Both the position numbers and the translations under genes were made by a program. Positions 1-64,000 of a stretch of DNA of 64,000 nucleotides are shown here, in pieces (position 1 is the stretch's first letter; each line of letters starts with the position of its first letter). Below the pieces are notes generated by a model. The model did not search any database. It was not told the origin of the DNA and saw nothing but the letters and a program-made list of their open reading frames with translations. Where the stretch lies: positions 269,139-333,138 of the forward strand of contig JAUNUY010000001.1 in NCBI GenBank assembly GCA_030537935.1, written 5' to 3'. This DNA is from Eubacteriales bacterium. GTDB lineage: Bacteria; Bacillota; Clostridia; Lachnospirales; Lachnospiraceae.

Positions 1-783
1 GCTTAAACATCAGATATTATTTTGTTCGGCAGATAATCAGCATCTCTTGATTCTACTTTCACATCCACCCCTTATTCGCAATTTCCGTCAATACAAATCG
101 TAAATATAGTAGCTGCCATTTTTTGACTCTTCATTTATAAATAAAAACCCAGCCGGACTTATTCTCTTTCAATCACCGAATATTTCCATTCACTTTTATA
201 TCAAGTCATTTCATGAGTGCTCATATGATGTTCCACCTTATGCTTTTGGACATAAAAAAGGCGATATGCCTATCGCCTTTTATTGAATCTATAAAATTAT
301 TCGGCAACGAATTTAACGCTACTTTGAAAATAAATTACCAAAAATTTATAGTCCAAAATCCAAATATTAATTTCGGCACCTATAAATATCATAACTGTTT
401 TCAAACAATCCACCATTATGTAATTGAAATCATACACTAACTAATAGGCCTAAAAAGTCTGTCGGCAACGTAACTGTGAAGTGCATGACGGATCGCTTCA
501 ATAACAAAAAGTTTTCAACTTCATAACTGCAGCACCTGTAATACTAAATATGAATATACCCTTTACTAGGACGGGGGTATATCTTCTGATAATTCAAAAT
601 TATTGATATCATTGACATGATGACAAAAGAAATAACGCCTCTAATAATTGCTTTTCAATTAACATAACTTCTTCTCCGTAAATTTCTTGACTTCTTACAT
701 TATCAGATTAAAAAGTACATCCCATGGCCTTTGATTTATAGAAATACCTTGTCTATAAACTGGTATTCACGAGATAATTAAAA
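1..783. other. AT-rich stretch without a credible intact gene
   Basis: This stretch is visibly richer in A and T than the core genome to its right. I see no intact gene. On the minus strand there are short protein-like runs broken by stops. One covers roughly 1-140 and ends in ...KIISDV. Another near 590-710 includes the run SQEIYGEEVMLIEKQLLEA. They look like remains of decayed genes, but I cannot assign them to a family. A small hairpin near the left end is listed separately. Confidence 0.5.
254..282 (-). terminator. Intrinsic terminator hairpin
   Basis: An inverted repeat AAAAGGCGAT / ATCGCCTTTT surrounds a six-base loop. Read leftwards it ends in a run of six T, so the minus strand is the better direction. 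It lies about 500 bases past the end of the membrane-protein gene at 784-1479, so it may serve that transcript or a decayed gene in between. Confidence 0.6.
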
Positions 784-1479
784 TTAATGAATGTTTTCAT
801 GTTTTTTTTGATAGTAGTTTAGCGGGACCAACCATGTCCCCAATAATAATGTAGCAATTTCCATATAATAATTAACTGTATCAATGTTACGCACTACATT
901 TTTTGTTATACTATTATCTTTTGTTGTAATTGGATAACTTGACACAATTGGCATGGGATCAACTTCAACATATCTTTCCGCTGACTTAAATTTGCTCTTA
1001 TCTAAAATATATTTAGACTTCGTATTTACTTTAGTAAAAAAAGTAAATATACCCATAAGCACTGCAATTGCAGATATGACAAATATAACTTTTTTGGCAT
1101 CAGATCTATAATTATTTTTTTTACAGAAATATTTAAATAAAACACAGCCTAAAATCATTGTCAAAATAGATACTAAAACATACTTCATGGCATTTGAAAA
1201 AATAGATATCTTAACAGACGGCGATTCTTGTTCTATTGGAATAGGAATATCTCTTCCGCTTGTCGTTTCAGTCAAACTATACGTGACTTTATATTCCTTT
1301 TGCACTGATGGCGTTACTATATCATTAATCCATTTTTCAAAAGGAATATTACATAGTATTATACTTATAATCACTATGATAATAAGTACAATAAAAAAAC
1401 TATATTTTTTCAATCTGAAAGTTTTAGTTTTTATACACTGCCAACTATTGCCTTTTTTCATGTTCATTTTTTTATCCAT
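784..1479 (-). CDS. Hypothetical four-helix membrane protein
   Basis: I do not recognise this 231-residue protein. It has a basic, cytoplasm-like N terminus (many Lys in the first 27 residues), then hydrophobic segments at about 28-50, 97-117, 129-149 and 205-221. These imply four membrane helices with an outside loop of about 45 residues between helices 1 and 2. That loop contains a TETTSGRDIPIPIEQ run. A second polar loop between helices 3 and 4 is rich in Lys and Ser. The start has a GGAGGAG site about 11 bases upstream, which is slightly long. Base composition is much more AT-rich than the neighbouring housekeeping genes, a sign of recent acquisition or an unselected region. No neighbour hints at a function. 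Confidence 0.6.
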   Translation of the reverse strand: MDKKMNMKKGNSWQCIKTKTFRLKKYSFFIVLIIIVIISIILCNIPFEKWINDIVTPSVQKEYKVTYSLTETTSGRDIPIPIEQESPSVKISIFSNAMKYVLVSILTMILGCVLFKYFCKKNNYRSDAKKVIFVISAIAVLMGIFTFFTKVNTKSKYILDKSKFKSAERYVEVDPMPIVSSYPITTKDNSITKNVVRNIDTVNYYMEIATLLLGTWLVPLNYYQKKHENIH

Positions 1480-1734
1480 GGCACTTTATTCTCCTCCGGA
1501 AATAATAATTTGCATTGATTATATTATATTAATCTGTCAATTTAAATTATAATTTCCACTGTAAAAGCATTTAACTTTCTGTGCTCCCTAGAAGCATAGC
1601 ATTCCACTATTTGATGATATTGTAAATTCTTTACAAGTAACAGCTTCGTCCCTGCGAATTATAAGATACACTTGATATTTTCTAAAACTATAATCTCATC
1701 CTGAACCATCATCCTCCATTATTCCTCAAAATTA
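1480..1734. other. AT-rich intergenic stretch
   Basis: This lies upstream of the membrane-protein gene on the minus strand. It contains overlapping TATAAT-like hexamers and a TTGACA hexamer around 1520-1550, but none at proper 16-18 base spacing. A promoter is likely here, but I cannot place it with confidence. No gene is visible. Confidence 0.4.
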
Positions 1735-1976
1735 CTACGATTTTTGATGTGTCCTTACCCGTAAAAACAATTCGACGACATAAGAATCCGTGTTACTTTC
1801 ATAAGCGGATTTAATATTCTCTACCTCTTTTATTTGAATGTAGGCCGCGCCATGAAGTTTATAAACGACTTCATGAAGGGGAGATTCGAAAAGATACTCG
1901 GTTACATTTATTTTCTTCTATGAAAAATAAAGTAAGTGCTTGTTGTCTGTTCATAATCCACCTCTGTGAGTGCCAT
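1735..1976 (-). pseudogene. Small gene split by a one-base frameshift
   Basis: On the minus strand an ATG at 1976 opens a frame (MALTEVDYEQ...) that stops after 22 codons at TAA. If one A is added to the AAAA run just before that stop, the frame continues as INVTEYLFESPL...VVELFLRVRTHQKS to a TAG at 1735-1737. That gives a coherent 80-residue protein of ordinary amphipathic composition. The total of 242 bases is one short of 81 codons, as expected for a single-base loss. I do not recognise the family. The cause could be a real mutation in a homopolymer, a sequencing error or, less likely, programmed frameshifting. Confidence 0.45.
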
Positions 1977-2059
1977 TTCCCCATACCTTGACTAGTAATA
2001 GGATGCCATTTTAAGGTACTATCCCATACCGTCTTCCACTCTTTTTAACCTTACAGACA

Positions 2060-2097
2060 AAATAAATCGGCGCTCGTCTTTAGTTGACAAACGCCGG
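2060..2097 (-). terminator. Probable terminator of the lysS operon
   Basis: On the minus strand CGGCGTTTGTC and GACGAGCGCCG form an imperfect stem followed by ATTTATTTT. It sits about 130 bases past the lysS stop. The stem is interrupted, so termination strength is uncertain. Confidence 0.45.
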
Positions 2098-2226
2098 AAA
2101 TTTTACATCATATTTTTTATCGTCATTTCAATCCCACTGATATGTAGGAATCATTTTAGGGGACAATGCACTACTTAACATCAGTCGTAATTTTTGCCAT
2201 GTCTTGAAGCCTTGATTGATAGCTAA

Positions 2227-3705
2227 TTAATCAGCAATCGGCTTCATCGTCGGGAAGAACAGCACATCGCGGATAGCAGGTGCATTCGTCAGCAACATAA
2301 CCAGACGGTCAATCCCGATCCCGATTCCACCGGTCGGCGGCATGCCGTATGCTAAAGCATTCAAAAAATCCTCATCAATGGAATGTGCTTCGTCATCTCC
2401 CTGTTCACGGAGGGCTTCCTGCATTTCAAAACGCTGCCGTTGATCCATCGGGTCATTCAACTCCGTAAAGGCATTCGCCATCTCCCGACCCGTAATGAAA
2501 AGTTCGAATCGCTCGGTATACGCCGGGTCATCCTGCTTGCGTTTCGCCAGGGGTGAGATTTCCACCGGATGATCCATAATGAACGTTGGCTGCACCAAAC
2601 GGTCCTCCACATACTCCTCGAAGAAAAGATTCAGAATATCGCCCTTTTCATGACGTTCTTCAAATTCAATCTCATGTTCTTTCGCCAAGGCCTTTGCCGC
2701 CGCCGTATCCTCGATGGCGTCAAAATCCACCTTCGCATACTTCTTCACCGCATCCACCATGCTCAAACGTTCAAAGGGACGGGAAAGATCGATTTCATCT
2801 TCACCATAGGTTACAACCGTCGTACCCAGTACTGTCTGTGCCACGTGACGAATTAAATCCTCTGCCAAATCCATCATACCGCGATAGTCCGTAAAGGCCT
2901 GATAGGCTTCCAATAAAGTAAACTCGGGATTATGTCGTACGGACAGGCCCTCATTCCGGAACACCCGACCAATTTCATACACGCGTTCCAATCCACCTAC
3001 AACGAGTCGCTTCAGATACAGCTCCAAAGAAATCCGCAGCTTTACTTCCTGGTCCAGCGCGTTATAATGCGCCGTAAAGGGCCGTGCCGCCGCACCGCCG
3101 GCTTCCGTAGTCAACACCGGCGTCTCCACCTCGAGGAAATTTCGTCCGTCCAGGAAAGACCGAATCTCACGGAGAATCAACGTCCGCTTGATAAAAGTAT
3201 CCCGTACCGAGGGATTGACAATCAAATCCACATACCGTTGACGGTAGCGCATATCCACGTCCTTGAGGCCGTGAAACTTCTCTGGCAGGACCTGCAGGCT
3301 CTTGGACAAGAGATCGACACGCTCGGCATGAACGGAAACTTCTCCCGTTTTTGTTTTGAACACCTTGCCCGTTACGCCGATGATATCGCCGATGTCAAAC
3401 TTCTTAAAGGCCTTGTATTCTTCCGTCCCGATATCATCCCGACGCACGTACAATTGCATATTGCCGTTGACATCCGCCAGATTGGCAAAAGAAGCCTTCC
3501 CCATGACACGTTTGGACATCAGACGACCGCCCAGGGTCACCGTCTCTCCTTCGAAAGCGTCATAGTCGGCCTTGATGTCGGCCGCATGATGGGTCACATC
3601 ATACGTCGTGATGTCATACGGATTTTTGCCCGCCGCCTGCAACTCACGCAGCTTTTCATGCTTCACCTTAATTAATTCGTGAATGTCCTGCTCTTGTTCC
3701 TGCAT
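2227..3705 (-). CDS. lysS: Lysyl-tRNA synthetase, class II
   Basis: Charges tRNA-Lys with lysine in the cytoplasm. An N-terminal OB-fold anticodon-binding domain covers about 55-150, and the class II catalytic core follows. Motif 2 ([15 protein letters not shown], about 249-263) and motif 3 ([12 protein letters not shown] near the C terminus) are both intact. The length (492 residues) is normal for the family. I take the ATG at 3705, because AGAGG lies 7 bases upstream and the ATG falls one base after the greA stop. An in-frame upstream ATG at 3720 would overlap greA and has no good site. It is the last gene of the nth-to-lysS operon and is co-transcribed with greA, a common pairing in Bacillota. 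Confidence 0.97.
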
Positions 3706-3706
3706 G

Positions 3707-4186
3707 CTATATCCTCTCAATCGATAATACCTTAAACTTGCTCTCCGCCTCCGGACCGCTTACCACGATTTCATCACCGATTTTCGCCCCGATGAGTCCG
3801 GCACCGACGGGTGATTCATTGGAAATCTTGTTCTCCAAAATATTCGCTTCGGTTGAACCGACGATGCTATATACGACCTCTTCGTCAAAATCGTAGTCGA
3901 ACAATGCCACCTTACAACCGACGCCGATTTTATCCGTCGTCACTTCCGCATCATCCAGTACTTCAGCATTTTTCAGAATCGTTTCCAACTCCTCGATTCT
4001 CGCCTCAATATCCCGTTGCTCGTCTTTTGCCGCATCATATTCCGCATTTTCCGACAGGTCGCCCTGTTCTCGTGCTACCTTAATCTTCTCCGCCACTTCT
4101 TTGCGGCGATTCACTTTCAGTTCATGAATCTCGTCTTCCAGACGCTTTAAACCTTCTGCCGTTAAAATATTCTTTTTATTTTCCAT
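3707..4186 (-). CDS. greA: Transcription elongation factor GreA
   Basis: Rescues backtracked RNA polymerase by stimulating cleavage of the 3' end of the transcript. The N-terminal coiled coil (about 10-75, with the acidic tip region [13 protein letters not shown]) enters the secondary channel. The C-terminal FKBP-like domain (about 85-158, with [13 protein letters not shown]) binds polymerase. The length is standard. The start at 4186 ([12 protein letters not shown]) fits the family and has GAGG 8 bases upstream; an ATG three codons earlier is also possible. It has its own promoter inside the end of trmL and is followed by lysS one base after its stop. Confidence 0.96.
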
Positions 4187-4216
4187 TACATACACCTCAC
4201 CTTGAAATACCCTATG

Positions 4217-4245
4217 ATTTTAGTACAGAACAAGTTTTTTGTCAA
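4217..4245 (-). promoter_or_regulatory. Sigma-A type promoter for greA-lysS
   Basis: On the minus strand TTGACA and TAAAAT are 17 bases apart, directly upstream of greA. The -35 overlaps the trmL stop codon. greA and lysS can therefore be transcribed apart from the rest of the operon. Confidence 0.75.
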
Positions 4246-4748
4246 ACCTTCCCCGAAGACGGCCATTGCAACCGATGCAAATCACCTGCTTCGGACAAAC
4301 CGGAAAATGCCTGCTGACGCAAGGCTTCATACAGGATGACAGCCACCGCATTACTCAAATTCAAAGAGCGGTTATCCGCCGCCATCGGGATCCGGATACA
4401 ATGCTCTTCATTTGCCGTCAGCAGTTCTTCAGGAATGCCGGCACTTTCCCGTCCAAACATAATATAATCCGCCGGTGCATAGCGTACATCTGCATAAGTG
4501 CGTCGTGCCTTCGTCGTCGCCATGTATACCGTCGGATTGTCATTTTCTATTAAGAAAGTCTCATAATTGTCATAGACTCTGACTCGTAATTTCGACCAAT
4601 AGTCCAGTCCGGACCGTTTAATATACTTATCCTCCAGAGAAAAACCCAGGGGACGAATCAAATGCAGCGTACTGTCCGTCGCTACACAGGTCCGTCCGAT
4701 GGCACCCGTATTAAAGGGGATTTCCGGTGCCAATAATACGATGTTCAT
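4242..4748 (-). CDS. trmL: tRNA (cytidine(34)-2'-O)-methyltransferase TrmL
   Basis: SPOUT-fold methyltransferase that 2'-O-methylates the wobble base of certain leucine tRNAs, using S-adenosylmethionine. Family motifs are present: NTGAIGRTCVATDSTLHLI near the N terminus, MFGRESAGIPEELL in the middle, and IPMAADNRSLNLSNAVAVILYEALR at the knotted C-terminal SAM site. The length (168 residues) is typical. The ATG at 4748 begins the conserved MNIVLLAPEIP and falls just after the aminotransferase stop. An ATG six codons upstream overlaps that gene and is less likely. It belongs to the nth-lysS operon. Confidence 0.93.
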   Translation of the reverse strand: MNIVLLAPEIPFNTGAIGRTCVATDSTLHLIRPLGFSLEDKYIKRSGLDYWSKLRVRVYDNYETFLIENDNPTVYMATTKARRTYADVRYAPADYIMFGRESAGIPEELLTANEEHCIRIPMAADNRSLNLSNAVAVILYEALRQQAFSGLSEAGDLHRLQWPSSGKV

Positions 4749-4749
4749 C

Positions 4750-5904
4750 CTACAACCCTTTAACAAATGCTTCCATCCGATCCAATGCTTCTTTCAAATC
4801 CGCCAACGAATAGGCATAAGAAATCCGAAGATACCCTTCACCGCATCGACCGAATGCCGTCCCCGGCACGACAGCCACCTTCTGCTCCATCAAGAGTCGG
4901 GTGGCAAATTCTTCGCTGATCAGCCCGAACCGTCGTATGGACGGAAAGACGTAGAACGCGCCGAAAGGTTCAAAACAATCAATTCCCATCCGCCGTAGAC
5001 GATTGATTAGATACAATCGTCGCCGATTGTATTCACGAACCATTTTTTCAACATCTCTCATACAGTCCCGCAGTGCGACGACCGCCGCATACTGTGCATT
5101 GGTCGGTGCACACATGATACCGAATTGATGGACCTTATACATGTGTTCCGCCATGAAGGACGGTGCACAAACGAATCCAAGACGCCAGCCCGTCATGGCA
5201 AACGCTTTCGAAAAGCCGTTGATGACGACCGTCCGCTCCCGCATACCGGGGAGCGCGGCAATCGAAACATGCTTTCCGCCATATGTCAGTTCGGCATATA
5301 TTTCATCACTGATAACGTATAGGTCATGCTTGATACACAGTTCGGCAATGGGGAGCAATTCTTCCCGTGTCATGATACTGCCGGTCGGATTATTCGGAAA
5401 TGTCAACAATAAAACCTTCGTCTTATCTGTAATCGCCCGTTCAACCTGCTCCGGCCGTAATTTAAAATCGTCCCCCTCTTTCAGGTCGATAATAACCGGT
5501 TGACCGCCCGCCAAACGGCAGACCGGCTCGTAACAAACGAATGAAGGTTGCGGAATAATCATTTCATCGCCCGGATTCATCAGCGTACGAACAGCAAGGT
5601 CGATGCCTTCACTGCCGCCCACCGTCACAATGACTTCCTCTTCGGGTGCGTAATCCACGCCGATAAGACGTGATATATACTTTGCTATCTCCGCCCTGAG
5701 TTCCGCCAGGCCGGCGTTGGACGTATAAAACGTCCGCCCCCGTTCCAGCGAATAAATGCCTTCTTCTCGTATCGGCCATGGGGTATCAAAGTCCGGTTCA
5801 CCCACACCGAGAGACACAGCATCTTTCATCTCCATAACGATATCAAAGAATTTTCGAATCCCGGAGGGTTCTATGCCCGTTACAATCTTTGATAATTCAC
5901 GCAT
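4750..5904 (-). CDS. PLP-dependent class I/II aminotransferase (AlaT/PatA-like)
   Basis: Fold-type I aminotransferase that moves an amino group between an amino acid and a 2-oxo acid. Signature elements are seen: NNPTGSIMTREELL, the SDEIYAELTY strand, and the PLP-binding Lys in INGFSKAFAMTGWRLGF (about 235-251). There is no insert or truncation in its 384 residues. The ATG at 5904 overlaps the TGA of the upstream Lrp/AsnC gene (TGATG), so the two are probably translationally coupled; a GTG at 5910 is also in frame. The pairing with an Lrp-type regulator matches the yugG-alaT arrangement of other Bacillota, which favours alanine or aromatic amino acids as substrate. The exact substrate is not readable from sequence. 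Confidence 0.88.
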   Translation of the reverse strand: MRELSKIVTGIEPSGIRKFFDIVMEMKDAVSLGVGEPDFDTPWPIREEGIYSLERGRTFYTSNAGLAELRAEIAKYISRLIGVDYAPEEEVIVTVGGSEGIDLAVRTLMNPGDEMIIPQPSFVCYEPVCRLAGGQPVIIDLKEGDDFKLRPEQVERAITDKTKVLLLTFPNNPTGSIMTREELLPIAELCIKHDLYVISDEIYAELTYGGKHVSIAALPGMRERTVVINGFSKAFAMTGWRLGFVCAPSFMAEHMYKVHQFGIMCAPTNAQYAAVVALRDCMRDVEKMVREYNRRRLYLINRLRRMGIDCFEPFGAFYVFPSIRRFGLISEEFATRLLMEQKVAVVPGTAFGRCGEGYLRISYAYSLADLKEALDRMEAFVKGL

Positions 5905-6386
5905 CAGCACATCACCGGAATCCTTTCCGCTTTGTTCCGGGACTCCATGACGATTCCGAAGTCTTTATACTTCTTTAATACGAAGTGCGTCGCCGTACTC
6001 TGAACATGTTCCAAGGGCGCCAACTTTTCCGATACGAAACGGGCCACTTCTTTCATGGAACGCCCGTTGATGATGACCGTAAAGTCAAAACCGCCGCTCA
6101 TTAAATAGATGGAAGACACTTCGTCATAATTGTAGATTCGTCGTGCAATTTTATCGAAACCTTCCCCACGTTGCGGTGTCACTTTAACCTCTATCAATGC
6201 GGTCGTCACCTCATGCGCCGTCTTATCCCAGTCGATCAACGTCGCGTATCCGCAAATGATTTTTTCCGCTTCCATCTTTGCAATCTCATCGATGACCAAG
6301 GCCTCGTCAATATTCAAAGACATCGCAATGTCCTGCACCGATACCTTTGCATCCGACTCGAGAATACTCAATATTTCACTTCTCAT
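5904..6386 (-). CDS. Lrp/AsnC family transcriptional regulator
   Basis: DNA-binding regulator of the feast/famine type. An N-terminal winged helix-turn-helix (about 4-50, SVQDIAMSLNIDEALVIDEIAKME) is followed by a RAM ligand-binding domain (about 65-140, with the core ...SIYLMSGGFDFTVIING). The ATG at 6386 has GGAAGG 7 bases upstream and gives 160 residues. An upstream in-frame ATG at 6410 would run into the preceding gene. It probably senses an amino acid and controls the aminotransferase immediately downstream, with which it shares a TGATG junction. Confidence 0.9.
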   Translation of the reverse strand: MRSEILSILESDAKVSVQDIAMSLNIDEALVIDEIAKMEAEKIICGYATLIDWDKTAHEVTTALIEVKVTPQRGEGFDKIARRIYNYDEVSSIYLMSGGFDFTVIINGRSMKEVARFVSEKLAPLEHVQSTATHFVLKKYKDFGIVMESRNKAERIPVMC

Positions 6387-6390
6387 CTCG

Positions 6391-7326
6391 CTACCTTCCT
6401 TCCATCTCACCGCCGAAGGGTGTCCTCCTCAATACTTCATAAAACACCGTGCCGTCAGGTGCCGCAATATGGCGTATCCCCGCCGCCGTCTCAATCCGAA
6501 CACTGTTTCCGTCCGTTCTTCCGATAACGGCATAATCAATACCGCGGGCGGTCAACAACTCGCCCAGTCGGTCGGCATGGTCCGTCAACATTAATGTACA
6601 CCCGACTGCCGGCAAATCCATGGGGTCTACCCCGTAGGCTTCACAAATCTCCACCGTAGCAACCGGAATCCGCAATGCCGCACCGTTCAGTATCATCCCG
6701 ATACCGGCTTCCTGGAGACGATAGAGCAAACCGTTCAGCCCATCTTGTCCCGCAGCAAAAATAGGATAATCCCCGGCCAGTGCGGTATCCCGACTACGTC
6801 GAATATCCAAACGTGACGCATCTTCGCGAATGGCTGCGGCAAACGCCGCATTATATCGTTTATCCAGAGGGACGGGATTGTTAAAATACAGTTGTAATGC
6901 CCCACTGTGTGCCACATGGCCCGTCTGTACAACCGTCATCCCCGATGTGATAAATGGCGACAGGGCAATACCATCTATCCGAAATTGAATCATTGCCGCA
7001 CAGATTGCCTCGGAAACACGAATGATCTGCTCCGTCCACCGTAAGGTCGGATACGGAACCAGCAAGGAGCGTATCCGAGATAACATCTCCCTGATAGACG
7101 ACTCTTCCGTCCCCGGCGGCACCGTTAACGTGGTTTCCATACTTCGTAACAATCCCGTCGCCGACGCCACATTGACCGCCTCATAAAAGGCGGTCTCTAT
7201 TGCCAGCGGCATTCGTTCATCCGCAACGGTATATACGGGAAATGGTTTTACCTTTAATAAATTATCCGGCAACACGGCCTGACGAATTCGCCGCTCCCGA
7301 TCCGGTCGCAATCTCCCCTCTCTCAT
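6391..7326 (-). CDS. AIR synthase / HypE-like domain protein, divergent
   Basis: The C-terminal half resembles the PurM/HypE/SelD/ThiL superfamily: GIGMILNGAALRIPVATVEICEAYGVDPMDLPAVGCTLML (about 225-265) matches the C-terminal domain that follows the nucleotide site. The N-terminal half lacks the GDDAA-type metal-binding motif, and the usual HDPTRGG-like segment is replaced by AAGQDGLNGLL (about 206-216). The enzyme may therefore be inactive or act on another substrate. No hydrogenase, purine or selenium genes are nearby. The ATG at 7326 comes one base after the stop of the 32-residue gene upstream and lacks a strong ribosome-binding site, so coupling is likely. The function is unknown; the family call is moderately sure. 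Confidence 0.65.
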   Translation of the reverse strand: MREGRLRPDRERRIRQAVLPDNLLKVKPFPVYTVADERMPLAIETAFYEAVNVASATGLLRSMETTLTVPPGTEESSIREMLSRIRSLLVPYPTLRWTEQIIRVSEAICAAMIQFRIDGIALSPFITSGMTVVQTGHVAHSGALQLYFNNPVPLDKRYNAAFAAAIREDASRLDIRRSRDTALAGDYPIFAAGQDGLNGLLYRLQEAGIGMILNGAALRIPVATVEICEAYGVDPMDLPAVGCTLMLTDHADRLGELLTARGIDYAVIGRTDGNSVRIETAAGIRHIAAPDGTVFYEVLRRTPFGGEMEGR

Positions 7327-7327
7327 A

Positions 7328-7426
7328 CTAGTGTATTAAGGAAAGCACCATCGGTACAACCATGGCGATGGCCAGTATGATGGCAATGACTGCCGCCACA
7401 ATCCGTTTTCTACGATTTTTATTCAT
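7328..7426 (-). CDS. Small single-helix membrane protein (DUF4044/Prli42-like)
   Basis: A 32-residue frame begins with MNKNRRKR and continues with a single hydrophobic helix (IVAAVIAIILAIAMVVPMV) and a short tail. Its ATG at 7426 lies inside the last codons of nth, overlapping it by 8 bases, with GGAG 10 bases upstream. It stops one base before the next gene. A basic N terminus plus one helix and no more is the layout of the small Prli42 / DUF4044 membrane peptides of Bacillota; in Listeria, Prli42 anchors the stressosome. Similarity is judged by layout and composition only. The tight packing between two operon genes supports it being real. Confidence 0.6.
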   Translation of the reverse strand: MNKNRRKRIVAAVIAIILAIAMVVPMVLSLIH

Positions 7427-8063
7427 GATTTATCTTCTCCTTACCGGTTGGACAGATGTCCGCCAAGAAACATTGACCGCATTTTGGTCTACGGGCGACA
7501 CAAATCTCCCGTCCCAAACGTATGATTTGTATATTATACAGTATCCAATGGTTTTTCGGCAATACAATTTCCAAATCTTTCTCAATCTTAACGGGATCTT
7601 GAGACGTCGTAAGACCCAAGATATTCGAAATCCGCTTCACGTGCGTGTCTACGACGATGCTAGGAATGTCGTAGATATTGCCGAGGATGACATTCGCCGT
7701 TTTCCGCCCCACGCCGGCCAGAGATGTCAACGCGTCAATATTCGGCGGCAATACGCCGTCGTATACGTCAATCAGTCTCTTGGCACAGGCAATAATATTT
7801 TTCGCCTTGTTTTTGTAGAAACCGGTCGAATAAATATCCCGCTCTAATGTTTTCAAGTCCGCTTCTGCAAACGATTGCAGGGTCGGATATTTCCGAAACA
7901 GCTTCTCCGTCACGATGTTCACCCGTGCATCGGTACACTGCGCCGACAAAATAACCGCAATGAGCAGCTCGTATGGTGCTCCGTAATTTAGATAACAGAT
8001 GTACTCCGTTCCATAATTTTCATCCAATCGTTTGAGAATTTCATTTACATACGCTTCCGTCAT
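7419..8063 (-). CDS. nth: Endonuclease III (DNA glycosylase/AP lyase)
   Basis: Removes oxidised pyrimidines in base-excision repair. The helix-hairpin-helix LAGVGRKTANVIL carries the catalytic Lys, and VDTHVKRISNILGL carries the catalytic Asp. The iron-sulfur ligands have the classic spacing C-x6-C-x2-C-x5-C (CVARRPKCGQCFLADIC) near the C terminus. The length of 214 residues is normal. The start at 8063 has AAGGAGAG just upstream. It is the first gene of the leftward operon ending in lysS. Confidence 0.96.
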   Translation of the reverse strand: MTEAYVNEILKRLDENYGTEYICYLNYGAPYELLIAVILSAQCTDARVNIVTEKLFRKYPTLQSFAEADLKTLERDIYSTGFYKNKAKNIIACAKRLIDVYDGVLPPNIDALTSLAGVGRKTANVILGNIYDIPSIVVDTHVKRISNILGLTTSQDPVKIEKDLEIVLPKNHWILYNIQIIRLGREICVARRPKCGQCFLADICPTGKEKINHE

Positions 8064-8073
8064 ATCTCTCCTT

Positions 8074-8092
8074 ATGAATCGCTTCGATTCAT
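8074..8092 (-). promoter_or_regulatory. Inverted repeat at the nth transcription start
   Basis: ATGAATCG and CGATTCAT form a perfect 8-base-pair inverted repeat with a 3-base spacer. It lies right after the -10 box, near the expected +1. It could be an operator or a 5' hairpin that protects the mRNA or tunes translation of nth. Confidence 0.5.
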
Positions 8093-8097
8093 CTAGG

Positions 8098-8126
8098 ATT
8101 ATAACGGATATGCCCCCTTATGACAA
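8098..8126 (-). promoter_or_regulatory. Sigma-A type promoter of the nth-lysS operon
   Basis: On the minus strand TTGTCA and TATAAT are separated by 17 bases, about 35 bases upstream of the nth start. Confidence 0.8.
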
Positions 8127-8150
8127 GGGCGGTCCCCCGTTGGAAATGAT

Positions 8151-8177
8151 GAGAACTGCGGTCATACCGCAGTTCTC
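8151..8177 (-). terminator. Terminator after the adhesin gene
   Basis: A perfect 12-base-pair hairpin (GAGAACTGCGGT / ACCGCAGTTCTC, 3-base loop) follows the adhesin stop at 8197. The better T run lies on the plus-strand side, but the only gene ending here is the leftward adhesin. The leftward U-tract is poor. Confidence 0.6.
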
Positions 8178-8196
8178 ACATGTTTTTTCGCGTCGT

Positions 8197-11100
8197 CTAT
8201 CGGCGTTTACGTTTCACCAACCGGCAACTCAAGCCGCAAGTAATGTAGACCGGCAACATACACCACATGATATCGTAACCCGCCGATGTTGCCGTCTTCG
8301 GTAGAGGACGCCTCGGCGGTGCCGTAAACTTCACTGTCTGGCCGACGTCATTGATGTCCTTATGCTCGGCAATCACGTTGCCGTCCGCATCCAGAAGTTC
8401 TTCAAAAACTACTACTTCCTTACCCTCAAGGCCCGTTGCATCGAAAGTGAATATCATATCCACGTTGCCATCTTTTGATTCTGCGATAAACCGCTTTTCA
8501 CTGCGGACTTCTTCGCCATTAATCAAAAGCGGTTTTTCCGTCGCCTTGTCCATCAATACACCACGCATCGTATACGGATCGCCGACAATCAAATCCGTAT
8601 AGCGGACCGTATCCACGATGGTTGCCGTACCCGTGGCAAACCCCGCCTTCTTTTTATCCGCCGTCGTGGCCGTCGTGCGGATTTCAGGCGCCGTAATCCG
8701 TACCGTCTGCTCCACATCCGTCAAATCTGCATGAGCGGCAATCTCGATTCCGTTATGATATATGGACTCGAATACAACCACCTCCGTACCCGCCAAAGCG
8801 GATGCGTCAAAGGTAAACGGCATCTCGACAGAACCGTCGTTCTTCTCCGCTCTGAAGGTCACCTCACTGCGGACTTCTTCGCCATTGGACAGAAGGGGTT
8901 TCCCCGTCTCCTTGTTCATTAAGACGCCCTTGACGGTATATTCCTCACCGATGACGAGCATCAGATAGCGTACGATGTCGATGATGGTCACCTTTTTTGT
9001 AGCATGAACTTCCTTCTTGTCATTGGCTGTAGCTGTCGTTTGAATCGTCGGTACAGGTGCATCCTTCATGGCAATCTCCTGTACTTCTTCCGAATCAATG
9101 GTGAATGTAATATCTTTGGATGGCAGATACCCTTCCGGCACCTTCGTCTCCCGGAGGATGTAAGTCTTACCGACTTCAAGCTTCTCAATCCGATGCGGCG
9201 TACCGTCCGTCACCCACTCCTCTATGAGATTTTCATCCGCATCCAGCAGCTGTAAAGTCGCGCCGACCACCGGTTCACCCGTTACGGCATCAATCTTTAA
9301 GATATCCAGTTTCTTACTCGCGTTGTTAAAGTCAACCTTTAACACGCTGTCATCTCCGATAATCTTTAGATCCATCGGGTTCTTCGACACGACATAACCT
9401 TTCGGTGCCGTAATCTCCGTCAACCGATAAGTACCAAGCTCCAAATCCTTAAAGGACAGGACCCCGTCCTCACCGACCGTCCATTCATTCACGCCATCTT
9501 TATTTAATACTGGAATGACAATCCCGTCATCCGTCACACCTTCCAGGCGGAACACGGCACCCGAAAGGGACTCTTTCGTATCCACGTCCACCTTGGTAAT
9601 CTCAAGCTCACCCCGCTTATAGTCATTGACCATGGGTGTCTCAAGTTGATGGACCACATCTTCCGTCTTCAAATCCGAATACGTTGCCGTGATATTAAAA
9701 TTCTCTTCATTCAGGCGATACATCGTATCCGTCTCCAGCTCCTTAAAGTAGTATGCACCCTGCGGGATATCGCTGACGGTAATGATACCGTTTTCATCCG
9801 GTCGAACCGCACCCACAAGGGTGTCCGCCGGTGCACCTAATATATTTTCCGCCGTATAAAGACCGAATACCACCTGATTTAATGCACCCTCTTCATGGTG
9901 GAAGACGGGTGTTTCCATCATCTCCTTCGTCATCTGAAGATGCAGCTGTTGTCGCTTATTCACGATGGGTGCCGTCTCTTTCAAGTCGATGGCCACTTCC
10001 TGTGCCTGCGGCGTGAAGGTGACGGTTCGAACCGTCTCATCCGCCAAATAACCCGTCGGTGCCGATACTTCGACCAACGCATACGTGCCGAGCGGAATGT
10101 CCGTCACCTGTGCCGGTGCATCCGCTGTCGTGGTGATTGTCTTGACCACGTCCCCCGCATGATACAACAGGGTCTGATTATCCTGGGCGATGATATCTTC
10201 CTTTGCCCGCAGTTCAAATACGGCACCCGGGAGATAACCTTCTTGCCATGTCGGCCGTTGTACCGAATAGCCGTTGGCTTCTTCCGTTACCCAACCGTTA
10301 AAGAGTTCCCCTCGTTTATTGAGGATGAGCGAACCCTTCTGGGGCGTATTGCTCACTTCTTCTTTCAAGAGCGTCTCATCCCGATCACCCAATGTAATGG
10401 TGACGGTCAAATCCTCTGCCAAGTCCTTACGATCTGCCGGCACGGTAAAGGGGACTTCAAAGTCCTTCGGCAGGTAATAACCTTCCGGTGCCCGGACCTC
10501 TTTGAGGATATAGTTCCCCGCCTTGAGGCGTTCAAAGGTATCCGTGTAGCCGTCGGCATTGATGATGAACTGATCCGTCAGCTCCGTCGTGCCGTCCCGT
10601 CTTATCATGCTGACCTTCTCCCCGTTTTCACGGTAGATTTCAAAGACGGCATCTTTGTTTAAGACATTCTTGCCCGTCTCCTTGTCCGTCTTGATAATAC
10701 GCAGTCGCATCCATTCAGGCTGATTCTCCAGCACGTAATGGTAGTTATGGTAGTTTTCATCAATCGTTACGTAGAAATCATCCACCCGTTTGACATCGCC
10801 CGGTGTATTGACCTGTGTCACCCGGTACTTGCCGTAAGGGAGCCAATGTGAGGTCGTCATGCCCTCATCATTGGTGGTCATACTGCCCACCTTTTGATCC
10901 GCCTTATCATAGATGTCAAAGGTGATGCCGGCTTCGCCTTCTCTCGGACCGCCCGTGGTGGCGTCATCTTCCGTATCGCCCGTATTATCCTTATGCTTCG
11001 TCAGGGAGATACGACCCATGATGGGTGCATCTGCAAAGACACCCGTACCGTCTTGTGCCACGGTGTTATCCTTCACCTGCGGCAAGCTGAGGCTGCCCTG

Positions 11101-12486
11101 CTCATCAAGGGGCAGGTAGGCATTCATGATGTTCTCAAGTTTCTTTTGAGCCGCATTGCCTGCCTCTACAAGGGCTTCTCCGTTGGTGGTAACCTTTATA
11201 TCCGTCGAGATACCTCCTGCGGGATACGGGTTCATCGGTTGACCTGTCACCTGAATCGGATTCGGATTGAGTGTATAGCCCGTCGGGGCCTTCGTCTCGA
11301 CAATCTCGTAGGTACCGCAGGGCAGTTTCGGCATGGTGGCATTGCCCTGCTCATCCGTTGTCATTTGACCGATGACCGTTCCCGGTGCATACTGTTTGTC
11401 TTTCGGAAGACCCTTGGTCAGGATTTCCTTGACCTTCACGTCAAAGACTGCACCCGCCAGGCTTGCTTCCCCGGAAGGTGTCTGTCCGCCGTAGATGTCC
11501 TGCTTGTTGACCTTAAGGTCAAAGTATTGGGGCTTATTCACCTTGAAGCGGATGGGCCGAATATCGGGATCAATATCCCCTCCGGCAATGATATCCTGCT
11601 GATTCGGATGACTGTAAAGAATTGGGGCCTGTCCACCCGTGTCATTAGCCACAATATTTCTCTTAATCTTCGTCATCTGAGACAGATAGACAGTAAACTC
11701 TTCCGGACTCTCTTCCGTCGGTGTCACTTTGAGCTTCATCGCCCCGCCGTTGATTACGTTGTCCCAGTGGTAACGGCCGGTGTTTGAATGAACGTCCTCA
11801 TTCTCTGCCCATGACGCATGCACGCCGGGAACATCCTCATAGACGTATTTATAGGCGTTACCGACATTTTCATCATACAAATACAGACTCTCACCCAGGT
11901 TGATTTCGTAGGGTGTGTCGTTATCCACGTAATCGGGCCACTTATCCCACATGTCAATCAGATACTCTGCCGAATCCATGTATCCATTATCCTTGTTCTC
12001 ATCCCAGAAATGAGCTACCTTATCACCGTCTCCCGTATAACGCCAGATGACCAGCTGGGCCAAAGAATAGTCGTGACCGGTTCGTTTATCCACCGCCGGT
12101 TCACTGCTCGCATAATTGCCGCCGTAATACTTTCTGGCATCAAAGAGAATCCACTTGGCCATGGCAATTTTTCGCCCCTGTAGCGAATGCGGATCAAAGT
12201 AACCGGTTGTATAACCGCTGCCCGTTCCAAGAATCTTATGCGGTTCAATACAAAAGGCGGGGACACCGTCCGCATAGATAACGAACATGTTCTCGCCCGT
12301 ACTGTAGCTGTAGCCCGCCGTCACGTTCGGATGGTAGGCCGTTAAGGTCGGGACGCCGTTGATGTGTCCCGGTTTGAGTGCCGTTAAGGTAATCGCATGA
12401 ACATCTGCAGTATTAAACAAGAGTGCCGGCACGATAAGCACCAGTGCCAGTACAAACGACAATATTTTTTTCAGTTTCCGTTTCAT
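8197..12486 (-). CDS. Sortase-anchored surface adhesin: thioester, CnaB/SpaA and VaFE-repeat domains
   Basis: A 1429-residue wall-anchored protein. Residues 1-31 are a signal peptide (KRKLKK, then a long hydrophobic core ending VHA). A thioester domain follows: Cys79 in AFCIEP and Gln144 in SLAQLVIW fit the Cys-Gln pair that forms an internal thioester for covalent host attachment. About seven CnaB/SpaA-type domains span about 330-1140, recognisable by repeating ends such as ETKAPTGY, EVRAPEGYY, EVSAPTGY, EITAPKGY and ETKVPEGY; their Lys-Asn isopeptide bonds give rigidity. Two VaFE repeats (about 1143-1386) precede LPKTA (about 1395), a hydrophobic segment and KRKRR. The sorting motif has Ala in place of Gly. 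AAGGAGG lies 4 bases before the ATG. No sortase gene is in the window. Confidence 0.92.
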   Translation of the reverse strand: MKRKLKKILSFVLALVLIVPALLFNTADVHAITLTALKPGHINGVPTLTAYHPNVTAGYSYSTGENMFVIYADGVPAFCIEPHKILGTGSGYTTGYFDPHSLQGRKIAMAKWILFDARKYYGGNYASSEPAVDKRTGHDYSLAQLVIWRYTGDGDKVAHFWDENKDNGYMDSAEYLIDMWDKWPDYVDNDTPYEINLGESLYLYDENVGNAYKYVYEDVPGVHASWAENEDVHSNTGRYHWDNVINGGAMKLKVTPTEESPEEFTVYLSQMTKIKRNIVANDTGGQAPILYSHPNQQDIIAGGDIDPDIRPIRFKVNKPQYFDLKVNKQDIYGGQTPSGEASLAGAVFDVKVKEILTKGLPKDKQYAPGTVIGQMTTDEQGNATMPKLPCGTYEIVETKAPTGYTLNPNPIQVTGQPMNPYPAGGISTDIKVTTNGEALVEAGNAAQKKLENIMNAYLPLDEQGSLSLPQVKDNTVAQDGTGVFADAPIMGRISLTKHKDNTGDTEDDATTGGPREGEAGITFDIYDKADQKVGSMTTNDEGMTTSHWLPYGKYRVTQVNTPGDVKRVDDFYVTIDENYHNYHYVLENQPEWMRLRIIKTDKETGKNVLNKDAVFEIYRENGEKVSMIRRDGTTELTDQFIINADGYTDTFERLKAGNYILKEVRAPEGYYLPKDFEVPFTVPADRKDLAEDLTVTITLGDRDETLLKEEVSNTPQKGSLILNKRGELFNGWVTEEANGYSVQRPTWQEGYLPGAVFELRAKEDIIAQDNQTLLYHAGDVVKTITTTADAPAQVTDIPLGTYALVEVSAPTGYLADETVRTVTFTPQAQEVAIDLKETAPIVNKRQQLHLQMTKEMMETPVFHHEEGALNQVVFGLYTAENILGAPADTLVGAVRPDENGIITVSDIPQGAYYFKELETDTMYRLNEENFNITATYSDLKTEDVVHQLETPMVNDYKRGELEITKVDVDTKESLSGAVFRLEGVTDDGIVIPVLNKDGVNEWTVGEDGVLSFKDLELGTYRLTEITAPKGYVVSKNPMDLKIIGDDSVLKVDFNNASKKLDILKIDAVTGEPVVGATLQLLDADENLIEEWVTDGTPHRIEKLEVGKTYILRETKVPEGYLPSKDITFTIDSEEVQEIAMKDAPVPTIQTTATANDKKEVHATKKVTIIDIVRYLMLVIGEEYTVKGVLMNKETGKPLLSNGEEVRSEVTFRAEKNDGSVEMPFTFDASALAGTEVVVFESIYHNGIEIAAHADLTDVEQTVRITAPEIRTTATTADKKKAGFATGTATIVDTVRYTDLIVGDPYTMRGVLMDKATEKPLLINGEEVRSEKRFIAESKDGNVDMIFTFDATGLEGKEVVVFEELLDADGNVIAEHKDINDVGQTVKFTAPPRRPLPKTATSAGYDIMWCMLPVYITCGLSCRLVKRKRR
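8329..9060 (-). repeat. Two tandem 122-codon VaFE repeats inside the adhesin
   Basis: Two copies of a 366-base unit lie end to end, about 8695-9060 and 8329-8694. Both contain the shared DNA string TCACTGCGGACTTCTTCGCC on the plus strand (starting at 8498 and 8864, 366 bases apart). The encoded copies share IRTTAT-type starts, NGEEVRSE and EVVVFE. This stretch is a likely site of repeat-number variation between strains. Confidence 0.8.
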
Positions 12487-12563
12487 AATTCCTCCTTCTC
12501 ATACTTATCCTTCCCATCGCCAACCGTATCAGCCGGTGAACGGATGGTTGTCCGTCGCTTCAT
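12483..12563 (-). CDS. 26-residue upstream reading frame coupled to the adhesin gene
   Basis: A short frame starting MKRRTTIRSP with a strong ribosome-binding site (AAAGGAG, 5 bases before the ATG) ends in TGA overlapping the adhesin ATG (ATGA). The encoded peptide is hydrophilic and highly charged (ending KDKYEKEEL), with no signal or membrane segment. It probably acts as a translated leader: ribosomes ending on it would reinitiate on the adhesin. It begins about 20 bases after a strong terminator. Whether the peptide itself has a role is unknown. Confidence 0.5.
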   Translation of the reverse strand: MKRRTTIRSPADTVGDGKDKYEKEEL

Positions 12564-12583
12564 GATGTCTCCTTTCCGGACAT

Positions 12584-12619
12584 AAAAAAAGAGAAGCACC
12601 GAAGTCCCTCTCTCTTTTT
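12584..12619 (-). terminator. Strong terminator or attenuator ahead of the adhesin
   Basis: On the minus strand AAAAAGAGAGAGGGAC and GTGCTTCTCTTTTTTT pair around a TTCG tetraloop, with one mismatch, and the stem runs into seven T. It ends only about 8 bases before the ribosome-binding site of the leader frame. That leaves no room for a promoter between terminator and gene. Confidence 0.85.
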
Positions 12620-13034
12620 GCTATTTGGAATTTTCCATAAACTGCTATCCATTTAATGTTTGTTCTATTATTTCGTACGGGTATAATAGCCCGTGATGTC
12701 ACCATTAATCTCTTTGGTGGTTTGAACCCGTAAACCAGCAGACCCATAGCATTTCGTACTATGTTCATAATGATTTTTCGTCAATAAGGTTCGGTTTTTT
12801 ATGTCGCATACGGATAGTCCCCGCTTGACGTCAGTGCACCGTATGGTGACACACCCATCGCCAAACAATACCCGCTCCGACCACTATTCAAATATCAAGG
12901 TGCCCATTCATCATGACACGAAATGTCTCGAAAACCCATTCCCGCTTATTGTCCATTACAACAAGATGTCACGACTCCTCCGCCAATATACCGTTTCACT
13001 ACCGAAACATACCCCGACCGGGCACCTAAAATCC
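12620..13034. other. Intergenic region between the adhesin and aroF
   Basis: Divergent spacer. The adhesin promoter must lie here, upstream of its terminator, but no minus-strand pair of hexamers is convincing; TTGACG near 12778 lacks a good -10. A small hairpin (ACGGG ... CCCGT) sits near 12677. A weak minus-strand frame (12668-12868) needs a TTG start and has no ribosome-binding site, so I do not call it a gene. Confidence 0.4.
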
Positions 13035-13063
13035 TTTACTTTCTCACTTTAAAGTGATATATT
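13035..13063 (+). promoter_or_regulatory. aroF promoter
   Basis: TTTACT and TATATT with a 17-base spacer lie upstream of the DAHP synthase gene. The spacer is almost filled by the palindrome listed next. Confidence 0.75.
13044..13057 (+). promoter_or_regulatory. Palindromic operator inside the aroF promoter
   Basis: TCACTTTAAAGTGA is a perfect 14-base palindrome exactly between the -35 and -10 boxes. A dimeric repressor bound here would block RNA polymerase, which fits feedback control of the first step in aromatic amino acid synthesis. The regulator is not identified in this window. Confidence 0.6.
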
Positions 13064-13081
13064 AATGCAAGGAGGTTTATT

Positions 13082-14110
13082 ATGCAATTTAATTTCTTAA
13101 ATAAATTACCGACCCCTTTGGAAATTAAACAACAATTCCCCGTCTCCTTAGATTTGAAAAAGATTAAGGAAGCCAGGGATCGGGAAATAGAAGCCATATT
13201 TACCGGTACGGATGACCGCTTTCTCGTTGTCATCGGCCCATGCTCGGCCCACGATCGGGACGCCGTATTGTCCTATGTCGACAAACTGGCCGCACTTCAG
13301 GAACGCGTAAAAGATCGCGTTCTCATTATTCCGCGCATCTATACGAATAAACCGAGAACAACGGGTGCCGGCTACAAAGGTCTGTTGCACCAACCGGATC
13401 CGCTCCGTGAACCGGATATGCTCTCCGGCATCAAGGCTATCCGACGATTGCATATCGATGTTCTGCGTGAAACGGGCATGTCTACGGCGGACGAGATGCT
13501 CTATCCGGAAAATCACCGCTATTTGAATGACGTACTGGGCTACGTTGCCGTCGGTGCGAGAAGTGTCGAGAACCAGTTTCATCGACTCACCGCCAGCGGT
13601 TTGGGTATCCCCTGCGGTATGAAGAACCCGACATCCGGCGACTTCAGCGTTATGATCAATGCCATACGGGCGGCCCATGACAAACACACCTTTATTTATC
13701 GCGGTTGGGAAGTATCCACACCCGGTAATCCGTTAACCCATGCCATCTTACGCGGTTACGTAGATGCACGCGGTGACTCCTATCCGAATTACCACTATGA
13801 AGATTTGAATCGTCTTCATAAGGCTTACAACGCATCCGACCTGGCCAATGCCTGCGTCATCGTTGACACCAATCACGCCAATTCCGGCAAACGATACAAA
13901 GAACAAGTTCGGATTACGAAGGAACTAATGTACAGTCGGAAAATCAACCCCGATTTGCGTGCCTTCGTACGTGGTATCATGGTGGAAAGTTTTCTCGAAG
14001 AAGGTACGCAAAAGGCGGAAGAAGGTATTTTCGGTAAATCCATTACCGATCCCTGTCTGGGCTGGCCGGATACGGAGGCCCTCATTATGCATGTGGCGGA
14101 AAACGTATGA
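13082..14110 (+). CDS. aroF: 3-deoxy-7-phosphoheptulonate synthase, class I (AroG/F type)
   Basis: Condenses phosphoenolpyruvate and erythrose 4-phosphate to DAHP, the first step of the shikimate pathway. Conserved segments are intact: GPCSAHD with the metal-binding Cys, RTTGAGYKG, GARSVENQ, KNPTSGD, VDTNHANSGK, MVESFLEEG and SITDPCLGW. The 342-residue length matches the E. coli AroG class, with no chorismate mutase fusion. AAGGAGG lies 6 bases before the ATG. It overlaps rlmD by 4 bases (ATGA), so the two are co-translated although their functions differ. The aroF/aroG/aroH type cannot be decided from sequence. Confidence 0.95.
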   Translation: MQFNFLNKLPTPLEIKQQFPVSLDLKKIKEARDREIEAIFTGTDDRFLVVIGPCSAHDRDAVLSYVDKLAALQERVKDRVLIIPRIYTNKPRTTGAGYKGLLHQPDPLREPDMLSGIKAIRRLHIDVLRETGMSTADEMLYPENHRYLNDVLGYVAVGARSVENQFHRLTASGLGIPCGMKNPTSGDFSVMINAIRAAHDKHTFIYRGWEVSTPGNPLTHAILRGYVDARGDSYPNYHYEDLNRLHKAYNASDLANACVIVDTNHANSGKRYKEQVRITKELMYSRKINPDLRAFVRGIMVESFLEEGTQKAEEGIFGKSITDPCLGWPDTEALIMHVAENV

Positions 14111-15480
14111 AACTGAGAAAGAATCAAATATTGGATGTCGAAGTCATTGATATGACGGCGGCGGGAGACGGTGTAGCCAAACCTGATGGCTTCGCCGTCT
14201 TTATTATCGGTGCCATCCCCGGAGATCTGCTCCGTATCGCCATGACAAAAGTAAAAAAACACTACGGTTACGCAAGGATTCTGGAAATCCTTACACCCTC
14301 TCCGGATCGGATACCACCCTATCCGGGGGAACATGAACGATGCGGCGGCTGTCGAATTCAGCACATGGCCTACGAGGCACAACTTCGGTGGAAAAGAACG
14401 CAAGTTCAAAACAACCTGGAACGCATCGGCAAAATCGACCATATTACCGTACCGCCCGTGCACGGTATGGACAATCCGACACACTATCGAAATAAGGCGC
14501 AGTACCCTCTTGTTCAACTCAAAGACGGCAGAATCGCCTACGGTTTTTATGCCCCCTACTCTCACCGGGTCATTCCGAATCCCGCCTGTCTCATCCAATC
14601 CGAACGGACGGACGCGCTGATGGCGGTCACTTGCCGATTCTTTAATGATGAACAACTCGATGTCTATGATGAGCGTACCGGAAAGGGTTTGCTACGGCAT
14701 GTGGTAATCCGCGAGGGACGGACCGGTGGAGAACTGATGCTCATCCTCGTGATTAACGGAAACGACCTGCCGCATAAAGAAATCCTCTTAGAACGAGTAA
14801 AAGATATACCCGGTTTGGTTTCCGTCTTCTTAAATATCCAAAAGGACGACACCAATGTGGTACTGGGGGACACCTTCGTTCTCATTGCAGGCAAAAACTA
14901 CATCGAAGATGTGATCGGTGATAAACGCTTCCGGATCGGCCCGCAGAGTTTCTATCAAGTCAATCCAAGCCAGACCAAAGTCTTATATGATACGATACGC
15001 AGCTTTGCCGAACCGAAAGCGGATGAAATTATTTGTGATTTATATTGTGGAATCGGTACAATAGGTCTGTATCTGGCCGATTCGGTCAAGGAACTGATTG
15101 GTATTGAAGTTGTCGCGGAGGCTGTGGCGTTTGCAAAGAAAAATGCCGCACTGAACGGTTGTCACAATGCAAGATTCTATTGTGATGATGCCGCAAACGG
15201 CTTTGCCCGACTACAGGCGGAAGGATTAAAACCGGACACCATTATCGTCGACCCGCCTCGTAAAGGTTGCAGCCCGGCATTGTTGAAAGATATTGCGGTC
15301 GTTGCACCTCGAAAAGTTGTATATGTATCATGTGACAGTGCGACGCTCGCACGGGATTTACAACTGCTGGGTCAAGAAGGCTATACCATAAAACAAATAC
15401 AATGTGTGGATATGTTTCCCATGACACCTCATGTGGAATGTGTCGCCTTACTTTCTACCGCATCGGACAGATGTCAATAA
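14107..15480 (+). CDS. rlmD: RlmD/TrmA-family 23S rRNA (uracil-C5)-methyltransferase
   Basis: Methylates a uridine (U1939 in E. coli numbering) of 23S rRNA. An N-terminal TRAM RNA-binding domain covers about 1-60. CGGC plus an upstream and a downstream Cys (near 75-85) may hold an iron-sulfur cluster. The C-terminal Rossmann domain has SFYQVNPSQT, the SAM loop LYCGIGTIGLYLA, DPPRKGC and the catalytic Cys in YVSCDSATLARDL. The length (457) is normal. Several TrmA-family paralogues exist in Bacillota (RlmCD can modify two sites), so the exact uridine is uncertain. A strong terminator shared with the converging cca gene follows. Confidence 0.9.
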   Translation: MKLRKNQILDVEVIDMTAAGDGVAKPDGFAVFIIGAIPGDLLRIAMTKVKKHYGYARILEILTPSPDRIPPYPGEHERCGGCRIQHMAYEAQLRWKRTQVQNNLERIGKIDHITVPPVHGMDNPTHYRNKAQYPLVQLKDGRIAYGFYAPYSHRVIPNPACLIQSERTDALMAVTCRFFNDEQLDVYDERTGKGLLRHVVIREGRTGGELMLILVINGNDLPHKEILLERVKDIPGLVSVFLNIQKDDTNVVLGDTFVLIAGKNYIEDVIGDKRFRIGPQSFYQVNPSQTKVLYDTIRSFAEPKADEIICDLYCGIGTIGLYLADSVKELIGIEVVAEAVAFAKKNAALNGCHNARFYCDDAANGFARLQAEGLKPDTIIVDPPRKGCSPALLKDIAVVAPRKVVYVSCDSATLARDLQLLGQEGYTIKQIQCVDMFPMTPHVECVALLSTASDRCQ

Positions 15481-15540
15481 CATAGCCCATCTGCAAGAAA
15501 TTACGAAGAATCGATATTTGTTCCCATCCTTTGCAAGAAA

Positions 15541-15580
15541 AAAAGACCCGGTATCGTGATGACACGATACCGGGTCTTTT
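15541..15580. terminator. Bidirectional terminator between rlmD and cca
   Basis: A perfect 18-base-pair hairpin (AAAAGACCCGGTATCGTG, loop ATGA, complement) has A and T runs on both sides and serves both converging genes. It abuts the cca stop codon. Confidence 0.92.
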
Positions 15581-16803
15581 CATGTGATGATATAATTCTT
15601 TCGGATAATTTCCTCCAACTTATGCAACTCATTTAACGACGGATCCCGCAATACGGCTTCCAAACAAGCCGCCAATATTTCGCCTAATATACGCCCCCGA
15701 TAGCCCATCGCCAACAGGTGCTCCCCGTCTACGGCCAATTCCCGAATCCGATAGGGGTTCACTTCTTCCGCACGATAGGTGGCCTGTAAGCGCGCCGCTT
15801 CCGGTAATGTACACCGTCCGGTCGCCGCCAGTATATCCGTAGCATCCCGCACGGCATCCGGACCATACAGACTCAATTGCTTGCGAATGGCATAGGCGGT
15901 ATCCGGAACTCCCGCCGCCAAAGCGTTCACTCTGTCTTCGACCATGTAAATCGTTTTTTTGTCAAAACGCAATGCCCGTAAAAAAGGGCGAACGGATACC
16001 TTGGCCGTATATAGAAACAGGGCCAATCTACTGATAACAGCTTCTAACCCTGCGGCTTGAAAAAGACTCCGATGCATCGCCCCGGTTTCAAAAACCTTGA
16101 CAATATCCGGGGGAAACAATGCCGGCAAAGCCCCAATCTCGGAAAGAACAGCCAATCGTTCGGGTACTTTTCCCGCCAGCGCCTTGTATAATTCCGTTCG
16201 TATCCGTTCCATACTGACGTGTCGGAGATTTTCCGCCAGTGCCTTCATCGCCTCGAAAGTCTCCGGTTCGATGCCGAAACCGAATTGAGCACTGAAACGT
16301 ATGGCCCGAAGGATACGCAAAGCATCTTCACGAAAGCGGTTCATCGGATGGCCGACACAGCGTATGCACTGCCGTTCAATATCTGCACGACCGTCGTACG
16401 GATCGATAATACCGCGCTTCGGGTCATAGGCCATGGCATTCATGGTGAAATCCCGACGCAACAAATCTTCTTCCAAATCCGTCGTAAAGTGCACGGACTC
16501 CGGATGACGTCCGTCCTTATACTCGCCATCCACGCGATAGGTCGTTACTTCAAAGGCCCGATTCTCGATGAGCACTGTCACCGTCCCATGTGCAATCCCC
16601 GTATCCACCGTCCGACGGAAGATACGTTTGATTTCATCGGGTTTCGCCGATGTCGTCAAATCCCAGTCCACCGGTTCCTTGCCCATGTAGATATCCCGGA
16701 CGCAACCGCCCACGATGCAAGCCTCATAACCGGCCCCGTGTAGACCGGACAGGATTTCCGTCACCTCGGGCGGTAATACGATATTTTCCCACCTATTTTC
16801 CAT
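15580..16803 (-). CDS. cca: CCA tRNA nucleotidyltransferase
   Basis: Adds or repairs the 3' CCA of tRNAs. It is a class II nucleotidyltransferase: GGCVRDIYMG and the catalytic carboxylates in VDWDLT lie at about 32-48. RRDFTMNAMAYD and the DPYDGRADIE segment follow, then FREDALRILRAIRFSAQF (neck region) and a helical C-terminal body. The length (407) is in the range of clostridial enzymes without an HD domain. Its start overlaps the end of yigZ by 11 bases. Poly(A) polymerase activity is a possible alternative for this superfamily, but Bacillota carry the CCA-adding form. Confidence 0.92.
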   Translation of the reverse strand: MENRWENIVLPPEVTEILSGLHGAGYEACIVGGCVRDIYMGKEPVDWDLTTSAKPDEIKRIFRRTVDTGIAHGTVTVLIENRAFEVTTYRVDGEYKDGRHPESVHFTTDLEEDLLRRDFTMNAMAYDPKRGIIDPYDGRADIERQCIRCVGHPMNRFREDALRILRAIRFSAQFGFGIEPETFEAMKALAENLRHVSMERIRTELYKALAGKVPERLAVLSEIGALPALFPPDIVKVFETGAMHRSLFQAAGLEAVISRLALFLYTAKVSVRPFLRALRFDKKTIYMVEDRVNALAAGVPDTAYAIRKQLSLYGPDAVRDATDILAATGRCTLPEAARLQATYRAEEVNPYRIRELAVDGEHLLAMGYRGRILGEILAACLEAVLRDPSLNELHKLEEIIRKNYIIT

Positions 16804-17452
16804 CCGGCAATATCACCTCTCCGTTTCGTACGGCAAACCGCAGGTCACGACGAACTGTAGGAATCACCGTACCGCTCGTCGCCTCTGCCACCTGCCGCAT
16901 TATCCCTGCCAACAGTTCTTTGCGAATATATGCCCGCAAACGAATATCAACGCCGAAATCCGTATCTGACACGAGAACATCGGCCTCCTGCAACAGATAA
17001 TTAATGCGTCCATACTGCTCATAGTTGCAATGAATGTCCACCTCATGACCGTCATAAGCCGTCAGGATTTCCGCGGCATCCAGAGCGATATTCGTACCGG
17101 TCGTATAAGCAGTGACCAGACCGCCCGTCCCCAGCAATATGCCTCCGAAATATCGCGTCACGATCACCAGACAATGGTGCAACCCGCGGCCGGTAATAAC
17201 ATCCATAATCGGCATGCCGGCCGTCCGGGACGGCTCACCGTCATCCGAGCACTTCCGTACGCGCTCATCAATGACATAAGCGTAACAGTTGTGGGTCGCA
17301 TCCCAATATTCCTTCTTAATGACTTCAATTTGTCGCTGTGCCGCCTCTGCAGAAGATACCGGCCATGCCCGTCCGATAAAACGGGACTTTTTAATGACCA
17401 CTTCATCTTCTCCGTATGCGTGCAGGTAACGTGTTCCTTCAGACAATTTCAT
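16793..17452 (-). CDS. yigZ: YigZ/IMPACT family protein
   Basis: Conserved protein of the IMPACT family. The N-terminal domain has KKSRFIGRAWPVSS, ATHNCYAYVI, the signature CSDDGEPSRTAGMPIMDVI and TRYFGGILLGTGGLVTAYT (about 20-125). A smaller EF-G-V-like C-terminal domain follows. The eukaryotic relative modulates GCN2 by binding GCN1; the bacterial role is not settled, though binding of nucleic acid or the ribosome is suspected. The length is normal. It overlaps the upstream acetyltransferase gene by 14 bases and cca by 11, so it lies inside a tightly packed leftward operon. Confidence 0.92.
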   Translation of the reverse strand: MKLSEGTRYLHAYGEDEVVIKKSRFIGRAWPVSSAEAAQRQIEVIKKEYWDATHNCYAYVIDERVRKCSDDGEPSRTAGMPIMDVITGRGLHHCLVIVTRYFGGILLGTGGLVTAYTTGTNIALDAAEILTAYDGHEVDIHCNYEQYGRINYLLQEADVLVSDTDFGVDIRLRAYIRKELLAGIMRQVAEATSGTVIPTVRRDLRFAVRNGEVILPDGK

Positions 17453-18473
17453 GAAAACAACTTTCCATCGGCAGACATATCTTTGCCAACCGTCTCAACA
17501 GGTCCCCGATATCCACCGTTTCCAGGCCGGGTGCATCCGTCACGGACTGCATCCGTACCTTACCGTTCTCCGTGTAAAATCGCCAGGTCCCGTTATTTTC
17601 CGCAATCAAAGCATCATCAACCCGCAATGTCCAATCCACCATCCGATCCGCATACAACAAGTTTGTAAAAGCCGCCAAATCGACAATGCGAAACATGTAT
17701 TTCAGGATATCATTGGTCGGTTCATCACCGACGACGCGAGCCATATCAAAGGTCATTGCTTCCACGCCGCGGTCCGCTGCAAAAGCACGGAGAATCTCCT
17801 CTTCGTCGGCCGGCTCAGCCAAAAGGTCCACGACATGCAGGGCGTCCTCCGCCGTATACCGAAGATATCCGACAATGACATCTCCTCTATGTACACGAAC
17901 GATACCGCCCTTCATAGCCGGATATGTACCAAGTGTGCGCAAAGACCAATCCGCATCCCTTGCAATATGCAGTCGCCCCGCGGCGTAGGCATTCATCCGG
18001 TCCAGGTCTGCCGCATCGATAATCTGCATCTCTTCAAATATAAGTTCCGATGCCTGTGGTTTCGTCACTCGGCGACGCCCCATCTCAATCTGCGTTCGGA
18101 AACCGAAAGGATAATAGATGCGTTCATTGGCCGGCATCAACAAAACAAAGGGCATGCTTTCACCGTACAGCTTGTTCATCGTCCACCGCAACAGCTGTCG
18201 ATATAAACCCCTTTTACGACATGCCCGATAGGTGGCGACCGCAACAATATATACCGTCTCGACTTCAAGGGCACCGCCGCGCAACCGCATCGGATGCAGG
18301 TGCATCATGGATTGCAGTATCCCGTCTTTGAAAGCGCCCGCCACTCTGTTATGCGGTACTTCATATTTATAAAAAGCGTCAACGAAGACCTTTTCGTCTT
18401 GCGGAAACGCTTCCTCATACAGCGACACGGTCGCCCTCTTTTCATCCCGATTACAGAATCGACAGGATACCAT
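17439..18473 (-). CDS. Eis-like GNAT acetyltransferase
   Basis: Likely acetyl-CoA-dependent N-acetyltransferase. The N-terminal GNAT domain (about 10-140) shows VETVYIVAVATYRACRKRGLYRQLLRW, a variant acetyl-CoA pyrophosphate loop, followed by FVLLMPANERIYYPFGF, which is typical of Eis-like proteins. A second divergent GNAT domain and a C-terminal sterol-carrier-like domain (about 240-344) complete the usual three-part layout. GAGGAGG precedes the ATG by 4 bases. The substrate is unknown; Eis proteins acetylate aminoglycosides or protein lysines, but this is not readable here. Confidence 0.8.
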   Translation of the reverse strand: MVSCRFCNRDEKRATVSLYEEAFPQDEKVFVDAFYKYEVPHNRVAGAFKDGILQSMMHLHPMRLRGGALEVETVYIVAVATYRACRKRGLYRQLLRWTMNKLYGESMPFVLLMPANERIYYPFGFRTQIEMGRRRVTKPQASELIFEEMQIIDAADLDRMNAYAAGRLHIARDADWSLRTLGTYPAMKGGIVRVHRGDVIVGYLRYTAEDALHVVDLLAEPADEEEILRAFAADRGVEAMTFDMARVVGDEPTNDILKYMFRIVDLAAFTNLLYADRMVDWTLRVDDALIAENNGTWRFYTENGKVRMQSVTDAPGLETVDIGDLLRRLAKICLPMESCFHEIV

Positions 18474-18482
18474 ACTTCCTCC

Positions 18483-19391
18483 TCAGCGTTGCGTAATGGA
18501 ATACTTCTTCGCCAAATATAAGGGACGATAGCTCATCTTGGCCTTGCGAAGACCTTCCAGCCCCATATCATCTTCCCGGTTGACGAATTCAACATTCGGA
18601 TACTCCTTTTCCAGGAAGGTCTTATTAATATAGTTATATAATCCCCGTATCGCCGGGTTCGCCTTTTCCACGTGAATGAAGACCATGTCATTGGTCCGTG
18701 AATAACTGCCCAGGGTAAATGCCTCCATCACCCCGTCCACATACACAGCCGCCATTCGATATTCCAACTCTCTGCAGTGCTCCAAAACCTCCATGATGCC
18801 TTGATACTCCGCTGCCAATCGGTTATAGATGTCATCGCTTTCCTTTTTATCATACCAACGATTCAGGAAATTGACAATGGCATCCCGATCCTCACAGCAA
18901 ACGTGCCGGTACTCGTATCGTCCTTCATAGGTGTTCAAGAAACTGTTCAGATGATTCTTCTTTTTCCGCAGCTTTTTACCGCGCAAAGTTCGAAGTGCCT
19001 CCCCCGCATAGACGTAATCGAAATAGTCCCGCTCTTCTTCCACTTTGAAGCGATCGGACGGCAAATTCAGTTGATTGACACCCTCTTCATCGGCGATATA
19101 TATCTTGAACTTTACACCCAGCACTTCGTTGAAGTAGTGAACCGCAAAGTCAAAGCATTCCGGCAAATCCTCCGGTTTACACAATGGCAATATCGTAAAA
19201 TATTCGCCGCGCAATTGATATATCCAGAACAGTCCCTTGTCCGTTGTAAAATACTTGGAGTCATAATAGTTTCGCCAAATATAATTGTCTATAAACATGC
19301 TGTCACAAATGCCGGGGTCACGCATGTCAAAATATTTTTTAATTTTGTAATAGTCCCGTGCAAATAAATCATGCACCTCTATGTCGTCCAT
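18483..19391 (-). CDS. DUF2156 / phosphatidylglycerol lysyltransferase C-terminal-like protein
   Basis: A soluble double-GNAT-fold protein of the type fused to the membrane domain of MprF. Here there are no membrane helices, only the cytosolic domain (302 residues). Visible family features include the aromatic N-terminal IWRNYYDSKYF region, KKLRKKKNHLNSFLNTY (about 145-161) and the final FVNREDDMGLEGLRKAKMSYRPLYLAKKY. MprF moves Lys or Ala from tRNA to lipid; standalone relatives in clostridia are uncharacterised. The ATG at 19391 has AAAGGAA 4 bases upstream and avoids overlap with ispF, so I prefer it to ATG codons up to 10 residues earlier. Confidence 0.8.
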   Translation of the reverse strand: MDDIEVHDLFARDYYKIKKYFDMRDPGICDSMFIDNYIWRNYYDSKYFTTDKGLFWIYQLRGEYFTILPLCKPEDLPECFDFAVHYFNEVLGVKFKIYIADEEGVNQLNLPSDRFKVEEERDYFDYVYAGEALRTLRGKKLRKKKNHLNSFLNTYEGRYEYRHVCCEDRDAIVNFLNRWYDKKESDDIYNRLAAEYQGIMEVLEHCRELEYRMAAVYVDGVMEAFTLGSYSRTNDMVFIHVEKANPAIRGLYNYINKTFLEKEYPNVEFVNREDDMGLEGLRKAKMSYRPLYLAKKYSITQR

Positions 19392-19417
19392 GATGTTCCT
19401 TTCCTGCAGCATACTCA

Positions 19418-19894
19418 TCACTCTGTCCGCAGTAACAGACAGACGGCCTTCGCTGCAATGCCTTTTTTTTCTCCTGTAAAGCCCAGACCTTCTTCCGTCG
19501 TCGCCTTCACATTCAATTGATCCGGCGTCAATCCCGTCGCCGCCGCCAAATTCTTTCGCATTTCTTCCTTGTACGGCTTCATCTTCGGTGCCTGGGCAAT
19601 AATCACCGAATCGATATTGGCAATCTCATAGCCCGCCTCGCGAACCAGTTGAACCGCATGGCGCAACAACAGCAGACTTTCCGCACCGGCATATGCCGGA
19701 TCCGTGTCCGGAAAATGGTCACCGATGTCGCCCATGGCTGCTGCGCCCAAAACGGCATCCGCAACGGCATGCGCTAAAACATCGGCATCGCTGTGCCCCT
19801 CCAAACCGACGGTGTGCTCAATATGAACACCCCCTAAAATCAACGGACGTCCCGGCACCAAACGGTGAACGTCATACCCGTAACCTATTCGCAT
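19418..19894 (-). CDS. ispF: 2-C-methyl-D-erythritol 2,4-cyclodiphosphate synthase
   Basis: Forms the cyclic diphosphate in the non-mevalonate (MEP) isoprenoid pathway. The metal-binding DVH (GYGYDVHRL), [30 protein letters not shown] and the C-terminal [12 protein letters not shown] are all intact. At 158 residues it is a complete stand-alone enzyme, not an IspDF fusion. Its start overlaps the end of engB by 10 bases. Confidence 0.97.
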
Positions 19895-20481
19895 CTTCCA
19901 CCTTCCAGTAACTCATCAATGCGCTCATAAATCTCTTCCCGTCCCTGCTTCGTCATCGCAGAATAGGGAAAAACTTCCAACTTCGGATTCCCCAGTACGG
20001 TCCGGATGGCCTTCACATGCTTGGCGACTTGTGACCGTTTGATTTTATCCAGTTTCGTAGCAATGATAATCGGGCTATAGCCGTTGTCAATTATAAAATC
20101 ATACATCATACGATCATTTTTCGTCGGATCATGCCGGATATCGATTAGCAAAAATATGGCAACGAGTGACGGCGAGGAAAAGAGATAGCGCTCTATCATT
20201 TCCCCCCACTGTGCCTTGACCCGTTCATTCGCCTTTGCATAGCCGTACCCCGGTAAGTCAACAAAATAAAACGCGTTATTGATCTTATAAAAATTGATGG
20301 TCTGTGTTTTACCCGGTGTGGAAGATGTTTTCGCCAGTCGACGCCGGTTCATCAATCCGTTGATAAGGGAGGACTTTCCGACATTGGAACGGCCCGCAAA
20401 AGCAAACTCCGGCGCACCGGTTTCCGGCAACGTACTCGTAATACCGCACACGGTTTCCAGTTCCGCTTGTTTAATAATCAT
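19885..20481 (-). CDS. engB: Ribosome biogenesis GTPase EngB (YsxC/YihA)
   Basis: Essential GTPase that assists 50S subunit assembly. G1 is GRSNVGKSS (about 31-39), the switch I Thr lies in [15 protein letters not shown]3 is DLPGYG, G4 is TKLDK, and G5 is near [11 protein letters not shown]. The length (198) is typical. It follows lon with a 49-base gap, keeping the lon-ysxC order known from Bacillus. Confidence 0.97.
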
Positions 20482-20530
20482 CCAATCCTCCCCTCACCGA
20501 CGCTGCCGCTCATGCCGCAGCAGGTAAACG

Positions 20531-22846
20531 CTATGCTTCCGAAAAAACGTACTTGAGCACATCGTTCATATTTTTGACAAAACGAATGGTCAATCCGTCT
20601 GTAATCTCCTCATCAATCTCCGCCACGTCCCGCTTATTGTCAAACGGTACCAGGACATTGGTAATCTTGGCATTTTTTGCCGCCAACAGCTTCTCTTTCA
20701 GACCGCCGATGGGTAGGACACGGCCACGCAAGGTCACCTCACCGGTCATACAAAGATTCGCCTTTGCCGGCTTATCCATGATGGCACTGAGCATGGCACT
20801 CGCCATCGTAATACCCGCGGAGGGACCATCTTTCGGTACGGCACCTTCCGGTATATGGACATGAATATCATTTTCATCAAAGAAAGATGACTTCACCTTA
20901 TACTTCCCTTTGATGGATCGAATATAACTGCGGGCTATGACGGCTGACTCCTTCATCACGTCACCCAACTGACCCGTCAACTCGAGACGACCCTTTCCGG
21001 GCATGCAGTTTACCTCGATTTGCAAGGTGCAGCCGCCCACACTGGTCCAAGCAAGACCATGAACGATCCCCACCTGGTCGACCTTATTGACGCTGTCCTC
21101 AACATATTTCGGATTCCCCAGGAACTCCTGCAGATTCCGCTTGGAAATACTCAACGTCTTTTGATCATGTTCCAAGAGGTACTTGGCACCCTTTCGAATC
21201 ACTTTGGCAATGGTACGCTCCAAACGACGTACGCCCGCCTCGAGAACATACTGCTGAATCATCATGCGGAGTGCCTCATCCGTGATGTTGACCTGACTCT
21301 TCGTCATTCCGTAAGCATTCAACTGCTTCTTATAGAGATATTGCTTGGCAATGTGAAATTTTTCGTTATCCGTATAGCTGTTGACCTCGATAACGTCCAT
21401 CCGGTCCAAAAGCGGTGCCGGAATGGTGGCCAAGGTATTCGCGGTCGTAATGAAAAATACCCGCGACAAGTCTACCGGCAACTCAAGATAGTTGTCCCTG
21501 AAACTGTGATTCTGTGCCCCGTCCAGGACTTCTAAAAGTGCCGACGAGGGATCGCCCTTATAGTCGGCCCCCAGCTTATCAATCTCATCAAAAAGGATGA
21601 CGGGATTCTCCACCTTCGCCTGAATCATAGCTTTAACCAAACGACCCGGCATTGCTCCCAGATAGGTTCTGCGATGGCCGCGTATTTCCGACTCATCCCG
21701 AACGCCTCCCAATGCAATACGCACCAGCTCTTTGTTCAACGCCGTCGCAATGGATGAAGCAATCGAGGTTTTACCGGTACCCGGCGGACCAACGAGACAA
21801 ATAATCGGCGACTTGCCGTCCGGATTAAACTGACGGACGGAAATAAATTCCAGGATGCGCTCTTTCACCTTCTGTAAACCGTAGTGATCGGCTTCCAGAA
21901 TTTGCTTTGCCTTTGTAAGTTCCACGTCATCTTTTGAACGTTTATTCCAAGGATAGTCAAACACCGTATCCAAATAATTCTTCAGAATGGCGCTTTCCTG
22001 GCTCATGGCGCTGTAAGATTTTAATCGACCGATTTCTTCGGCGACCTTCTCCTTGATTTCCGCCGGCATATCCGCTTCGTCCAGCTTCTTCATGTAATTA
22101 TCATGCTCACTGATGGGATCGACATCACCCAGCTCTTCACGAATGACCTGAATTTGCTCTTTCAGCACGTATTCACGCTGATTCTTATCCAGTCGCTCCT
22201 TCACCTTATCATTGATTTCTTTCTTGATATCCATCACGTACATTTCGTGATGGAGCAGGTGATTCAAGCGACGAAAGCGGCCCATGACCGTATTTTCCGC
22301 CAACAGTTCCTGCCGTTTTTCAGGGCCGACCGGCAGATTGAGACATACCTGGGCAATCAGACGGTTGAAGTCCTGTGCCTTCAGATTGATGTCGGCTTTT
22401 AACTTGATACGCTCACTGAACTCGTTTAACGTATCCTGTAAAATAGATCGAAGACCGTCCAGACGATATTCGTCATACAGTTCTTCCGCCACTTCTTCCT
22501 CAATAAAGCGAACATCGACACGATAGATGTCGTCCTGCTCGTAGACCTTCTTGATTTCAACCTTCGATTCGGTCGCAAAAACGACTCGTAACGTCTTGTC
22601 CGGCAGGCGAATATATTGCTCGACCGATGCGGTAACGCCATGAACGTGAAGTGACTGTTTCGAAACCGTATCATCATGCCCCTCTCGGAACATCACCATC
22701 ACCAGCGGTTCGCCGTCCTTAGCCGCCTCTTCCACGCTCCGAATCGAGTGTTCGTTGTGAACGTCAATCTGTATGACGCACCCCGGAAAAGGAACCAGTC
22801 CCTTGAGTACGACCAACGGCAAATGCGTTAATTCAACTTTCGTCAT
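20531..22846 (-). CDS. lon: ATP-dependent protease Lon (LonA)
   Basis: Cytosolic AAA+ protease that degrades misfolded and regulatory proteins. The N-terminal substrate domain begins LPLVVLKGLVPFPGCV (about 8-23). The AAA+ module has Walker A GPPGTGKTS and Walker B VILFDEIDKL. The C-terminal protease domain carries the Ser676-Lys719 dyad (PKDGPSAGIT and GGLKEKLLAAK). The length of 771 residues is normal. No membrane segment is present, so this is LonA rather than archaeal-type LonB. I see no HrcA (CIRCE) or CtsR site directly upstream. Confidence 0.97.
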   Translation of the reverse strand: MTKVELTHLPLVVLKGLVPFPGCVIQIDVHNEHSIRSVEEAAKDGEPLVMVMFREGHDDTVSKQSLHVHGVTASVEQYIRLPDKTLRVVFATESKVEIKKVYEQDDIYRVDVRFIEEEVAEELYDEYRLDGLRSILQDTLNEFSERIKLKADINLKAQDFNRLIAQVCLNLPVGPEKRQELLAENTVMGRFRRLNHLLHHEMYVMDIKKEINDKVKERLDKNQREYVLKEQIQVIREELGDVDPISEHDNYMKKLDEADMPAEIKEKVAEEIGRLKSYSAMSQESAILKNYLDTVFDYPWNKRSKDDVELTKAKQILEADHYGLQKVKERILEFISVRQFNPDGKSPIICLVGPPGTGKTSIASSIATALNKELVRIALGGVRDESEIRGHRRTYLGAMPGRLVKAMIQAKVENPVILFDEIDKLGADYKGDPSSALLEVLDGAQNHSFRDNYLELPVDLSRVFFITTANTLATIPAPLLDRMDVIEVNSYTDNEKFHIAKQYLYKKQLNAYGMTKSQVNITDEALRMMIQQYVLEAGVRRLERTIAKVIRKGAKYLLEHDQKTLSISKRNLQEFLGNPKYVEDSVNKVDQVGIVHGLAWTSVGGCTLQIEVNCMPGKGRLELTGQLGDVMKESAVIARSYIRSIKGKYKVKSSFFDENDIHVHIPEGAVPKDGPSAGITMASAMLSAIMDKPAKANLCMTGEVTLRGRVLPIGGLKEKLLAAKNAKITNVLVPFDNKRDVAEIDEEITDGLTIRFVKNMNDVLKYVFSEA

Positions 22847-22866
22847 ATATTTCCTTCCTATGGAAA

Positions 22867-22890
22867 GCGCGGCGTATCTTTACGCCGCGC
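22867..22890 (-). terminator. Hairpin between clpX and lon
   Basis: GCGCGGCGTA / TACGCCGCGC forms a perfect 10-base-pair stem with a 4-base loop, followed on the minus strand only by TTTCC. It may cause partial termination or stabilise the upstream mRNA end. Confidence 0.6.
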
Positions 22891-22894
22891 AACC

Positions 22895-24121
22895 TTAATC
22901 CCGTATTTCTTTTATATCGGGAGATTCATTGTGTAAGATTGCGGCATCGGTAATCGTACATTCGTACGCCTCATCAAACGACGGCAGACGATACATGACG
23001 TCCAGCATCGCCTTTTCCAAGATGGAGCGCAAACCGCGTGCACCCGTTTGCAATGCGACGGCTTTTCGTGCAACCGCATGCAATGCCTCGTCCGTGAAAT
23101 GCAAATCAACGTCATCCATGTGCATCAACGCCTGAAATTGCTTCACAATGGAATTTTTCGGCTCCAGCAGAATGCGAATTAAATCCTCTTCTTTTAAGTC
23201 TTCCAAGTTGACGAATATCGGTACGCGACCGATAAACTCCGGGATAAGACCGAAACGAATTAAATCCTTCGGCAGGATTTCCGCACGTTTTTCCACATCA
23301 CTGAGTGCTTCCGGATCTAAATTCTCCTGGTGGAATCCGATGGCATTCTTATTCAGTCGCCGCTCTACCTCTTTCTCAATCCCTTCAAAAGCACCGCCGC
23401 AAATAAACAGTATATTCTTCGTATCAATCGGAATCAACTCCTGTTGCGGGTGCTTCCGACCGCCTTGAGGCGGTACCATCGCAACGGTCCCCTCGATAAT
23501 CTTCAGTAATGCTTGCTGAACACCCTCGCCCGATACGTCACGAGTAATCGAGACATTTTCGGACTTCTTCGTTATCTTGTCAATCTCATCGATATAAATG
23601 ATGCCGTATTCGGCCTTTTCAATGTCATAATCGGCCGCCTGAATCAGCTTCAGCAGAATGTTTTCCACATCCTCACCGACATATCCCGCCTCCGTCAAGG
23701 TGGTTGCGTCGGCAATGGTAAAGGGCACATTCAGGAAGCGCGCCAGCGTCTGTGCCAGCAAAGTCTTGCCCGAACCCGTCGGACCGATCATCAATACGTT
23801 GCTCTTTTGAATTTCCACATCATAATCCTCTGCGGACAAGATGCGCTTGTAATGATTATAGACGGCGACGGACAGGATTTTTTTGGCTTCTTCCTGACCG
23901 ATAACGTACTCGTCCAGAAAAGCCTTGATTTCCATCGGCTTATGCAATTCAACGCTGCGGGAAACCGTCTCGCGATTTTCTTCCGAAATGACGTCTACGC
24001 ATAAATCCAGACACTCCCGGCAAATGGCGCCCCCGTGCTTGGAGACGATCATTCGACCGCAAGCCTTTTCCGACCGCCCGCAGAACGTACATTTCCGTTC
24101 CTTCGTTTTTTTATCCGTCAT
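22895..24121 (-). CDS. clpX: ATP-dependent Clp protease ATP-binding subunit ClpX
   Basis: AAA+ unfoldase that feeds substrates to ClpP. The N-terminal zinc finger ([14 protein letters not shown]...CRECLDLC, about 11-43) recruits substrates. Walker [13 protein letters not shown], Walker [11 protein letters not shown], the pore loop GYVGEDVE, and sensor and IGF-type segments follow (KNAIGFHQE can serve as the ClpP-docking loop). The length (408) is standard. It lies between clpP and lon, separated from each by a hairpin. Confidence 0.97.
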
Positions 24122-24139
24122 ACATTCCTCTCCAAATAT

Positions 24140-24161
24140 AAAAGCCCCCGGCGGAGCTTTT
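24140..24161 (-). terminator. Hairpin between clpP and clpX
   Basis: AAAAGC / GCTTTT flanks a GC-rich inner stem. Read leftwards it ends in GGGGCTTTTATATT. It probably reduces readthrough from clpP into clpX. Confidence 0.6.
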
Positions 24162-24165
24162 ACAT

Positions 24166-24747
24166 TTATCTGTGTCTTATTACCTTATCAATTAAACCGT
24201 ATTTCATGGCCTCGTCCGAGGACAAATACGTATCCCGTTCCGTATCCGCTTCAATGACGGACAGCTCCTGTCCGGTATTTTCCGCTAAGATTTCATTCAA
24301 ACGGGATCGTATCTCCAGGATGCGTTCCGCCACGATTTTAATATCCGTCGCCTGACCTTTTGCACCGCCCGAAGGTTGGTGGATCATGATTTCCGAATTC
24401 GGCAATGCATATCGTTTCCCCTTCGTTCCGCCCGCAAGGAGAAAGGCCCCCATACTGGCCGCCATACCGACACAAAAAGTCGATACATCACATTTAACAT
24501 ATTGCATGGTGTCGTAGATGGCCAAGCCGGCCGTTACCGAACCGCCGGGACTGTTGATATAGATATGGATGTCTTTTTCCGGGTCTTCCGACTCCAAAAA
24601 AAGGAGCTGTGCGATGACGAGACTCGCCGTAACGTCATTCACTTCTTCACCCAGGAAAATAATCCGATCTTTCAGCAAACGGGAGTATATATCATAGGAG
24701 CGTTCTCCCCGTCCCGTCTGCTCGATGACCATAGGTACCAAACTCAT
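24166..24747 (-). CDS. clpP: ATP-dependent Clp protease proteolytic subunit ClpP
   Basis: Tetradecameric serine protease. The catalytic triad is Ser98 (GMAASMGAF), His123 (MIHQPSGG) and Asp172 (EADTERD). The [21 protein letters not shown] segment is typical. The ATG at 24747 begins [25 protein letters not shown], the conserved N-terminal loop, and has AGAGG 7 bases upstream. An ATG five codons earlier is less likely. It follows tig by 17 bases. Confidence 0.97.
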
Positions 24748-24764
24748 ATCGTATCCTCTCAATA

Positions 24765-26051
24765 CTATTTAATGACCGCATTCTCCACGACAAAGTCGAT
24801 GGCCTTCTGCACAGCAATGTCCAGGCAGATGGCTTCCTTCTCTTCCGCCGGAACAAGGCTCTTCATCTTGTCCACCTCGATTTGATAGGTCTTCGCCATT
24901 TCGGCCAACTTTTCTTCATACTCTTCATCGGTAGCCGTAATGCCTTCCGCTGCCACAACCGCTTCCAGCGTCAACCGCGTCTTAATCCGTTTTACGGCCT
25001 GCTCTTTCATTTCCGCCGCAATCTTTTCCTTCGTCTGGCCGGTAAATTGCAGATACTGATCCAAGTTCAACCCCTGCTGTTGCAAACGGGCGTTAAAGTC
25101 GTTCAGCATTTCTTCCGTCGTGGAACGAATCATCAACTCGGAAATGTCAATTTCCGTCTCATCGACCAATTTCTCAATCAACTTGTTCTCAACCCGTGTC
25201 TGTGCTTCCGTCTCACGTTGCTTACGGATTTCATCCCGAACTTCTTCTTTGTACGCTTCCACACTTTCCGCATCGGAAACTTCCTCGATAAATTCCATGT
25301 CCAGGGCGGGCACTTCTTTTTTCTTGATTTCTTTCAGGGTAACCTTGAATTCCGCCGGCTTGTTCTGTAACTCTTCCATCTGATAATCCGCCGGGAAGGT
25401 AACGTTGACCGTCTTTTCCTCTCCCGTCTTCATGCCGATAATCTGCTCTTCAAATCCGTCGATAAACGTTCTCGAACCGATAATTAACGGGAATTCTTCG
25501 CCCTGGCCGCCTTCGAACGGTTTACCGTCGATGAATCCCTCAAAGTCGATGATGGCTTGATCGTTATCCTGAACGGGGCGATCCTCCACCGTTACCACAC
25601 GGGCATTTTTTTCCAGGTCATCCGCAATTCGTTTTTCAACCTCTTCATCTTTGACTTCGATGACGGGTTTTTCCGCCTCAAGGCCCTTGTAATTGGCAGG
25701 TTTCACTTCCGGTTTCAATGCGACTTTTGCGCTGTAAACAAAGGGTTCTCCCTTTTCAAGCGTTACAATGTCAATCTCCGGACGGGACGTAATATGCAGC
25801 TCCGTCTGAACCGCTGCCGCCTCATAGGTGTCACGAATCACGATATTGGCCGCGTCTTCATAAAAGATGCCTTCACCGTACATTTTTTCAATAATCTTAC
25901 GGGGTGCCTTTCCTTTACGAAAGCCCTGTACTGCAATATTGCCTTTTTTGCTGTTGTATGCCTTGTCGATTGCAGCTTCAAAGTCACTCGCCGCCACTTC
26001 AACCGTAATCAACGCCTCATTGTGCGCCAACTTCTCAAACTTGAATTCCAT
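24765..26051 (-). CDS. tig: Trigger factor (ribosome-associated chaperone)
   Basis: Binds the ribosome exit tunnel and folds nascent chains. The N-terminal ribosome-binding domain contains [19 protein letters not shown], the docking signature (about 43-61). A central FKBP-like prolyl isomerase domain covers about 150-240 ([19 protein letters not shown] ... [18 protein letters not shown]). The helical substrate-binding C terminus follows. The ATG at 26051 (MEFKFEKL) has AAGGAGG 9 bases upstream; the extra upstream codons are not conserved. It heads the tig-clpP-clpX-lon-engB cluster. Confidence 0.96.
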
Positions 26052-26090
26052 ATATCCGTTCCTCCTTAGATTCTTCAAAACACTCCTTAT

Positions 26091-26119
26091 AATATAGTAT
26101 ATTTCGGCCTTTTTGTAAA
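26091..26119 (-). promoter_or_regulatory. tig promoter
   Basis: On the minus strand TTTACA and TATATT are spaced 17 bases apart, about 40 bases upstream of the tig start. Confidence 0.7.
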
Positions 26120-26158
26120 GGTGTAAACGGTGATTTCACCCCGTCGTCACCTCGCCTC

Positions 26159-26725
26159 TTACCGATGGAGGATCGCTTGCGCAACGCCATCGGCCACTTC
26201 CTTGTCTCGGAGTTCTCCGATAAGCGTCAATGCAAAATCAACGGCCGCCCCGAGTCCGTTTGCCGTGATATAATTACCGTCTACCGTTACCGGATCGGCC
26301 GTATACTCGGCATCACTCAAGAAATTTTCAAACCCCGGATAGCACGTCGCCCGCCTACCCGCTAACAGACCGCGACGGCCGAGGATGGACGGTGCAGCAC
26401 ATATTGCGGCTATCTTTCCGTTTCGGGATGCTTGCCGCTCGATGATCCTCTTCAAATAACGACTCCGGTCCAAATATTCCGTACCCGGCATGCCGCCCGG
26501 AAGAATAATCATCTCCGGCTCCACAATACCTTGCCAAACATCTTCCCAAATATCCTCTATGGATTCATCCGCCGTTATCCGAACGTTATGGGCGGAAACG
26601 ACCTCTTTATCACCCGTCACGCTAACGGTACGGATATCAATATCGGCCCGTCGAAACAAATCCACGACAATCAATGCTTCACATTCTTCAAATCCCTCTG
26701 CTAAAAATAATAATACTTCTTTCAT
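26159..26725 (-). CDS. DJ-1/PfpI family protein (YajL/ThiJ-like)
   Basis: A 188-residue protein of the DJ-1 superfamily. It has the acidic residue in AEGFEECEAL, the PGGMPGTEYL loop, and the nucleophile elbow Cys109 in IAAICAAPSILGRRGLL. The oxyanion/His neighbourhood ends in NGLGAAVDFALTLIGEL. This suits the YajL/DJ-1 group, reported to act as glyoxalase, deglycase or chaperone under carbonyl or oxidative stress; the activity is not certain. The ATG at 26725 is preceded by GAGAGGAGGGG. An open frame reaches much further upstream, but those codons are not conserved and cross the divergent promoter. Confidence 0.88.
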   Translation of the reverse strand: MKEVLLFLAEGFEECEALIVVDLFRRADIDIRTVSVTGDKEVVSAHNVRITADESIEDIWEDVWQGIVEPEMIILPGGMPGTEYLDRSRYLKRIIERQASRNGKIAAICAAPSILGRRGLLAGRRATCYPGFENFLSDAEYTADPVTVDGNYITANGLGAAVDFALTLIGELRDKEVADGVAQAILHR

Positions 26726-26864
26726 GACCCCTCCTCTCCATAAATTCAGTGTAGCAAATTCCGTCCCCATGTCAACCTCAAAAGCCGTTGTCTCCGAAGC
26801 GTATCTACGAGCCGGCGCGTATACGCCGATATCCGTCGAACGGTTGTCCGACGATACGGGATGA

Positions 26865-26893
26865 TTGTCTCCGTCCCCGGCTTGTGATATACT
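26865..26893 (+). promoter_or_regulatory. Promoter of the CYTH-mutS2 operon
   Basis: TTGTCT and TATACT are separated by 17 bases, 20 bases upstream of the CYTH protein start. Confidence 0.7.
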
Positions 26894-26912
26894 GGCGTAC
26901 ATAGGAGATATT

Positions 26913-27440
26913 ATGCTTGAAATTGAACGAAAATATTTAATTTTTGATATGCCGGACGAGGTTTCACGCATCGATGGACAAACCATTACGCAAGCCTATT
27001 TGAATAGAAAACCCGTCCTTCGCATCCGTCAATATGGAGCGCATTACTTTCTGACCTATAAGGGGCCCGGTCTGGCCGTACGTCAGGAGGTGGAGTTACG
27101 CATCACGCCGGCCATGTACGAGCGTCTGCTGCCCTTGGCCGGCGGACGAATCATCCGCAAGATACGCTATCGCATCCCTTACGGCACATATATGATTGAT
27201 TTGGACATCTTCCGGGACATGCCGACAGCTCTTTGTCTGGCGGAAATCGAGTTTCCCTCCACGACGGCCATGAACACCTGTTCAACCCCCGCATGGTTCG
27301 GACCGGATGTTACCGAAGACCCCTTCTTTCAAAATGTCAACCTCGCCCATACGGATGACGCATCTTTCATTGAAAAGCTCAGTGCATACGAGAAAGGATA
27401 CCGAAATGAACACGAAGGTACTTCAGACCCTGGAATTTGA
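26913..27440 (+). CDS. CYTH domain protein
   Basis: Triphosphate-tunnel fold enzyme. The signature ExExK is present at the very N terminus (LEIERKYLIFD). The barrel strands carry LRIRQYG, YFLTYKGPG, RQEVELRI, RKIRYRIPYG and IDLDIF, and LAEIEFPS provides the acidic metal ligands. Relatives are inorganic triphosphatases or thiamine-triphosphatases; the substrate is not certain. The ATG at 26913 has AGGAG 5 bases upstream and gives 175 residues. The 3' end overlaps mutS2 by 35 bases, indicating co-translation. Confidence 0.87.
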   Translation: MLEIERKYLIFDMPDEVSRIDGQTITQAYLNRKPVLRIRQYGAHYFLTYKGPGLAVRQEVELRITPAMYERLLPLAGGRIIRKIRYRIPYGTYMIDLDIFRDMPTALCLAEIEFPSTTAMNTCSTPAWFGPDVTEDPFFQNVNLAHTDDASFIEKLSAYEKGYRNEHEGTSDPGI

Positions 27441-29760
27441 TAAAATACGGCAACGTTTGGCCGAACGGACGGCTACGTTTCACGGGCGTCAACATGCCCT
27501 CACACTGACACCGTCCGACAATCCGGCGGAAATCGAACGCCGTCTGGATCTGACCTCTCAGGCAACCGACTTGCTCTATCACGACAGCGGACCGGTCATT
27601 CCGAGAACCGTCGCCGTCGATGAAGTCCTCGATCGCGCGGCCATCGGCGCAACGGCCGCCCCCCGGGAACTCTTGCAAATCCGTGCACTGGTTCAAGCCG
27701 TTCGGTCCCTGGATAAATTCGGGACGGCCATTACCTTGGACGTACCAGCCCTCCGTTCCGTATTTGAACGGCTCATACCGCTGCCGCAGTTGGCCGCCGT
27801 TCTCAAAGGTGTCCATGAAGACGGACTCTATGATGATGCGGACCCGAAGCTGGCGGATATACGACGACGAATCGTCCGTGCACAGGATAATCTGCGCGCC
27901 GGTCTTCAGGAAATCGTACAGAAAAAGGCGGCCTACCTTCAGGACGCCATTATTACCATGCGAAACGGACGTTATTGCATACCGGTTAAAAGTGAATATA
28001 AACAGCAGGTCCGCGGTATGGTCCATGACGCTTCCGCCTCCGGTTCCACCTTCTTCATAGAACCGATGGCAACCATTGAGCAGAATAATAAGATTGCCGC
28101 CCTCATGGCGGAAGAACATAACGAAGTCGTGCGTATTCTCACGGAGATGACCGCCATGGTCGCGGAAAATGAAGCCTTGCTGCGGGAAAACCAGGACGTC
28201 GTCGGAGAACTGGACTATATTTTCGCTGCAGCTGATTTATCCGTTCACATGGAAGCCTCCCGTCCCGTTCTGAGTACCGGCAATCGGATTCGCTTGAAAC
28301 AGGCCCGACATCCACTGCTTGATGCCCGGACGGTCGTGCCCATTGACCTTTACCTGGACGATCGGACACTTCAGCTCATTATCACCGGCCCGAATACCGG
28401 CGGTAAGACGGTTGCACTCAAAACCGTCGGCCTGTTTACGTTGATGACCCAGGCCGGACTACATATTCCGGCTGCCGACCGTTCGGAAATTACCGTCTAC
28501 AAGGAAATTTTTGCGGACATCGGTGATGAACAAAGCATCGAGCAAAGTCTCTCGACGTTTTCTTCCCATATGACCAATATCATCCGCATCCTACGCGCAG
28601 CCGATGAAAACGCCCTCGTCCTCTTTGACGAATTGGGGGCCGGCACGGATCCGGTGGAAGGTGCCGCCCTGGCTCAGGCCATCTTGGCCGACCTTCTCCA
28701 ACGCCGTGTGGCAACCTTTGCCACGACCCATTACAGTGAGATTAAATACTACGCTACGGCGACACCGGGCGTTGTCAACGCCTCCTGTGCCTTCGATGTC
28801 AAAACCCTACGACCGACCTATAAGCTGCATGTTGGCGTCGCCGGTAAATCCAACGCATTTGCCATTTCGGAACGACTCGGTCTCCCTAAGGATATCATCG
28901 AGGCGGCAAAGGCGGGTATGGAACATCGGGACGTCCAGGTGGAAAATGTCTTGGCACAATTGAGTGAAGAAAAAATCAGCGCACAGGCGAATCTGGACGA
29001 AAGCCGTCGCTTGAAGACGGACGCACAACGCCTATTTTCTGAAGCGGAACGACAACACACCGAACTGGCGGAGCGAAAAGAAAAAATCCTCGCCAAGGCA
29101 CGTCAAGAAGCTACCAAAGTTTTACAAGAAGCGAAACAGGTGGCCGACGAAACCATCCGGAACTTCCGAGACTACAAGAAACAATCCCCGGACCTGGCCG
29201 CTATGGAAAAACAACGAACCAAGGTCGGATCACAACTTAAAAAAATCCGGGGCGGTAAAAACATCACCCCCGTTCGCACGGGACCGGAACTCGACCCGGA
29301 AAAAATCGCCATTGGCGACCGGGTTTATATCAAAACCTACCGCAATGACGGTGTCGTCACGGCCAAGCCCGATAAGCGCGGAAACGTAGCCGTCCAAATG
29401 GGCATCATCAACCTGCATGTCCATTACACTGAATTGTCTCCGGGAAAAGAAGAACCGGAAACGGTACGCTATGTCCGATCGGGTGCCATCAGTCACTCCG
29501 CCGGAAGTGCGGCGCGGATTTCTCCGGAAATCAAACTCATCGGGATGCGTGCCGATGAAGCCATTGCCGCCCTTGAAAAATATATCGATGATGCGGTTCT
29601 CGCCAACTTGGATACCGTCCGTATCGTTCACGGTAAGGGCAGCGGACGACTCAGACGAGCCTGTCATGAATACCTGAAACGCCATCCCTCCGTTCGCAGT
29701 TATGACTTGGCGGAATACGGACAGGGTGATGCGGGTGTCACTGTTGCCGTATTAAAATAG
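27406..29760 (+). CDS. mutS2: MutS2 (ribosome-rescue / anti-recombination ATPase with Smr domain)
   Basis: MutS-family ATPase without mismatch-recognition domains. Core and clamp helices (about 1-300) are followed by Walker A GPNTGGKTVALKT, the STFSSHMTNI signature, and Walker B ALVLFDELGAGTDP. A long coiled coil (about 510-620) leads to a KOW-like segment, and the C-terminal Smr nuclease domain has VRIVHGKGSGRLR and the final YGQGDAGVTVAVLK. In Bacillus it splits collided ribosomes; elsewhere it limits recombination. I take the ATG at 27406 (MNTKVLQTLEFDKI) with AAAGG 8 bases upstream. The frame is open further upstream, but that part is antisense-like and not conserved. Confidence 0.95.
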   Translation: MNTKVLQTLEFDKIRQRLAERTATFHGRQHALTLTPSDNPAEIERRLDLTSQATDLLYHDSGPVIPRTVAVDEVLDRAAIGATAAPRELLQIRALVQAVRSLDKFGTAITLDVPALRSVFERLIPLPQLAAVLKGVHEDGLYDDADPKLADIRRRIVRAQDNLRAGLQEIVQKKAAYLQDAIITMRNGRYCIPVKSEYKQQVRGMVHDASASGSTFFIEPMATIEQNNKIAALMAEEHNEVVRILTEMTAMVAENEALLRENQDVVGELDYIFAAADLSVHMEASRPVLSTGNRIRLKQARHPLLDARTVVPIDLYLDDRTLQLIITGPNTGGKTVALKTVGLFTLMTQAGLHIPAADRSEITVYKEIFADIGDEQSIEQSLSTFSSHMTNIIRILRAADENALVLFDELGAGTDPVEGAALAQAILADLLQRRVATFATTHYSEIKYYATATPGVVNASCAFDVKTLRPTYKLHVGVAGKSNAFAISERLGLPKDIIEAAKAGMEHRDVQVENVLAQLSEEKISAQANLDESRRLKTDAQRLFSEAERQHTELAERKEKILAKARQEATKVLQEAKQVADETIRNFRDYKKQSPDLAAMEKQRTKVGSQLKKIRGGKNITPVRTGPELDPEKIAIGDRVYIKTYRNDGVVTAKPDKRGNVAVQMGIINLHVHYTELSPGKEEPETVRYVRSGAISHSAGSAARISPEIKLIGMRADEAIAALEKYIDDAVLANLDTVRIVHGKGSGRLRRACHEYLKRHPSVRSYDLAEYGQGDAGVTVAVLK

Positions 29761-29882
29761 GCCTTGCCCTCATCATTGCATGATTATGGGCCGGTGCCGC
29801 CACAATACGGATATTTCGTCAGCTGTTCTCCATAGTGGCGGTATCCCCTATGCAACGGCATGCTACAAAGAACGCATAAAAA

Positions 29883-29922
29883 TAACGACTCGTCCACCGG
29901 TTTTGCCGATGAACGAGTCGTT
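29883..29922. terminator. Bidirectional terminator between mutS2 and the sensor kinase
   Basis: AACGACTCGT / ACGAGTCGTT forms the outer stem and CCACCGG / CCGATG an imperfect inner stem. T runs follow the hairpin on the plus side and an A run precedes it on the minus side. It separates converging genes. Confidence 0.8.
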
Positions 29923-29923
29923 T

Positions 29924-31456
29924 TTATTTCGTTTCCAACTCCACGTAAAATTCAACGCCGTTGGAACGGTTTATACATCCGTATGGTAATTTTCTGATTT
30001 CCAAAATCGCTTTCACGATGGACAGACCGATGCCGTTCCCCCCGTAATCACGGGTACGGGCCTTATCCGCCTTATAAAACTTCTCCCAGATACGATCCTT
30101 GATTTCTCTAGGTATCGGCTCGCCCGAATTGAACACGCCTACGCGTACGCGCTGCTCCTTCGGCTTCATCTTGAAATTGATTTCAACCTTCTTGTGCTCA
30201 TCCACATGATTGAGTGCATTGGAAATGAAATTCCGGAACACCGTTTCCAACTTCCACGGGTCGGACCAAATCATAATCGGGTCGCCTTCATGCAAGATGC
30301 GTATCGTCACATCTTTCTTTTGCGCCACGATACGGAAAGACTCTGCAATGTTCGTTACAAAGTCCACAATATCAAACCGCTCCGGCTGCATCTCATTCTC
30401 ACCGAACTCCAGCTCCGTCAGCATCAGTAAGTTCTGCACCATCTTGTTCATGCGGTTCGCCTCATCCGTTATAACGTCACAATACTGATTCCGTTCTTCC
30501 GGTGAGGTATCGTTAATCCCCATCTTCAGCCCTTCGGCATACCCCATAATCAACGCAATGGGTGTCTTCAACTCATGGCTGACATTGGAAATGAACTCTT
30601 TCCGCATATCATCCATTTCTTCTCGCTTATGCAAGGTCCGCTTGAGTTTGACATTCTTCTGCTTCAATTCGGAGATGAATTCCTTCATCTTTTCACTCAT
30701 GTGATTGACGCTGTAACCGAGTTCGTTGATTTCCCGATAGGAATCCTCCTCGTACCTCACGTCAAAATTCATCTCCGCCATCTCCCGTGTCACCTTATTC
30801 AAACGCCGTATGGGCCGAGCAAAGCGATCGGAAAAGTAGATGGCAATGCCGGCGGAAATGATACCGAATAATGCACCGAGAATCAAGATGAACTGCGTCG
30901 ATGTCTGTACCGTCTTTTCAATATCATCAATGGTGACCATAATCATGAAGGTCGTATCATCATCCAGACGTCCCCATAGCTCGTAGAGGTTTTTATAATG
31001 GTCATAACTGATATTTTCACGGGAAACTTGTAATACCGCATCCCCGTACATCCGCTCAATCGTTCGCTCCGGCAGCGCTACGCCGCTGAGATAATTTCGC
31101 AGTTTAAAATTCATATACTGCTGATTCTCCGCACCCGCCGTCAATGAAAAACCGGAACCGAAGGGATCCTCGTAATTTATGATAATGGAACAATTCTGAT
31201 TTCTTGCAATATTACCAATCAGATAATCATACTCCGAACGCTTTTGCAAGATGGAACTGTTCGGCTCATTCGCCACGGCCCGTAACTTTTCATGGCTGTC
31301 TTCAAACATCTCCCGCGTCTTAAACAGGTAATACTTATCTTGAAAAACCCAGTTTATCAGCGCAGTCAAGCCGATGGAGAAGAACACGAGAAAGAGCATC
31401 ATGGTACTCAGTTTCCGTTGAACGGATACGGGCTCCCGGGTCCGTTTTGCACGCAT
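29924..31456 (-). CDS. Membrane sensor histidine kinase
   Basis: A 510-residue kinase of the PhoR/ResE/WalK layout. TM1 (about 17-36), an outside sensor region of about 150 residues, and TM2 (about 186-207) are followed by a HAMP domain (RFARPIRRLNKVTREMAEM). The DHp helix carries phospho-acceptor His294 in SNVSHELKTPIALI. The HATPase domain has the N box (NFISNALNHVDEH) and G boxes (DKARTRDYGGNGIGLSIVKAI). No PAS domain is obvious. It overlaps the response regulator gene by one base, so the pair is coupled. The signal is unknown. Confidence 0.92.
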   Translation of the reverse strand: MRAKRTREPVSVQRKLSTMMLFLVFFSIGLTALINWVFQDKYYLFKTREMFEDSHEKLRAVANEPNSSILQKRSEYDYLIGNIARNQNCSIIINYEDPFGSGFSLTAGAENQQYMNFKLRNYLSGVALPERTIERMYGDAVLQVSRENISYDHYKNLYELWGRLDDDTTFMIMVTIDDIEKTVQTSTQFILILGALFGIISAGIAIYFSDRFARPIRRLNKVTREMAEMNFDVRYEEDSYREINELGYSVNHMSEKMKEFISELKQKNVKLKRTLHKREEMDDMRKEFISNVSHELKTPIALIMGYAEGLKMGINDTSPEERNQYCDVITDEANRMNKMVQNLLMLTELEFGENEMQPERFDIVDFVTNIAESFRIVAQKKDVTIRILHEGDPIMIWSDPWKLETVFRNFISNALNHVDEHKKVEINFKMKPKEQRVRVGVFNSGEPIPREIKDRIWEKFYKADKARTRDYGGNGIGLSIVKAILEIRKLPYGCINRSNGVEFYVELETK

Positions 31457-32133
31457 TAATCGACCTCAAATTTATAGCCCATGCCCCAGATGGTTTGAAT
31501 GTACTTTCCTTTTTCCGCCAACTTACTCCGCAGCTTCTTCACATGCGTATCGATGGTCCGGGCATCCCCGTAATAATCATAATTCCACACGTTATTCAGT
31601 ATCTTCTCACGTGAAAGTGCAACACCCTCATTCTCCAGGAAGAATTGCAATAATTCAAATTCCTTGAAACTCAGGACAATCAACTCGTCATCCACTTTCA
31701 CGGTATGTGCCCGCTTATCCATCTCGATGCCGCCGGTACTGATTACATTGACGGCGTTCAACCCCTTGGTCCGCTTTAAAATGGATTCCACGCGAGCCAG
31801 AAGAATCTTGGGACTGAAAGGCTTGGTGATAAACTCGTCCACGCCCAGCTCGAACCCGAGTAATTCGTCCGACTCTTCACTCTTAGCCGTCAACATGATA
31901 ATCGGAACATCCGACGTCTTCCGAATTTCCCGACATACTTCCCAACCGTCCAGCTTGGGCATCATGATATCCAAAAGAATACAATCAATGGCATTGGGTC
32001 CGCGGAAAATTTCCAACGCCTCCATGCCGTCACCGGCTTCATACACGATGCAACCTTCTTTGGTCAAAAAATCCTTCAGCAACTTCCTCATTCTGCTTTC
32101 GTCATCCACGACTAAAATTTTGTAATCATTCAT
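31456..32133 (-). CDS. OmpR/PhoB-family response regulator
   Basis: Partner of the downstream kinase. In the receiver domain (about 1-120) Asp55 (CILLDIMMPKLDG) is the phospho-acceptor, with Asp10/Asp11, the Thr of MLTAKSE and the Lys of FITKPFS as switch residues. The winged-helix DNA-binding domain (about 130-225) ends with RTIDTHVKKLRSKLAEKGKY and TIWGMGYKFE, typical of OmpR/PhoP regulators that bind direct repeats. Such repeats are visible at the operon promoter (see 33013-33057), so self-control is plausible. Confidence 0.93.
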   Translation of the reverse strand: MNDYKILVVDDESRMRKLLKDFLTKEGCIVYEAGDGMEALEIFRGPNAIDCILLDIMMPKLDGWEVCREIRKTSDVPIIMLTAKSEESDELLGFELGVDEFITKPFSPKILLARVESILKRTKGLNAVNVISTGGIEMDKRAHTVKVDDELIVLSFKEFELLQFFLENEGVALSREKILNNVWNYDYYGDARTIDTHVKKLRSKLAEKGKYIQTIWGMGYKFEVD

Positions 32134-32142
32134 GTCATCCTC

Positions 32143-32901
32143 CTATTTCGCCGTACCGGTTTCAATCCGGTCAATAACCACCGGCGTCTTCGGTATGCCG
32201 GCCGCCTGATCTTTCATCTCCGTTTCGGAAATCTTCCTCACCACGTCCATTCCCTCATAAACCTGGCCGAAGACCGTATGTTTTTTGAAGAGATGCGGGG
32301 TGCCGCCGTGCTCCTTATATAAATCAATGACTTCCGGATATACGCCGTCACGATTCATCGCGCTTTCAACAGCCTTTTGATAAGGTGCGTCGACAATAAA
32401 GAACTGACTCCCGTTCGTATTCGGTCCCGCATTGGCCATGGCCAATGCACCGCTGTAAGGAAACGGCGTGGGCACTTCTTTTGGAAATTCATCTTCGAAA
32501 CTCTTACCCCAAATACTCTCGCCGCCGGTACCGTTACCGCTCGGATCGCCGCCCTGAATCATAAAGTCTTTGATGATGCGGTGAAATGTTAAACCGTTAT
32601 AATACCCCTTTTCCGCATGCGTCAAAAAGTTCTCTACGGCTTTCGGCGCAACATCTTCAAAGAAACGCACCTTTATGTCACCGAAATCACGTACATGAAT
32701 AATGGCAATTTTATCACCGGACTTCGGTGCATCAAACTGCGCTGCCAATGCAGCCTTGTCAATCTTTACCGACTTTCCTTCCGTCGACTTTTCCATCTCC
32801 GTTTTCGGCGCCTTATCGGTCACCTTATCCGCATCCTTTCCGCATCCGGCAAACAGCAATCCCGTTGCCATTGCGAGGATGCCGATTTGTTTCAGTCTCA
32901 T
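32143..32901 (-). CDS. Cyclophilin-type peptidyl-prolyl isomerase lipoprotein
   Basis: Extracytoplasmic prolyl isomerase anchored by lipid. The signal peptide ends in the lipobox LLFAGC, with Cys20 as the lipidation site, followed by a charged linker. The cyclophilin domain (about 60-250) shows [41 protein letters not shown] and [14 protein letters not shown]. The catalytic Arg of FHRII is present; the Trp of the cyclosporin site is not evident. It is the first gene of the operon with the two-component pair, suggesting that folding of exported proteins and envelope sensing are linked. Confidence 0.92.
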
Positions 32902-33012
32902 ATCATTCTCCTCTCCGAACTGCCGCTATCTCGGCCGTCCCATCTTCCACCATCGACACGTGCCTCGGATGACAACCCGTTTGTCAGTCACGGTCGACGA
33001 ACAGTCCCCTTC

Positions 33013-33057
33013 ATAATATCACAGTTTTGTGAACGTTTCCACGGGAATATGTGAACG
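33013..33057 (-). promoter_or_regulatory. Promoter with OmpR-type direct repeats for the ppi-regulator-kinase operon
   Basis: On the minus strand an extended -10 (TGATATTAT, box 33013-33018) has no good -35. Instead CGTTCACA occurs twice, 22 bases apart (33028-33035 and 33050-33057 as TGTGAACG on the plus strand). The TTCACA cores resemble the TT(A/C)ACA half-sites of PhoP-type regulators and lie about 20-50 bases upstream of the expected start. An overlapping inverted repeat TCACA-N4-TGTGA covers 33019-33032. Confidence 0.5.
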
Positions 33058-33123
33058 ATTTTCAAAACGTCCGCCTTTCAGTGCTTCTTTATATCCTCAA
33101 CGATGAATCGCCCTTCCGAACGG

Positions 33124-33152
33124 TTGAATTTTTCTCAAAAAAAGGATAAACT
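33124..33152 (+). promoter_or_regulatory. Promoter of the MATE-yjjP-yjjB operon
   Basis: TTGAAT and TAAACT with a 17-base spacer lie 31 bases upstream of the GTG start. Confidence 0.7.
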
Positions 33153-33183
33153 ACAGTATCGGAAATTTTAAAAGGAGAACAAC

Positions 33184-34575
33184 GTGAAAAAGGAATCTGC
33201 AAATCCATTGGGTACCTTACCGGTAAATACATTATTACGTCAATTTACGGTCCCGGCCGTCATATCGATGGTCGTGACTGCCGTCTACAATATCGTCGAC
33301 CAGATTTTCATCGGCCACGGCATCGGTCCGGCGGCAAATGCCTCCACGACCGTTGCCTTTCCGCTGGTCATCAGTATCATGGCCGTTGCCTTGCTGTTCG
33401 GTATCGGCAGCGCAATTTTCATCGGTACGAGACTCGGCGAGGGACGACACGATTTGGCGGAGAAGGCATTACAAAGCGTCACGGGCGTGCTGATCGTCCT
33501 GTCCGCTATCATCACGGTTGCCGGTCTGATTTTCATCGAACCCGTCGTCCGTTTTTTCGGCGCTGATGAACAGATTCTGACCTACAGCATACAATATACA
33601 TCCGTCATCCTTTGCGGCTCCCTCTTCAATATGATGACCATTGTTTTGGATAAGATTCTGCGGGTGGACGGGGCGCCCAAGGTGGCCATGTTCTCCATCA
33701 TGGCGGGCGTCTCCATCAATACCGTCTTGGACCCGCTGTTCATCTTCGTCTTTCAAATGGGCGTTTCGGGTGCGGCACTTGCGACCATTTTCTCGCAATT
33801 TATCTCCGCCGCCTGCATGTTCGTCTATTTACAAAAAAAAGGCAGCCTTCATGTCCGGTTGCGCGGTCTGTTTCGCCCGGACTTCGACACGGTGCGAAAA
33901 GTTGCCTATCTCGGTCTCAGCTCCTTTATCTTACAAATCGGTGCGCTCATCGTTCAGGTCGTCATGAATCGTTCCCTTATGTATTACGGCGCCTTAACGC
34001 CCGAGGTGGGCGGTGTCATCGCTTTGGCGGGGATGGGTGTCATCATGAAGTTCTACATCGTCATCATCTCCGTCTGTGTCGGTATCGGCGTGGGTGCACA
34101 GCCGATCATCTCGTTTAATAACGGGGCGCGTCGCTATGACAGGGTTCGGGAAACCATTCGAAAAACGATATTTCTTACGACCGTTGTCACTTTTACGGGA
34201 TGGCTTTTGGTCGAAACGGTCCCGGGACTGGTCATCCGTCTGTTCGATAACCGGGCGGGTGTTTTCTATCTTTTCAGTAAACGGGCGATACGGATATTTC
34301 TGGCGATGGCATTCACCGTCGGACCGCAAATCGCCTGTAGCCAATACTATCAGGCGATGGGCAAACCGTTGATTTCGGCCTTCCTCTCCGTTTTGCGGCA
34401 AATCCTCGTCCTATTGCCCGCCATCCTCATCCTGCCGTTGATTTTCGGATTGGACGGCATTCTTTTCAGTGGGCCTCTGTCTGAAATGGTTTCCGGTACG
34501 GTATGTTTCCTCCTCTTTCGGAAAGAATGGAAACAGTTAAATGAACGGATACGGAATAATGAACAAGAAATTTGA
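33184..34575 (+). CDS. MATE family efflux transporter
   Basis: A 463-residue cation/drug antiporter of the MATE superfamily. It has twelve predicted helices in two homologous halves, starting LLRQFTVPAVISMVVTAVYNIVDQIFIGHGIGP, the standard MATE N-terminal motif. The second half begins near residue 230 (AYLGLSSFILQIGALIVQVVMNRSLMYYG). The segment GVGAQPIISFNNGARRYDRV is typical of the NorM/MepA branch. It starts with GTG at 33184 with AAAAGGAG 7 bases upstream. The substrate is unknown. Its end overlaps the next gene. Confidence 0.92.
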   Translation: MKKESANPLGTLPVNTLLRQFTVPAVISMVVTAVYNIVDQIFIGHGIGPAANASTTVAFPLVISIMAVALLFGIGSAIFIGTRLGEGRHDLAEKALQSVTGVLIVLSAIITVAGLIFIEPVVRFFGADEQILTYSIQYTSVILCGSLFNMMTIVLDKILRVDGAPKVAMFSIMAGVSINTVLDPLFIFVFQMGVSGAALATIFSQFISAACMFVYLQKKGSLHVRLRGLFRPDFDTVRKVAYLGLSSFILQIGALIVQVVMNRSLMYYGALTPEVGGVIALAGMGVIMKFYIVIISVCVGIGVGAQPIISFNNGARRYDRVRETIRKTIFLTTVVTFTGWLLVETVPGLVIRLFDNRAGVFYLFSKRAIRIFLAMAFTVGPQIACSQYYQAMGKPLISAFLSVLRQILVLLPAILILPLIFGLDGILFSGPLSEMVSGTVCFLLFRKEWKQLNERIRNNEQEI

Positions 34576-35308
34576 ACGAATTTTTAACCTGGTGGTCGGG
34601 ATGGGGGAAATCCTCATCGAATGTGATGCGGAAATTTTACGCGTCATCGATACCATGAACTTCAGTGCGGAGGCATTGGGCATTGATGAGCTGGACACCT
34701 TTATCATCACCAACGGTATTTTCGTCACGGCACGTATGGACGGAGAAACGCTGGCCAAGACAAAGCAAATACGGACGCATGAGGCGAATCTCGGAAAGAT
34801 TGATGCCGTCAATGCCCTCTCCCGAGATATCGTAGCGGGAAAAACCGAGTTGGCGGAGGCGGAGCGCCGTTTAAAAGACATTTCACAGATGAATGTCTGG
34901 CCCGCCGCCCTGCGTTACCTTGGGGCGGCAATCGGTTGCGGTGCATTGACCGTCATCTACGAGGGCACTTATCGGGATGCCTTGGCTTCCTTTTTCATCG
35001 CCATGGGCATCCGCCTGCTGTTGAGTATCGCCGGGAAACGCCAGATTAATCGTGTCATCGTCAATCTGTTCGCCAGTATTCTCATATCCTTGGCTGCGAG
35101 AACCTGTACCTTCGCCGGTCTGGCGGATAATACGGATAAAATCATCATCGGCAGTATCATGCTTTTGGTGCCGGGTATCCTCTTGACCAACGGTATTCGG
35201 GATATCACCAACAACGACTACCTTTCCGGAATCATTCGTGTTATTGAAGCCATCTTGATTGCCTCATCCATTGCCGTGGGTGTGGGCATGGTCTTTTTAT
35301 TTTTCTAG
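34559..35308 (+). CDS. Threonine/serine exporter-like protein, large subunit (YjjP/ThrE N-terminal)
   Basis: A 250-residue protein of the YjjP family (DUF1212). The cytosolic N-terminal domain begins with an amphipathic GMGEILIECDAEILRVIDTM segment and contains the ITNGIFVTAR strand. About four to five membrane helices follow after residue 110 (ALRYLGAAIGCGALTVI, IAMGIRLLLSIAG, ...GIIRVIEAILIASSIAVGVGMVFLFF). With YjjB it forms a split ThrE-type amino acid exporter. The ATG at 34559 is preferred by family start; one six codons earlier is also open. It overlaps the MATE gene by 17 bases. Confidence 0.85.
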   Translation: MNKKFERIFNLVVGMGEILIECDAEILRVIDTMNFSAEALGIDELDTFIITNGIFVTARMDGETLAKTKQIRTHEANLGKIDAVNALSRDIVAGKTELAEAERRLKDISQMNVWPAALRYLGAAIGCGALTVIYEGTYRDALASFFIAMGIRLLLSIAGKRQINRVIVNLFASILISLAARTCTFAGLADNTDKIIIGSIMLLVPGILLTNGIRDITNNDYLSGIIRVIEAILIASSIAVGVGMVFLFF

Positions 35309-35318
35309 GAGGTCCCTC

Positions 35319-35744
35319 ATGCAAGACTTTCTTTTCGCGTTGGTCGGTACCATCGGTTTTGCCATCCTCTTTGAAGTACGCCGTAAAAATATTTTTTTCT
35401 GCGGTCTCAGCGGTGCCGTCGGATGGGTGACCTTTATGTTTTTGACCCCCTATACGGGTCTCTTCGTTTCGGTCTTTCTCGCCGCCGCAATCATCGTCAT
35501 TCTGGCACGTCTCTTTGCAAGAATCCTTAGGGCACCGGCCCCCATCTTCTATATCCCGGGTATCTTTCCCATTGTACCGGGTGCCGGCATCTATAATACG
35601 GCCTATGCCGTTGTCATGAATGATTTTCCGGCAGCGCGCAGTTACGGGATGTTGACCCTGAAGACATCCTGTGCCATCGTACTGGGTATCGCCCTGGTTT
35701 CACTCTTTCCTTACACATTCAAAAAGAATCGCCGAACGGAATAA
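35319..35744 (+). CDS. Threonine/serine exporter-like protein, small subunit (YjjB family)
   Basis: A 141-residue membrane protein (DUF3815) with four hydrophobic segments. It includes the conserved APIFYIPGIFPIVPGAGIYNTAYAVV region that matches the C-terminal part of ThrE. The ATG at 35319 has AGGAGG 6 bases upstream and begins MQDFLFALVGTIGFAILFEV. It pairs with the preceding YjjP-like gene; the amino acid exported is not known from sequence. Confidence 0.87.
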   Translation: MQDFLFALVGTIGFAILFEVRRKNIFFCGLSGAVGWVTFMFLTPYTGLFVSVFLAAAIIVILARLFARILRAPAPIFYIPGIFPIVPGAGIYNTAYAVVMNDFPAARSYGMLTLKTSCAIVLGIALVSLFPYTFKKNRRTE

Positions 35745-35776
35745 ACGGGTTCGTACCGAAGGGTACGAACCCGTTT
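35743..35776. terminator. Bidirectional terminator between yjjB and fbp
   Basis: A perfect 15-base-pair stem (AAACGGGTTCGTACC and complement, 4-base loop) ends in TTTATTTTT on the plus strand. It overlaps the yjjB stop and lies just before the fbp stop. Confidence 0.9.
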
Positions 35777-35780
35777 ATTT

Positions 35781-37706
35781 TTAATGGTGTATCTTCGGCT
35801 TTTGTTCTTTTATCAAGCCCAATTTATACGCCTTAATCAAATCATTCAAGTCATCAATTCTTTCCCGCAGGGCAATCCCGTCGGTCGTATCACCGACCAA
35901 AATCCGTTCCTTCATTACCTCAACGGTTTCCACCTTGGGTACTTCCCCCACATGATGCTCCGCCAATGTTATGCATCGGGAGTTGAAAATCAAGGTATAC
36001 CCCGCCATACCCGTCCGGGTCTGGTAGGCCTTCGCCAGTCCACCGTCAATAACGAACAATCTGCCGTTTGCACGGACGGGCTGCTGTCCGTCCTTCATCT
36101 TGACCGGCACATGGCCGTTGATGATGTGACCGATTTCCGGATTGATATTAAATTCCCGGAAAATCTTTTTACAAGTTTCCTCCTTGTAGGTCAATTCAAA
36201 ATAAGGATTCATGACCTCTTTTCGAACCGACTTGTCGTCGATAAACTTTTGCTCAAACATGGCAATCTTCGATTTGCCGAACATCGGCGAAACGGGTCCC
36301 GCCCAAAGATACCACATGAAATCAACAGAATCCTGTCGGTTGAAACTTTTGTCATTATAGTAGGCATCGATAATCTTCCGTTCGCAATAGTCACAAAGCG
36401 CCTTGCCTTTATAGGAACGCTCACCCAGCTCCAAGGCCAAAAATTCTCCATCCTCGGTAAACGGAATACATCCGTGATAGAGCAAATTGCCATTGTAAAC
36501 CTTATAGACTCCGCCGCGCGCATACAGAAATTTCACATGCTCGTTCAAGCGCAGACTATTGATAAACGAAAATGAAATGATGTCCATCACTTCCGCTTCT
36601 TCCGGTGAAAGCGCGTACGGATCCTTCGGGTCGATTGTCGGAAAATTATTCGTGTTCAAGGCATAAGTCTTCCCGTCGATGTCAATCGTATAGTCCTCAT
36701 AATTGACTTTCTCCAAGACCAGCCGGTCATCCATCTTCCACTCGGGATGCCGTTTGATGAGCTGCCCCTCCAGTTTCAGCTGAATCACGGTCATCGCCTT
36801 ACCCATTCGGGCGGCCAACCCTTCATCCACATCATCGAAGCGATTCTCATCCAAGGTCTTTGGCATGAAGACGGTACAAGGATCATCTCCGTAAGTCTCG
36901 TTGGCAAAGACGGTCAAGGCCCGCAAATTTATGCCGTAACCGTCTTCCAAGAGGTCAATCGTATTGTAACCCATGGCGACACGTACCACATTGGCAATCA
37001 GTGCACGATTCCCGGCACATGCACCCATCCAGGAAATATCGTGATTGCCCCACTGAATATCCACGTCGTGAAAATGAATTAATTCGTCCATGATATAATC
37101 CGGACGGGGCCCCCTGTCATAGATGTCGCCCAGGATGTGCAATTTGTCGACGTTCAGATTTCGGATAACACGACAGATGATGATGATAAATTCATCCAAT
37201 ATGTTCGAGTCTACCAGCGACTTGATGATTTCCTGGTAGTACCCGCCACGATTTTGATAACTGTTTTCCGCAATCAATTCATCCAGAATATAACGAAAAT
37301 CCTCCGGAATACTCTTTCGCAACTTGGAACGGGAGTATTTTCCGGAAACCATCCGCAACAACTTTACCAGCCTGTAGATGAGCAGACTGGCCCATTCTTT
37401 TTTCTCTCGTCCTTCCAAGGTTAATTTTTTCAGCACTTCCCGGGGATAGGCAACCGTATAAGCCAGGTCCTTACGCTCGGCCTCCGTCAAAACGCCGGCA
37501 AACAGCGTATCAATCTTATTCCGGTTTACACCGCTTGCCCGCCGCAACAAATCAATAAATGCCTCGTATTCCCCGTGCAAATCACTGAAAAAATATTCCG
37601 TTCCTTTCGGTAATTTGATGATGGCACTCAGATTGATTTTTTCACAACAGGCCTTTTCCATGGTCGGAAATTCCTTCGACAACAGCTCCAAATATTTTAA
37701 ATCCAT
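35781..37706 (-). CDS. fbp: Fructose-1,6-bisphosphatase, class III
   Basis: Gluconeogenic phosphatase, the Bacillota-specific class III (metallophosphoesterase fold). Metal-binding signatures are seen: YFFSDLHGEYEAF (about 38-50), GDIYDRGPRPD, WGNHDISWMGA and, in the C-terminal part, INGHVPVKMKDG. The length (641) is slightly below the Bacillus enzyme but complete. It is a single-gene unit with a perfect consensus promoter and faces away from the acn operon. Confidence 0.95.
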   Translation of the reverse strand: MDLKYLELLSKEFPTMEKACCEKINLSAIIKLPKGTEYFFSDLHGEYEAFIDLLRRASGVNRNKIDTLFAGVLTEAERKDLAYTVAYPREVLKKLTLEGREKKEWASLLIYRLVKLLRMVSGKYSRSKLRKSIPEDFRYILDELIAENSYQNRGGYYQEIIKSLVDSNILDEFIIIICRVIRNLNVDKLHILGDIYDRGPRPDYIMDELIHFHDVDIQWGNHDISWMGACAGNRALIANVVRVAMGYNTIDLLEDGYGINLRALTVFANETYGDDPCTVFMPKTLDENRFDDVDEGLAARMGKAMTVIQLKLEGQLIKRHPEWKMDDRLVLEKVNYEDYTIDIDGKTYALNTNNFPTIDPKDPYALSPEEAEVMDIISFSFINSLRLNEHVKFLYARGGVYKVYNGNLLYHGCIPFTEDGEFLALELGERSYKGKALCDYCERKIIDAYYNDKSFNRQDSVDFMWYLWAGPVSPMFGKSKIAMFEQKFIDDKSVRKEVMNPYFELTYKEETCKKIFREFNINPEIGHIINGHVPVKMKDGQQPVRANGRLFVIDGGLAKAYQTRTGMAGYTLIFNSRCITLAEHHVGEVPKVETVEVMKERILVGDTTDGIALRERIDDLNDLIKAYKLGLIKEQKPKIHH

Positions 37707-37749
37707 TCGACCCTCCTCTTAACTCGGATGCGGGGACTCTTACAACTTC

Positions 37750-37778
37750 ATTATAGGAATTATTGCTGATAATGTCAA
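37750..37778 (-). promoter_or_regulatory. Consensus promoter of fbp
   Basis: On the minus strand TTGACA-N17-TATAAT, a perfect match to the sigma-A consensus, about 40 bases upstream of fbp. No operator-like repeat is seen over it. Confidence 0.88.
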
Positions 37779-37923
37779 TGAATCCCGGAGGCCGCAAATG
37801 CCGTTTTCACAGTATAAAAACAACCGGAATCCGGCCGTGCTCATCGACCGGACATACCGTGGAATGCGTCCCCCGCCAACCTTCCCGCTCCGTCCCGTCA
37901 TGAATTTGCCGGACCGAACCGTA

Positions 37924-37952
37924 TTGCAATTCCTTTAATACTGTAGTATAAT
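37924..37952 (+). promoter_or_regulatory. Promoter of the acn-icd-gltA operon
   Basis: TTGCAA and TATAAT with a 17-base spacer. The spacer end carries ATACT-GT-AGTAT, an inverted repeat that touches the -10 and could be an operator. Confidence 0.75.
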
Positions 37953-38000
37953 AAAGTGAATATGGCCTGCGCCATGTGATATTAAGAGGAGGTCAATCAG

Positions 38001-39935
38001 ATGGGAAAAACCTTAGCATACAAGATACTTGAAGGGAATTGTCTGGACGGGACGTTTGAACCCGGTTCGGAGATTGCCGTTCGCGTCAATCAGACGTTAA
38101 CACAAGACTCAACCGGTACCATGGTGTATCTGCAACTCAATGCCATGGATGTCGAAGAAATCAAAACCGATTTATCCGTAGCATACATCGACCACAACAC
38201 CTTGCAATCAGGCTTTGAAAATGCGGACGACCATGAATTCATCCGTACCACGGCAGGAAAATACGGCATAATATTTTCCAAGCCGGGTGGCGGTATTTGT
38301 CATCAGGTACAACTGGAACGATTCGTTAAACCGGGTGTCGTGTTAATCGGCTCGGATTCACATACGCCGACCTGCGGTGCCCTCGGGGCCATCGCCATCG
38401 GTGCCGGCGGTTTGGATGTCGCCGTCGGCATGGCGAAGGGTTACTACTTCATTACGGTCCCCAAGGTCAAGGGCGTTCATCTGACGGGCAAACTGCGTCC
38501 CGGCTGTAACGGTAAGGACGTTATATTGAAGGTCTTGGAAAAACTGACGGTAAAAGGCGGTGTCGGTTACATCATCGAGTACTTCGGTGAAGGATTGAAA
38601 GACTTGTCGGTCACGGACCGTGCCACCATCTGCAACATGGGGGCGGAGCTCGGTGCCACGACATCCATCTTTCCGAGTGACGAGGTGGCACGCGCCTTTA
38701 TGAAGCGACAGAACCGGGCTGAAGACTGGAAGCCCTTGGCGGCCGACCCGGATGCCGAATATGACGAGGTCATTGACATCAACCTGGATGAACTGATTCC
38801 TCTGGCCGCCTGCCCGCACAGTCCGGACAATATCAAATCAATTCGTGAACTCTCCGACATCAAGGTGGATCAGGTGGCCATCGGCAGCTGTACCAACAGT
38901 TCATACACTGATATGATGAAAGTTGCCAAGATATTGGAAAACCGCAAGGTGTCTCCGACGGTCAGCCTGGTCATCAGTCCCGGGTCGTCGAACATCCTGC
39001 GTCAACTGAGCGAGAACGGTGCCTTGGCAACTTTTATCGAGTCCGGCGCGAGAATTTTGGAGTCCGCCTGCGGTCCCTGCATCGGCATGGGGCAGTCACC
39101 GAAGAGCGGTGCCGTTTCCCTGCGAACCTTCAACCGGAACTTTAAAGGACGCAGCGGCACGATGGATGCACAGGTGTATCTGGTCAGCCCGGAGACGGCG
39201 GCGGCTTCGGCCATCACGGGACACATTACCGACCCGACGACAATGGACGTGGATTTCTCTGTTGTCGAACCGGAAAACTATGGTGCTTCGGATAATTATT
39301 TCATCCTGCCCGTACCGAAGGAGGAACGGCCGGAACCGGTGATGGGGCCCAATATTAAACCGTTCCCGGTCGGCAAACCGCTGGAGGACACCATCCGCCA
39401 AACGATCGTGCTGAAAACGGGGGACAACGTAACAACCGACGATATTGTCCCCTCTCATGCGAAGCTCCTACCCTATCGTTCCAACATTCCTCATCTCGCC
39501 AACTTCTGCTTTAATACGTTGGTGGATGATTTTAAGGAACGGACGGAAAAATATGGCGGCGGCTTCGTCGTCGGTAGAGACAATTACGGTCAGGGTTCCA
39601 GTCGGGAACATGCCGCCCTGGTACCGCTTTATCTGGGTATCCGTGCGGTCATTGCCGTCAGCTTCGCCCGAATCCATAAGGCGAATCTTGTAAACTCGGG
39701 CATTATTCCGTTGACATTCGAGAATCCGGCGGATTATGACATGATTGACGAGTATGATGAGTTGGAACTCATCAATATCCGCGAATCCATCGAGAAGCGA
39801 CTGCCGATTAAATTGAGAAACATTACGAAAAATATCGAAATATCCGTATGCGAAGATTTTTCCGAACGGCAGCGTGACGTCATTCTTTTGGGCGGCTATT
39901 TGAATTACAGTAAAAACAACACCATCGGGGAGTAG
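38001..39935 (+). CDS. acn: Aconitate hydratase (short, Aquifex-type)
   Basis: Interconverts citrate and isocitrate using a 4Fe-4S cluster. The cluster Cys residues are in IGSCTNSSYTDMM and SACGPCIGMG (about 295-365). The substrate loop GSDSHTPTCGALG lies near residue 115, and the swivel domain (from about 500) has GRDNYGQGSSREHAAL. The 644-residue length is shorter than the AcnA type and fits the Aquifex-type subfamily common in clostridia. GAGGAGG lies about 8 bases upstream of the ATG. First gene of a three-gene operon making 2-oxoglutarate. Confidence 0.93.
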   Translation: MGKTLAYKILEGNCLDGTFEPGSEIAVRVNQTLTQDSTGTMVYLQLNAMDVEEIKTDLSVAYIDHNTLQSGFENADDHEFIRTTAGKYGIIFSKPGGGICHQVQLERFVKPGVVLIGSDSHTPTCGALGAIAIGAGGLDVAVGMAKGYYFITVPKVKGVHLTGKLRPGCNGKDVILKVLEKLTVKGGVGYIIEYFGEGLKDLSVTDRATICNMGAELGATTSIFPSDEVARAFMKRQNRAEDWKPLAADPDAEYDEVIDINLDELIPLAACPHSPDNIKSIRELSDIKVDQVAIGSCTNSSYTDMMKVAKILENRKVSPTVSLVISPGSSNILRQLSENGALATFIESGARILESACGPCIGMGQSPKSGAVSLRTFNRNFKGRSGTMDAQVYLVSPETAAASAITGHITDPTTMDVDFSVVEPENYGASDNYFILPVPKEERPEPVMGPNIKPFPVGKPLEDTIRQTIVLKTGDNVTTDDIVPSHAKLLPYRSNIPHLANFCFNTLVDDFKERTEKYGGGFVVGRDNYGQGSSREHAALVPLYLGIRAVIAVSFARIHKANLVNSGIIPLTFENPADYDMIDEYDELELINIRESIEKRLPIKLRNITKNIEISVCEDFSERQRDVILLGGYLNYSKNNTIGE

Positions 39936-39946
39936 GAAGGGGTACT

Positions 39947-40942
39947 ATGCATAATATTACACTTATTCCGGGCGACGGTATCGGCCCGGAAATTTCAACG
40001 GCAACGCAGAAGATTTTGGCAGCGGCCGGCGTAGCCATTCAGTGGGACGTCGTCAACGCGGGGGAAAAAGTTTATGAAGAAACGGGCGCTTTGATTCCGG
40101 ATTCGGTCTATGAAAGTATCGAACGGAACAAAATCGTCTTAAAGGGACCCATTACAACCCCCATCGGTTCCGGTTTTCGGAGCCTGAACGTAGCGCTGCG
40201 TAAAAAATATGAACTCTATGCCAATGTACGACCGGCTTTATCCATCGGTGATATCGAAACCCGTTTCGATGACATCGATATTACCATCTTCCGTGAAAAT
40301 ACGGAAGATCTGTATGCCGGTATCGAGGAAAAAATCAGCGATGACGAAATGCATTCCATCAAGGTCATTACACGGGGGGCCAGTGCGCGAATTGCGCGAG
40401 CGGCATTCGAATATGCCGTAAAGACGAAAAAGTCCTCCGTCACCGTCGTGACAAAAGCAAATATCATGAAATTGACAGACGGTCTCTTTCTGGACGTGGC
40501 CCGTGAAGTCGCACGTGACTATCCGCAGATTCGTCTGGATGAAGTGCTCGTGGACAATATGTGCATGCAATTGGTCATCAATCCCGACCGTTATGAAATC
40601 ATTTTAACGGAGAACTTATACGGTGACATTCTATCCGACCTGTGTGCCGGCTTGATTGGCGGTTTGGGTCTCATTCCGGGTGCCAACCTGGGCGAGGACA
40701 TCGCCATCTTTGAAGCGGTTCACGGTTCCGCCCCCGACATCGCCGGCAAGAATCTGGCCAATCCGACGGCATTGACGCTCAGCGCCTGCCTGATGCTGGA
40801 TCATATCGGTGAGGGCGATGCCGCAGGCAGAATTCGCAAAGCACTGGATAAGACTTTGTCGGATAAGGAGAATTTTACCGCAGATTTAGGAGGAAATAAA
40901 TCGACGGCCGAATTTACGGAGGCCGTCATCAGTAACCTGTAA
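39947..40942 (+). CDS. icd: Isocitrate dehydrogenase (probably NAD-dependent)
   Basis: Oxidatively decarboxylates isocitrate to 2-oxoglutarate. It belongs to the isocitrate/isopropylmalate dehydrogenase family: [11 protein letters not shown] at the N terminus, the substrate loop [22 protein letters not shown] with the isocitrate-type Ser and Asn, [13 protein letters not shown], and the [16 protein letters not shown] loop. At 331 residues it resembles small NAD-linked enzymes rather than the larger NADP E. coli form. Isopropylmalate or homoisocitrate activity is possible for the family, but the neighbours acn and gltA argue for isocitrate. It begins 11 bases after acn. Confidence 0.9.
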
Positions 40943-40952
40943 AGGAGGTTCT

Positions 40953-42326
40953 ATGTTCATACACCAAACAAAAGAACAGTTGGAAGCTCAATTGAGACAG
41001 GCAAAACGGACCGAAGGTGAAATACACTATCTGGAAGGATTATATGAAAAGAACTGCCGGATTGATCCGGAAGATTTTAAACGATACGATATCAAGCGCG
41101 GTTTAAGAAATGCGAACGGTACGGGTGTTGCCGTAGGACTGACCAAAGTGGCCGCCGTATACGGCTATCGCGTCGAGGGTGATAAAAAGCTGCCGACAAC
41201 AGGCAGTCTGACCTACCGCGGATACGATTTACAAGATTTAATCGAGGGATATATTGACAATGACCGATTCGGCTTTGAAGAAGTCACTTATCTCCTGCTC
41301 TTCGGCAAGATGCCGACGGAACGGGAATTAAAGGACTTCAACTACCTCGTGGATAATTTTCGTGATTTTGATACGTTCCCGGGTGATGAACTTTTCTTCC
41401 GTTTGCCCAGCTCCAACATCATGAATAAGATTCAACGAGTCATCTTGTCCATGTATACATTCGATGAAAACCCGGATGACATATCCATACCGAATGTCAT
41501 CCGACAGGAAATCGACATCATCGCAAAAATGCCGCTCATTATTTCTTATGCATATATTGCATACCAATACCACTATAACAACAAGTCGCTCATCGTTCAT
41601 CGACCGCAACCCGGTCTGTCAACCGCACAGAATATCTTACATTTAATCCGAGATGACAGCCGGTATACGGACTTGGAAGCGAAGGTCCTTGACCTCGTCC
41701 TGATTGTACAGGCGGAGCACGGCGGCGGTAACAATTCCACCTTTGCGACCCACGTCGTCTCGTCAACAGGTACGGACACCTACTCTGCACTTGCCACGGC
41801 AGTCGGTTCTTTGAAAGGACCTAAGCACGGTGGCGCAAATGAAAAGGTGGCACGCATGGTCGACTATATCCGAAAAGAAATCGGCAATTTGGATGATTTG
41901 GATGCGCTTGAGGACATTTTGTGGCGCATGATGAATAAAGAAGCCTTCGACAAGAGCGGCCTCATCTACGGGATGGGTCATGCCATCTATACGGAAACCG
42001 ATCCCCGTGCCGAATTGTTGAAAACACGCGGCTACGAATTGGCTCTCCAGAACGGTCATGAAGCGGACTTCCGTTTTGTCATGAATATCGAAAAAATCTC
42101 AAAAAAACTATTCAAACGTAAATACGGTGAGGATGCCGTCATCTGTGCAAATGTGGACCTCTATACGGGGTTGATTTACCAGATTCTGCGAATTCCCGCC
42201 ATCCTCTATACACCGCTTTTTGCCCTGGCACGAATGTCCGGTTGGTCGGCACACCGTCTGGAGCAAATCAGTGATGAGAAAATTTTACGTCCGGCCTATG
42301 TCACCATTCCGCAAGATAAACAATAG
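40953..42326 (+). CDS. gltA: Citrate synthase
   Basis: Condenses oxaloacetate and acetyl-CoA to citrate (Si-type fold). Active-site stretches are intact: LTYRGYDLQDLIEG near the N terminus, AEHGGGNNSTFATHVV with the first catalytic His, LKGPKHGGANEKV, and GMGHAIYTETDPRA with the second His and nearby acids. The 457-residue length, with an N-terminal extension of about 60 residues, is typical of clostridial citrate/2-methylcitrate synthases. AAAGGAGG lies 5 bases before the ATG. It closes the acn-icd-gltA operon, which supplies 2-oxoglutarate for glutamate. No 2-oxoglutarate-oxidising enzyme is nearby. Confidence 0.93.
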   Translation: MFIHQTKEQLEAQLRQAKRTEGEIHYLEGLYEKNCRIDPEDFKRYDIKRGLRNANGTGVAVGLTKVAAVYGYRVEGDKKLPTTGSLTYRGYDLQDLIEGYIDNDRFGFEEVTYLLLFGKMPTERELKDFNYLVDNFRDFDTFPGDELFFRLPSSNIMNKIQRVILSMYTFDENPDDISIPNVIRQEIDIIAKMPLIISYAYIAYQYHYNNKSLIVHRPQPGLSTAQNILHLIRDDSRYTDLEAKVLDLVLIVQAEHGGGNNSTFATHVVSSTGTDTYSALATAVGSLKGPKHGGANEKVARMVDYIRKEIGNLDDLDALEDILWRMMNKEAFDKSGLIYGMGHAIYTETDPRAELLKTRGYELALQNGHEADFRFVMNIEKISKKLFKRKYGEDAVICANVDLYTGLIYQILRIPAILYTPLFALARMSGWSAHRLEQISDEKILRPAYVTIPQDKQ

Positions 42327-42335
42327 GCAATATGT

Positions 42336-42371
42336 AAAAAGACCCCCGGAGATTATCCCGGGGGTCTTTTT
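42336..42371. terminator. Bidirectional terminator between gltA and the hydrolase
   Basis: AAAAAGACCCCCGG / CCGGGGGTCTTTTT stem around a short loop, with A and T runs on either side. It terminates the acn operon and the converging hydrolase gene. Confidence 0.92.
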
Positions 42372-42396
42372 ATGTTCTCACTGATATGATTATCAA

Positions 42397-43314
42397 CTAT
42401 GCATCTTGTGCAATGAAATCCGCCACACACATCATGAAATCTTCTCCGGCCGTGTCATGCAATACCTCGTGCCGGTTTCCGTCGTACAGCTTACAGGTGA
42501 CATCCGTAACGCCCGCTTCCGCCAATCGACGTTTCACCCGCATAACGGCCGTACCGAAGAGACCGACGGGGTCATCCTTACCGCCGACTATGAGAATCGG
42601 TAAGGTTTTCGGCACCCGTTGATACCACCCCGGACCGGATGTCCGTGCCGCCAGTTTGAACAGGTCACGAAGTGCATCATTATTCAGATTAAAGGCACAG
42701 TACGGATCCTCTCCGTACGCCTTCGCCTCGGCCGGTATGCTGCTGACCCAGGCATAAGGTGTATCAAAACGACGGCTTTGAAGCCATGCCTTTAAGTTCA
42801 GTCCCTTCATCATCGTATTGATGACGGGAGAATCGGCGCCTTCTCCGGCAATCTCTCCGGTCCAGTAACCGATTGCATCACCCAGTATGGCGAGACTGCG
42901 CATCTCACCGGTCCCACTGAGAATCAACCGATCCGCCGGATAACGGACGACGTAATCCTTGGCAATAAAAGACCCCATACTGTGTCCGAACAGGAAAAAC
43001 GGTAATTGCGGAAACATCTGCTCCACGATACGGCTGAGTTGACGGACATCCTTGACCAAAATATTCGCCGCATCCGGTTGACCGAAATTGCCGAATGCTT
43101 CTTTTTCCGTCTGCCCGTGACCCAGATGGTCATTACCGCATACTACATAGCCTTGATGTGTCAAGAAATTCATGAATGCTTCATATCGGCCGATATGCTC
43201 CGCCATTCCGTGTACGATTTGTACAATCCCCTTCGGCTTGCCCGACGGTACGCGTATTTCGGCATGAATATAATGCATGCCGTCTTGGGACAAATATTGT
43301 ATTATTTTATTCAT
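42397..43314 (-). CDS. Alpha/beta hydrolase (monoacylglycerol lipase / lysophospholipase-like)
   Basis: Serine hydrolase of the monoglyceride lipase family (Hydrolase_4). It has the oxyanion segment VQIVHGMAEHIGRYEAF (about 30-46) and the nucleophile elbow GHSMGSFIAKDY. The acid residue lies near GGKDDPVGLFG and the His in YDGNRHEVLHD close to the C terminus. There is no signal peptide, so it is probably cytosolic. The ATG at 43314 has GGAGG 7 bases upstream and gives 305 residues. The substrate (monoglyceride or lysophospholipid) is inferred from family only. Confidence 0.88.
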   Translation of the reverse strand: MNKIIQYLSQDGMHYIHAEIRVPSGKPKGIVQIVHGMAEHIGRYEAFMNFLTHQGYVVCGNDHLGHGQTEKEAFGNFGQPDAANILVKDVRQLSRIVEQMFPQLPFFLFGHSMGSFIAKDYVVRYPADRLILSGTGEMRSLAILGDAIGYWTGEIAGEGADSPVINTMMKGLNLKAWLQSRRFDTPYAWVSSIPAEAKAYGEDPYCAFNLNNDALRDLFKLAARTSGPGWYQRVPKTLPILIVGGKDDPVGLFGTAVMRVKRRLAEAGVTDVTCKLYDGNRHEVLHDTAGEDFMMCVADFIAQDA

Positions 43315-43492
43315 AGCACACCTCCGTATATATCGAAACACGGGGACATGAAAAAGTCAAGCGGAAAGGAAAATGCTTTTACGTCCGCCCTTCATCCGTG
43401 CCACGATATCTTTTTCCCAAATTATCCGCATTTTCACTCTACAACGGCGTCTTGCGGCTTGCATTAACTATCAATGTCCTGTAAAATGGTAG

Positions 43493-43501
43493 TGATATAA
43501 T
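43493..43501 (+). promoter_or_regulatory. Extended -10 promoter upstream of the AI-2E transporter gene
   Basis: TGATATAAT, an extended -10 element, lies 30 bases before the TTG start. No clear -35 is seen at the usual distance. Confidence 0.5.
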
Positions 43502-43531
43502 TTCCGTTTACAGGATGATTGGAGGCCGGTA

Positions 43532-44989
43532 TTGAAAATCAGGAAGCTGTTTAAGTTTGACCGTAAAAAGGTCAGTATCATGCTCTACGTTATAGTCACT
43601 GTTATTCTCAGTGTGGCGGGCGTCCGACTCCTGTCTTTTTCGACGGATATCGTCAATACAATTGCAAATTTTTTCACCAAAATCTATAATTGGGTACAGC
43701 CCGGTATTATCGGCATTATCATTGCCTATCTCCTGTTCCCGTTGGTGAATGTAATTTTCAAATGGTTGACGCGCATCCGCTTCGTGTCGGACAAAGTCGG
43801 TAAATTCTTCGCCATTTTGTTTGCCTATATCGGTATCGCCGCCTTGATCTTCGGCTTTTTTTACGCCATTTACATTTCCATCGGCGGTCAAATATCTAAT
43901 AATACGAACATCAAGCAGGTCATCGGCTTTATCTCCGACTTTGCCAGCAACCGATCCGTTGACGAAAACTCTACAAAAGTCATCGCCCTGTTTCAGGACT
44001 CGGGCATTGCTTTGAGTGATCAACTGGCTCATAAGATTGCCGATGTCATCGTTATCTTCCGAGATGCGGTCTACAGTTTTATCGCCGGTCTCGGTTCCGG
44101 TCTTATGGCCATCGGTGAAAGTCTTATCAGTGTCGGTTTGGGTATCATTTTGAGTATTTATCTGATTAAAGATGCGGATTACTTCCTCGGTTTGGGTCGT
44201 CGATTTTACTATATCATCTTCGGCAATTCCAAACTCGGATACAACTTGAAAATCGCAGTTGCCGTATTCGACCGCACATTCAAGAAGTATATGAAGGGAC
44301 AGTTGATGGAAGCCTTTTTCGTCGCCGTCCTCTCCATTACAACTTTATGGTTGCTCGGTATTAAATATGCCTTGCTCATCGGTATCGTCTCCGGTGTGAC
44401 CAATATGATTCCCTATGTCGGTCCGTTGATGGGTACCATCCTGGCCGGTGTCATGGGTATTCTGGACGGTTCCGTCAGCTCCGCCATTATCGGTATTGTG
44501 GCCATGCAGGTTGTTCAGCAAATTGACAATAACATACTGGCTCCGAAAATCGTGGGCGGCATGGTCGGTCTCCATCCGGTATTTACCATACTCGCCTTAA
44601 TTATCGGCGGAAAGTACGGCGGTATAATCGGTATGATTTTAGCCGTACCCGTAGCGGCATCTCTAAAAATTCTTATTAAGTTGTGGTTTGAAAAAACCGG
44701 CAAGAATGAAGAATGGACCCTGTTCAGTTCCAACATGAAGAAGGATGAGGAACAGATTGAGCATGAAATAGATACGGAATTTTCGTCAAGAAAAAGAACG
44801 CACGAATCATCCTTCCGGCCGTTCCGGGACCTGTTCAATAAGGCAGGTGTCCACGTGGATAAGAAGGATGCCACATCAAAAATGAATCCGGAAACGGCCG
44901 AGCCCGACACACGGGAGACCGTACCGCCGGAACCGGCATCCGAGGTGGCCGAAAAAGCCGTCGAAGATGCCGGCAAAACAAAGGAATAA
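43532..44989 (+). CDS. AI-2E family transporter
   Basis: A 485-residue membrane protein of the AI-2E (PerM/YdbI/TqsA) superfamily. It has two N-terminal helices, a soluble-looking helical segment (about 125-185), then five to six helices. Conserved stretches include FFVAVLSITTLWLLGIKYALLIGIVSGVTNMIPYVGPLMG and the final IDNNILAPKIVGGMVGLHPVFTILALIIGGKYGG. Family members export autoinducer-2, Na+/Li+ or other solutes, so the substrate is open. A charged tail of about 90 residues (from about 395) rich in Lys, Glu and Pro extends into the cytosol. It starts at TTG with GGAGG 6 bases upstream. Confidence 0.9.
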   Translation: MKIRKLFKFDRKKVSIMLYVIVTVILSVAGVRLLSFSTDIVNTIANFFTKIYNWVQPGIIGIIIAYLLFPLVNVIFKWLTRIRFVSDKVGKFFAILFAYIGIAALIFGFFYAIYISIGGQISNNTNIKQVIGFISDFASNRSVDENSTKVIALFQDSGIALSDQLAHKIADVIVIFRDAVYSFIAGLGSGLMAIGESLISVGLGIILSIYLIKDADYFLGLGRRFYYIIFGNSKLGYNLKIAVAVFDRTFKKYMKGQLMEAFFVAVLSITTLWLLGIKYALLIGIVSGVTNMIPYVGPLMGTILAGVMGILDGSVSSAIIGIVAMQVVQQIDNNILAPKIVGGMVGLHPVFTILALIIGGKYGGIIGMILAVPVAASLKILIKLWFEKTGKNEEWTLFSSNMKKDEEQIEHEIDTEFSSRKRTHESSFRPFRDLFNKAGVHVDKKDATSKMNPETAEPDTRETVPPEPASEVAEKAVEDAGKTKE

Positions 44990-45019
44990 GCTATCATATA
45001 TCATTAAAAGGAGGATTGT

Positions 45020-45706
45020 ATGCACTTAGTATTGATAAGACATGGTGAAAGCGAATGGAACCTGCAAAATCGTTTTACGGGTTGGACGGATGTCGACCTG
45101 TCGGAAAAAGGGGTTCGCGAGGCGCATGAAGCGGGCAAGGAATTGGCTGCGGAACGGTACGTTTTTGACATTGCCTACACTTCTTACCAAAAACGCGCCA
45201 TCAAAACCTTGAACATTCTCTTGGAAGAAATGGACCAAATGTTTATCCCGGTTGTCAAATCCTGGCGTCTGAATGAGCGCCATTACGGTGCACTGCAAGG
45301 TCTGAATAAGGCTGAAACGGCGCAAAAATACGGTGATGAACAGGTACACATCTGGCGACGCAGCTTTGATGTCTGCCCACCGGCATTGACGGCGGACGAC
45401 GAGCGAAATCCGAAATTCGATCCGCGTTATAAGGCGCTCACGCCGGAGCAACTTCCGTTGACGGAAAGTTTGAAAATAACCATTGACCGGGTTTTACCGT
45501 TCTGGACTTCTGATATTGCCGAGTCTATCCGGGCCGGTAAGGACGTCATCGTCGCGGCACACGGCAACAGTCTTCGCGCTCTTATCAAATATCTTTTGAA
45601 GATTTCCGATGAGGACATTTTGGGACTGAACCTACCGACGGGTAAACCGCTGAAATTTGAAATGGATGCCGACTTAAATATCTTAAAGGCACCGGAACTC
45701 TTTTAA
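45020..45706 (+). CDS. gpmA: 2,3-bisphosphoglycerate-dependent phosphoglycerate mutase
   Basis: Glycolytic mutase (3-PG to 2-PG). The phospho-His motif [10 protein letters not shown] sits at the N terminus, with [34 protein letters not shown], the [12 protein letters not shown] loop and the second catalytic His in [15 protein letters not shown]. The length (228) is normal. AAAAGGAGG precedes the ATG. It follows the AI-2E transporter by about 30 bases and may share its transcript. Confidence 0.96.
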
Positions 45707-45708
45707 TG

Positions 45709-45746
45709 AAAAAGGGCATAATCTCATCAGAGATTATGCCCTTTTT
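45709..45746. terminator. Bidirectional terminator between gpmA and rho
   Basis: AAAAAGGGCATAATCTC / GAGATTATGCCCTTTTT forms a perfect 17-base-pair stem with a 4-base loop. It ends gpmA and, on the other strand, the long def-to-rho operon. Confidence 0.93.
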
Positions 45747-45830
45747 CGGCTTCACTCATAAACGATGTTAGAGAAAACTGTTGACCTCATCAATAATATT
45801 GGAGTAAGTGTCATTGGGTGAAAGCACAGG

Positions 45831-46976
45831 TTACCACTTCGTATGCCGAATCAAATCCGCATTGTCATCACTTTGTTCAAACAAACCGATAATCGTATCC
45901 GTCATCTCCACATTTCGTTCTCCGATACGACGTTTTACCGCATAAGCGAATTCCCGCTCCTTCTCATCAAGTAGCATTTCATCCCGGCGGGTACCGGACT
46001 TCAGCAAACTCACGGCCGGAAAAATCCGACGCTGTGCCAAACCTCGATCCAACACAAGTTCCATATTCCCCGTACCCTTAAATTCCTCAAAAATCATATC
46101 ATCCATCTTGCTGCCCGTCTCAACGAGTGCCGTTGCCATGATGGTCATACTGCCACCCTCCCGCATACAACGGGCCGCACCGAAGAATTTTTTGGAAGGA
46201 TACAGGGAAACGGGATCCAAACCGCCGGACAGGGTTCGTCCGCTGGGCGGCAGTTCCAGATTATATGCCCGTGCCAAACGCGTCAGACTGTCCAATAACA
46301 CGATGACGTCCTTTCCGCTCTCGACAAGTCGCTTTCCCCGCTCCAGTACCATCTCCGCCACACGACAATGTCGTTCCGGTGCTTCGTCAAATGTCGAATA
46401 AATGACTTCGACATTCTCTCCCGTAATGGCTTCCTTAATATCCGTAACCTCCTCCGGTCTCTCATCTATCAACAGGATGATAAGATAGGCGGAAGGATAG
46501 TCCTTTGCAATAGCGGACGCCATGTCCTTCAATATGGTCGTCTTCCCCGCCTTGGGCGGTGCAACAATCAAGCCGCGTTGGCCGAATCCAATCGGTGCAA
46601 ATAAATCAATCATCCTGTTACAGATGCTTTCTCCGTTTCCACTGAGGATAATACGCTCATGGGGAAAAATCGGTGTCAACCGTTCGAATCGGACGCGATG
46701 GATATTGTCCTCCGGTTTTTCATCATTAATGGCCTCAACAAAAAGCAGCGCGTTAAAACGTTCCGTCCCCTGCTTCTTCCTGCAACGCCCCGTAATGACA
46801 TCTCCCGTTTTCATGCGGAAGCGTCGTATCTGAGACGGTGAAACATATACGTCGTCTTCACTCTTTAAATAATTATCCGGACGTAAAAAACCATAACCGT
46901 CTCCCATCACTTCCAGTATACCGCTGACGGTTCCGGCCTCATCATAGTCCACCGTTGTTTTCTTATACCCGTCCAT
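45831..46976 (-). CDS. rho: Transcription termination factor Rho
   Basis: Hexameric RNA helicase that ends transcription. The N-terminal cold-shock-like RNA-binding domain (about 15-75) includes GYGFLRPDNYLKSEDDVYVSPSQIRRF. The ATPase core has Walker A GLIVAPPKAGKTTIL, Walker B VIVLLDSLTRLARAYN, and the Q/R loops near GGMLPVSL-like GGLDPVSLYPSKKFFGAAR. It is a compact form without the long N-terminal insertion of high-GC bacteria. Several in-frame starts exist (GTG 46985, ATG 46982, ATG 46976); the last has AAAG 8 bases upstream and is preferred. It overlaps thiN and is the final gene of the operon, an unusual neighbour for rho, which often sits by rpmE. Confidence 0.94.
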   Translation of the reverse strand: MDGYKKTTVDYDEAGTVSGILEVMGDGYGFLRPDNYLKSEDDVYVSPSQIRRFRMKTGDVITGRCRKKQGTERFNALLFVEAINDEKPEDNIHRVRFERLTPIFPHERIILSGNGESICNRMIDLFAPIGFGQRGLIVAPPKAGKTTILKDMASAIAKDYPSAYLIILLIDERPEEVTDIKEAITGENVEVIYSTFDEAPERHCRVAEMVLERGKRLVESGKDVIVLLDSLTRLARAYNLELPPSGRTLSGGLDPVSLYPSKKFFGAARCMREGGSMTIMATALVETGSKMDDMIFEEFKGTGNMELVLDRGLAQRRIFPAVSLLKSGTRRDEMLLDEKEREFAYAVKRRIGERNVEMTDTIIGLFEQSDDNADLIRHTKW

Positions 46977-47607
46977 CGTCATCACTTTCTATAAGCGTGA
47001 GAATACCCGAAGTAAAGGCAATATACCCCTTATGTGCAACAATCTCATTGCTGATACCGACGGTTTTTCCACGATGTAAATCCTCACAATCCAAGCTGTA
47101 TTTGAACCCTCTGAGCCGGACGTTGCGAACCGTATCCGTATAGGGCAACAGCGAGATGTATCGACTGCGCTTGGGTATCAAACACGGCATATCGATGAGG
47201 CGAATCCGATTACATCGATCCATCATGACACAGGGCACGCCGGCGTCCAATGCAATTCGTAAGGCCTCGATATTGCCCAGAAAATGATCCAAACGACCGC
47301 CCGTCGCCCCGAGCACGGTTATTTCATCCGCACCTTCTTCTATGGCCTGGCCAATGGCCAATGCCGTATCCGTATCATCCTTTTCAGGTTCAAAGCGCAA
47401 AATGCGCACATCTTCCGGCAAAAGCTCCGTATTCTCGCGCGTGGAATCCATGTCCCCGATTAAGATATCCGGTACAAGTGCGGCTTCCTGCAATTTATCC
47501 AGTCCGCTGTCAACAGCCATCAAGACATCCGCCCTTGCCGCCTCCGCCGTCAATATATCGATGTCCACGGTGCTGCCGCAGACCAGTAAGAACTTCTTTT
47601 TACTCAT
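46963..47607 (-). CDS. thiN: Thiamine diphosphokinase
   Basis: Transfers pyrophosphate from ATP to thiamine. Family motifs are visible: LMAVDSGLDKLQ, DILIGDMDSTREN, FEPEKDDTDTALAIGQA and TVLGATGGRLDHFLGNI. The C-terminal thiamine-binding half has LRGFKYSLDCEDLHRGKTVGISNE. The ATG at 47607 (MSKKKFLLVCGST) overlaps the rpe stop by 8 bases. The frame is open further upstream, but that is rpe sequence. It lies in the conserved rsgA-rpe-thiN order of Bacillota. Confidence 0.93.
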   Translation of the reverse strand: MSKKKFLLVCGSTVDIDILTAEAARADVLMAVDSGLDKLQEAALVPDILIGDMDSTRENTELLPEDVRILRFEPEKDDTDTALAIGQAIEEGADEITVLGATGGRLDHFLGNIEALRIALDAGVPCVMMDRCNRIRLIDMPCLIPKRSRYISLLPYTDTVRNVRLRGFKYSLDCEDLHRGKTVGISNEIVAHKGYIAFTSGILTLIESDDDGRV

Positions 47608-48298
47608 ATCTTGCCAACCGTTCGTTAAAGGCTTTTGCCTGACCGTAAGTATCTTTTCCGAAAACCGCCGACCCGGCGACGATGATATTCGCTCCGGCAT
47701 CAAGGACCTCATCCAGGTTATCCAGCTTGACGCCCCCGTCCACTTCAATATCCGTATCGAGCCCCCGCTCGACAATTATCCGGCGTAAAGCACGAATTTT
47801 TTCCGTCACATAGGGAATATATTTCTGCCCCCCGAACCCGGGATTGACACTCATGAGGAGCACCATATCCAAGCTCGGTAAGACATACTCCAGCGTTTGT
47901 AACGGCGTTGCGGGATTCAACGTACACCCCACCTTCAATCCCGCCTGTTTAATTTGCTGAACCGTTCGATCCAGGTGAACCACCGACTCGGGATGAATCG
48001 TTATCAAATCGGCTCCGGCGTCCGCAAAATCTTGGATAAAACGCCCCGGCTCCCGGATCATCAGATGTACATCGAAAATCATATCCGTATACTTCCGAAT
48101 ACTCTTCATCACAGGCATCCCGAAGGATATGGACGGAACGTACAGACCGTCCATCACGTCAATGTGAAGATACTTGCATCCGGCTCGCTCCACCGCCTCG
48201 ATTTCCTCCGCCAACCGACCGAAATCCGCCGCCAGCAAGGAAGGGGACAGATAGCGGGCACGGACATCGTTCGCCCCGTTACTTCCTAATTCATTCAT
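47600..48298 (-). CDS. rpe: Ribulose-phosphate 3-epimerase
   Basis: Pentose phosphate epimerase with a TIM barrel. It has LSPSLLAADFGRL, the metal-binding HIDVMDGLYVPSISFG, FDVHLMIREP, MSVNPGFGGQKYIP and the phosphate-binding IEVDGGVKLDN and IVAGSAVFG. The length (232) is normal, with an N-terminal extension of about 12 residues. Its start overlaps the rsgA stop (ATGA). Confidence 0.95.
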   Translation of the reverse strand: MNELGSNGANDVRARYLSPSLLAADFGRLAEEIEAVERAGCKYLHIDVMDGLYVPSISFGMPVMKSIRKYTDMIFDVHLMIREPGRFIQDFADAGADLITIHPESVVHLDRTVQQIKQAGLKVGCTLNPATPLQTLEYVLPSLDMVLLMSVNPGFGGQKYIPYVTEKIRALRRIIVERGLDTDIEVDGGVKLDNLDEVLDAGANIIVAGSAVFGKDTYGQAKAFNERLARYE

Positions 48299-49185
48299 CG
48301 CTTCTGCCTTCCTTTCAATTCTTCAAATAATCGCTGATACTGTTCATAGCGTCGCTTCTCAATCCGACCCGCCTCAACCGCATCCCGAACGGCACAAGAC
48401 GGCTCATGACGGTGCGTGCACATGTTGAACTTGCACTCGTGCCGATAGGCTGAAAACTCGGGGTAGTAAAATCCGAGATCCTCCGCCGCCAACGCCGCCG
48501 TCGGCACATGACCATAACCCGGCGTATCCGCCACATAGGCATCCGGCGCATACAGAAACAACTCGGAATGCCGTGTTGTATGTCGACCGCGACCGATTTT
48601 TTTACTAATTCCCCCGGTAAGCATCTTTCGCTCACCGAGCAGATAATTCATTATAGCGGATTTACCGACCCCCGACGGACCGGCCAGCACGGACAGGCCC
48701 CCGGTCATGCTCGCAGCCAGACGCGCCATCCCCTCTCCGGTACGCGCGGAAATAAAATACAAATCAATCTCCGCATCCCGGTATATTCGTTTTAATTCAT
48801 CCGTAACCGCTTGTACCGATTCATCACATTTATTGAATACAAGAGCCGTTTCAATCCCCGCAACTTCATAGTATACGAGCATCTTATCCAAATTCATTGT
48901 ATCCGCCGCCGGCCGACTCAATGCCGAGACCAAAAACAGGCGGTCGATATTGCTCATCTCCGGTCGGATGATTTTATTTTTTCTCAAATGAAGGTGGACA
49001 ATATTGCCCACCTTCGAATCTGCATCTATAACATCCACATCTACGATGTCGCCGACCAAAATCTTGACCTTTTCGTTCTTGAATTTGCCCCGCGCCTTAC
49101 ACTCGTAGACCGTATCTGCGACTGCCACGTAGTAGAAACCGCCAATACCTTTGATTACTCTGCCCGTCACCACATTATCGTTCAT
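48295..49185 (-). CDS. rsgA: Ribosome small subunit-dependent GTPase RsgA
   Basis: Late 30S assembly GTPase with circularly permuted G motifs. An N-terminal OB fold is followed by G4 NKCDES, then G1 GPSGVGKSAIMN and G3 DTPGYG. The zinc-binding C-terminal knuckle is CKFNMCTHRHEPSC (Cys-x4-Cys-x-His-x5-Cys). The ATG at 49185 overlaps the pknB stop as TGATG. The length (296) is normal. Confidence 0.96.
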   Translation of the reverse strand: MNDNVVTGRVIKGIGGFYYVAVADTVYECKARGKFKNEKVKILVGDIVDVDVIDADSKVGNIVHLHLRKNKIIRPEMSNIDRLFLVSALSRPAADTMNLDKMLVYYEVAGIETALVFNKCDESVQAVTDELKRIYRDAEIDLYFISARTGEGMARLAASMTGGLSVLAGPSGVGKSAIMNYLLGERKMLTGGISKKIGRGRHTTRHSELFLYAPDAYVADTPGYGHVPTAALAAEDLGFYYPEFSAYRHECKFNMCTHRHEPSCAVRDAVEAGRIEKRRYEQYQRLFEELKGRQKR

Positions 49186-51272
49186 CAAGGCTTCTTTCCC
49201 CTGCTGACGGTGACGGCTACCGCTTCATCTTTGTTCAACAAAGTACCGGCCTCCGGACTTTGACGGATGACCGTACCCTTGGGTACGTCGTCACTATAAT
49301 CACTCTGTACCGTAATCTTCAGACCCGCATCTACGCAAAGGTTCGTCGCTTCTTCCTTTGTCTGACCGATTAACTGCGGTACTGCAATCTTTGCTTCAAC
49401 GGCAATGTAACAGATGACCGTACTGCCTTCTTCCACCTCGGTTCCGGCACCCGGATCCGTCTTGACAACCGTTCCGGGCTTCTGCTCATTGGTTTCCATC
49501 TTTTCTTCGACGTACACCAATTTCGCCGCCTCAATCATCTCTCGGGCACCGGCGGCAGACAAGGTGGCAACATCGGGAACAGTTGTCGCCCGTTTACCGT
49601 TACCCACATAAATGGTCACGACGTCACCGCGCTCCAGTTCCGTGCCGGATTTCGGATTCGTTCGCATAACCTTATTTTCTTCGCCGTAGGTCGTTGCCGT
49701 ATCCACATTTAATCCTTTGTCCGTCAGTTTCCGAATTGCCTTCTCCTTGGTTTCTCCGACTACATCGGGTACCTTGATGATTTCCTTGCCTTTGCTCACG
49801 TACACGGTGACCGTTGCACCCTTCGGTACGGAATCACCGGCGGGCGGATCCGTCTTGACAACGAAACCTTCTGCAATCCGATCATCAAAAATATCTTCCG
49901 TCTTAACTTGCAGGCCCTTGTCTTTGATCTCCTTAATAACCTGGTCCTTCGGTCGGGAAGCGTAATCCGGGATGGTCAACTCATCCGTTCCCGCAACGAC
50001 CAGCTTAATGACACGATTTTCCCGGTCCGGCCACTTCGCATCCGGTGCAGGATCTTGGGACTTGATTTTCCCTTCCTCCTCTTCCGGCGCCGTCTTGTCA
50101 TAAGACGTAACCGTCACGGTGAAACCGTTGCCGGATGCCAAACGCTGTGCTTCTTCCAGTTGCATGCCGACGAGGTTCGGCACGCGTCCCTCACTGTTTC
50201 CGCCGCCGCTGAAACCGAGTTTGAAAATAACGAAAATCAGAAGGAATGCCACGATTACGCCGCCGACGATGGTCAGGACATTCATAATCCGCTTTATTTT
50301 CGGATTGACGACCTCGGCACCCGTGTCCTCCTCATAGTCATCATAATCGTCATAATCATGCCGCATCCGCAGCTCATCCGTAAAATTCTCATCATAAAAT
50401 ACCGTATCCATCGAGACTTTCCCGCCTCGATAGTTTGTCGGCAGCAATTCTCCGGGATGTTGATAAACGAACTTCAAGTCACGCAACATCTCGCCGACAT
50501 TTTGATACCGGTTGGCCGCCGCCTTCTGCGTAGCACAGAGAACAATCTGTTCCAGTCCGGGTGAAACGCCCGGAATAATGGAAGATGGCGGAATCATTTC
50601 CTTTTCCATGTGCGATAACGCCACTTCGACATTACTGTCCGCGTTATACGGCACATCACCCGTAATCATCTCGTACATTGTGATACCGAGGGAATAAATA
50701 TCACTCTTGATATCGGAATATCCGCTGCGAGATTGCTCCGGTGCCATGTAGTGCACGGAACCCGCCACGGCATTGACCGTCGTTTTACTGTCCGGTGCCT
50801 TGGCAATCCCGAAGTCCGCCACTTTAACGACACCCTCATTGGAAATAACGATATTTTCCGGTTTAATATCACGATGAATGATATTGGCATGATGAGCCGC
50901 TTCCAATCCCTGTGCAATCTGAATGACAATCTTTAACGTATCACTGTCATTCAAAGGGCCGCGCGCATCAATGTAATCTTTCAGCGTAATACCTTCCACC
51001 AGCTCCATGACGATGTAATGCATATTCCCCTGATTGCCGACATCAAAGACGTTGACAATATTTTGGTTGGAAATCATCGCGGCCGCTTGCGCCTCCGCTT
51101 GAAATTTCCGGACGAATTTTTCATCCATGGAAAAATCACTGTTCAGTATTTTTACCGCAACATTCCGGTTTAATTTCAAATCTGAAGCCTTATAGACTTT
51201 CGCCATGCCGCCCTGACCGATTAAGTCGATAATGCGATACCGGTCTCCGACTATCGTCCCGCGATTTAACAT
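49185..51272 (-). CDS. pknB: PASTA-domain Ser/Thr protein kinase (PrkC/PknB)
   Basis: Membrane kinase that senses peptidoglycan fragments or lipid II. The cytosolic kinase domain (about 10-270) has the glycine loop GQGGMAKVYKA, the catalytic Lys in VAVKIL, HRDIKPENIVI and DFGIAKAPD. One membrane helix (about 330-352) leads to five outside PASTA repeats, each of about 65 residues, beginning VPNLVGM, IPDYASR, VPDVVGE, VPDVATL and VPQLIGQ. Residues between kinase and helix are acidic and Tyr-rich (DDYDDYEED). It overlaps the stp stop by 7 bases, the usual phosphatase-kinase pair. Confidence 0.96.
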   Translation of the reverse strand: MLNRGTIVGDRYRIIDLIGQGGMAKVYKASDLKLNRNVAVKILNSDFSMDEKFVRKFQAEAQAAAMISNQNIVNVFDVGNQGNMHYIVMELVEGITLKDYIDARGPLNDSDTLKIVIQIAQGLEAAHHANIIHRDIKPENIVISNEGVVKVADFGIAKAPDSKTTVNAVAGSVHYMAPEQSRSGYSDIKSDIYSLGITMYEMITGDVPYNADSNVEVALSHMEKEMIPPSSIIPGVSPGLEQIVLCATQKAAANRYQNVGEMLRDLKFVYQHPGELLPTNYRGGKVSMDTVFYDENFTDELRMRHDYDDYDDYEEDTGAEVVNPKIKRIMNVLTIVGGVIVAFLLIFVIFKLGFSGGGNSEGRVPNLVGMQLEEAQRLASGNGFTVTVTSYDKTAPEEEEGKIKSQDPAPDAKWPDRENRVIKLVVAGTDELTIPDYASRPKDQVIKEIKDKGLQVKTEDIFDDRIAEGFVVKTDPPAGDSVPKGATVTVYVSKGKEIIKVPDVVGETKEKAIRKLTDKGLNVDTATTYGEENKVMRTNPKSGTELERGDVVTIYVGNGKRATTVPDVATLSAAGAREMIEAAKLVYVEEKMETNEQKPGTVVKTDPGAGTEVEEGSTVICYIAVEAKIAVPQLIGQTKEEATNLCVDAGLKITVQSDYSDDVPKGTVIRQSPEAGTLLNKDEAVAVTVSRGKKP

Positions 51273-52003
51273 GCTTCCACCTCTCCGTTGATATCAATTA
51301 ACATGACGGTAATATTATCCTCTCCGCCGTGTTCGTTTGCCAAGTCGATGAGTACGTCACAGATTTCTCCTGAAGAAATCGGCCGTTTTAAAACCGCGCC
51401 AATCGTTTCATCATCCACCATATTCGTTAATCCGTCGGTACAAATCAATAATCTGTCTCCCGACCGAACGGGTAGACTGAAAAAGTCCGGTAATCCATGA
51501 TAACCGATTGCACGGGTAATCTTATTCTTGTCTCGATGTATCCGCGCTTCTTCCGGCGTCAACTGCCCGTTCTTCAACATCAGGGAGACGCGGTTATGAT
51601 CCTCCGTAATCTGTTCCAATTCATTGCGAAACAGATACAGACGACTGTCCCCGACATTACCGACCGTCAGTTCGCCGTCATTCACCGTCGCCGCAACCAG
51701 CGTCGTGCCGGTCCCGGCCAAATCTTCCCGATCCGCGGCCGCCTCGACCAGTGCGCGATCCGCCCGTTCAAATGCTCTGTACAAGACGGACTGTACGTCA
51801 TCCCCGGAACCTGTCCCGGTCACGCACTCCGCCAACTGTTCCGTTGCAAAGCGTGAAGCGAAATCACCGCTTTTATAACCGCCCATTCCGTCCGCTACAA
51901 CGAACAGATTCGACAACGGCCCGATGGGCGACGTGGTCGAATAGACGTAATCTTGATTGACGGTACGGGTTTTTCCCGTATCCGTACGTACACTTACTTG
52001 CAT
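51266..52003 (-). CDS. stp: PP2C-type Ser/Thr phosphatase Stp/PrpC
   Basis: Reverses PknB phosphorylation. Mn-binding PP2C motifs are intact: TVNQDYVYS, FVVADGMGGYKSGDFAS, TVGNVGDSRLYLF, CTDGLTNMV and GGEDNITVML. The length (245) matches the bacterial minimal PP2C. AAGGAGG lies 5 bases before the ATG. A possible promoter overlaps the end of rsmB just upstream. Confidence 0.95.
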   Translation of the reverse strand: MQVSVRTDTGKTRTVNQDYVYSTTSPIGPLSNLFVVADGMGGYKSGDFASRFATEQLAECVTGTGSGDDVQSVLYRAFERADRALVEAAADREDLAGTGTTLVAATVNDGELTVGNVGDSRLYLFRNELEQITEDHNRVSLMLKNGQLTPEEARIHRDKNKITRAIGYHGLPDFFSLPVRSGDRLLICTDGLTNMVDDETIGAVLKRPISSGEICDVLIDLANEHGGEDNITVMLIDINGEVEAC

Positions 52004-52060
52004 CCGTACCTCCTTGTAGAGCCCTTGAAAAACAATTGCTCCGTTTCCCGGAATCCGGTC

Positions 52061-53380
52061 TTACTTAATAGTATCATTTATTCCGTTTTTTTCAAGTTTT
52101 TTTTCCGCTCCCGTCTCTCGCCGTTGAAATACGGCAACGTAAAAACCGTCTCCCGCATCGCGACCGGGAATCCGTTGTATCGCTTCACCGATCGGTGTCA
52201 TAAAGCCGGTCAGATATGCCGACTGTGCCTCGTTCTCACGTGCGGACACGGTGCAGGTGCTGTATACGAGAAAACCGCCGGGTCGAACATAGCGTACGGC
52301 CTGAGAAAGGATGGTCCGTTGTAGCGTACTCAGCTGTCCAATATCTTCCGGTTGTATGCGATGTCGCAATTCCGGCTTCCGGTGAATCAGCCCGATGCCG
52401 GAACAGGGCAAATCACAGATGACAGCATCAAACGCATCATGAAATGCCGGTACATCCTCACGTGCATCACCGACAGACGTTTCCACGTTCAGGAGATGCA
52501 AACGCTTAATATTTTCCCGAATTTTTTCCACTTTCGCCAAACTGCGATCACGGGCCGTCACCCTCGCACCCGGTATCTCCGCCGCCTGAGCGGTTTTGCC
52601 CCCCGGCGCGGCACATAAATCCAATATTCGCGGTGCTTCCCGCCCCGCCAGAAGCGGTGCCAAGTACAAAACGGGCAGCGTGGATGACAAATCCTGCACC
52701 GTCATTTCACCCCGACGAAAAGCGGCCAAACTGTTCGGGTCACTGCACGCCGCAATATGCACGGCTGCCGGATTCTCCGTCGAAACCGTCACCGTATAAC
52801 CTTCGGACGCCAGTTCTTTCATCAACGGCATCGGATCCCCGATGAGACGAACCCGTAATCCGGGCTCCGGGCGAACTTGTAAGAAAGCGTCCGCCGCATC
52901 CCCGCCGTACTCCGAACGAATCATTTGATCAATCCATAACGGTATACCGCAACGGGCCGCTACAGGCAACGTTTCGATAAAACGGTACATCGCTTCCCGC
53001 TCCCGGTCGACCCGTCTCAGAATACCGTTCACGAAACCGCTCAGCCCGACCATTTTTCGATGTTTTACGAGGCTGACATACTCGTTACAAACGGCATGTG
53101 CCGCCTGATGCATATACAGTAACTCCGTAATGCCGGCACGCAAAATACTACGAATCAGCGGACGTAACTTGGCCACATGCCGCTTCCCGAGATGTTGGAT
53201 CAGCATATCCACCGGAATCCGACGTTCCTGCACCATCTTTACCGTAGCGGACAGGCGGGCACGCTCTCGTTCTTCCAAATCATATTGAAGGGCTATGGTT
53301 GCAACGGTTTCATTCAGCATGCCGCCCGTCTCCACCGCTAACAGAACATCGACTATCATCTCTCGAACATTTCGTTTCAA
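52061..53380 (-). CDS. rsmB: 16S rRNA (cytosine(967)-C5)-methyltransferase RsmB
   Basis: Methylates C967 of 16S rRNA (E. coli numbering). A NusB-like RNA-binding domain (about 1-140) is joined to the SAM domain: LDLCAAPGGKTAQAAE, CDLPCSGIGLIHRKPELR, and the catalytic Cys in LVYSTCTVSAREN. I choose the TTG at 53380 because AAGGAG lies 6 bases before it, and it is 13 bases after the rlmN stop. An ATG at 53401 is open but overlaps rlmN and lacks a site. The length is then 439 residues, normal for the family. Confidence 0.92.
   Translation of the reverse strand: MKRNVREMIVDVLLAVETGGMLNETVATIALQYDLEERERARLSATVKMVQERRIPVDMLIQHLGKRHVAKLRPLIRSILRAGITELLYMHQAAHAVCNEYVSLVKHRKMVGLSGFVNGILRRVDREREAMYRFIETLPVAARCGIPLWIDQMIRSEYGGDAADAFLQVRPEPGLRVRLIGDPMPLMKELASEGYTVTVSTENPAAVHIAACSDPNSLAAFRRGEMTVQDLSSTLPVLYLAPLLAGREAPRILDLCAAPGGKTAQAAEIPGARVTARDRSLAKVEKIRENIKRLHLLNVETSVGDAREDVPAFHDAFDAVICDLPCSGIGLIHRKPELRHRIQPEDIGQLSTLQRTILSQAVRYVRPGGFLVYSTCTVSARENEAQSAYLTGFMTPIGEAIQRIPGRDAGDGFYVAVFQRRETGAEKKLEKNGINDTIK
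52068..52095 (-). promoter_or_regulatory. Possible internal promoter for stp-pknB
   Basis: On the minus strand TTGAAA and TACTAT are 16 bases apart, at the 3' end of rsmB. It would allow separate expression of the phosphatase-kinase pair. Confidence 0.4.
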
Positions 53381-53393
53381 CAGTCTCTCCTTA

Positions 53394-54431
53394 TCACACA
53401 TCCGCCGGTTTCATTCGGCGGCGCAGCTGTCCACAGGCACCGTCAATATCCGTCCCCATTTCCCGGCGTACGGTCACATTCAGCGACTGCCGTTCCAATA
53501 CCGTTCGAAATGCGGCAATCCGCTCCTGCCGAGGCCGTTTGTAATCCCGCTCCGTGACGGGGTTGACGGGAATTAAGTTGACGTGACACGACAATCCTTT
53601 TAACTTCTGCGCCAGTGTCCGTGCCTGTCCGGGGTCGTCATTGACGCCCTCGACCAGGGCATATTCGAAAGAAACCCGACGCCCCGTCTTCTCAAAGTAA
53701 TACCGTGCCGCCGCCAAAATCTCGTCGATACTGTATCGGTTGGCGACCGGCATCATGGTCCGGCGGAGGACGTCATCCGGTGCATGTAGAGATATGGCCA
53801 GCGTCACACCCATATCCGCATCGGCCAATGTGCGGATGGCCGGTACGAGACCGCAGGTACTCACGGTGATGTTACGCCGACTGATATGCAATCCGTATTC
53901 ATCCGTAATCATCCGGAGAAATTTCAATACCTCGTCAATATTGTCCATCGGTTCACCCTGTCCCATCAAGACGATATTCGAGATACGTTCTCCGATACCG
54001 TGCTGTACGCCGTACACCTGTGCAAGCATTTCTCCGGCAGTAAGATTGCGTGCCAGTCCGTCCAAAGTAGAGGCGCAAAATCGACAACCCATCCGGCAGC
54101 CGACTTGTGTGGAAATACAGATACTGTTCCCATGCTTATAACGCATGAGTACGGACTCGATACGATGTCCGTCCGGCAATTCAAAAAGATATTTTTCCGT
54201 CCCGTCCGCAGACACTTGCTTCGTAACCTCCGTCAACCCGCCGATGTAGTATGCCGAATCCAAGCGACTGCGCAGGGCCTTGCCCACATTGGTCATGGCG
54301 GAAAAATCAGACACCGTCTTGACATGCAGCCACTCATAAACCTGTCGCAGACGGAAGGCTTTCTCGCCGGCCAACAGCGGTTCCGCTACCAATGCCGACC
54401 GTTCAATATTCAAAATATTCCGCTTATCCAT
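53394..54431 (-). CDS. rlmN: Dual-specificity 23S rRNA/tRNA (adenine-C2)-methyltransferase RlmN
   Basis: Radical-SAM enzyme that methylates A2503 of 23S rRNA and A37 of some tRNAs. The radical cluster CRMGCRFCAS (Cys-x3-Cys-x2-Cys) follows SICISTQVG. NIVLMGQGEPMDN and LAISLHAPDD are typical, and a C-terminal Cys near GACGQLR forms the methyl-carrier site. The ATG at 54431 has GGGGAG 5 bases upstream and gives 345 residues. Earlier in-frame ATGs (54455, 54497) are weaker. A GC hairpin (CCCGAC / GTCGGG) between fmt and this start may attenuate transcription. Confidence 0.94.
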   Translation of the reverse strand: MDKRNILNIERSALVAEPLLAGEKAFRLRQVYEWLHVKTVSDFSAMTNVGKALRSRLDSAYYIGGLTEVTKQVSADGTEKYLFELPDGHRIESVLMRYKHGNSICISTQVGCRMGCRFCASTLDGLARNLTAGEMLAQVYGVQHGIGERISNIVLMGQGEPMDNIDEVLKFLRMITDEYGLHISRRNITVSTCGLVPAIRTLADADMGVTLAISLHAPDDVLRRTMMPVANRYSIDEILAAARYYFEKTGRRVSFEYALVEGVNDDPGQARTLAQKLKGLSCHVNLIPVNPVTERDYKRPRQERIAAFRTVLERQSLNVTVRREMGTDIDGACGQLRRRMKPADV

Positions 54432-54489
54432 TGCTGCTCCCCGCTTCTCCGACATAAGAGAAGCCCGACCGATGTCGGGCACAATCGCT

Positions 54490-55434
54490 CTATTCATGCC
54501 GGTCGATCTCCGTCAGATGCATGCCGACCGTTATTGGATTCCCCGCCAAAAACGAGGCGACGGGCATCCGCTTTTTCCCCGCTAACTGAACCTCCCGAAG
54601 TGCCAATGCACCCTCGCCGCATTGCACCGTCATACTCCGACGGGTCACGGCGATGACCGTACCGGGTCGAGCCTCGGGATGACCGTCCACCACATCGGCG
54701 GCAAAAATTTTAAACTGCCGGTCATCCAGTAAGCAAGTCGCATTCGGCCAAATATCGACAGCACGAATCAAGGCTTCGATACGCTCCGCCGGTTCATCAA
54801 AACGGATAAAGCCGTCCGATTTTTTCAACATCTTCGCATAGGTATGTTTTTCATCATCTTGCGGTTCGGGTGTCAACGTCCCCGCCTCTGCCGCCGCCAG
54901 CACGGGTAAAAGAATCTCCGCGCCCACCAATGCCAGTTTATCCGTCAGCGTCGTTGCCGTTTCCTTATCATCAAGGTAGATGGCGGCTGTCGCGAGGATG
55001 TCTCCCGTATCCAGTCCCTCATCCATCTGCATGATGGTAACACCCGTCTCCGTCTCACCGTCCATAATACAACGGTTAATGGGTGCGGCACCTCGATATC
55101 GGGGCAAAAGAGATGCATGTACATTAATACATCCGTGCGGGGGCAGCGTCAATATGTCACGCGGTAAAATCTGTCCGAATGCCGCCACAACGATAACATC
55201 CGGCTTCAATGCCGCCAGCGTACCCGACATCCCCGCATCTTTCAGACGACGCGGTTGATAAACCGGTAAGTTCAGGGCCAGTGCTGCCGTCTTCACTTCG
55301 GAAAAAACAGGTTTTTTACTCCGTCCCCTCGGTTTGTCCGGTTGTGTAACAACCCCGACAACTTCATGTTCTTTATGTAATGCTTGCAGGCTCGGTACGG
55401 CAAAGGCCGGCGTGCCCATGAAAATCACTCGCAA
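54490..55434 (-). CDS. fmt: Methionyl-tRNA formyltransferase
   Basis: Formylates initiator Met-tRNA using 10-formyl-THF. It has VIFMGTPAFAVPSLQAL, the folate/catalytic segment INVHASLLPRYRGAAPINRCIMDGE, and MQMDEGLDTGDIL. An OB-like C-terminal tRNA-binding domain lies after about residue 205. I take TTG at 55434 with GAGG 5 bases upstream, 14 bases after the def stop; the frame is open 12 codons further but overlaps def. The length is 314, typical. Its cofactor comes from the fhs-folD genes nearby. Confidence 0.95.
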   Translation of the reverse strand: MRVIFMGTPAFAVPSLQALHKEHEVVGVVTQPDKPRGRSKKPVFSEVKTAALALNLPVYQPRRLKDAGMSGTLAALKPDVIVVAAFGQILPRDILTLPPHGCINVHASLLPRYRGAAPINRCIMDGETETGVTIMQMDEGLDTGDILATAAIYLDDKETATTLTDKLALVGAEILLPVLAAAEAGTLTPEPQDDEKHTYAKMLKKSDGFIRFDEPAERIEALIRAVDIWPNATCLLDDRQFKIFAADVVDGHPEARPGTVIAVTRRSMTVQCGEGALALREVQLAGKKRMPVASFLAGNPITVGMHLTEIDRHE

Positions 55435-55448
55435 TCGTTCCTCTTTTC

Positions 55449-55967
55449 TTATAAATCCTTCTCGTAGCAAGCTTCCAAATAATGCTCTAACTCTCCCTCA
55501 TCGGTCAAATCGTACACGTCATCGTTCATAATAATGGCACGGTCCTTATATAAAACGCCATTCAAATGATCATTCTCATGACAGAAAACACGCGCCGCAA
55601 AGCCGCTCAGCGTCACTTCAAACGGCTTCATTTCACGGTCCAACGCACGTATCCGAAGTGTCTCCGGACGTCGAACGATACCACATTGTCCGGGCAAAGA
55701 AAGACAACCTTCCACCTCATAGGTCCGGCCGTCTTCGCTGAGGATTTCGGGATTGATGAATACCGTAACCACATCCTCTACCAACGTAATGAATATTCGT
55801 CGCAGCACGCCAACTTGGGGCGCCGCAAGACCGACGCCTTCTTCCGCCGCCATCGTCTCCATCATATCGTCAATCAGGTCATTGATGCGCGGCGTCATTT
55901 CACGAACGGGCTTACTGATTTTTCGTAATAAGGGATCGCTTTCCAATCTCAGGGTTCTTACCGCCAT
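55449..55967 (-). CDS. def: Peptide deformylase
   Basis: Removes the N-formyl group from new proteins. The three metal/active-site motifs are intact: GVGLAAPQVG, EGCLSLPG (metal Cys) and the HExxH-type HENDHLNG. It is 172 residues, close to type 1. It is the first gene of the def-fmt-rlmN-rsmB-stp-pknB-rsgA-rpe-thiN-rho operon, with its own promoter. Confidence 0.96.
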   Translation of the reverse strand: MAVRTLRLESDPLLRKISKPVREMTPRINDLIDDMMETMAAEEGVGLAAPQVGVLRRIFITLVEDVVTVFINPEILSEDGRTYEVEGCLSLPGQCGIVRRPETLRIRALDREMKPFEVTLSGFAARVFCHENDHLNGVLYKDRAIIMNDDVYDLTDEGELEHYLEACYEKDL

Positions 55968-55991
55968 GGCATCTCCTTTCTCTAACGCTTC

Positions 55992-56020
55992 ATTATACCA
56001 TAAATTCCCGTATCAGACAA
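55992..56020 (-). promoter_or_regulatory. Promoter of the def-rho operon
   Basis: On the minus strand TTGTCT and TATAAT with a 17-base spacer lie between the priA terminator and def. Confidence 0.78.
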
Positions 56021-56028
56021 ATATCAAA

Positions 56029-56055
56029 CGACCTGTCCGGTCTGTGGACAGGTCG
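56029..56055 (-). terminator. Terminator after priA
   Basis: CGACCTGTCC / GGACAGGTCG forms a perfect 10-base-pair stem with a 7-base loop, followed on the minus strand by TTTGATATTTG. It directly abuts the priA stop and separates the ftsK-priA transcript from def. Confidence 0.7.
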
Positions 56056-58059
56056 CTAAAAAACGGGATCCTTTTCATAGTACAAGCGTATGTCTTTCAA
56101 GGCGTCGTCATTGGCCTCAATATAATCCAACACACGAATAAAATAACGGATAATCCGTTCTTCCCCCTTGATGAAAAATACATTTCGGTAAAAATCCCGG
56201 AGCTTGAATATCTGTTCTTCCGTCGGTCCCATCAACACCATGCCTCGTTTCTCCATCTGCCGAATATAGCGATCCACCCGATCCGTCGCACGCGCCAATT
56301 CTTTCGGTGAACGCGAGGCTACCGTCACCTTCAACATGGGCAGTACGGGCGGATAACCGGCCAATTTACGATACAAGATTTCTTGCTCATAAAACGCCTC
56401 ATAATCTTGCGCTTCGGCGGCAGTCACCGCATAATGCAAGGGTTGACTCGTCTGAATAATAGCCAGTCCCCTTTTACCGTGGCGTCCGGCCCGTCCGGCG
56501 CCCTGTATCATCAACTGCATGCTGCGCTCCGCCGCACGATAAGAGTTCATGTTCAGTGCGTCATCAATATTAATCATGCCCACCAACCGAACGCCTGAAA
56601 AATCATGCCCCTTGATAATCATCTGTGTTCCGATGAGGATGTCCGCCTGACGGTCATGAAAGGTCCGAAGTATTGCTTCATAGTCTGCCGCTGTACTTGT
56701 CGAATCATGGTCCATTCGAAGAACCTTTGCCCGCGGAAATGACGCCCTCACATATTCTTCCACTTTCTGCGTACCCGTGCCGACGGCATCCGGAAACGCA
56801 CAACCGCAAGTAGGACAGACCTCCGGCACATACCGGCGGGCTCCACAATAGTGACACTTCAATTCTTCCGTATTCCGGTGATATGTATAAGAAACGTCAC
56901 AGGACAAACATTTCATCACCTCACCGCAAGACGGACAAAGGATGTAATTCGCATAGCCGCGACGGTTCAAAAAAAGCATGACCTGCTCATCATCCGCCAA
57001 TGCCTGCTCCATCTCCCGTAAGAGTTCGCGACTCAAAATATCAAAATGACCGGCCTCAAATTCCTTCCGCATGTCCACGACTCGAACCGCGGGCGGCAGG
57101 GCTCCGTTGCGGCGTGCCGACATGGTCAGCAATTGATACGCCCCTTGTTTCATCTGATAGTATGTCTCCATGGAGGGTGTGGCGGATGCATTGATAAGGC
57201 TTACTTTGAAGCGTTCCTGCATAAAAGCCGCCACCGCCCGTGCGTCATACTTCGGACTCATGTCCGATTTATAAGCATCCTCATGCTCTTCATCAATAAC
57301 AATCAAACCGAGGTTTTGAAACGGCACGAAGAGGGCGCTGCGGGGACCGATCATAATGTCAACCCGCCCCTGTAATACCCGTTCCACCTGACCATAACGC
57401 TCACCGCCCGTCAGTTTCGAGTGGATAAATCCGACCCGTTCACCGAAGCGATCCGTAAATCGTTGCAACATCTGATAGGTCAGAGCGATTTCGGGGATTA
57501 GAATAATCACCTGCTCTCCCCGTGCAATGACCATCTCGGCCAGTTCAATAAATACCTGCGTCTTTCCGCTGCCGGTTACCCCGTACAAAAGATACTTGTC
57601 ACGAATGCCGGCCGCCATATCCCCTGCAATCCTGTCAATAACTGCTTGTTGCTCGGGTGCCGGCCGGCCGACCGGCACTTGACCCGGCAACTGACGGTCC
57701 GCCATGTCAACCCGTCGGCCCTTCTTAATAACGTGACGAGCCGGCATGACACATTTCAACGCCTGAATCATCGTTGAACCGTAACGGGACCGGATGAAGT
57801 CGGCAATCTCGAGCATCCGACGCTCCGGACTGACATCATCCGCCGCAATATCCGCAATCATCTTCAAGCGGGCAGGCGGAATATCCGAATGCTTTGACAA
57901 GTTGACGACATAACCCTTTCGCAGTTTTTTGCCGCGCCCGAAAGGAATCTTCACCGGCGTACCGATGCGAATGCGGTCCGCCAATTCGGGCGGTACGATA
58001 TAATCAAACACCCGGTCAATCTGCCTGGCATTGATATCAATGATGATCTGAGCGTACAT
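56056..58059 (-). CDS. priA: Primosomal replication restart helicase PriA
   Basis: 3'-5' helicase that reloads the replisome at stalled forks. The N-terminal DNA-binding domain begins IIIDINARQIDRVFDYIVP. Walker A is YGVTGSGKTQVF, Walker B DEEHEDAYKSD, and the zinc-binding insertion has paired CxxC motifs (CPSCGEVMKCLSCDVSY, CHYCGARR, CPTCGC). Helicase motifs V/VI are LIGTQMIIKGHDF and QGAGRAGRHGKRG. It is 667 residues, somewhat shorter than Bacillus PriA. The ATG at 58059 (MYAQIIIDI) overlaps murE by 23 bases with GGAAAG upstream. Confidence 0.93.
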   Translation of the reverse strand: MYAQIIIDINARQIDRVFDYIVPPELADRIRIGTPVKIPFGRGKKLRKGYVVNLSKHSDIPPARLKMIADIAADDVSPERRMLEIADFIRSRYGSTMIQALKCVMPARHVIKKGRRVDMADRQLPGQVPVGRPAPEQQAVIDRIAGDMAAGIRDKYLLYGVTGSGKTQVFIELAEMVIARGEQVIILIPEIALTYQMLQRFTDRFGERVGFIHSKLTGGERYGQVERVLQGRVDIMIGPRSALFVPFQNLGLIVIDEEHEDAYKSDMSPKYDARAVAAFMQERFKVSLINASATPSMETYYQMKQGAYQLLTMSARRNGALPPAVRVVDMRKEFEAGHFDILSRELLREMEQALADDEQVMLFLNRRGYANYILCPSCGEVMKCLSCDVSYTYHRNTEELKCHYCGARRYVPEVCPTCGCAFPDAVGTGTQKVEEYVRASFPRAKVLRMDHDSTSTAADYEAILRTFHDRQADILIGTQMIIKGHDFSGVRLVGMINIDDALNMNSYRAAERSMQLMIQGAGRAGRHGKRGLAIIQTSQPLHYAVTAAEAQDYEAFYEQEILYRKLAGYPPVLPMLKVTVASRSPKELARATDRVDRYIRQMEKRGMVLMGPTEEQIFKLRDFYRNVFFIKGEERIIRYFIRVLDYIEANDDALKDIRLYYEKDPVF

Positions 58060-59524
58060 GTCTTTCGTCTTTCCGTTCCCGCAATGCCTCGTAGATGGCA
58101 TCATACTCACTGTATGCCACAGCCTGCGTTCCCCGAAGCAGCGTATGCTCCGGTCCCTTTCCCAGTATCACGACGATATCACCGGCCTCGGCCGTCGCAA
58201 TCGCCGTCCGGATGGCCAAGGCGCGATCCGGTATCACTTCAAAGGCTGTGCCCGTCTCTTGCAGATACGTAGCCATCTCCTCGGTGATTGCATCAGGCGG
58301 TTCCGTTCCGTAATCGTGCTCCGTTAAAAAACATATTTCAGAAGAAACCGCCGCCGTCTTTGCCAAGGCGCGTCGAAGCCCTTGCCGGACATTGCCCACG
58401 GCACCGAACACGGATAAGATCCGGTTGTTCCGGTACTCTTCAATCATTTCAAACAATTGTTGAAATTCCAATGGTGTCTTTGCACAGTCCACGACAATCC
58501 CGATGCCGCAGTCATTCTTAATGATTTCTGCACGCCCGTCTATGACGATGTCATTCAAATCATCCGCATTCTCCGTAATATCATAACCCATAGTGTGTAA
58601 TACGGCGTATGCGGCAAGCGAATTGTACACGTTGGATCGTCCCAACTTGTGGATTTCGATGTGAATGCGCCCCTGATTATAAATATCATAGGCCAGCCCC
58701 GGATGTGCCAAATCATCAATAATTTCAACATTATCCGCCCGGAAATCCACGTCGGCAGTCAGGCCGTATCGAAAAATATCACAGGACTTGTTGGCCAAAA
58801 CATCCTGAATATAGCGGTCATCGCCATTGACGACGGCGCGGTCGCATCGTTCAAAGAGACGTCCCTTACAACGGACATAATCCGCAAAATCCGTAAAGTC
58901 TTCTTCCTGCAGATGATTGGGTGAAATATTGGTCAGCACCGAGATGTCAAAATGAATACCCGCCACCGTACTCTCACGCAACTGCTTGCTGGATACCTCC
59001 ATGACCACCGTGTCCATACCCCTATCGGTCATCTCGAGCAGAAGACGTTGCAAACCGTATGGCGTCCGGGTATCGTGATCCATTTCAAAGCGCTTGCCTT
59101 CATAAAAGAAACCCAGACTACCAATCAGACCGCAGTGCTTGCCGACGTTCAAAAGCAACTTATGCAACATGCTCGCCGTCGTCGTCTTTCCCTTCGTACC
59201 CGTCACGCCGATGACCGTAAGCCGATCACAAGGTCGACCGAAAAAATTTGCCGCAAGCAGACTCAACGTATAGTGTGCATCTTCCACCTTGAGAACGGTG
59301 ATGTCCCGATTCGTACGAACGAGCCGTTCCGTCACGATAATGGATGCACCACGATCGCATGCCTTGTCAAAATCACCCGCCGATGAACGCTCCGGCAGGC
59401 AAACAAACAGTGTATTCGGCCGCACATCTTCCGGACGGGAAACAACGTCCTCCACCGCATCGACCCGTAAACGGCCATGTGTCACCTCGAAACTGATGCC
59501 GAGGAGCAAGGAAAATAAGTCCAT
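58037..59524 (-). CDS. murE: UDP-N-acetylmuramyl-tripeptide synthetase MurE
   Basis: Adds the third amino acid of the peptidoglycan stem. The N-terminal UDP-MurNAc domain is followed by the ATP loop VTGTKGKTTTASMLHKLL (about 106-123), the central ligase domain, and a C-terminal domain. Where meso-diaminopimelate enzymes carry DNPR, this protein has EHDYGTEPPDAI. That argues against DAP and for a diamino acid such as Lys or Orn, though it is not decisive. The tail is long (about 20 residues beyond the last helix). The ATG at 59524 sits 4 bases after GGAGG; another ATG lies one codon earlier. Confidence 0.9.
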   Translation of the reverse strand: MDLFSLLLGISFEVTHGRLRVDAVEDVVSRPEDVRPNTLFVCLPERSSAGDFDKACDRGASIIVTERLVRTNRDITVLKVEDAHYTLSLLAANFFGRPCDRLTVIGVTGTKGKTTTASMLHKLLLNVGKHCGLIGSLGFFYEGKRFEMDHDTRTPYGLQRLLLEMTDRGMDTVVMEVSSKQLRESTVAGIHFDISVLTNISPNHLQEEDFTDFADYVRCKGRLFERCDRAVVNGDDRYIQDVLANKSCDIFRYGLTADVDFRADNVEIIDDLAHPGLAYDIYNQGRIHIEIHKLGRSNVYNSLAAYAVLHTMGYDITENADDLNDIVIDGRAEIIKNDCGIGIVVDCAKTPLEFQQLFEMIEEYRNNRILSVFGAVGNVRQGLRRALAKTAAVSSEICFLTEHDYGTEPPDAITEEMATYLQETGTAFEVIPDRALAIRTAIATAEAGDIVVILGKGPEHTLLRGTQAVAYSEYDAIYEALRERKDERHVRSDHH

Positions 59525-59535
59525 CATGCCTCCAT

Positions 59536-60357
59536 TCAGATTACCGTCGCGAGACAGTTCTTCAATAACATGGCGATGGTCATCGGCCCCACGCCTCCCG
59601 GCACCGGCGTAATTGCACGGACAAGAGGCGCCACGGCATCAAAATCCACATCACCGCAGAGTGTACCGTCCGGCAAACGATTGATGCCCACGTCAATGAT
59701 GACGGCATCCCGTTTCACATCATCCGCCGTAATGAAACGAGGACGTCCGACGGCTACAACAAGGATGTCCGCCGTCCGCATCAGAGCGCGGGCGTCCGGC
59801 GTCTTCGAATGAACGACCGTTACCGTAGCATCCGCTGCACCGATCATCATAGCCAACGGCTTGCCGACGATATTGCTGCGACCGACAATCACCGCCTGCT
59901 TTCCGGCCGGTGATATTCCGCTACGATACAAGAGTTCCATCACGCCCGCCGGCGTACAAGGTCGTAACCCCGGCAAACCGATGGACAGCCGCCCCACGTT
60001 AATCGGATGAAAACCGTCTACGTCCTTCTCCGGTGCAATGTGCTCGATAACGGCCATTTCATCGATATGCGGCGGCAGCGGCAGCTGAACCAGGATACCG
60101 TTTACCTTCGGATCCCCGTTCAATGCCGCCACTGTCTTCAACAAGGTCGATGTCTCAATATCCGCCGGCAAGGATAGAATCTCACTCTCCATGCCGACTT
60201 GCTCACAGGCACGTTTCTTATTCCGAACATAAATACGGGATGCCGGATTGTCCCCGACAATGATAACCGTCAGCTTTATCTGCTGTCCAAGTTTTACAAT
60301 CCGTTCTTTCAATTCTTGCCGAATATCGGCTGCTATGGCTTTTCCGTCAATAATCAT
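59536..60357 (-). CDS. folD: Bifunctional methylene-THF dehydrogenase / methenyl-THF cyclohydrolase
   Basis: Interconverts 5,10-methylene-, methenyl- and 10-formyl-THF with NADP. It has the catalytic YVRNKKRACEQVGM, VNGILVQLPLPPHID, DVDGFHPINVGRL, and the nucleotide site VIVGRSNIVGKPLAMM. The final PVPGGVGPMTIAMLLKN is intact. The length (273) is normal. It follows fhs by 8 bases, a clear functional pair. Confidence 0.97.
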   Translation of the reverse strand: MIIDGKAIAADIRQELKERIVKLGQQIKLTVIIVGDNPASRIYVRNKKRACEQVGMESEILSLPADIETSTLLKTVAALNGDPKVNGILVQLPLPPHIDEMAVIEHIAPEKDVDGFHPINVGRLSIGLPGLRPCTPAGVMELLYRSGISPAGKQAVIVGRSNIVGKPLAMMIGAADATVTVVHSKTPDARALMRTADILVVAVGRPRFITADDVKRDAVIIDVGINRLPDGTLCGDVDFDAVAPLVRAITPVPGGVGPMTIAMLLKNCLATVI

Positions 60358-60365
60358 TCCGACTC

Positions 60366-62021
60366 CTAACTTAACCCCTGAATATGACCGGCCTCATCCA
60401 CTGCCATGCCTTCGGCCGCCGGTATCTTGGGCAATCCGGGCATGGTCATGATATCTCCCGTCAGGGCGACAATCATCCCGGCACCGGCACTGACATAGAT
60501 ATCACGAACCGTGATACGAAATCCGGTCGGTCGTCCAAGTCTCTTGGGGTCATCGCTCAGTGAATACTGCGTTTTGGCCATACAAATCGGTAACTTCCCA
60601 TAACCGGCCGCTGTTAATGTTTTTATTGCACGCCGCGCCGGCGCGGTAAAATCGACACCGTCCGCCCCATAAATTCCGATGGCCAATTTATTGATTTTTT
60701 CCTCTATACCCGCATCTTCCGGGTAGGTGAAGTTCGGTATCCTCGGTTCATGATCCGATTGGTCGATAAATCTCGCCAACGCCTCTGCACCGGCACCCCC
60801 TTTTGCATGTACGTCTACGATAAATGCGGGCGTGCCCGACTCATTTTCAATCACTGCCAATTCTTCCGGTGTATCCGTCGGGAAACGATTGACGGCAACT
60901 ACCGGTTCATAACCGAAGCTGCGGATATTTTCGATATGCTTATGTAAATTTTCCATCCCCGCACGCAAGGCATCAAGAGACGGCGTCCCCAACTCGTCCT
61001 TTGCCATACCGCCATTGTATTTCAAAGCACGGACCGTTGCGACGATGACCACGGTATGCAATGCCAGTCCGGCCGCACGGGCCTTGATGTCCATAAATTT
61101 TTCCGCACCCAAATCGGCACCGAAACCGGCCTCGGTGATGGCATAATCCCCCATTTTCATGGCATAGCGGGTTGCCGTCACACTGTTACATCCGTGCGCA
61201 ATATTTGCAAACGGGCCACCATGTACGATGGCCGGCGTATGCTCCAGAGTTTGTACCGCGTTCGGCATCATGGCATCTTTCAAGAGCACCGTCATTGCAC
61301 CGACGGCACGGAGATCCTTTGCATAAACCGGTTCACCCGTCATACTGTACGCAACAAGAATACGGCCCAACCGCTCTTGTAAATCCGATAGTCCGTCCGC
61401 AAGACAAAGAATGGCCATCAACTCGCTGGCCACCGTAATGGTAAAATGGTCTTCTCGGACAAACCCGTCCGCCTTTCGTCCCAGTCCGACAACGACATTT
61501 CGAAGGGCACGGTCGTTCAAATCCAAACAGCGTTTCCACAAAATGCGACGGGTATCGATATTCAGGGCATTCCCATGATGGATATGATTATCAATCATGG
61601 CGGCCAGCAGATTGTTTGCCGCGGTCAACGCATGCAAATCACCGGTAAAGTGCAGATTCAAATCATCCATGGGTACGACCTGCGCATAACCGCCGCCGGC
61701 CGCGCCGCCCTTGATACCGAAGCAGGGCCCCAAGGAGGGCTCCCGCAACGCCAAAACGGCACGCCTGCCGATGCGATTCAGCGCCTGTGCCAAACCGATG
61801 CTCACCGTCGTCTTCCCCTCACCCGCCGGGGTGGGATTGACCGCCGTCACCAATACCAACTTTCCGTCCGGTTTATCCTTCATCCGCTCATACCATGACG
61901 GATAAATCTTCGCCTTATAACGTCCGTAACATGCCAATTCATCGTCCGTAAAACCGTAATCGGCCAGGACCTCCGTAATAGGCTTTAAGGTTGCCGCTCT
62001 TGCGATGTCGATGTCTTGCAT
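60366..62021 (-). CDS. fhs: Formate--tetrahydrofolate ligase
   Basis: ATP-dependent formation of 10-formyl-THF from formate. It has the P-loop-like [18 protein letters not shown] (about 64-81), [48 protein letters not shown], and [13 protein letters not shown]. It is 551 residues, full length. With folD it feeds formyl groups to fmt and purines. This is common in anaerobes and is the entry to the methyl branch of acetogenic metabolism, although no other Wood-Ljungdahl genes are seen here. Confidence 0.97.
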
Positions 62022-62029
62022 TTCTTCTC

Positions 62030-64000
62030 CTATTCATTCTTGAGCAGGGCTTCCAACCGTTCCTTATCGACCAGAATCTTTCTCGGTTTCGTCCCCTCAT
62101 CCGGACCGACAATGCCCGCCTCCGCCAACTGATCCATAATACGCGCCGCCCGATTGAATCCGATGCGTAATAACCGCTGTAAAAGACCGATGCTGGCCCG
62201 TTCTTTCTCTACAATCATACGGGCGGCCTCTTCAAAATAGTCGTCCCGTTCCCGATTCATATCCGTAATTCCGGTTGCCGTCGTTTCCGTAATCTGTTCC
62301 GCGACCTTATCCGTATATACATCTTCCGTTTTGGTAACGGCTATCGCATCCACGACCGCCGCTACTTCTTCTTCGTCAACGAACGCACCCTGTACCCGAA
62401 CGGGCTTCGGCAATCCGGCCGGATGAAAGAGCATGTCACCCTTGCCCAACAGTTTCTCCGCTCCGTTCATGTCCAAAATCGTTCTCGAATCGACGCCGGA
62501 GGAAACGGCAAAGGCAATTCGTGACGGGATATTCGCCTTAATCAGACCCGTAATGACGTTCACCGACGGTCGCTGGGTCGCGATGACCAGATGAATCCCG
62601 CATGCCCTCGCCAGCTGCGCCAAACGGCATATGGCCGCCTCCACTTCGGTGGATGCCACCATCATTAAATCCGCCAACTCATCGATAATAATCAAAATCT
62701 GCGGGAGCCTGATGTGCTCCCCGCGTTCCTCTTCATCCAACTTGTGCACGGCCTCATTATAGCCGGCAATATCCTTCACCGCCAGAGATGCAAACTTTTT
62801 ATAGCGGTTTTCCATCTCCACAACGGCCCAGTTCAGCGCCCCGGCCGCCTTCTTCGGATCCGTTACAACCGGAATCAGCAGGTGTGGAATACCGTTGTAC
62901 ACCGACAGTTCAACTACCTTCGGGTCAATCATAATCATCTTGACCTCATCCGGCGTCGCCTTAAACAATACGCTCATAATCAGCGTATTGATACATACCG
63001 ACTTACCGGAACCGGTCGCCCCCGCTATCAGGGCATGCGGCATCTTCGCAATATCGGATATCACCGGCTTTCCACCGATGTCGAGACCGACACAAAAACT
63101 CAGCTTGGATTTGGCCCGCTTAAAGGCCGGGCTCTCGACCAAACTGCGCAAGGTCACCATCGTGTTTTCCCGATTCGGCACTTCAATGCCTATGGCCGCC
63201 TTGCCGGGGATAGGCGCCTCAATCCGAATATCCTTGGCCGCCAAATTTAATTTAATGTCATCCGCCAAGCCGACAATCTTGCTGACCTTAACCCCGATAT
63301 CGGGCACAATTTCAAACCTTGTGACGGCCGGACCGCGACTGATGTCGTCAATCTCCGCTTTCACGCCGAAACTGTCCAAAGTCTGTTTCAGTCGGATGGC
63401 CAATGCCCGTAAATGCTGTGTATCATCGGCCGCCCGTTCAGGGATGGGATGCAGAAGATCCGTTTTCGGAAAAATGTAATCCGTCTGCCCACCTTGAAAA
63501 GCGGTCAGCGGCTGAATCACCGTCTTTTCCTTCTCCGGCGCCCCACCACGTTTCAGCTGCGTACGGCGAGCGGCGGGTTTATCGGGGACGACCGGTGATG
63601 TCTCCTCCCGCGTACGAACCGGCCCCGGAATCATATCCTCGCCCGACAACAACTCCTTACGGTCTTCACCCGGCAATAGATCGTCCAATCTCTCCGTAAA
63701 ATCCACCGTCGAAGGATGGTCCACTTCAGGTGTCACGGCCGGTACGACAGCCGATTCCCTAGCAATTGACCCCATACGCTTCTTCTCCGATATGTGCATT
63801 TTTTTTACGGAACGATCCTTCCGTCCGGACCATTTTTCCCGTAACTTACGCATGAATTGCAACATAAAGAAAGTCTCGCTCCAAACGATGGCACAGATAC
63901 CTGAAATGACGACGATAATCAGCGCTGCACCGAAACGGGTCATGAGCGCCGCCAAGGGTGCCGCAAGCAACCATCCGGTAATACCGCCCCCGTTATGCTC
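62030..64000 (-). CDS. ftsK: DNA translocase FtsK/SpoIIIE (5' end beyond the window)
   Basis: Septal DNA pump. The reading frame is open to the right edge, so the first codons lie outside. Residues visible at the edge ([19 protein letters not shown]) match the last N-terminal membrane helices. A variable linker of about 150 residues leads to the motor: [17 protein letters not shown] (Walker A), [14 protein letters not shown] (Walker B) and [26 protein letters not shown]. The C-terminal gamma winged helix (about the last 65 residues, [31 protein letters not shown]) reads the polarity sequences on DNA. fhs follows after 8 bases. Confidence 0.95.

Follow-up and report, generated by a model that had tools for sequence, protein, structure and literature searches.

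An intrinsic terminator and an overlapping mini-ORF directly ahead of a thioester-type adhesin gene in a Lachnospiraceae bacterium

Within the stretch of Lachnospiraceae DNA analysed here (64,000 nucleotides, hereafter the window), a gene for a surface adhesin is preceded on its own strand by an intrinsic terminator that follows no gene, and by a 26-codon reading frame (mini-ORF) whose stop codon overlaps the adhesin start codon. Leader attenuation with readthrough and a coupled mini-ORF is the best and most economical model of this arrangement, although it is held tentatively, at somewhat less than an even chance, and a regulated switch at the adhesin leader is not supported. No regulation of the adhesin has been described so far in the source bacterium. 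If readthrough sets its level, control over a costly protein for covalent attachment would be exerted once transcription has begun.

Organization of the adhesin leader

All elements of the layout lie on the minus strand and follow each other 5′ to 3′ as a 595-nt divergent gap, the terminator, 8 nt, a Shine-Dalgarno (SD) sequence, the mini-ORF and the adhesin gene, with the plus-strand gene for DAHP synthase (start at 13082) as divergent neighbour. The layout, both SD sequences and the hairpin behind the adhesin gene were read from the sequence, while the adhesin was assigned by domain searches. The features are:

12620-13081, minus strand: section of the gap expected to hold the origin of the RNA that ends at the terminator, without a convincing coding frame or a strong sigma-70 promoter
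12683-12688, minus strand: candidate mirrored −10 element (TATTAT) opposite a plus-strand TATAAT in an inverted repeat, with a weak score of 4.3 and speculative
12619-12584, minus strand: intrinsic terminator with a 15-bp stem (one G-G mismatch, two G-U pairs), a cUUCGg tetraloop and U7
12575-12569, minus strand: SD of the mini-ORF, AAAGGAG
12563-12483, minus strand: mini-ORF of 26 codons, MKRRTTIRSPADTVGDGKDKYEKEEL, ATG at 12563-12561 and TGA at 12485-12483
12491-12497, minus strand: SD of the adhesin, AAGGAGG, within the last codons of the mini-ORF
8197-12486, minus strand: adhesin gene, 1429 aa, ATG at 12486-12484
8151-8177, minus strand: hairpin directly after the adhesin stop, GAGAACTGCGG/CCGCAGTTCTC, with a weak T tail

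An earlier note had described a terminator with a TTCG loop and seven T, about 8 bases ahead of the ribosome-binding site of a 26-codon frame whose stop overlaps the adhesin ATG. This description is borne out in each part: the hairpin with its U7 folds below its shuffles in energy, the SD AAAGGAG begins 8 nt past the U-tract, and the TGA of the mini-ORF overlaps the ATG of the adhesin. From the U-tract to the adhesin ATG the distance is 97 nt.

The adhesin

The protein comprises a signal peptide, a thioester domain (TED), seven SpaA/CnaB stretches, two TQ/VaFE ester-bond domains and an LPKTA-type sortase signal. In the stalk the SpaA and TQ domains and also the VaFE repeat were matched, while LPKTA and the hydrophobic tail were recognised by eye in the translated sequence. 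With a thioester domain, an isopeptide/ester stalk and a sortase signal all found, the adhesin fits the TED/TIE type. The thioester domain on which the proposal of a covalent attachment protein rests is present, if just above the Pfam cut-off (PF08341, 22.1 bits against a cut-off of 22; 23.9 bits in another search). It resembles the TIE adhesins pLS20 p34 and SfbI, which in the available sections of their descriptions (PMC8092201, PMC4450167) have an N-terminal TED, a CnaB/SpaA stalk, ester-bond domains and a sortase signal, but differs from them in that its TED match is marginal. The same sections do not describe leader control of the present kind for TIE adhesins. The neighbours of the gene are housekeeping genes (nth and DAHP synthase). 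The hairpin at 8177-8151 follows right after the adhesin stop, so that the adhesin is probably transcribed alone, as a single-gene mRNA.

The terminator

The stem AAAAAGAGAGAGGGAC-UUCG-GUGCUUCUCUUUUUUU has a z of about −3 in its context, with 2 of 200 shuffles equally stable. Its core is present at all leader lengths folded (seven assumed 5′ ends, three assumed 3′ ends), with a core pair probability of about 1.0. The energy is −15.7 kcal/mol on the minus strand vs −6.2 kcal/mol on the plus strand, owing to the two G-U pairs and the cUUCGg tetraloop, which marks the adhesin strand as the one on which the hairpin is made to work. Limits of at least 4 for the U score and of −12 or lower for the energy return 87 intergenic terminators vs 28 within genes in 701 kb of the genome, and the adhesin-leader terminator falls within both limits. 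By these properties the hairpin has the form of a functional terminator on the strand of the adhesin.

The gap upstream contains no gene for this terminator to end. When a decayed gene was sought there, the best tblastn E was not below 0.07 and no convincing coding signal appeared. A search of the gap and leader with the Rfam 15 covariance models gave zero matches, for riboswitches as for other Rfam RNAs. For a tRNA-like stretch near 12725, ARAGORN reports zero tRNAs in the window.

The mini-ORF

Of the genome's genes, 172 have 120 nt or more of free space upstream. A stop overlaps the start codon in 98 of these, and in only one of the 98, the adhesin gene, is the overlapping stop that of an SD-led frame of at least 15 codons. 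The codon score of the mini-ORF is 8.27, where gene pieces average 6.19 and open intergenic frames −2.53, with 2% of the latter reaching a score as high. The purine-rich SD codons near the end of the mini-ORF possibly inflate its value somewhat. Together the counts and codon use support an unusual, gene-like and real-looking coupled frame, and its translation is predicted. As in other translationally coupled leader ORFs of the ATGA type, a short SD-led frame has a stop that overlaps the next start. The adhesin differs from these in its additional, strong SD, because of which coupling may only boost its expression. An 11-nt piece of the mini-ORF (12513-12523; TTGGCGATGGG as read on the minus strand) recurs unchanged in the gap (12854-12864), as a direct repeat.

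Promoters in the divergent gap

The earlier note had seen no room for a promoter behind the terminator and had concluded that the adhesin must be made by readthrough, antitermination or translation-linked attenuation. The 97 nt from the U-tract to the adhesin ATG contain no sigma-70-like promoter (best score 2.8), but could accommodate a promoter, provided that the mini-ORF is absent from the mRNA. Readthrough is therefore the simplest route, given a strand-specific terminator, no upstream gene, no sigma-70-like site and a coupled mini-ORF, but it is not compulsory, since the 97 nt could hold an unrecognised promoter. On the minus strand upstream of the terminator, the best sigma-70 scores (7.6 near 13064, 7.0 and 6.6) are at background level: against references of 250 nt, they stay under 7.7, the 10th percentile for divergent gaps (median 11.7), and close to the median of coding interiors (6.2). 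The plus strand of the gap carries promoters that score 11.8 (DAHP synthase) and 10.8 (TATAAT at 12682, in the inverted repeat).

The DAHP synthase promoter (13035-13063, plus strand) reads TTTACT-17-TATATT with an extended TG, and a perfect 14-bp palindrome, TCACTTTAAAGTGA (13044-13057), lies between its hexamers as a likely operator. The inverted repeat ACGGG-TATAATAG-CCCGT (12677-12694) combines a perfect plus-strand −10 element with a mirrored TATTAT on the minus strand, and could be a bidirectional promoter, some 400 nt ahead of the DAHP synthase gene. Bidirectional promoters of the mirrored type have been reported (PMC10268837), and by analogy with them the minus-strand TATTAT might, speculatively, serve as the adhesin promoter.

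Evidence bearing on a regulated switch

The further proposal that the leader acts as a switch found no support, as an antiterminator fares no better than shuffles, the leader structure is weak and the Rfam search came back empty. The best duplex that the 436 nt upstream form with the terminator is equalled by 146 of 300 shuffles, and an antiterminator through long-range pairing was rejected, its duplex energy being no lower than in the shuffles. The longest perfect complement, 11 nt of GACATAAAAAA at 12805-12795, is equalled in 1 of 200 shuffles. It pairs with the U-tract and ATGTC and leaves the stem core untouched. The structure of the leader (z mostly 0 to −2.4) is alike on both strands. 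In the genome, which is 85% complete, one NusG-family gene was found and no LoaP, nor was there a match to the CAT_RBD (LicT-type) antiterminator or, in a search run without a positive control, to the ANTAR antiterminator.

The genus of the source organism is represented by one genome. A pattern search of the genome contigs and viral contigs yielded no adhesin relatives, and the terminator core is absent from the viral contigs. Among 41 genomes searched, the leader DNA occurs in its own genome alone, and the best DAHP synthase relative reaches 64%.

Terminators near start codons in the genome and the family

A terminator ending at most 60 nt from a start codon is found at 21 of 488 genes of this genome (about 4%) and at 37 of 780 control genes of related genomes, so that this layout alone is not rare. 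Most of these terminators come after a same-strand gene. The orphans among them that could be named with Rfam belong to a lysine riboswitch (its terminator, in this genome, ends 20 nt ahead of its gene), an L10 leader, 6S RNA, SRP RNA and tRNA, and by analogy the adhesin terminator would most likely either belong to a leader attenuator or end a small RNA. The terminator of the 6S RNA gene (L141:9848-10072) ends 21 nt ahead of the start of the next gene.

Thioester adhesins were surveyed in 150 genomes of the same family, which gave 30 genes in 12 sequence groups. Of the 30, 16 (4 of the 12 groups) have a terminator no more than 60 nt from the start, vs about 4.5% of other genes. Twenty longer adhesin loci have the same pattern, and other genes in these loci display it far less often (about 10 of 130). 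The terminators of the family adhesins usually follow a same-strand gene, unlike that of the window adhesin. ParA/ParB-like genes upstream suggest that several or many of these adhesins are on mobile elements. Since the sequence groups are few, the pattern across genera is a lead, not proof. In other genera, terminators lie 23-50 nt before SpaA/thioester adhesin starts at loci L174, L181, L172, L176, L177, L178 and L179, and likewise at L182, L186, L187, L188, L224, L227 and L243, so close that a promoter would have hardly any space or none.

Models for adhesin expression

In the attenuation model, a minus-strand transcript would begin at about 13060-12620 within the divergent gap, and the majority of polymerases would halt at the terminator at 12619-12584. 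In the mRNA of those that read through, the mini-ORF would be the first frame, and ribosomes ending it would halt on the adhesin start codon, beside the strong SD of the adhesin, so that translation of the two would be coupled. The outcome would be a low or conditional amount of a costly 4.3-kb surface protein. The model starts from the form and strand of the terminator, the overlap, the unusual gene-like mini-ORF and the empty upstream region, and adds to them a promoter, an efficiency of termination, the coupling itself and a readthrough that may be regulated or leaky. It agrees with the attenuators among the Rfam-named orphan terminators of this genome (lysine riboswitch and L10 leader), where a terminator in the 5′ leader likewise precedes the first SD by a few tens of bases, with no upstream gene. 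Unlike these, the adhesin leader has no recognised sensor and no alternative fold above chance, and its short ORF comes after the terminator rather than before it. Against attenuation also count the background-level promoter scores (best 7.6), the missing antiterminator and Rfam match, the occurrence of the leader in no other genome searched, and the relatives' terminators, which mostly trail a same-strand gene.

Alternatively, and with a clearly lower probability, the terminator would end a separate small RNA or a divergent/antisense transcript, and the adhesin would be served by a separate promoter within the 97 nt, perhaps one for an alternative sigma factor or an activator, with transcription starting inside the so-called mini-ORF. 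The space suffices for a promoter, other sigma factors are compatible with a missing housekeeping promoter, and the terminators of 6S RNA (21 nt before the next gene), SRP RNA and tRNA are similarly placed. But the 97 nt contain no sigma-70-like site, known small RNAs (Rfam) give no match, and chance would have to account for a mini-ORF that is gene-like and has a good SD (2% of frames; 1 of 98 genes). Rather unlikely is an inheritance of the layout from a conjugative-type element (such elements commonly carry adhesins of this type), with the terminator as an insulator against stray transcription that is crossed by processive antitermination. A terminator of Tn916 serves as an insulator together with the antiterminator canT (PMC11658703), and pLS20-type operons combine many terminators with conAn antitermination (PMC8955417), pLS20 carrying a thioester adhesin (PMC8092201). 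In both systems terminators stand directly before genes, as they do at 16 of 30 family thioester adhesins, which often seem to reside on such elements and in several cases lie near ParA/ParB-like genes. The window adhesin, by contrast, is a single gene on the chromosome, with housekeeping genes around it (nth, DAHP synthase) and outside any element, with a leader dissimilar to those of its relatives and no antitermination protein found (a single NusG-family gene and no LoaP in the 85% complete genome). Moreover, pLS20 was examined for the same layout and has only a weak hairpin, not a strong terminator, ahead of its own adhesin gene. The terminator would least probably be incidental, either left over from an upstream gene since lost or harmlessly leaky, with the mini-ORF as a chance frame. 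That terminators stand right before an SD at about 4% of genes (21/488), and that an overlapping stop follows trivially from an ATGA start (98/172), agrees with this. Yet no remains of a decayed gene can be recognised in the upstream DNA, both the hairpin and its U-tract are complete, and the combination of terminator and mini-ORF is rare.

Beyond the attenuation model for the window adhesin, thioester adhesins of the family might commonly be run by termination and readthrough, with the present leader as a stand-alone chromosomal form whose coupled mini-ORF senses the state of the cell; this extension is just as improbable as an incidental layout. Terminators crowding thioester-adhesin starts across genera would link the expression of these adhesins to the way in which conjugative elements use termination and antitermination. 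A motif common to a few loci behind the terminator (a T-run with ATGTCC) was discarded, as its hits in the 150 family genomes did not exceed those of a reversed control. At 254-277 on the minus strand of the window, another terminator is immediately followed by ATGTCC, with an SD and a short frame behind it; the DNA there is AT-rich and has no obvious gene.
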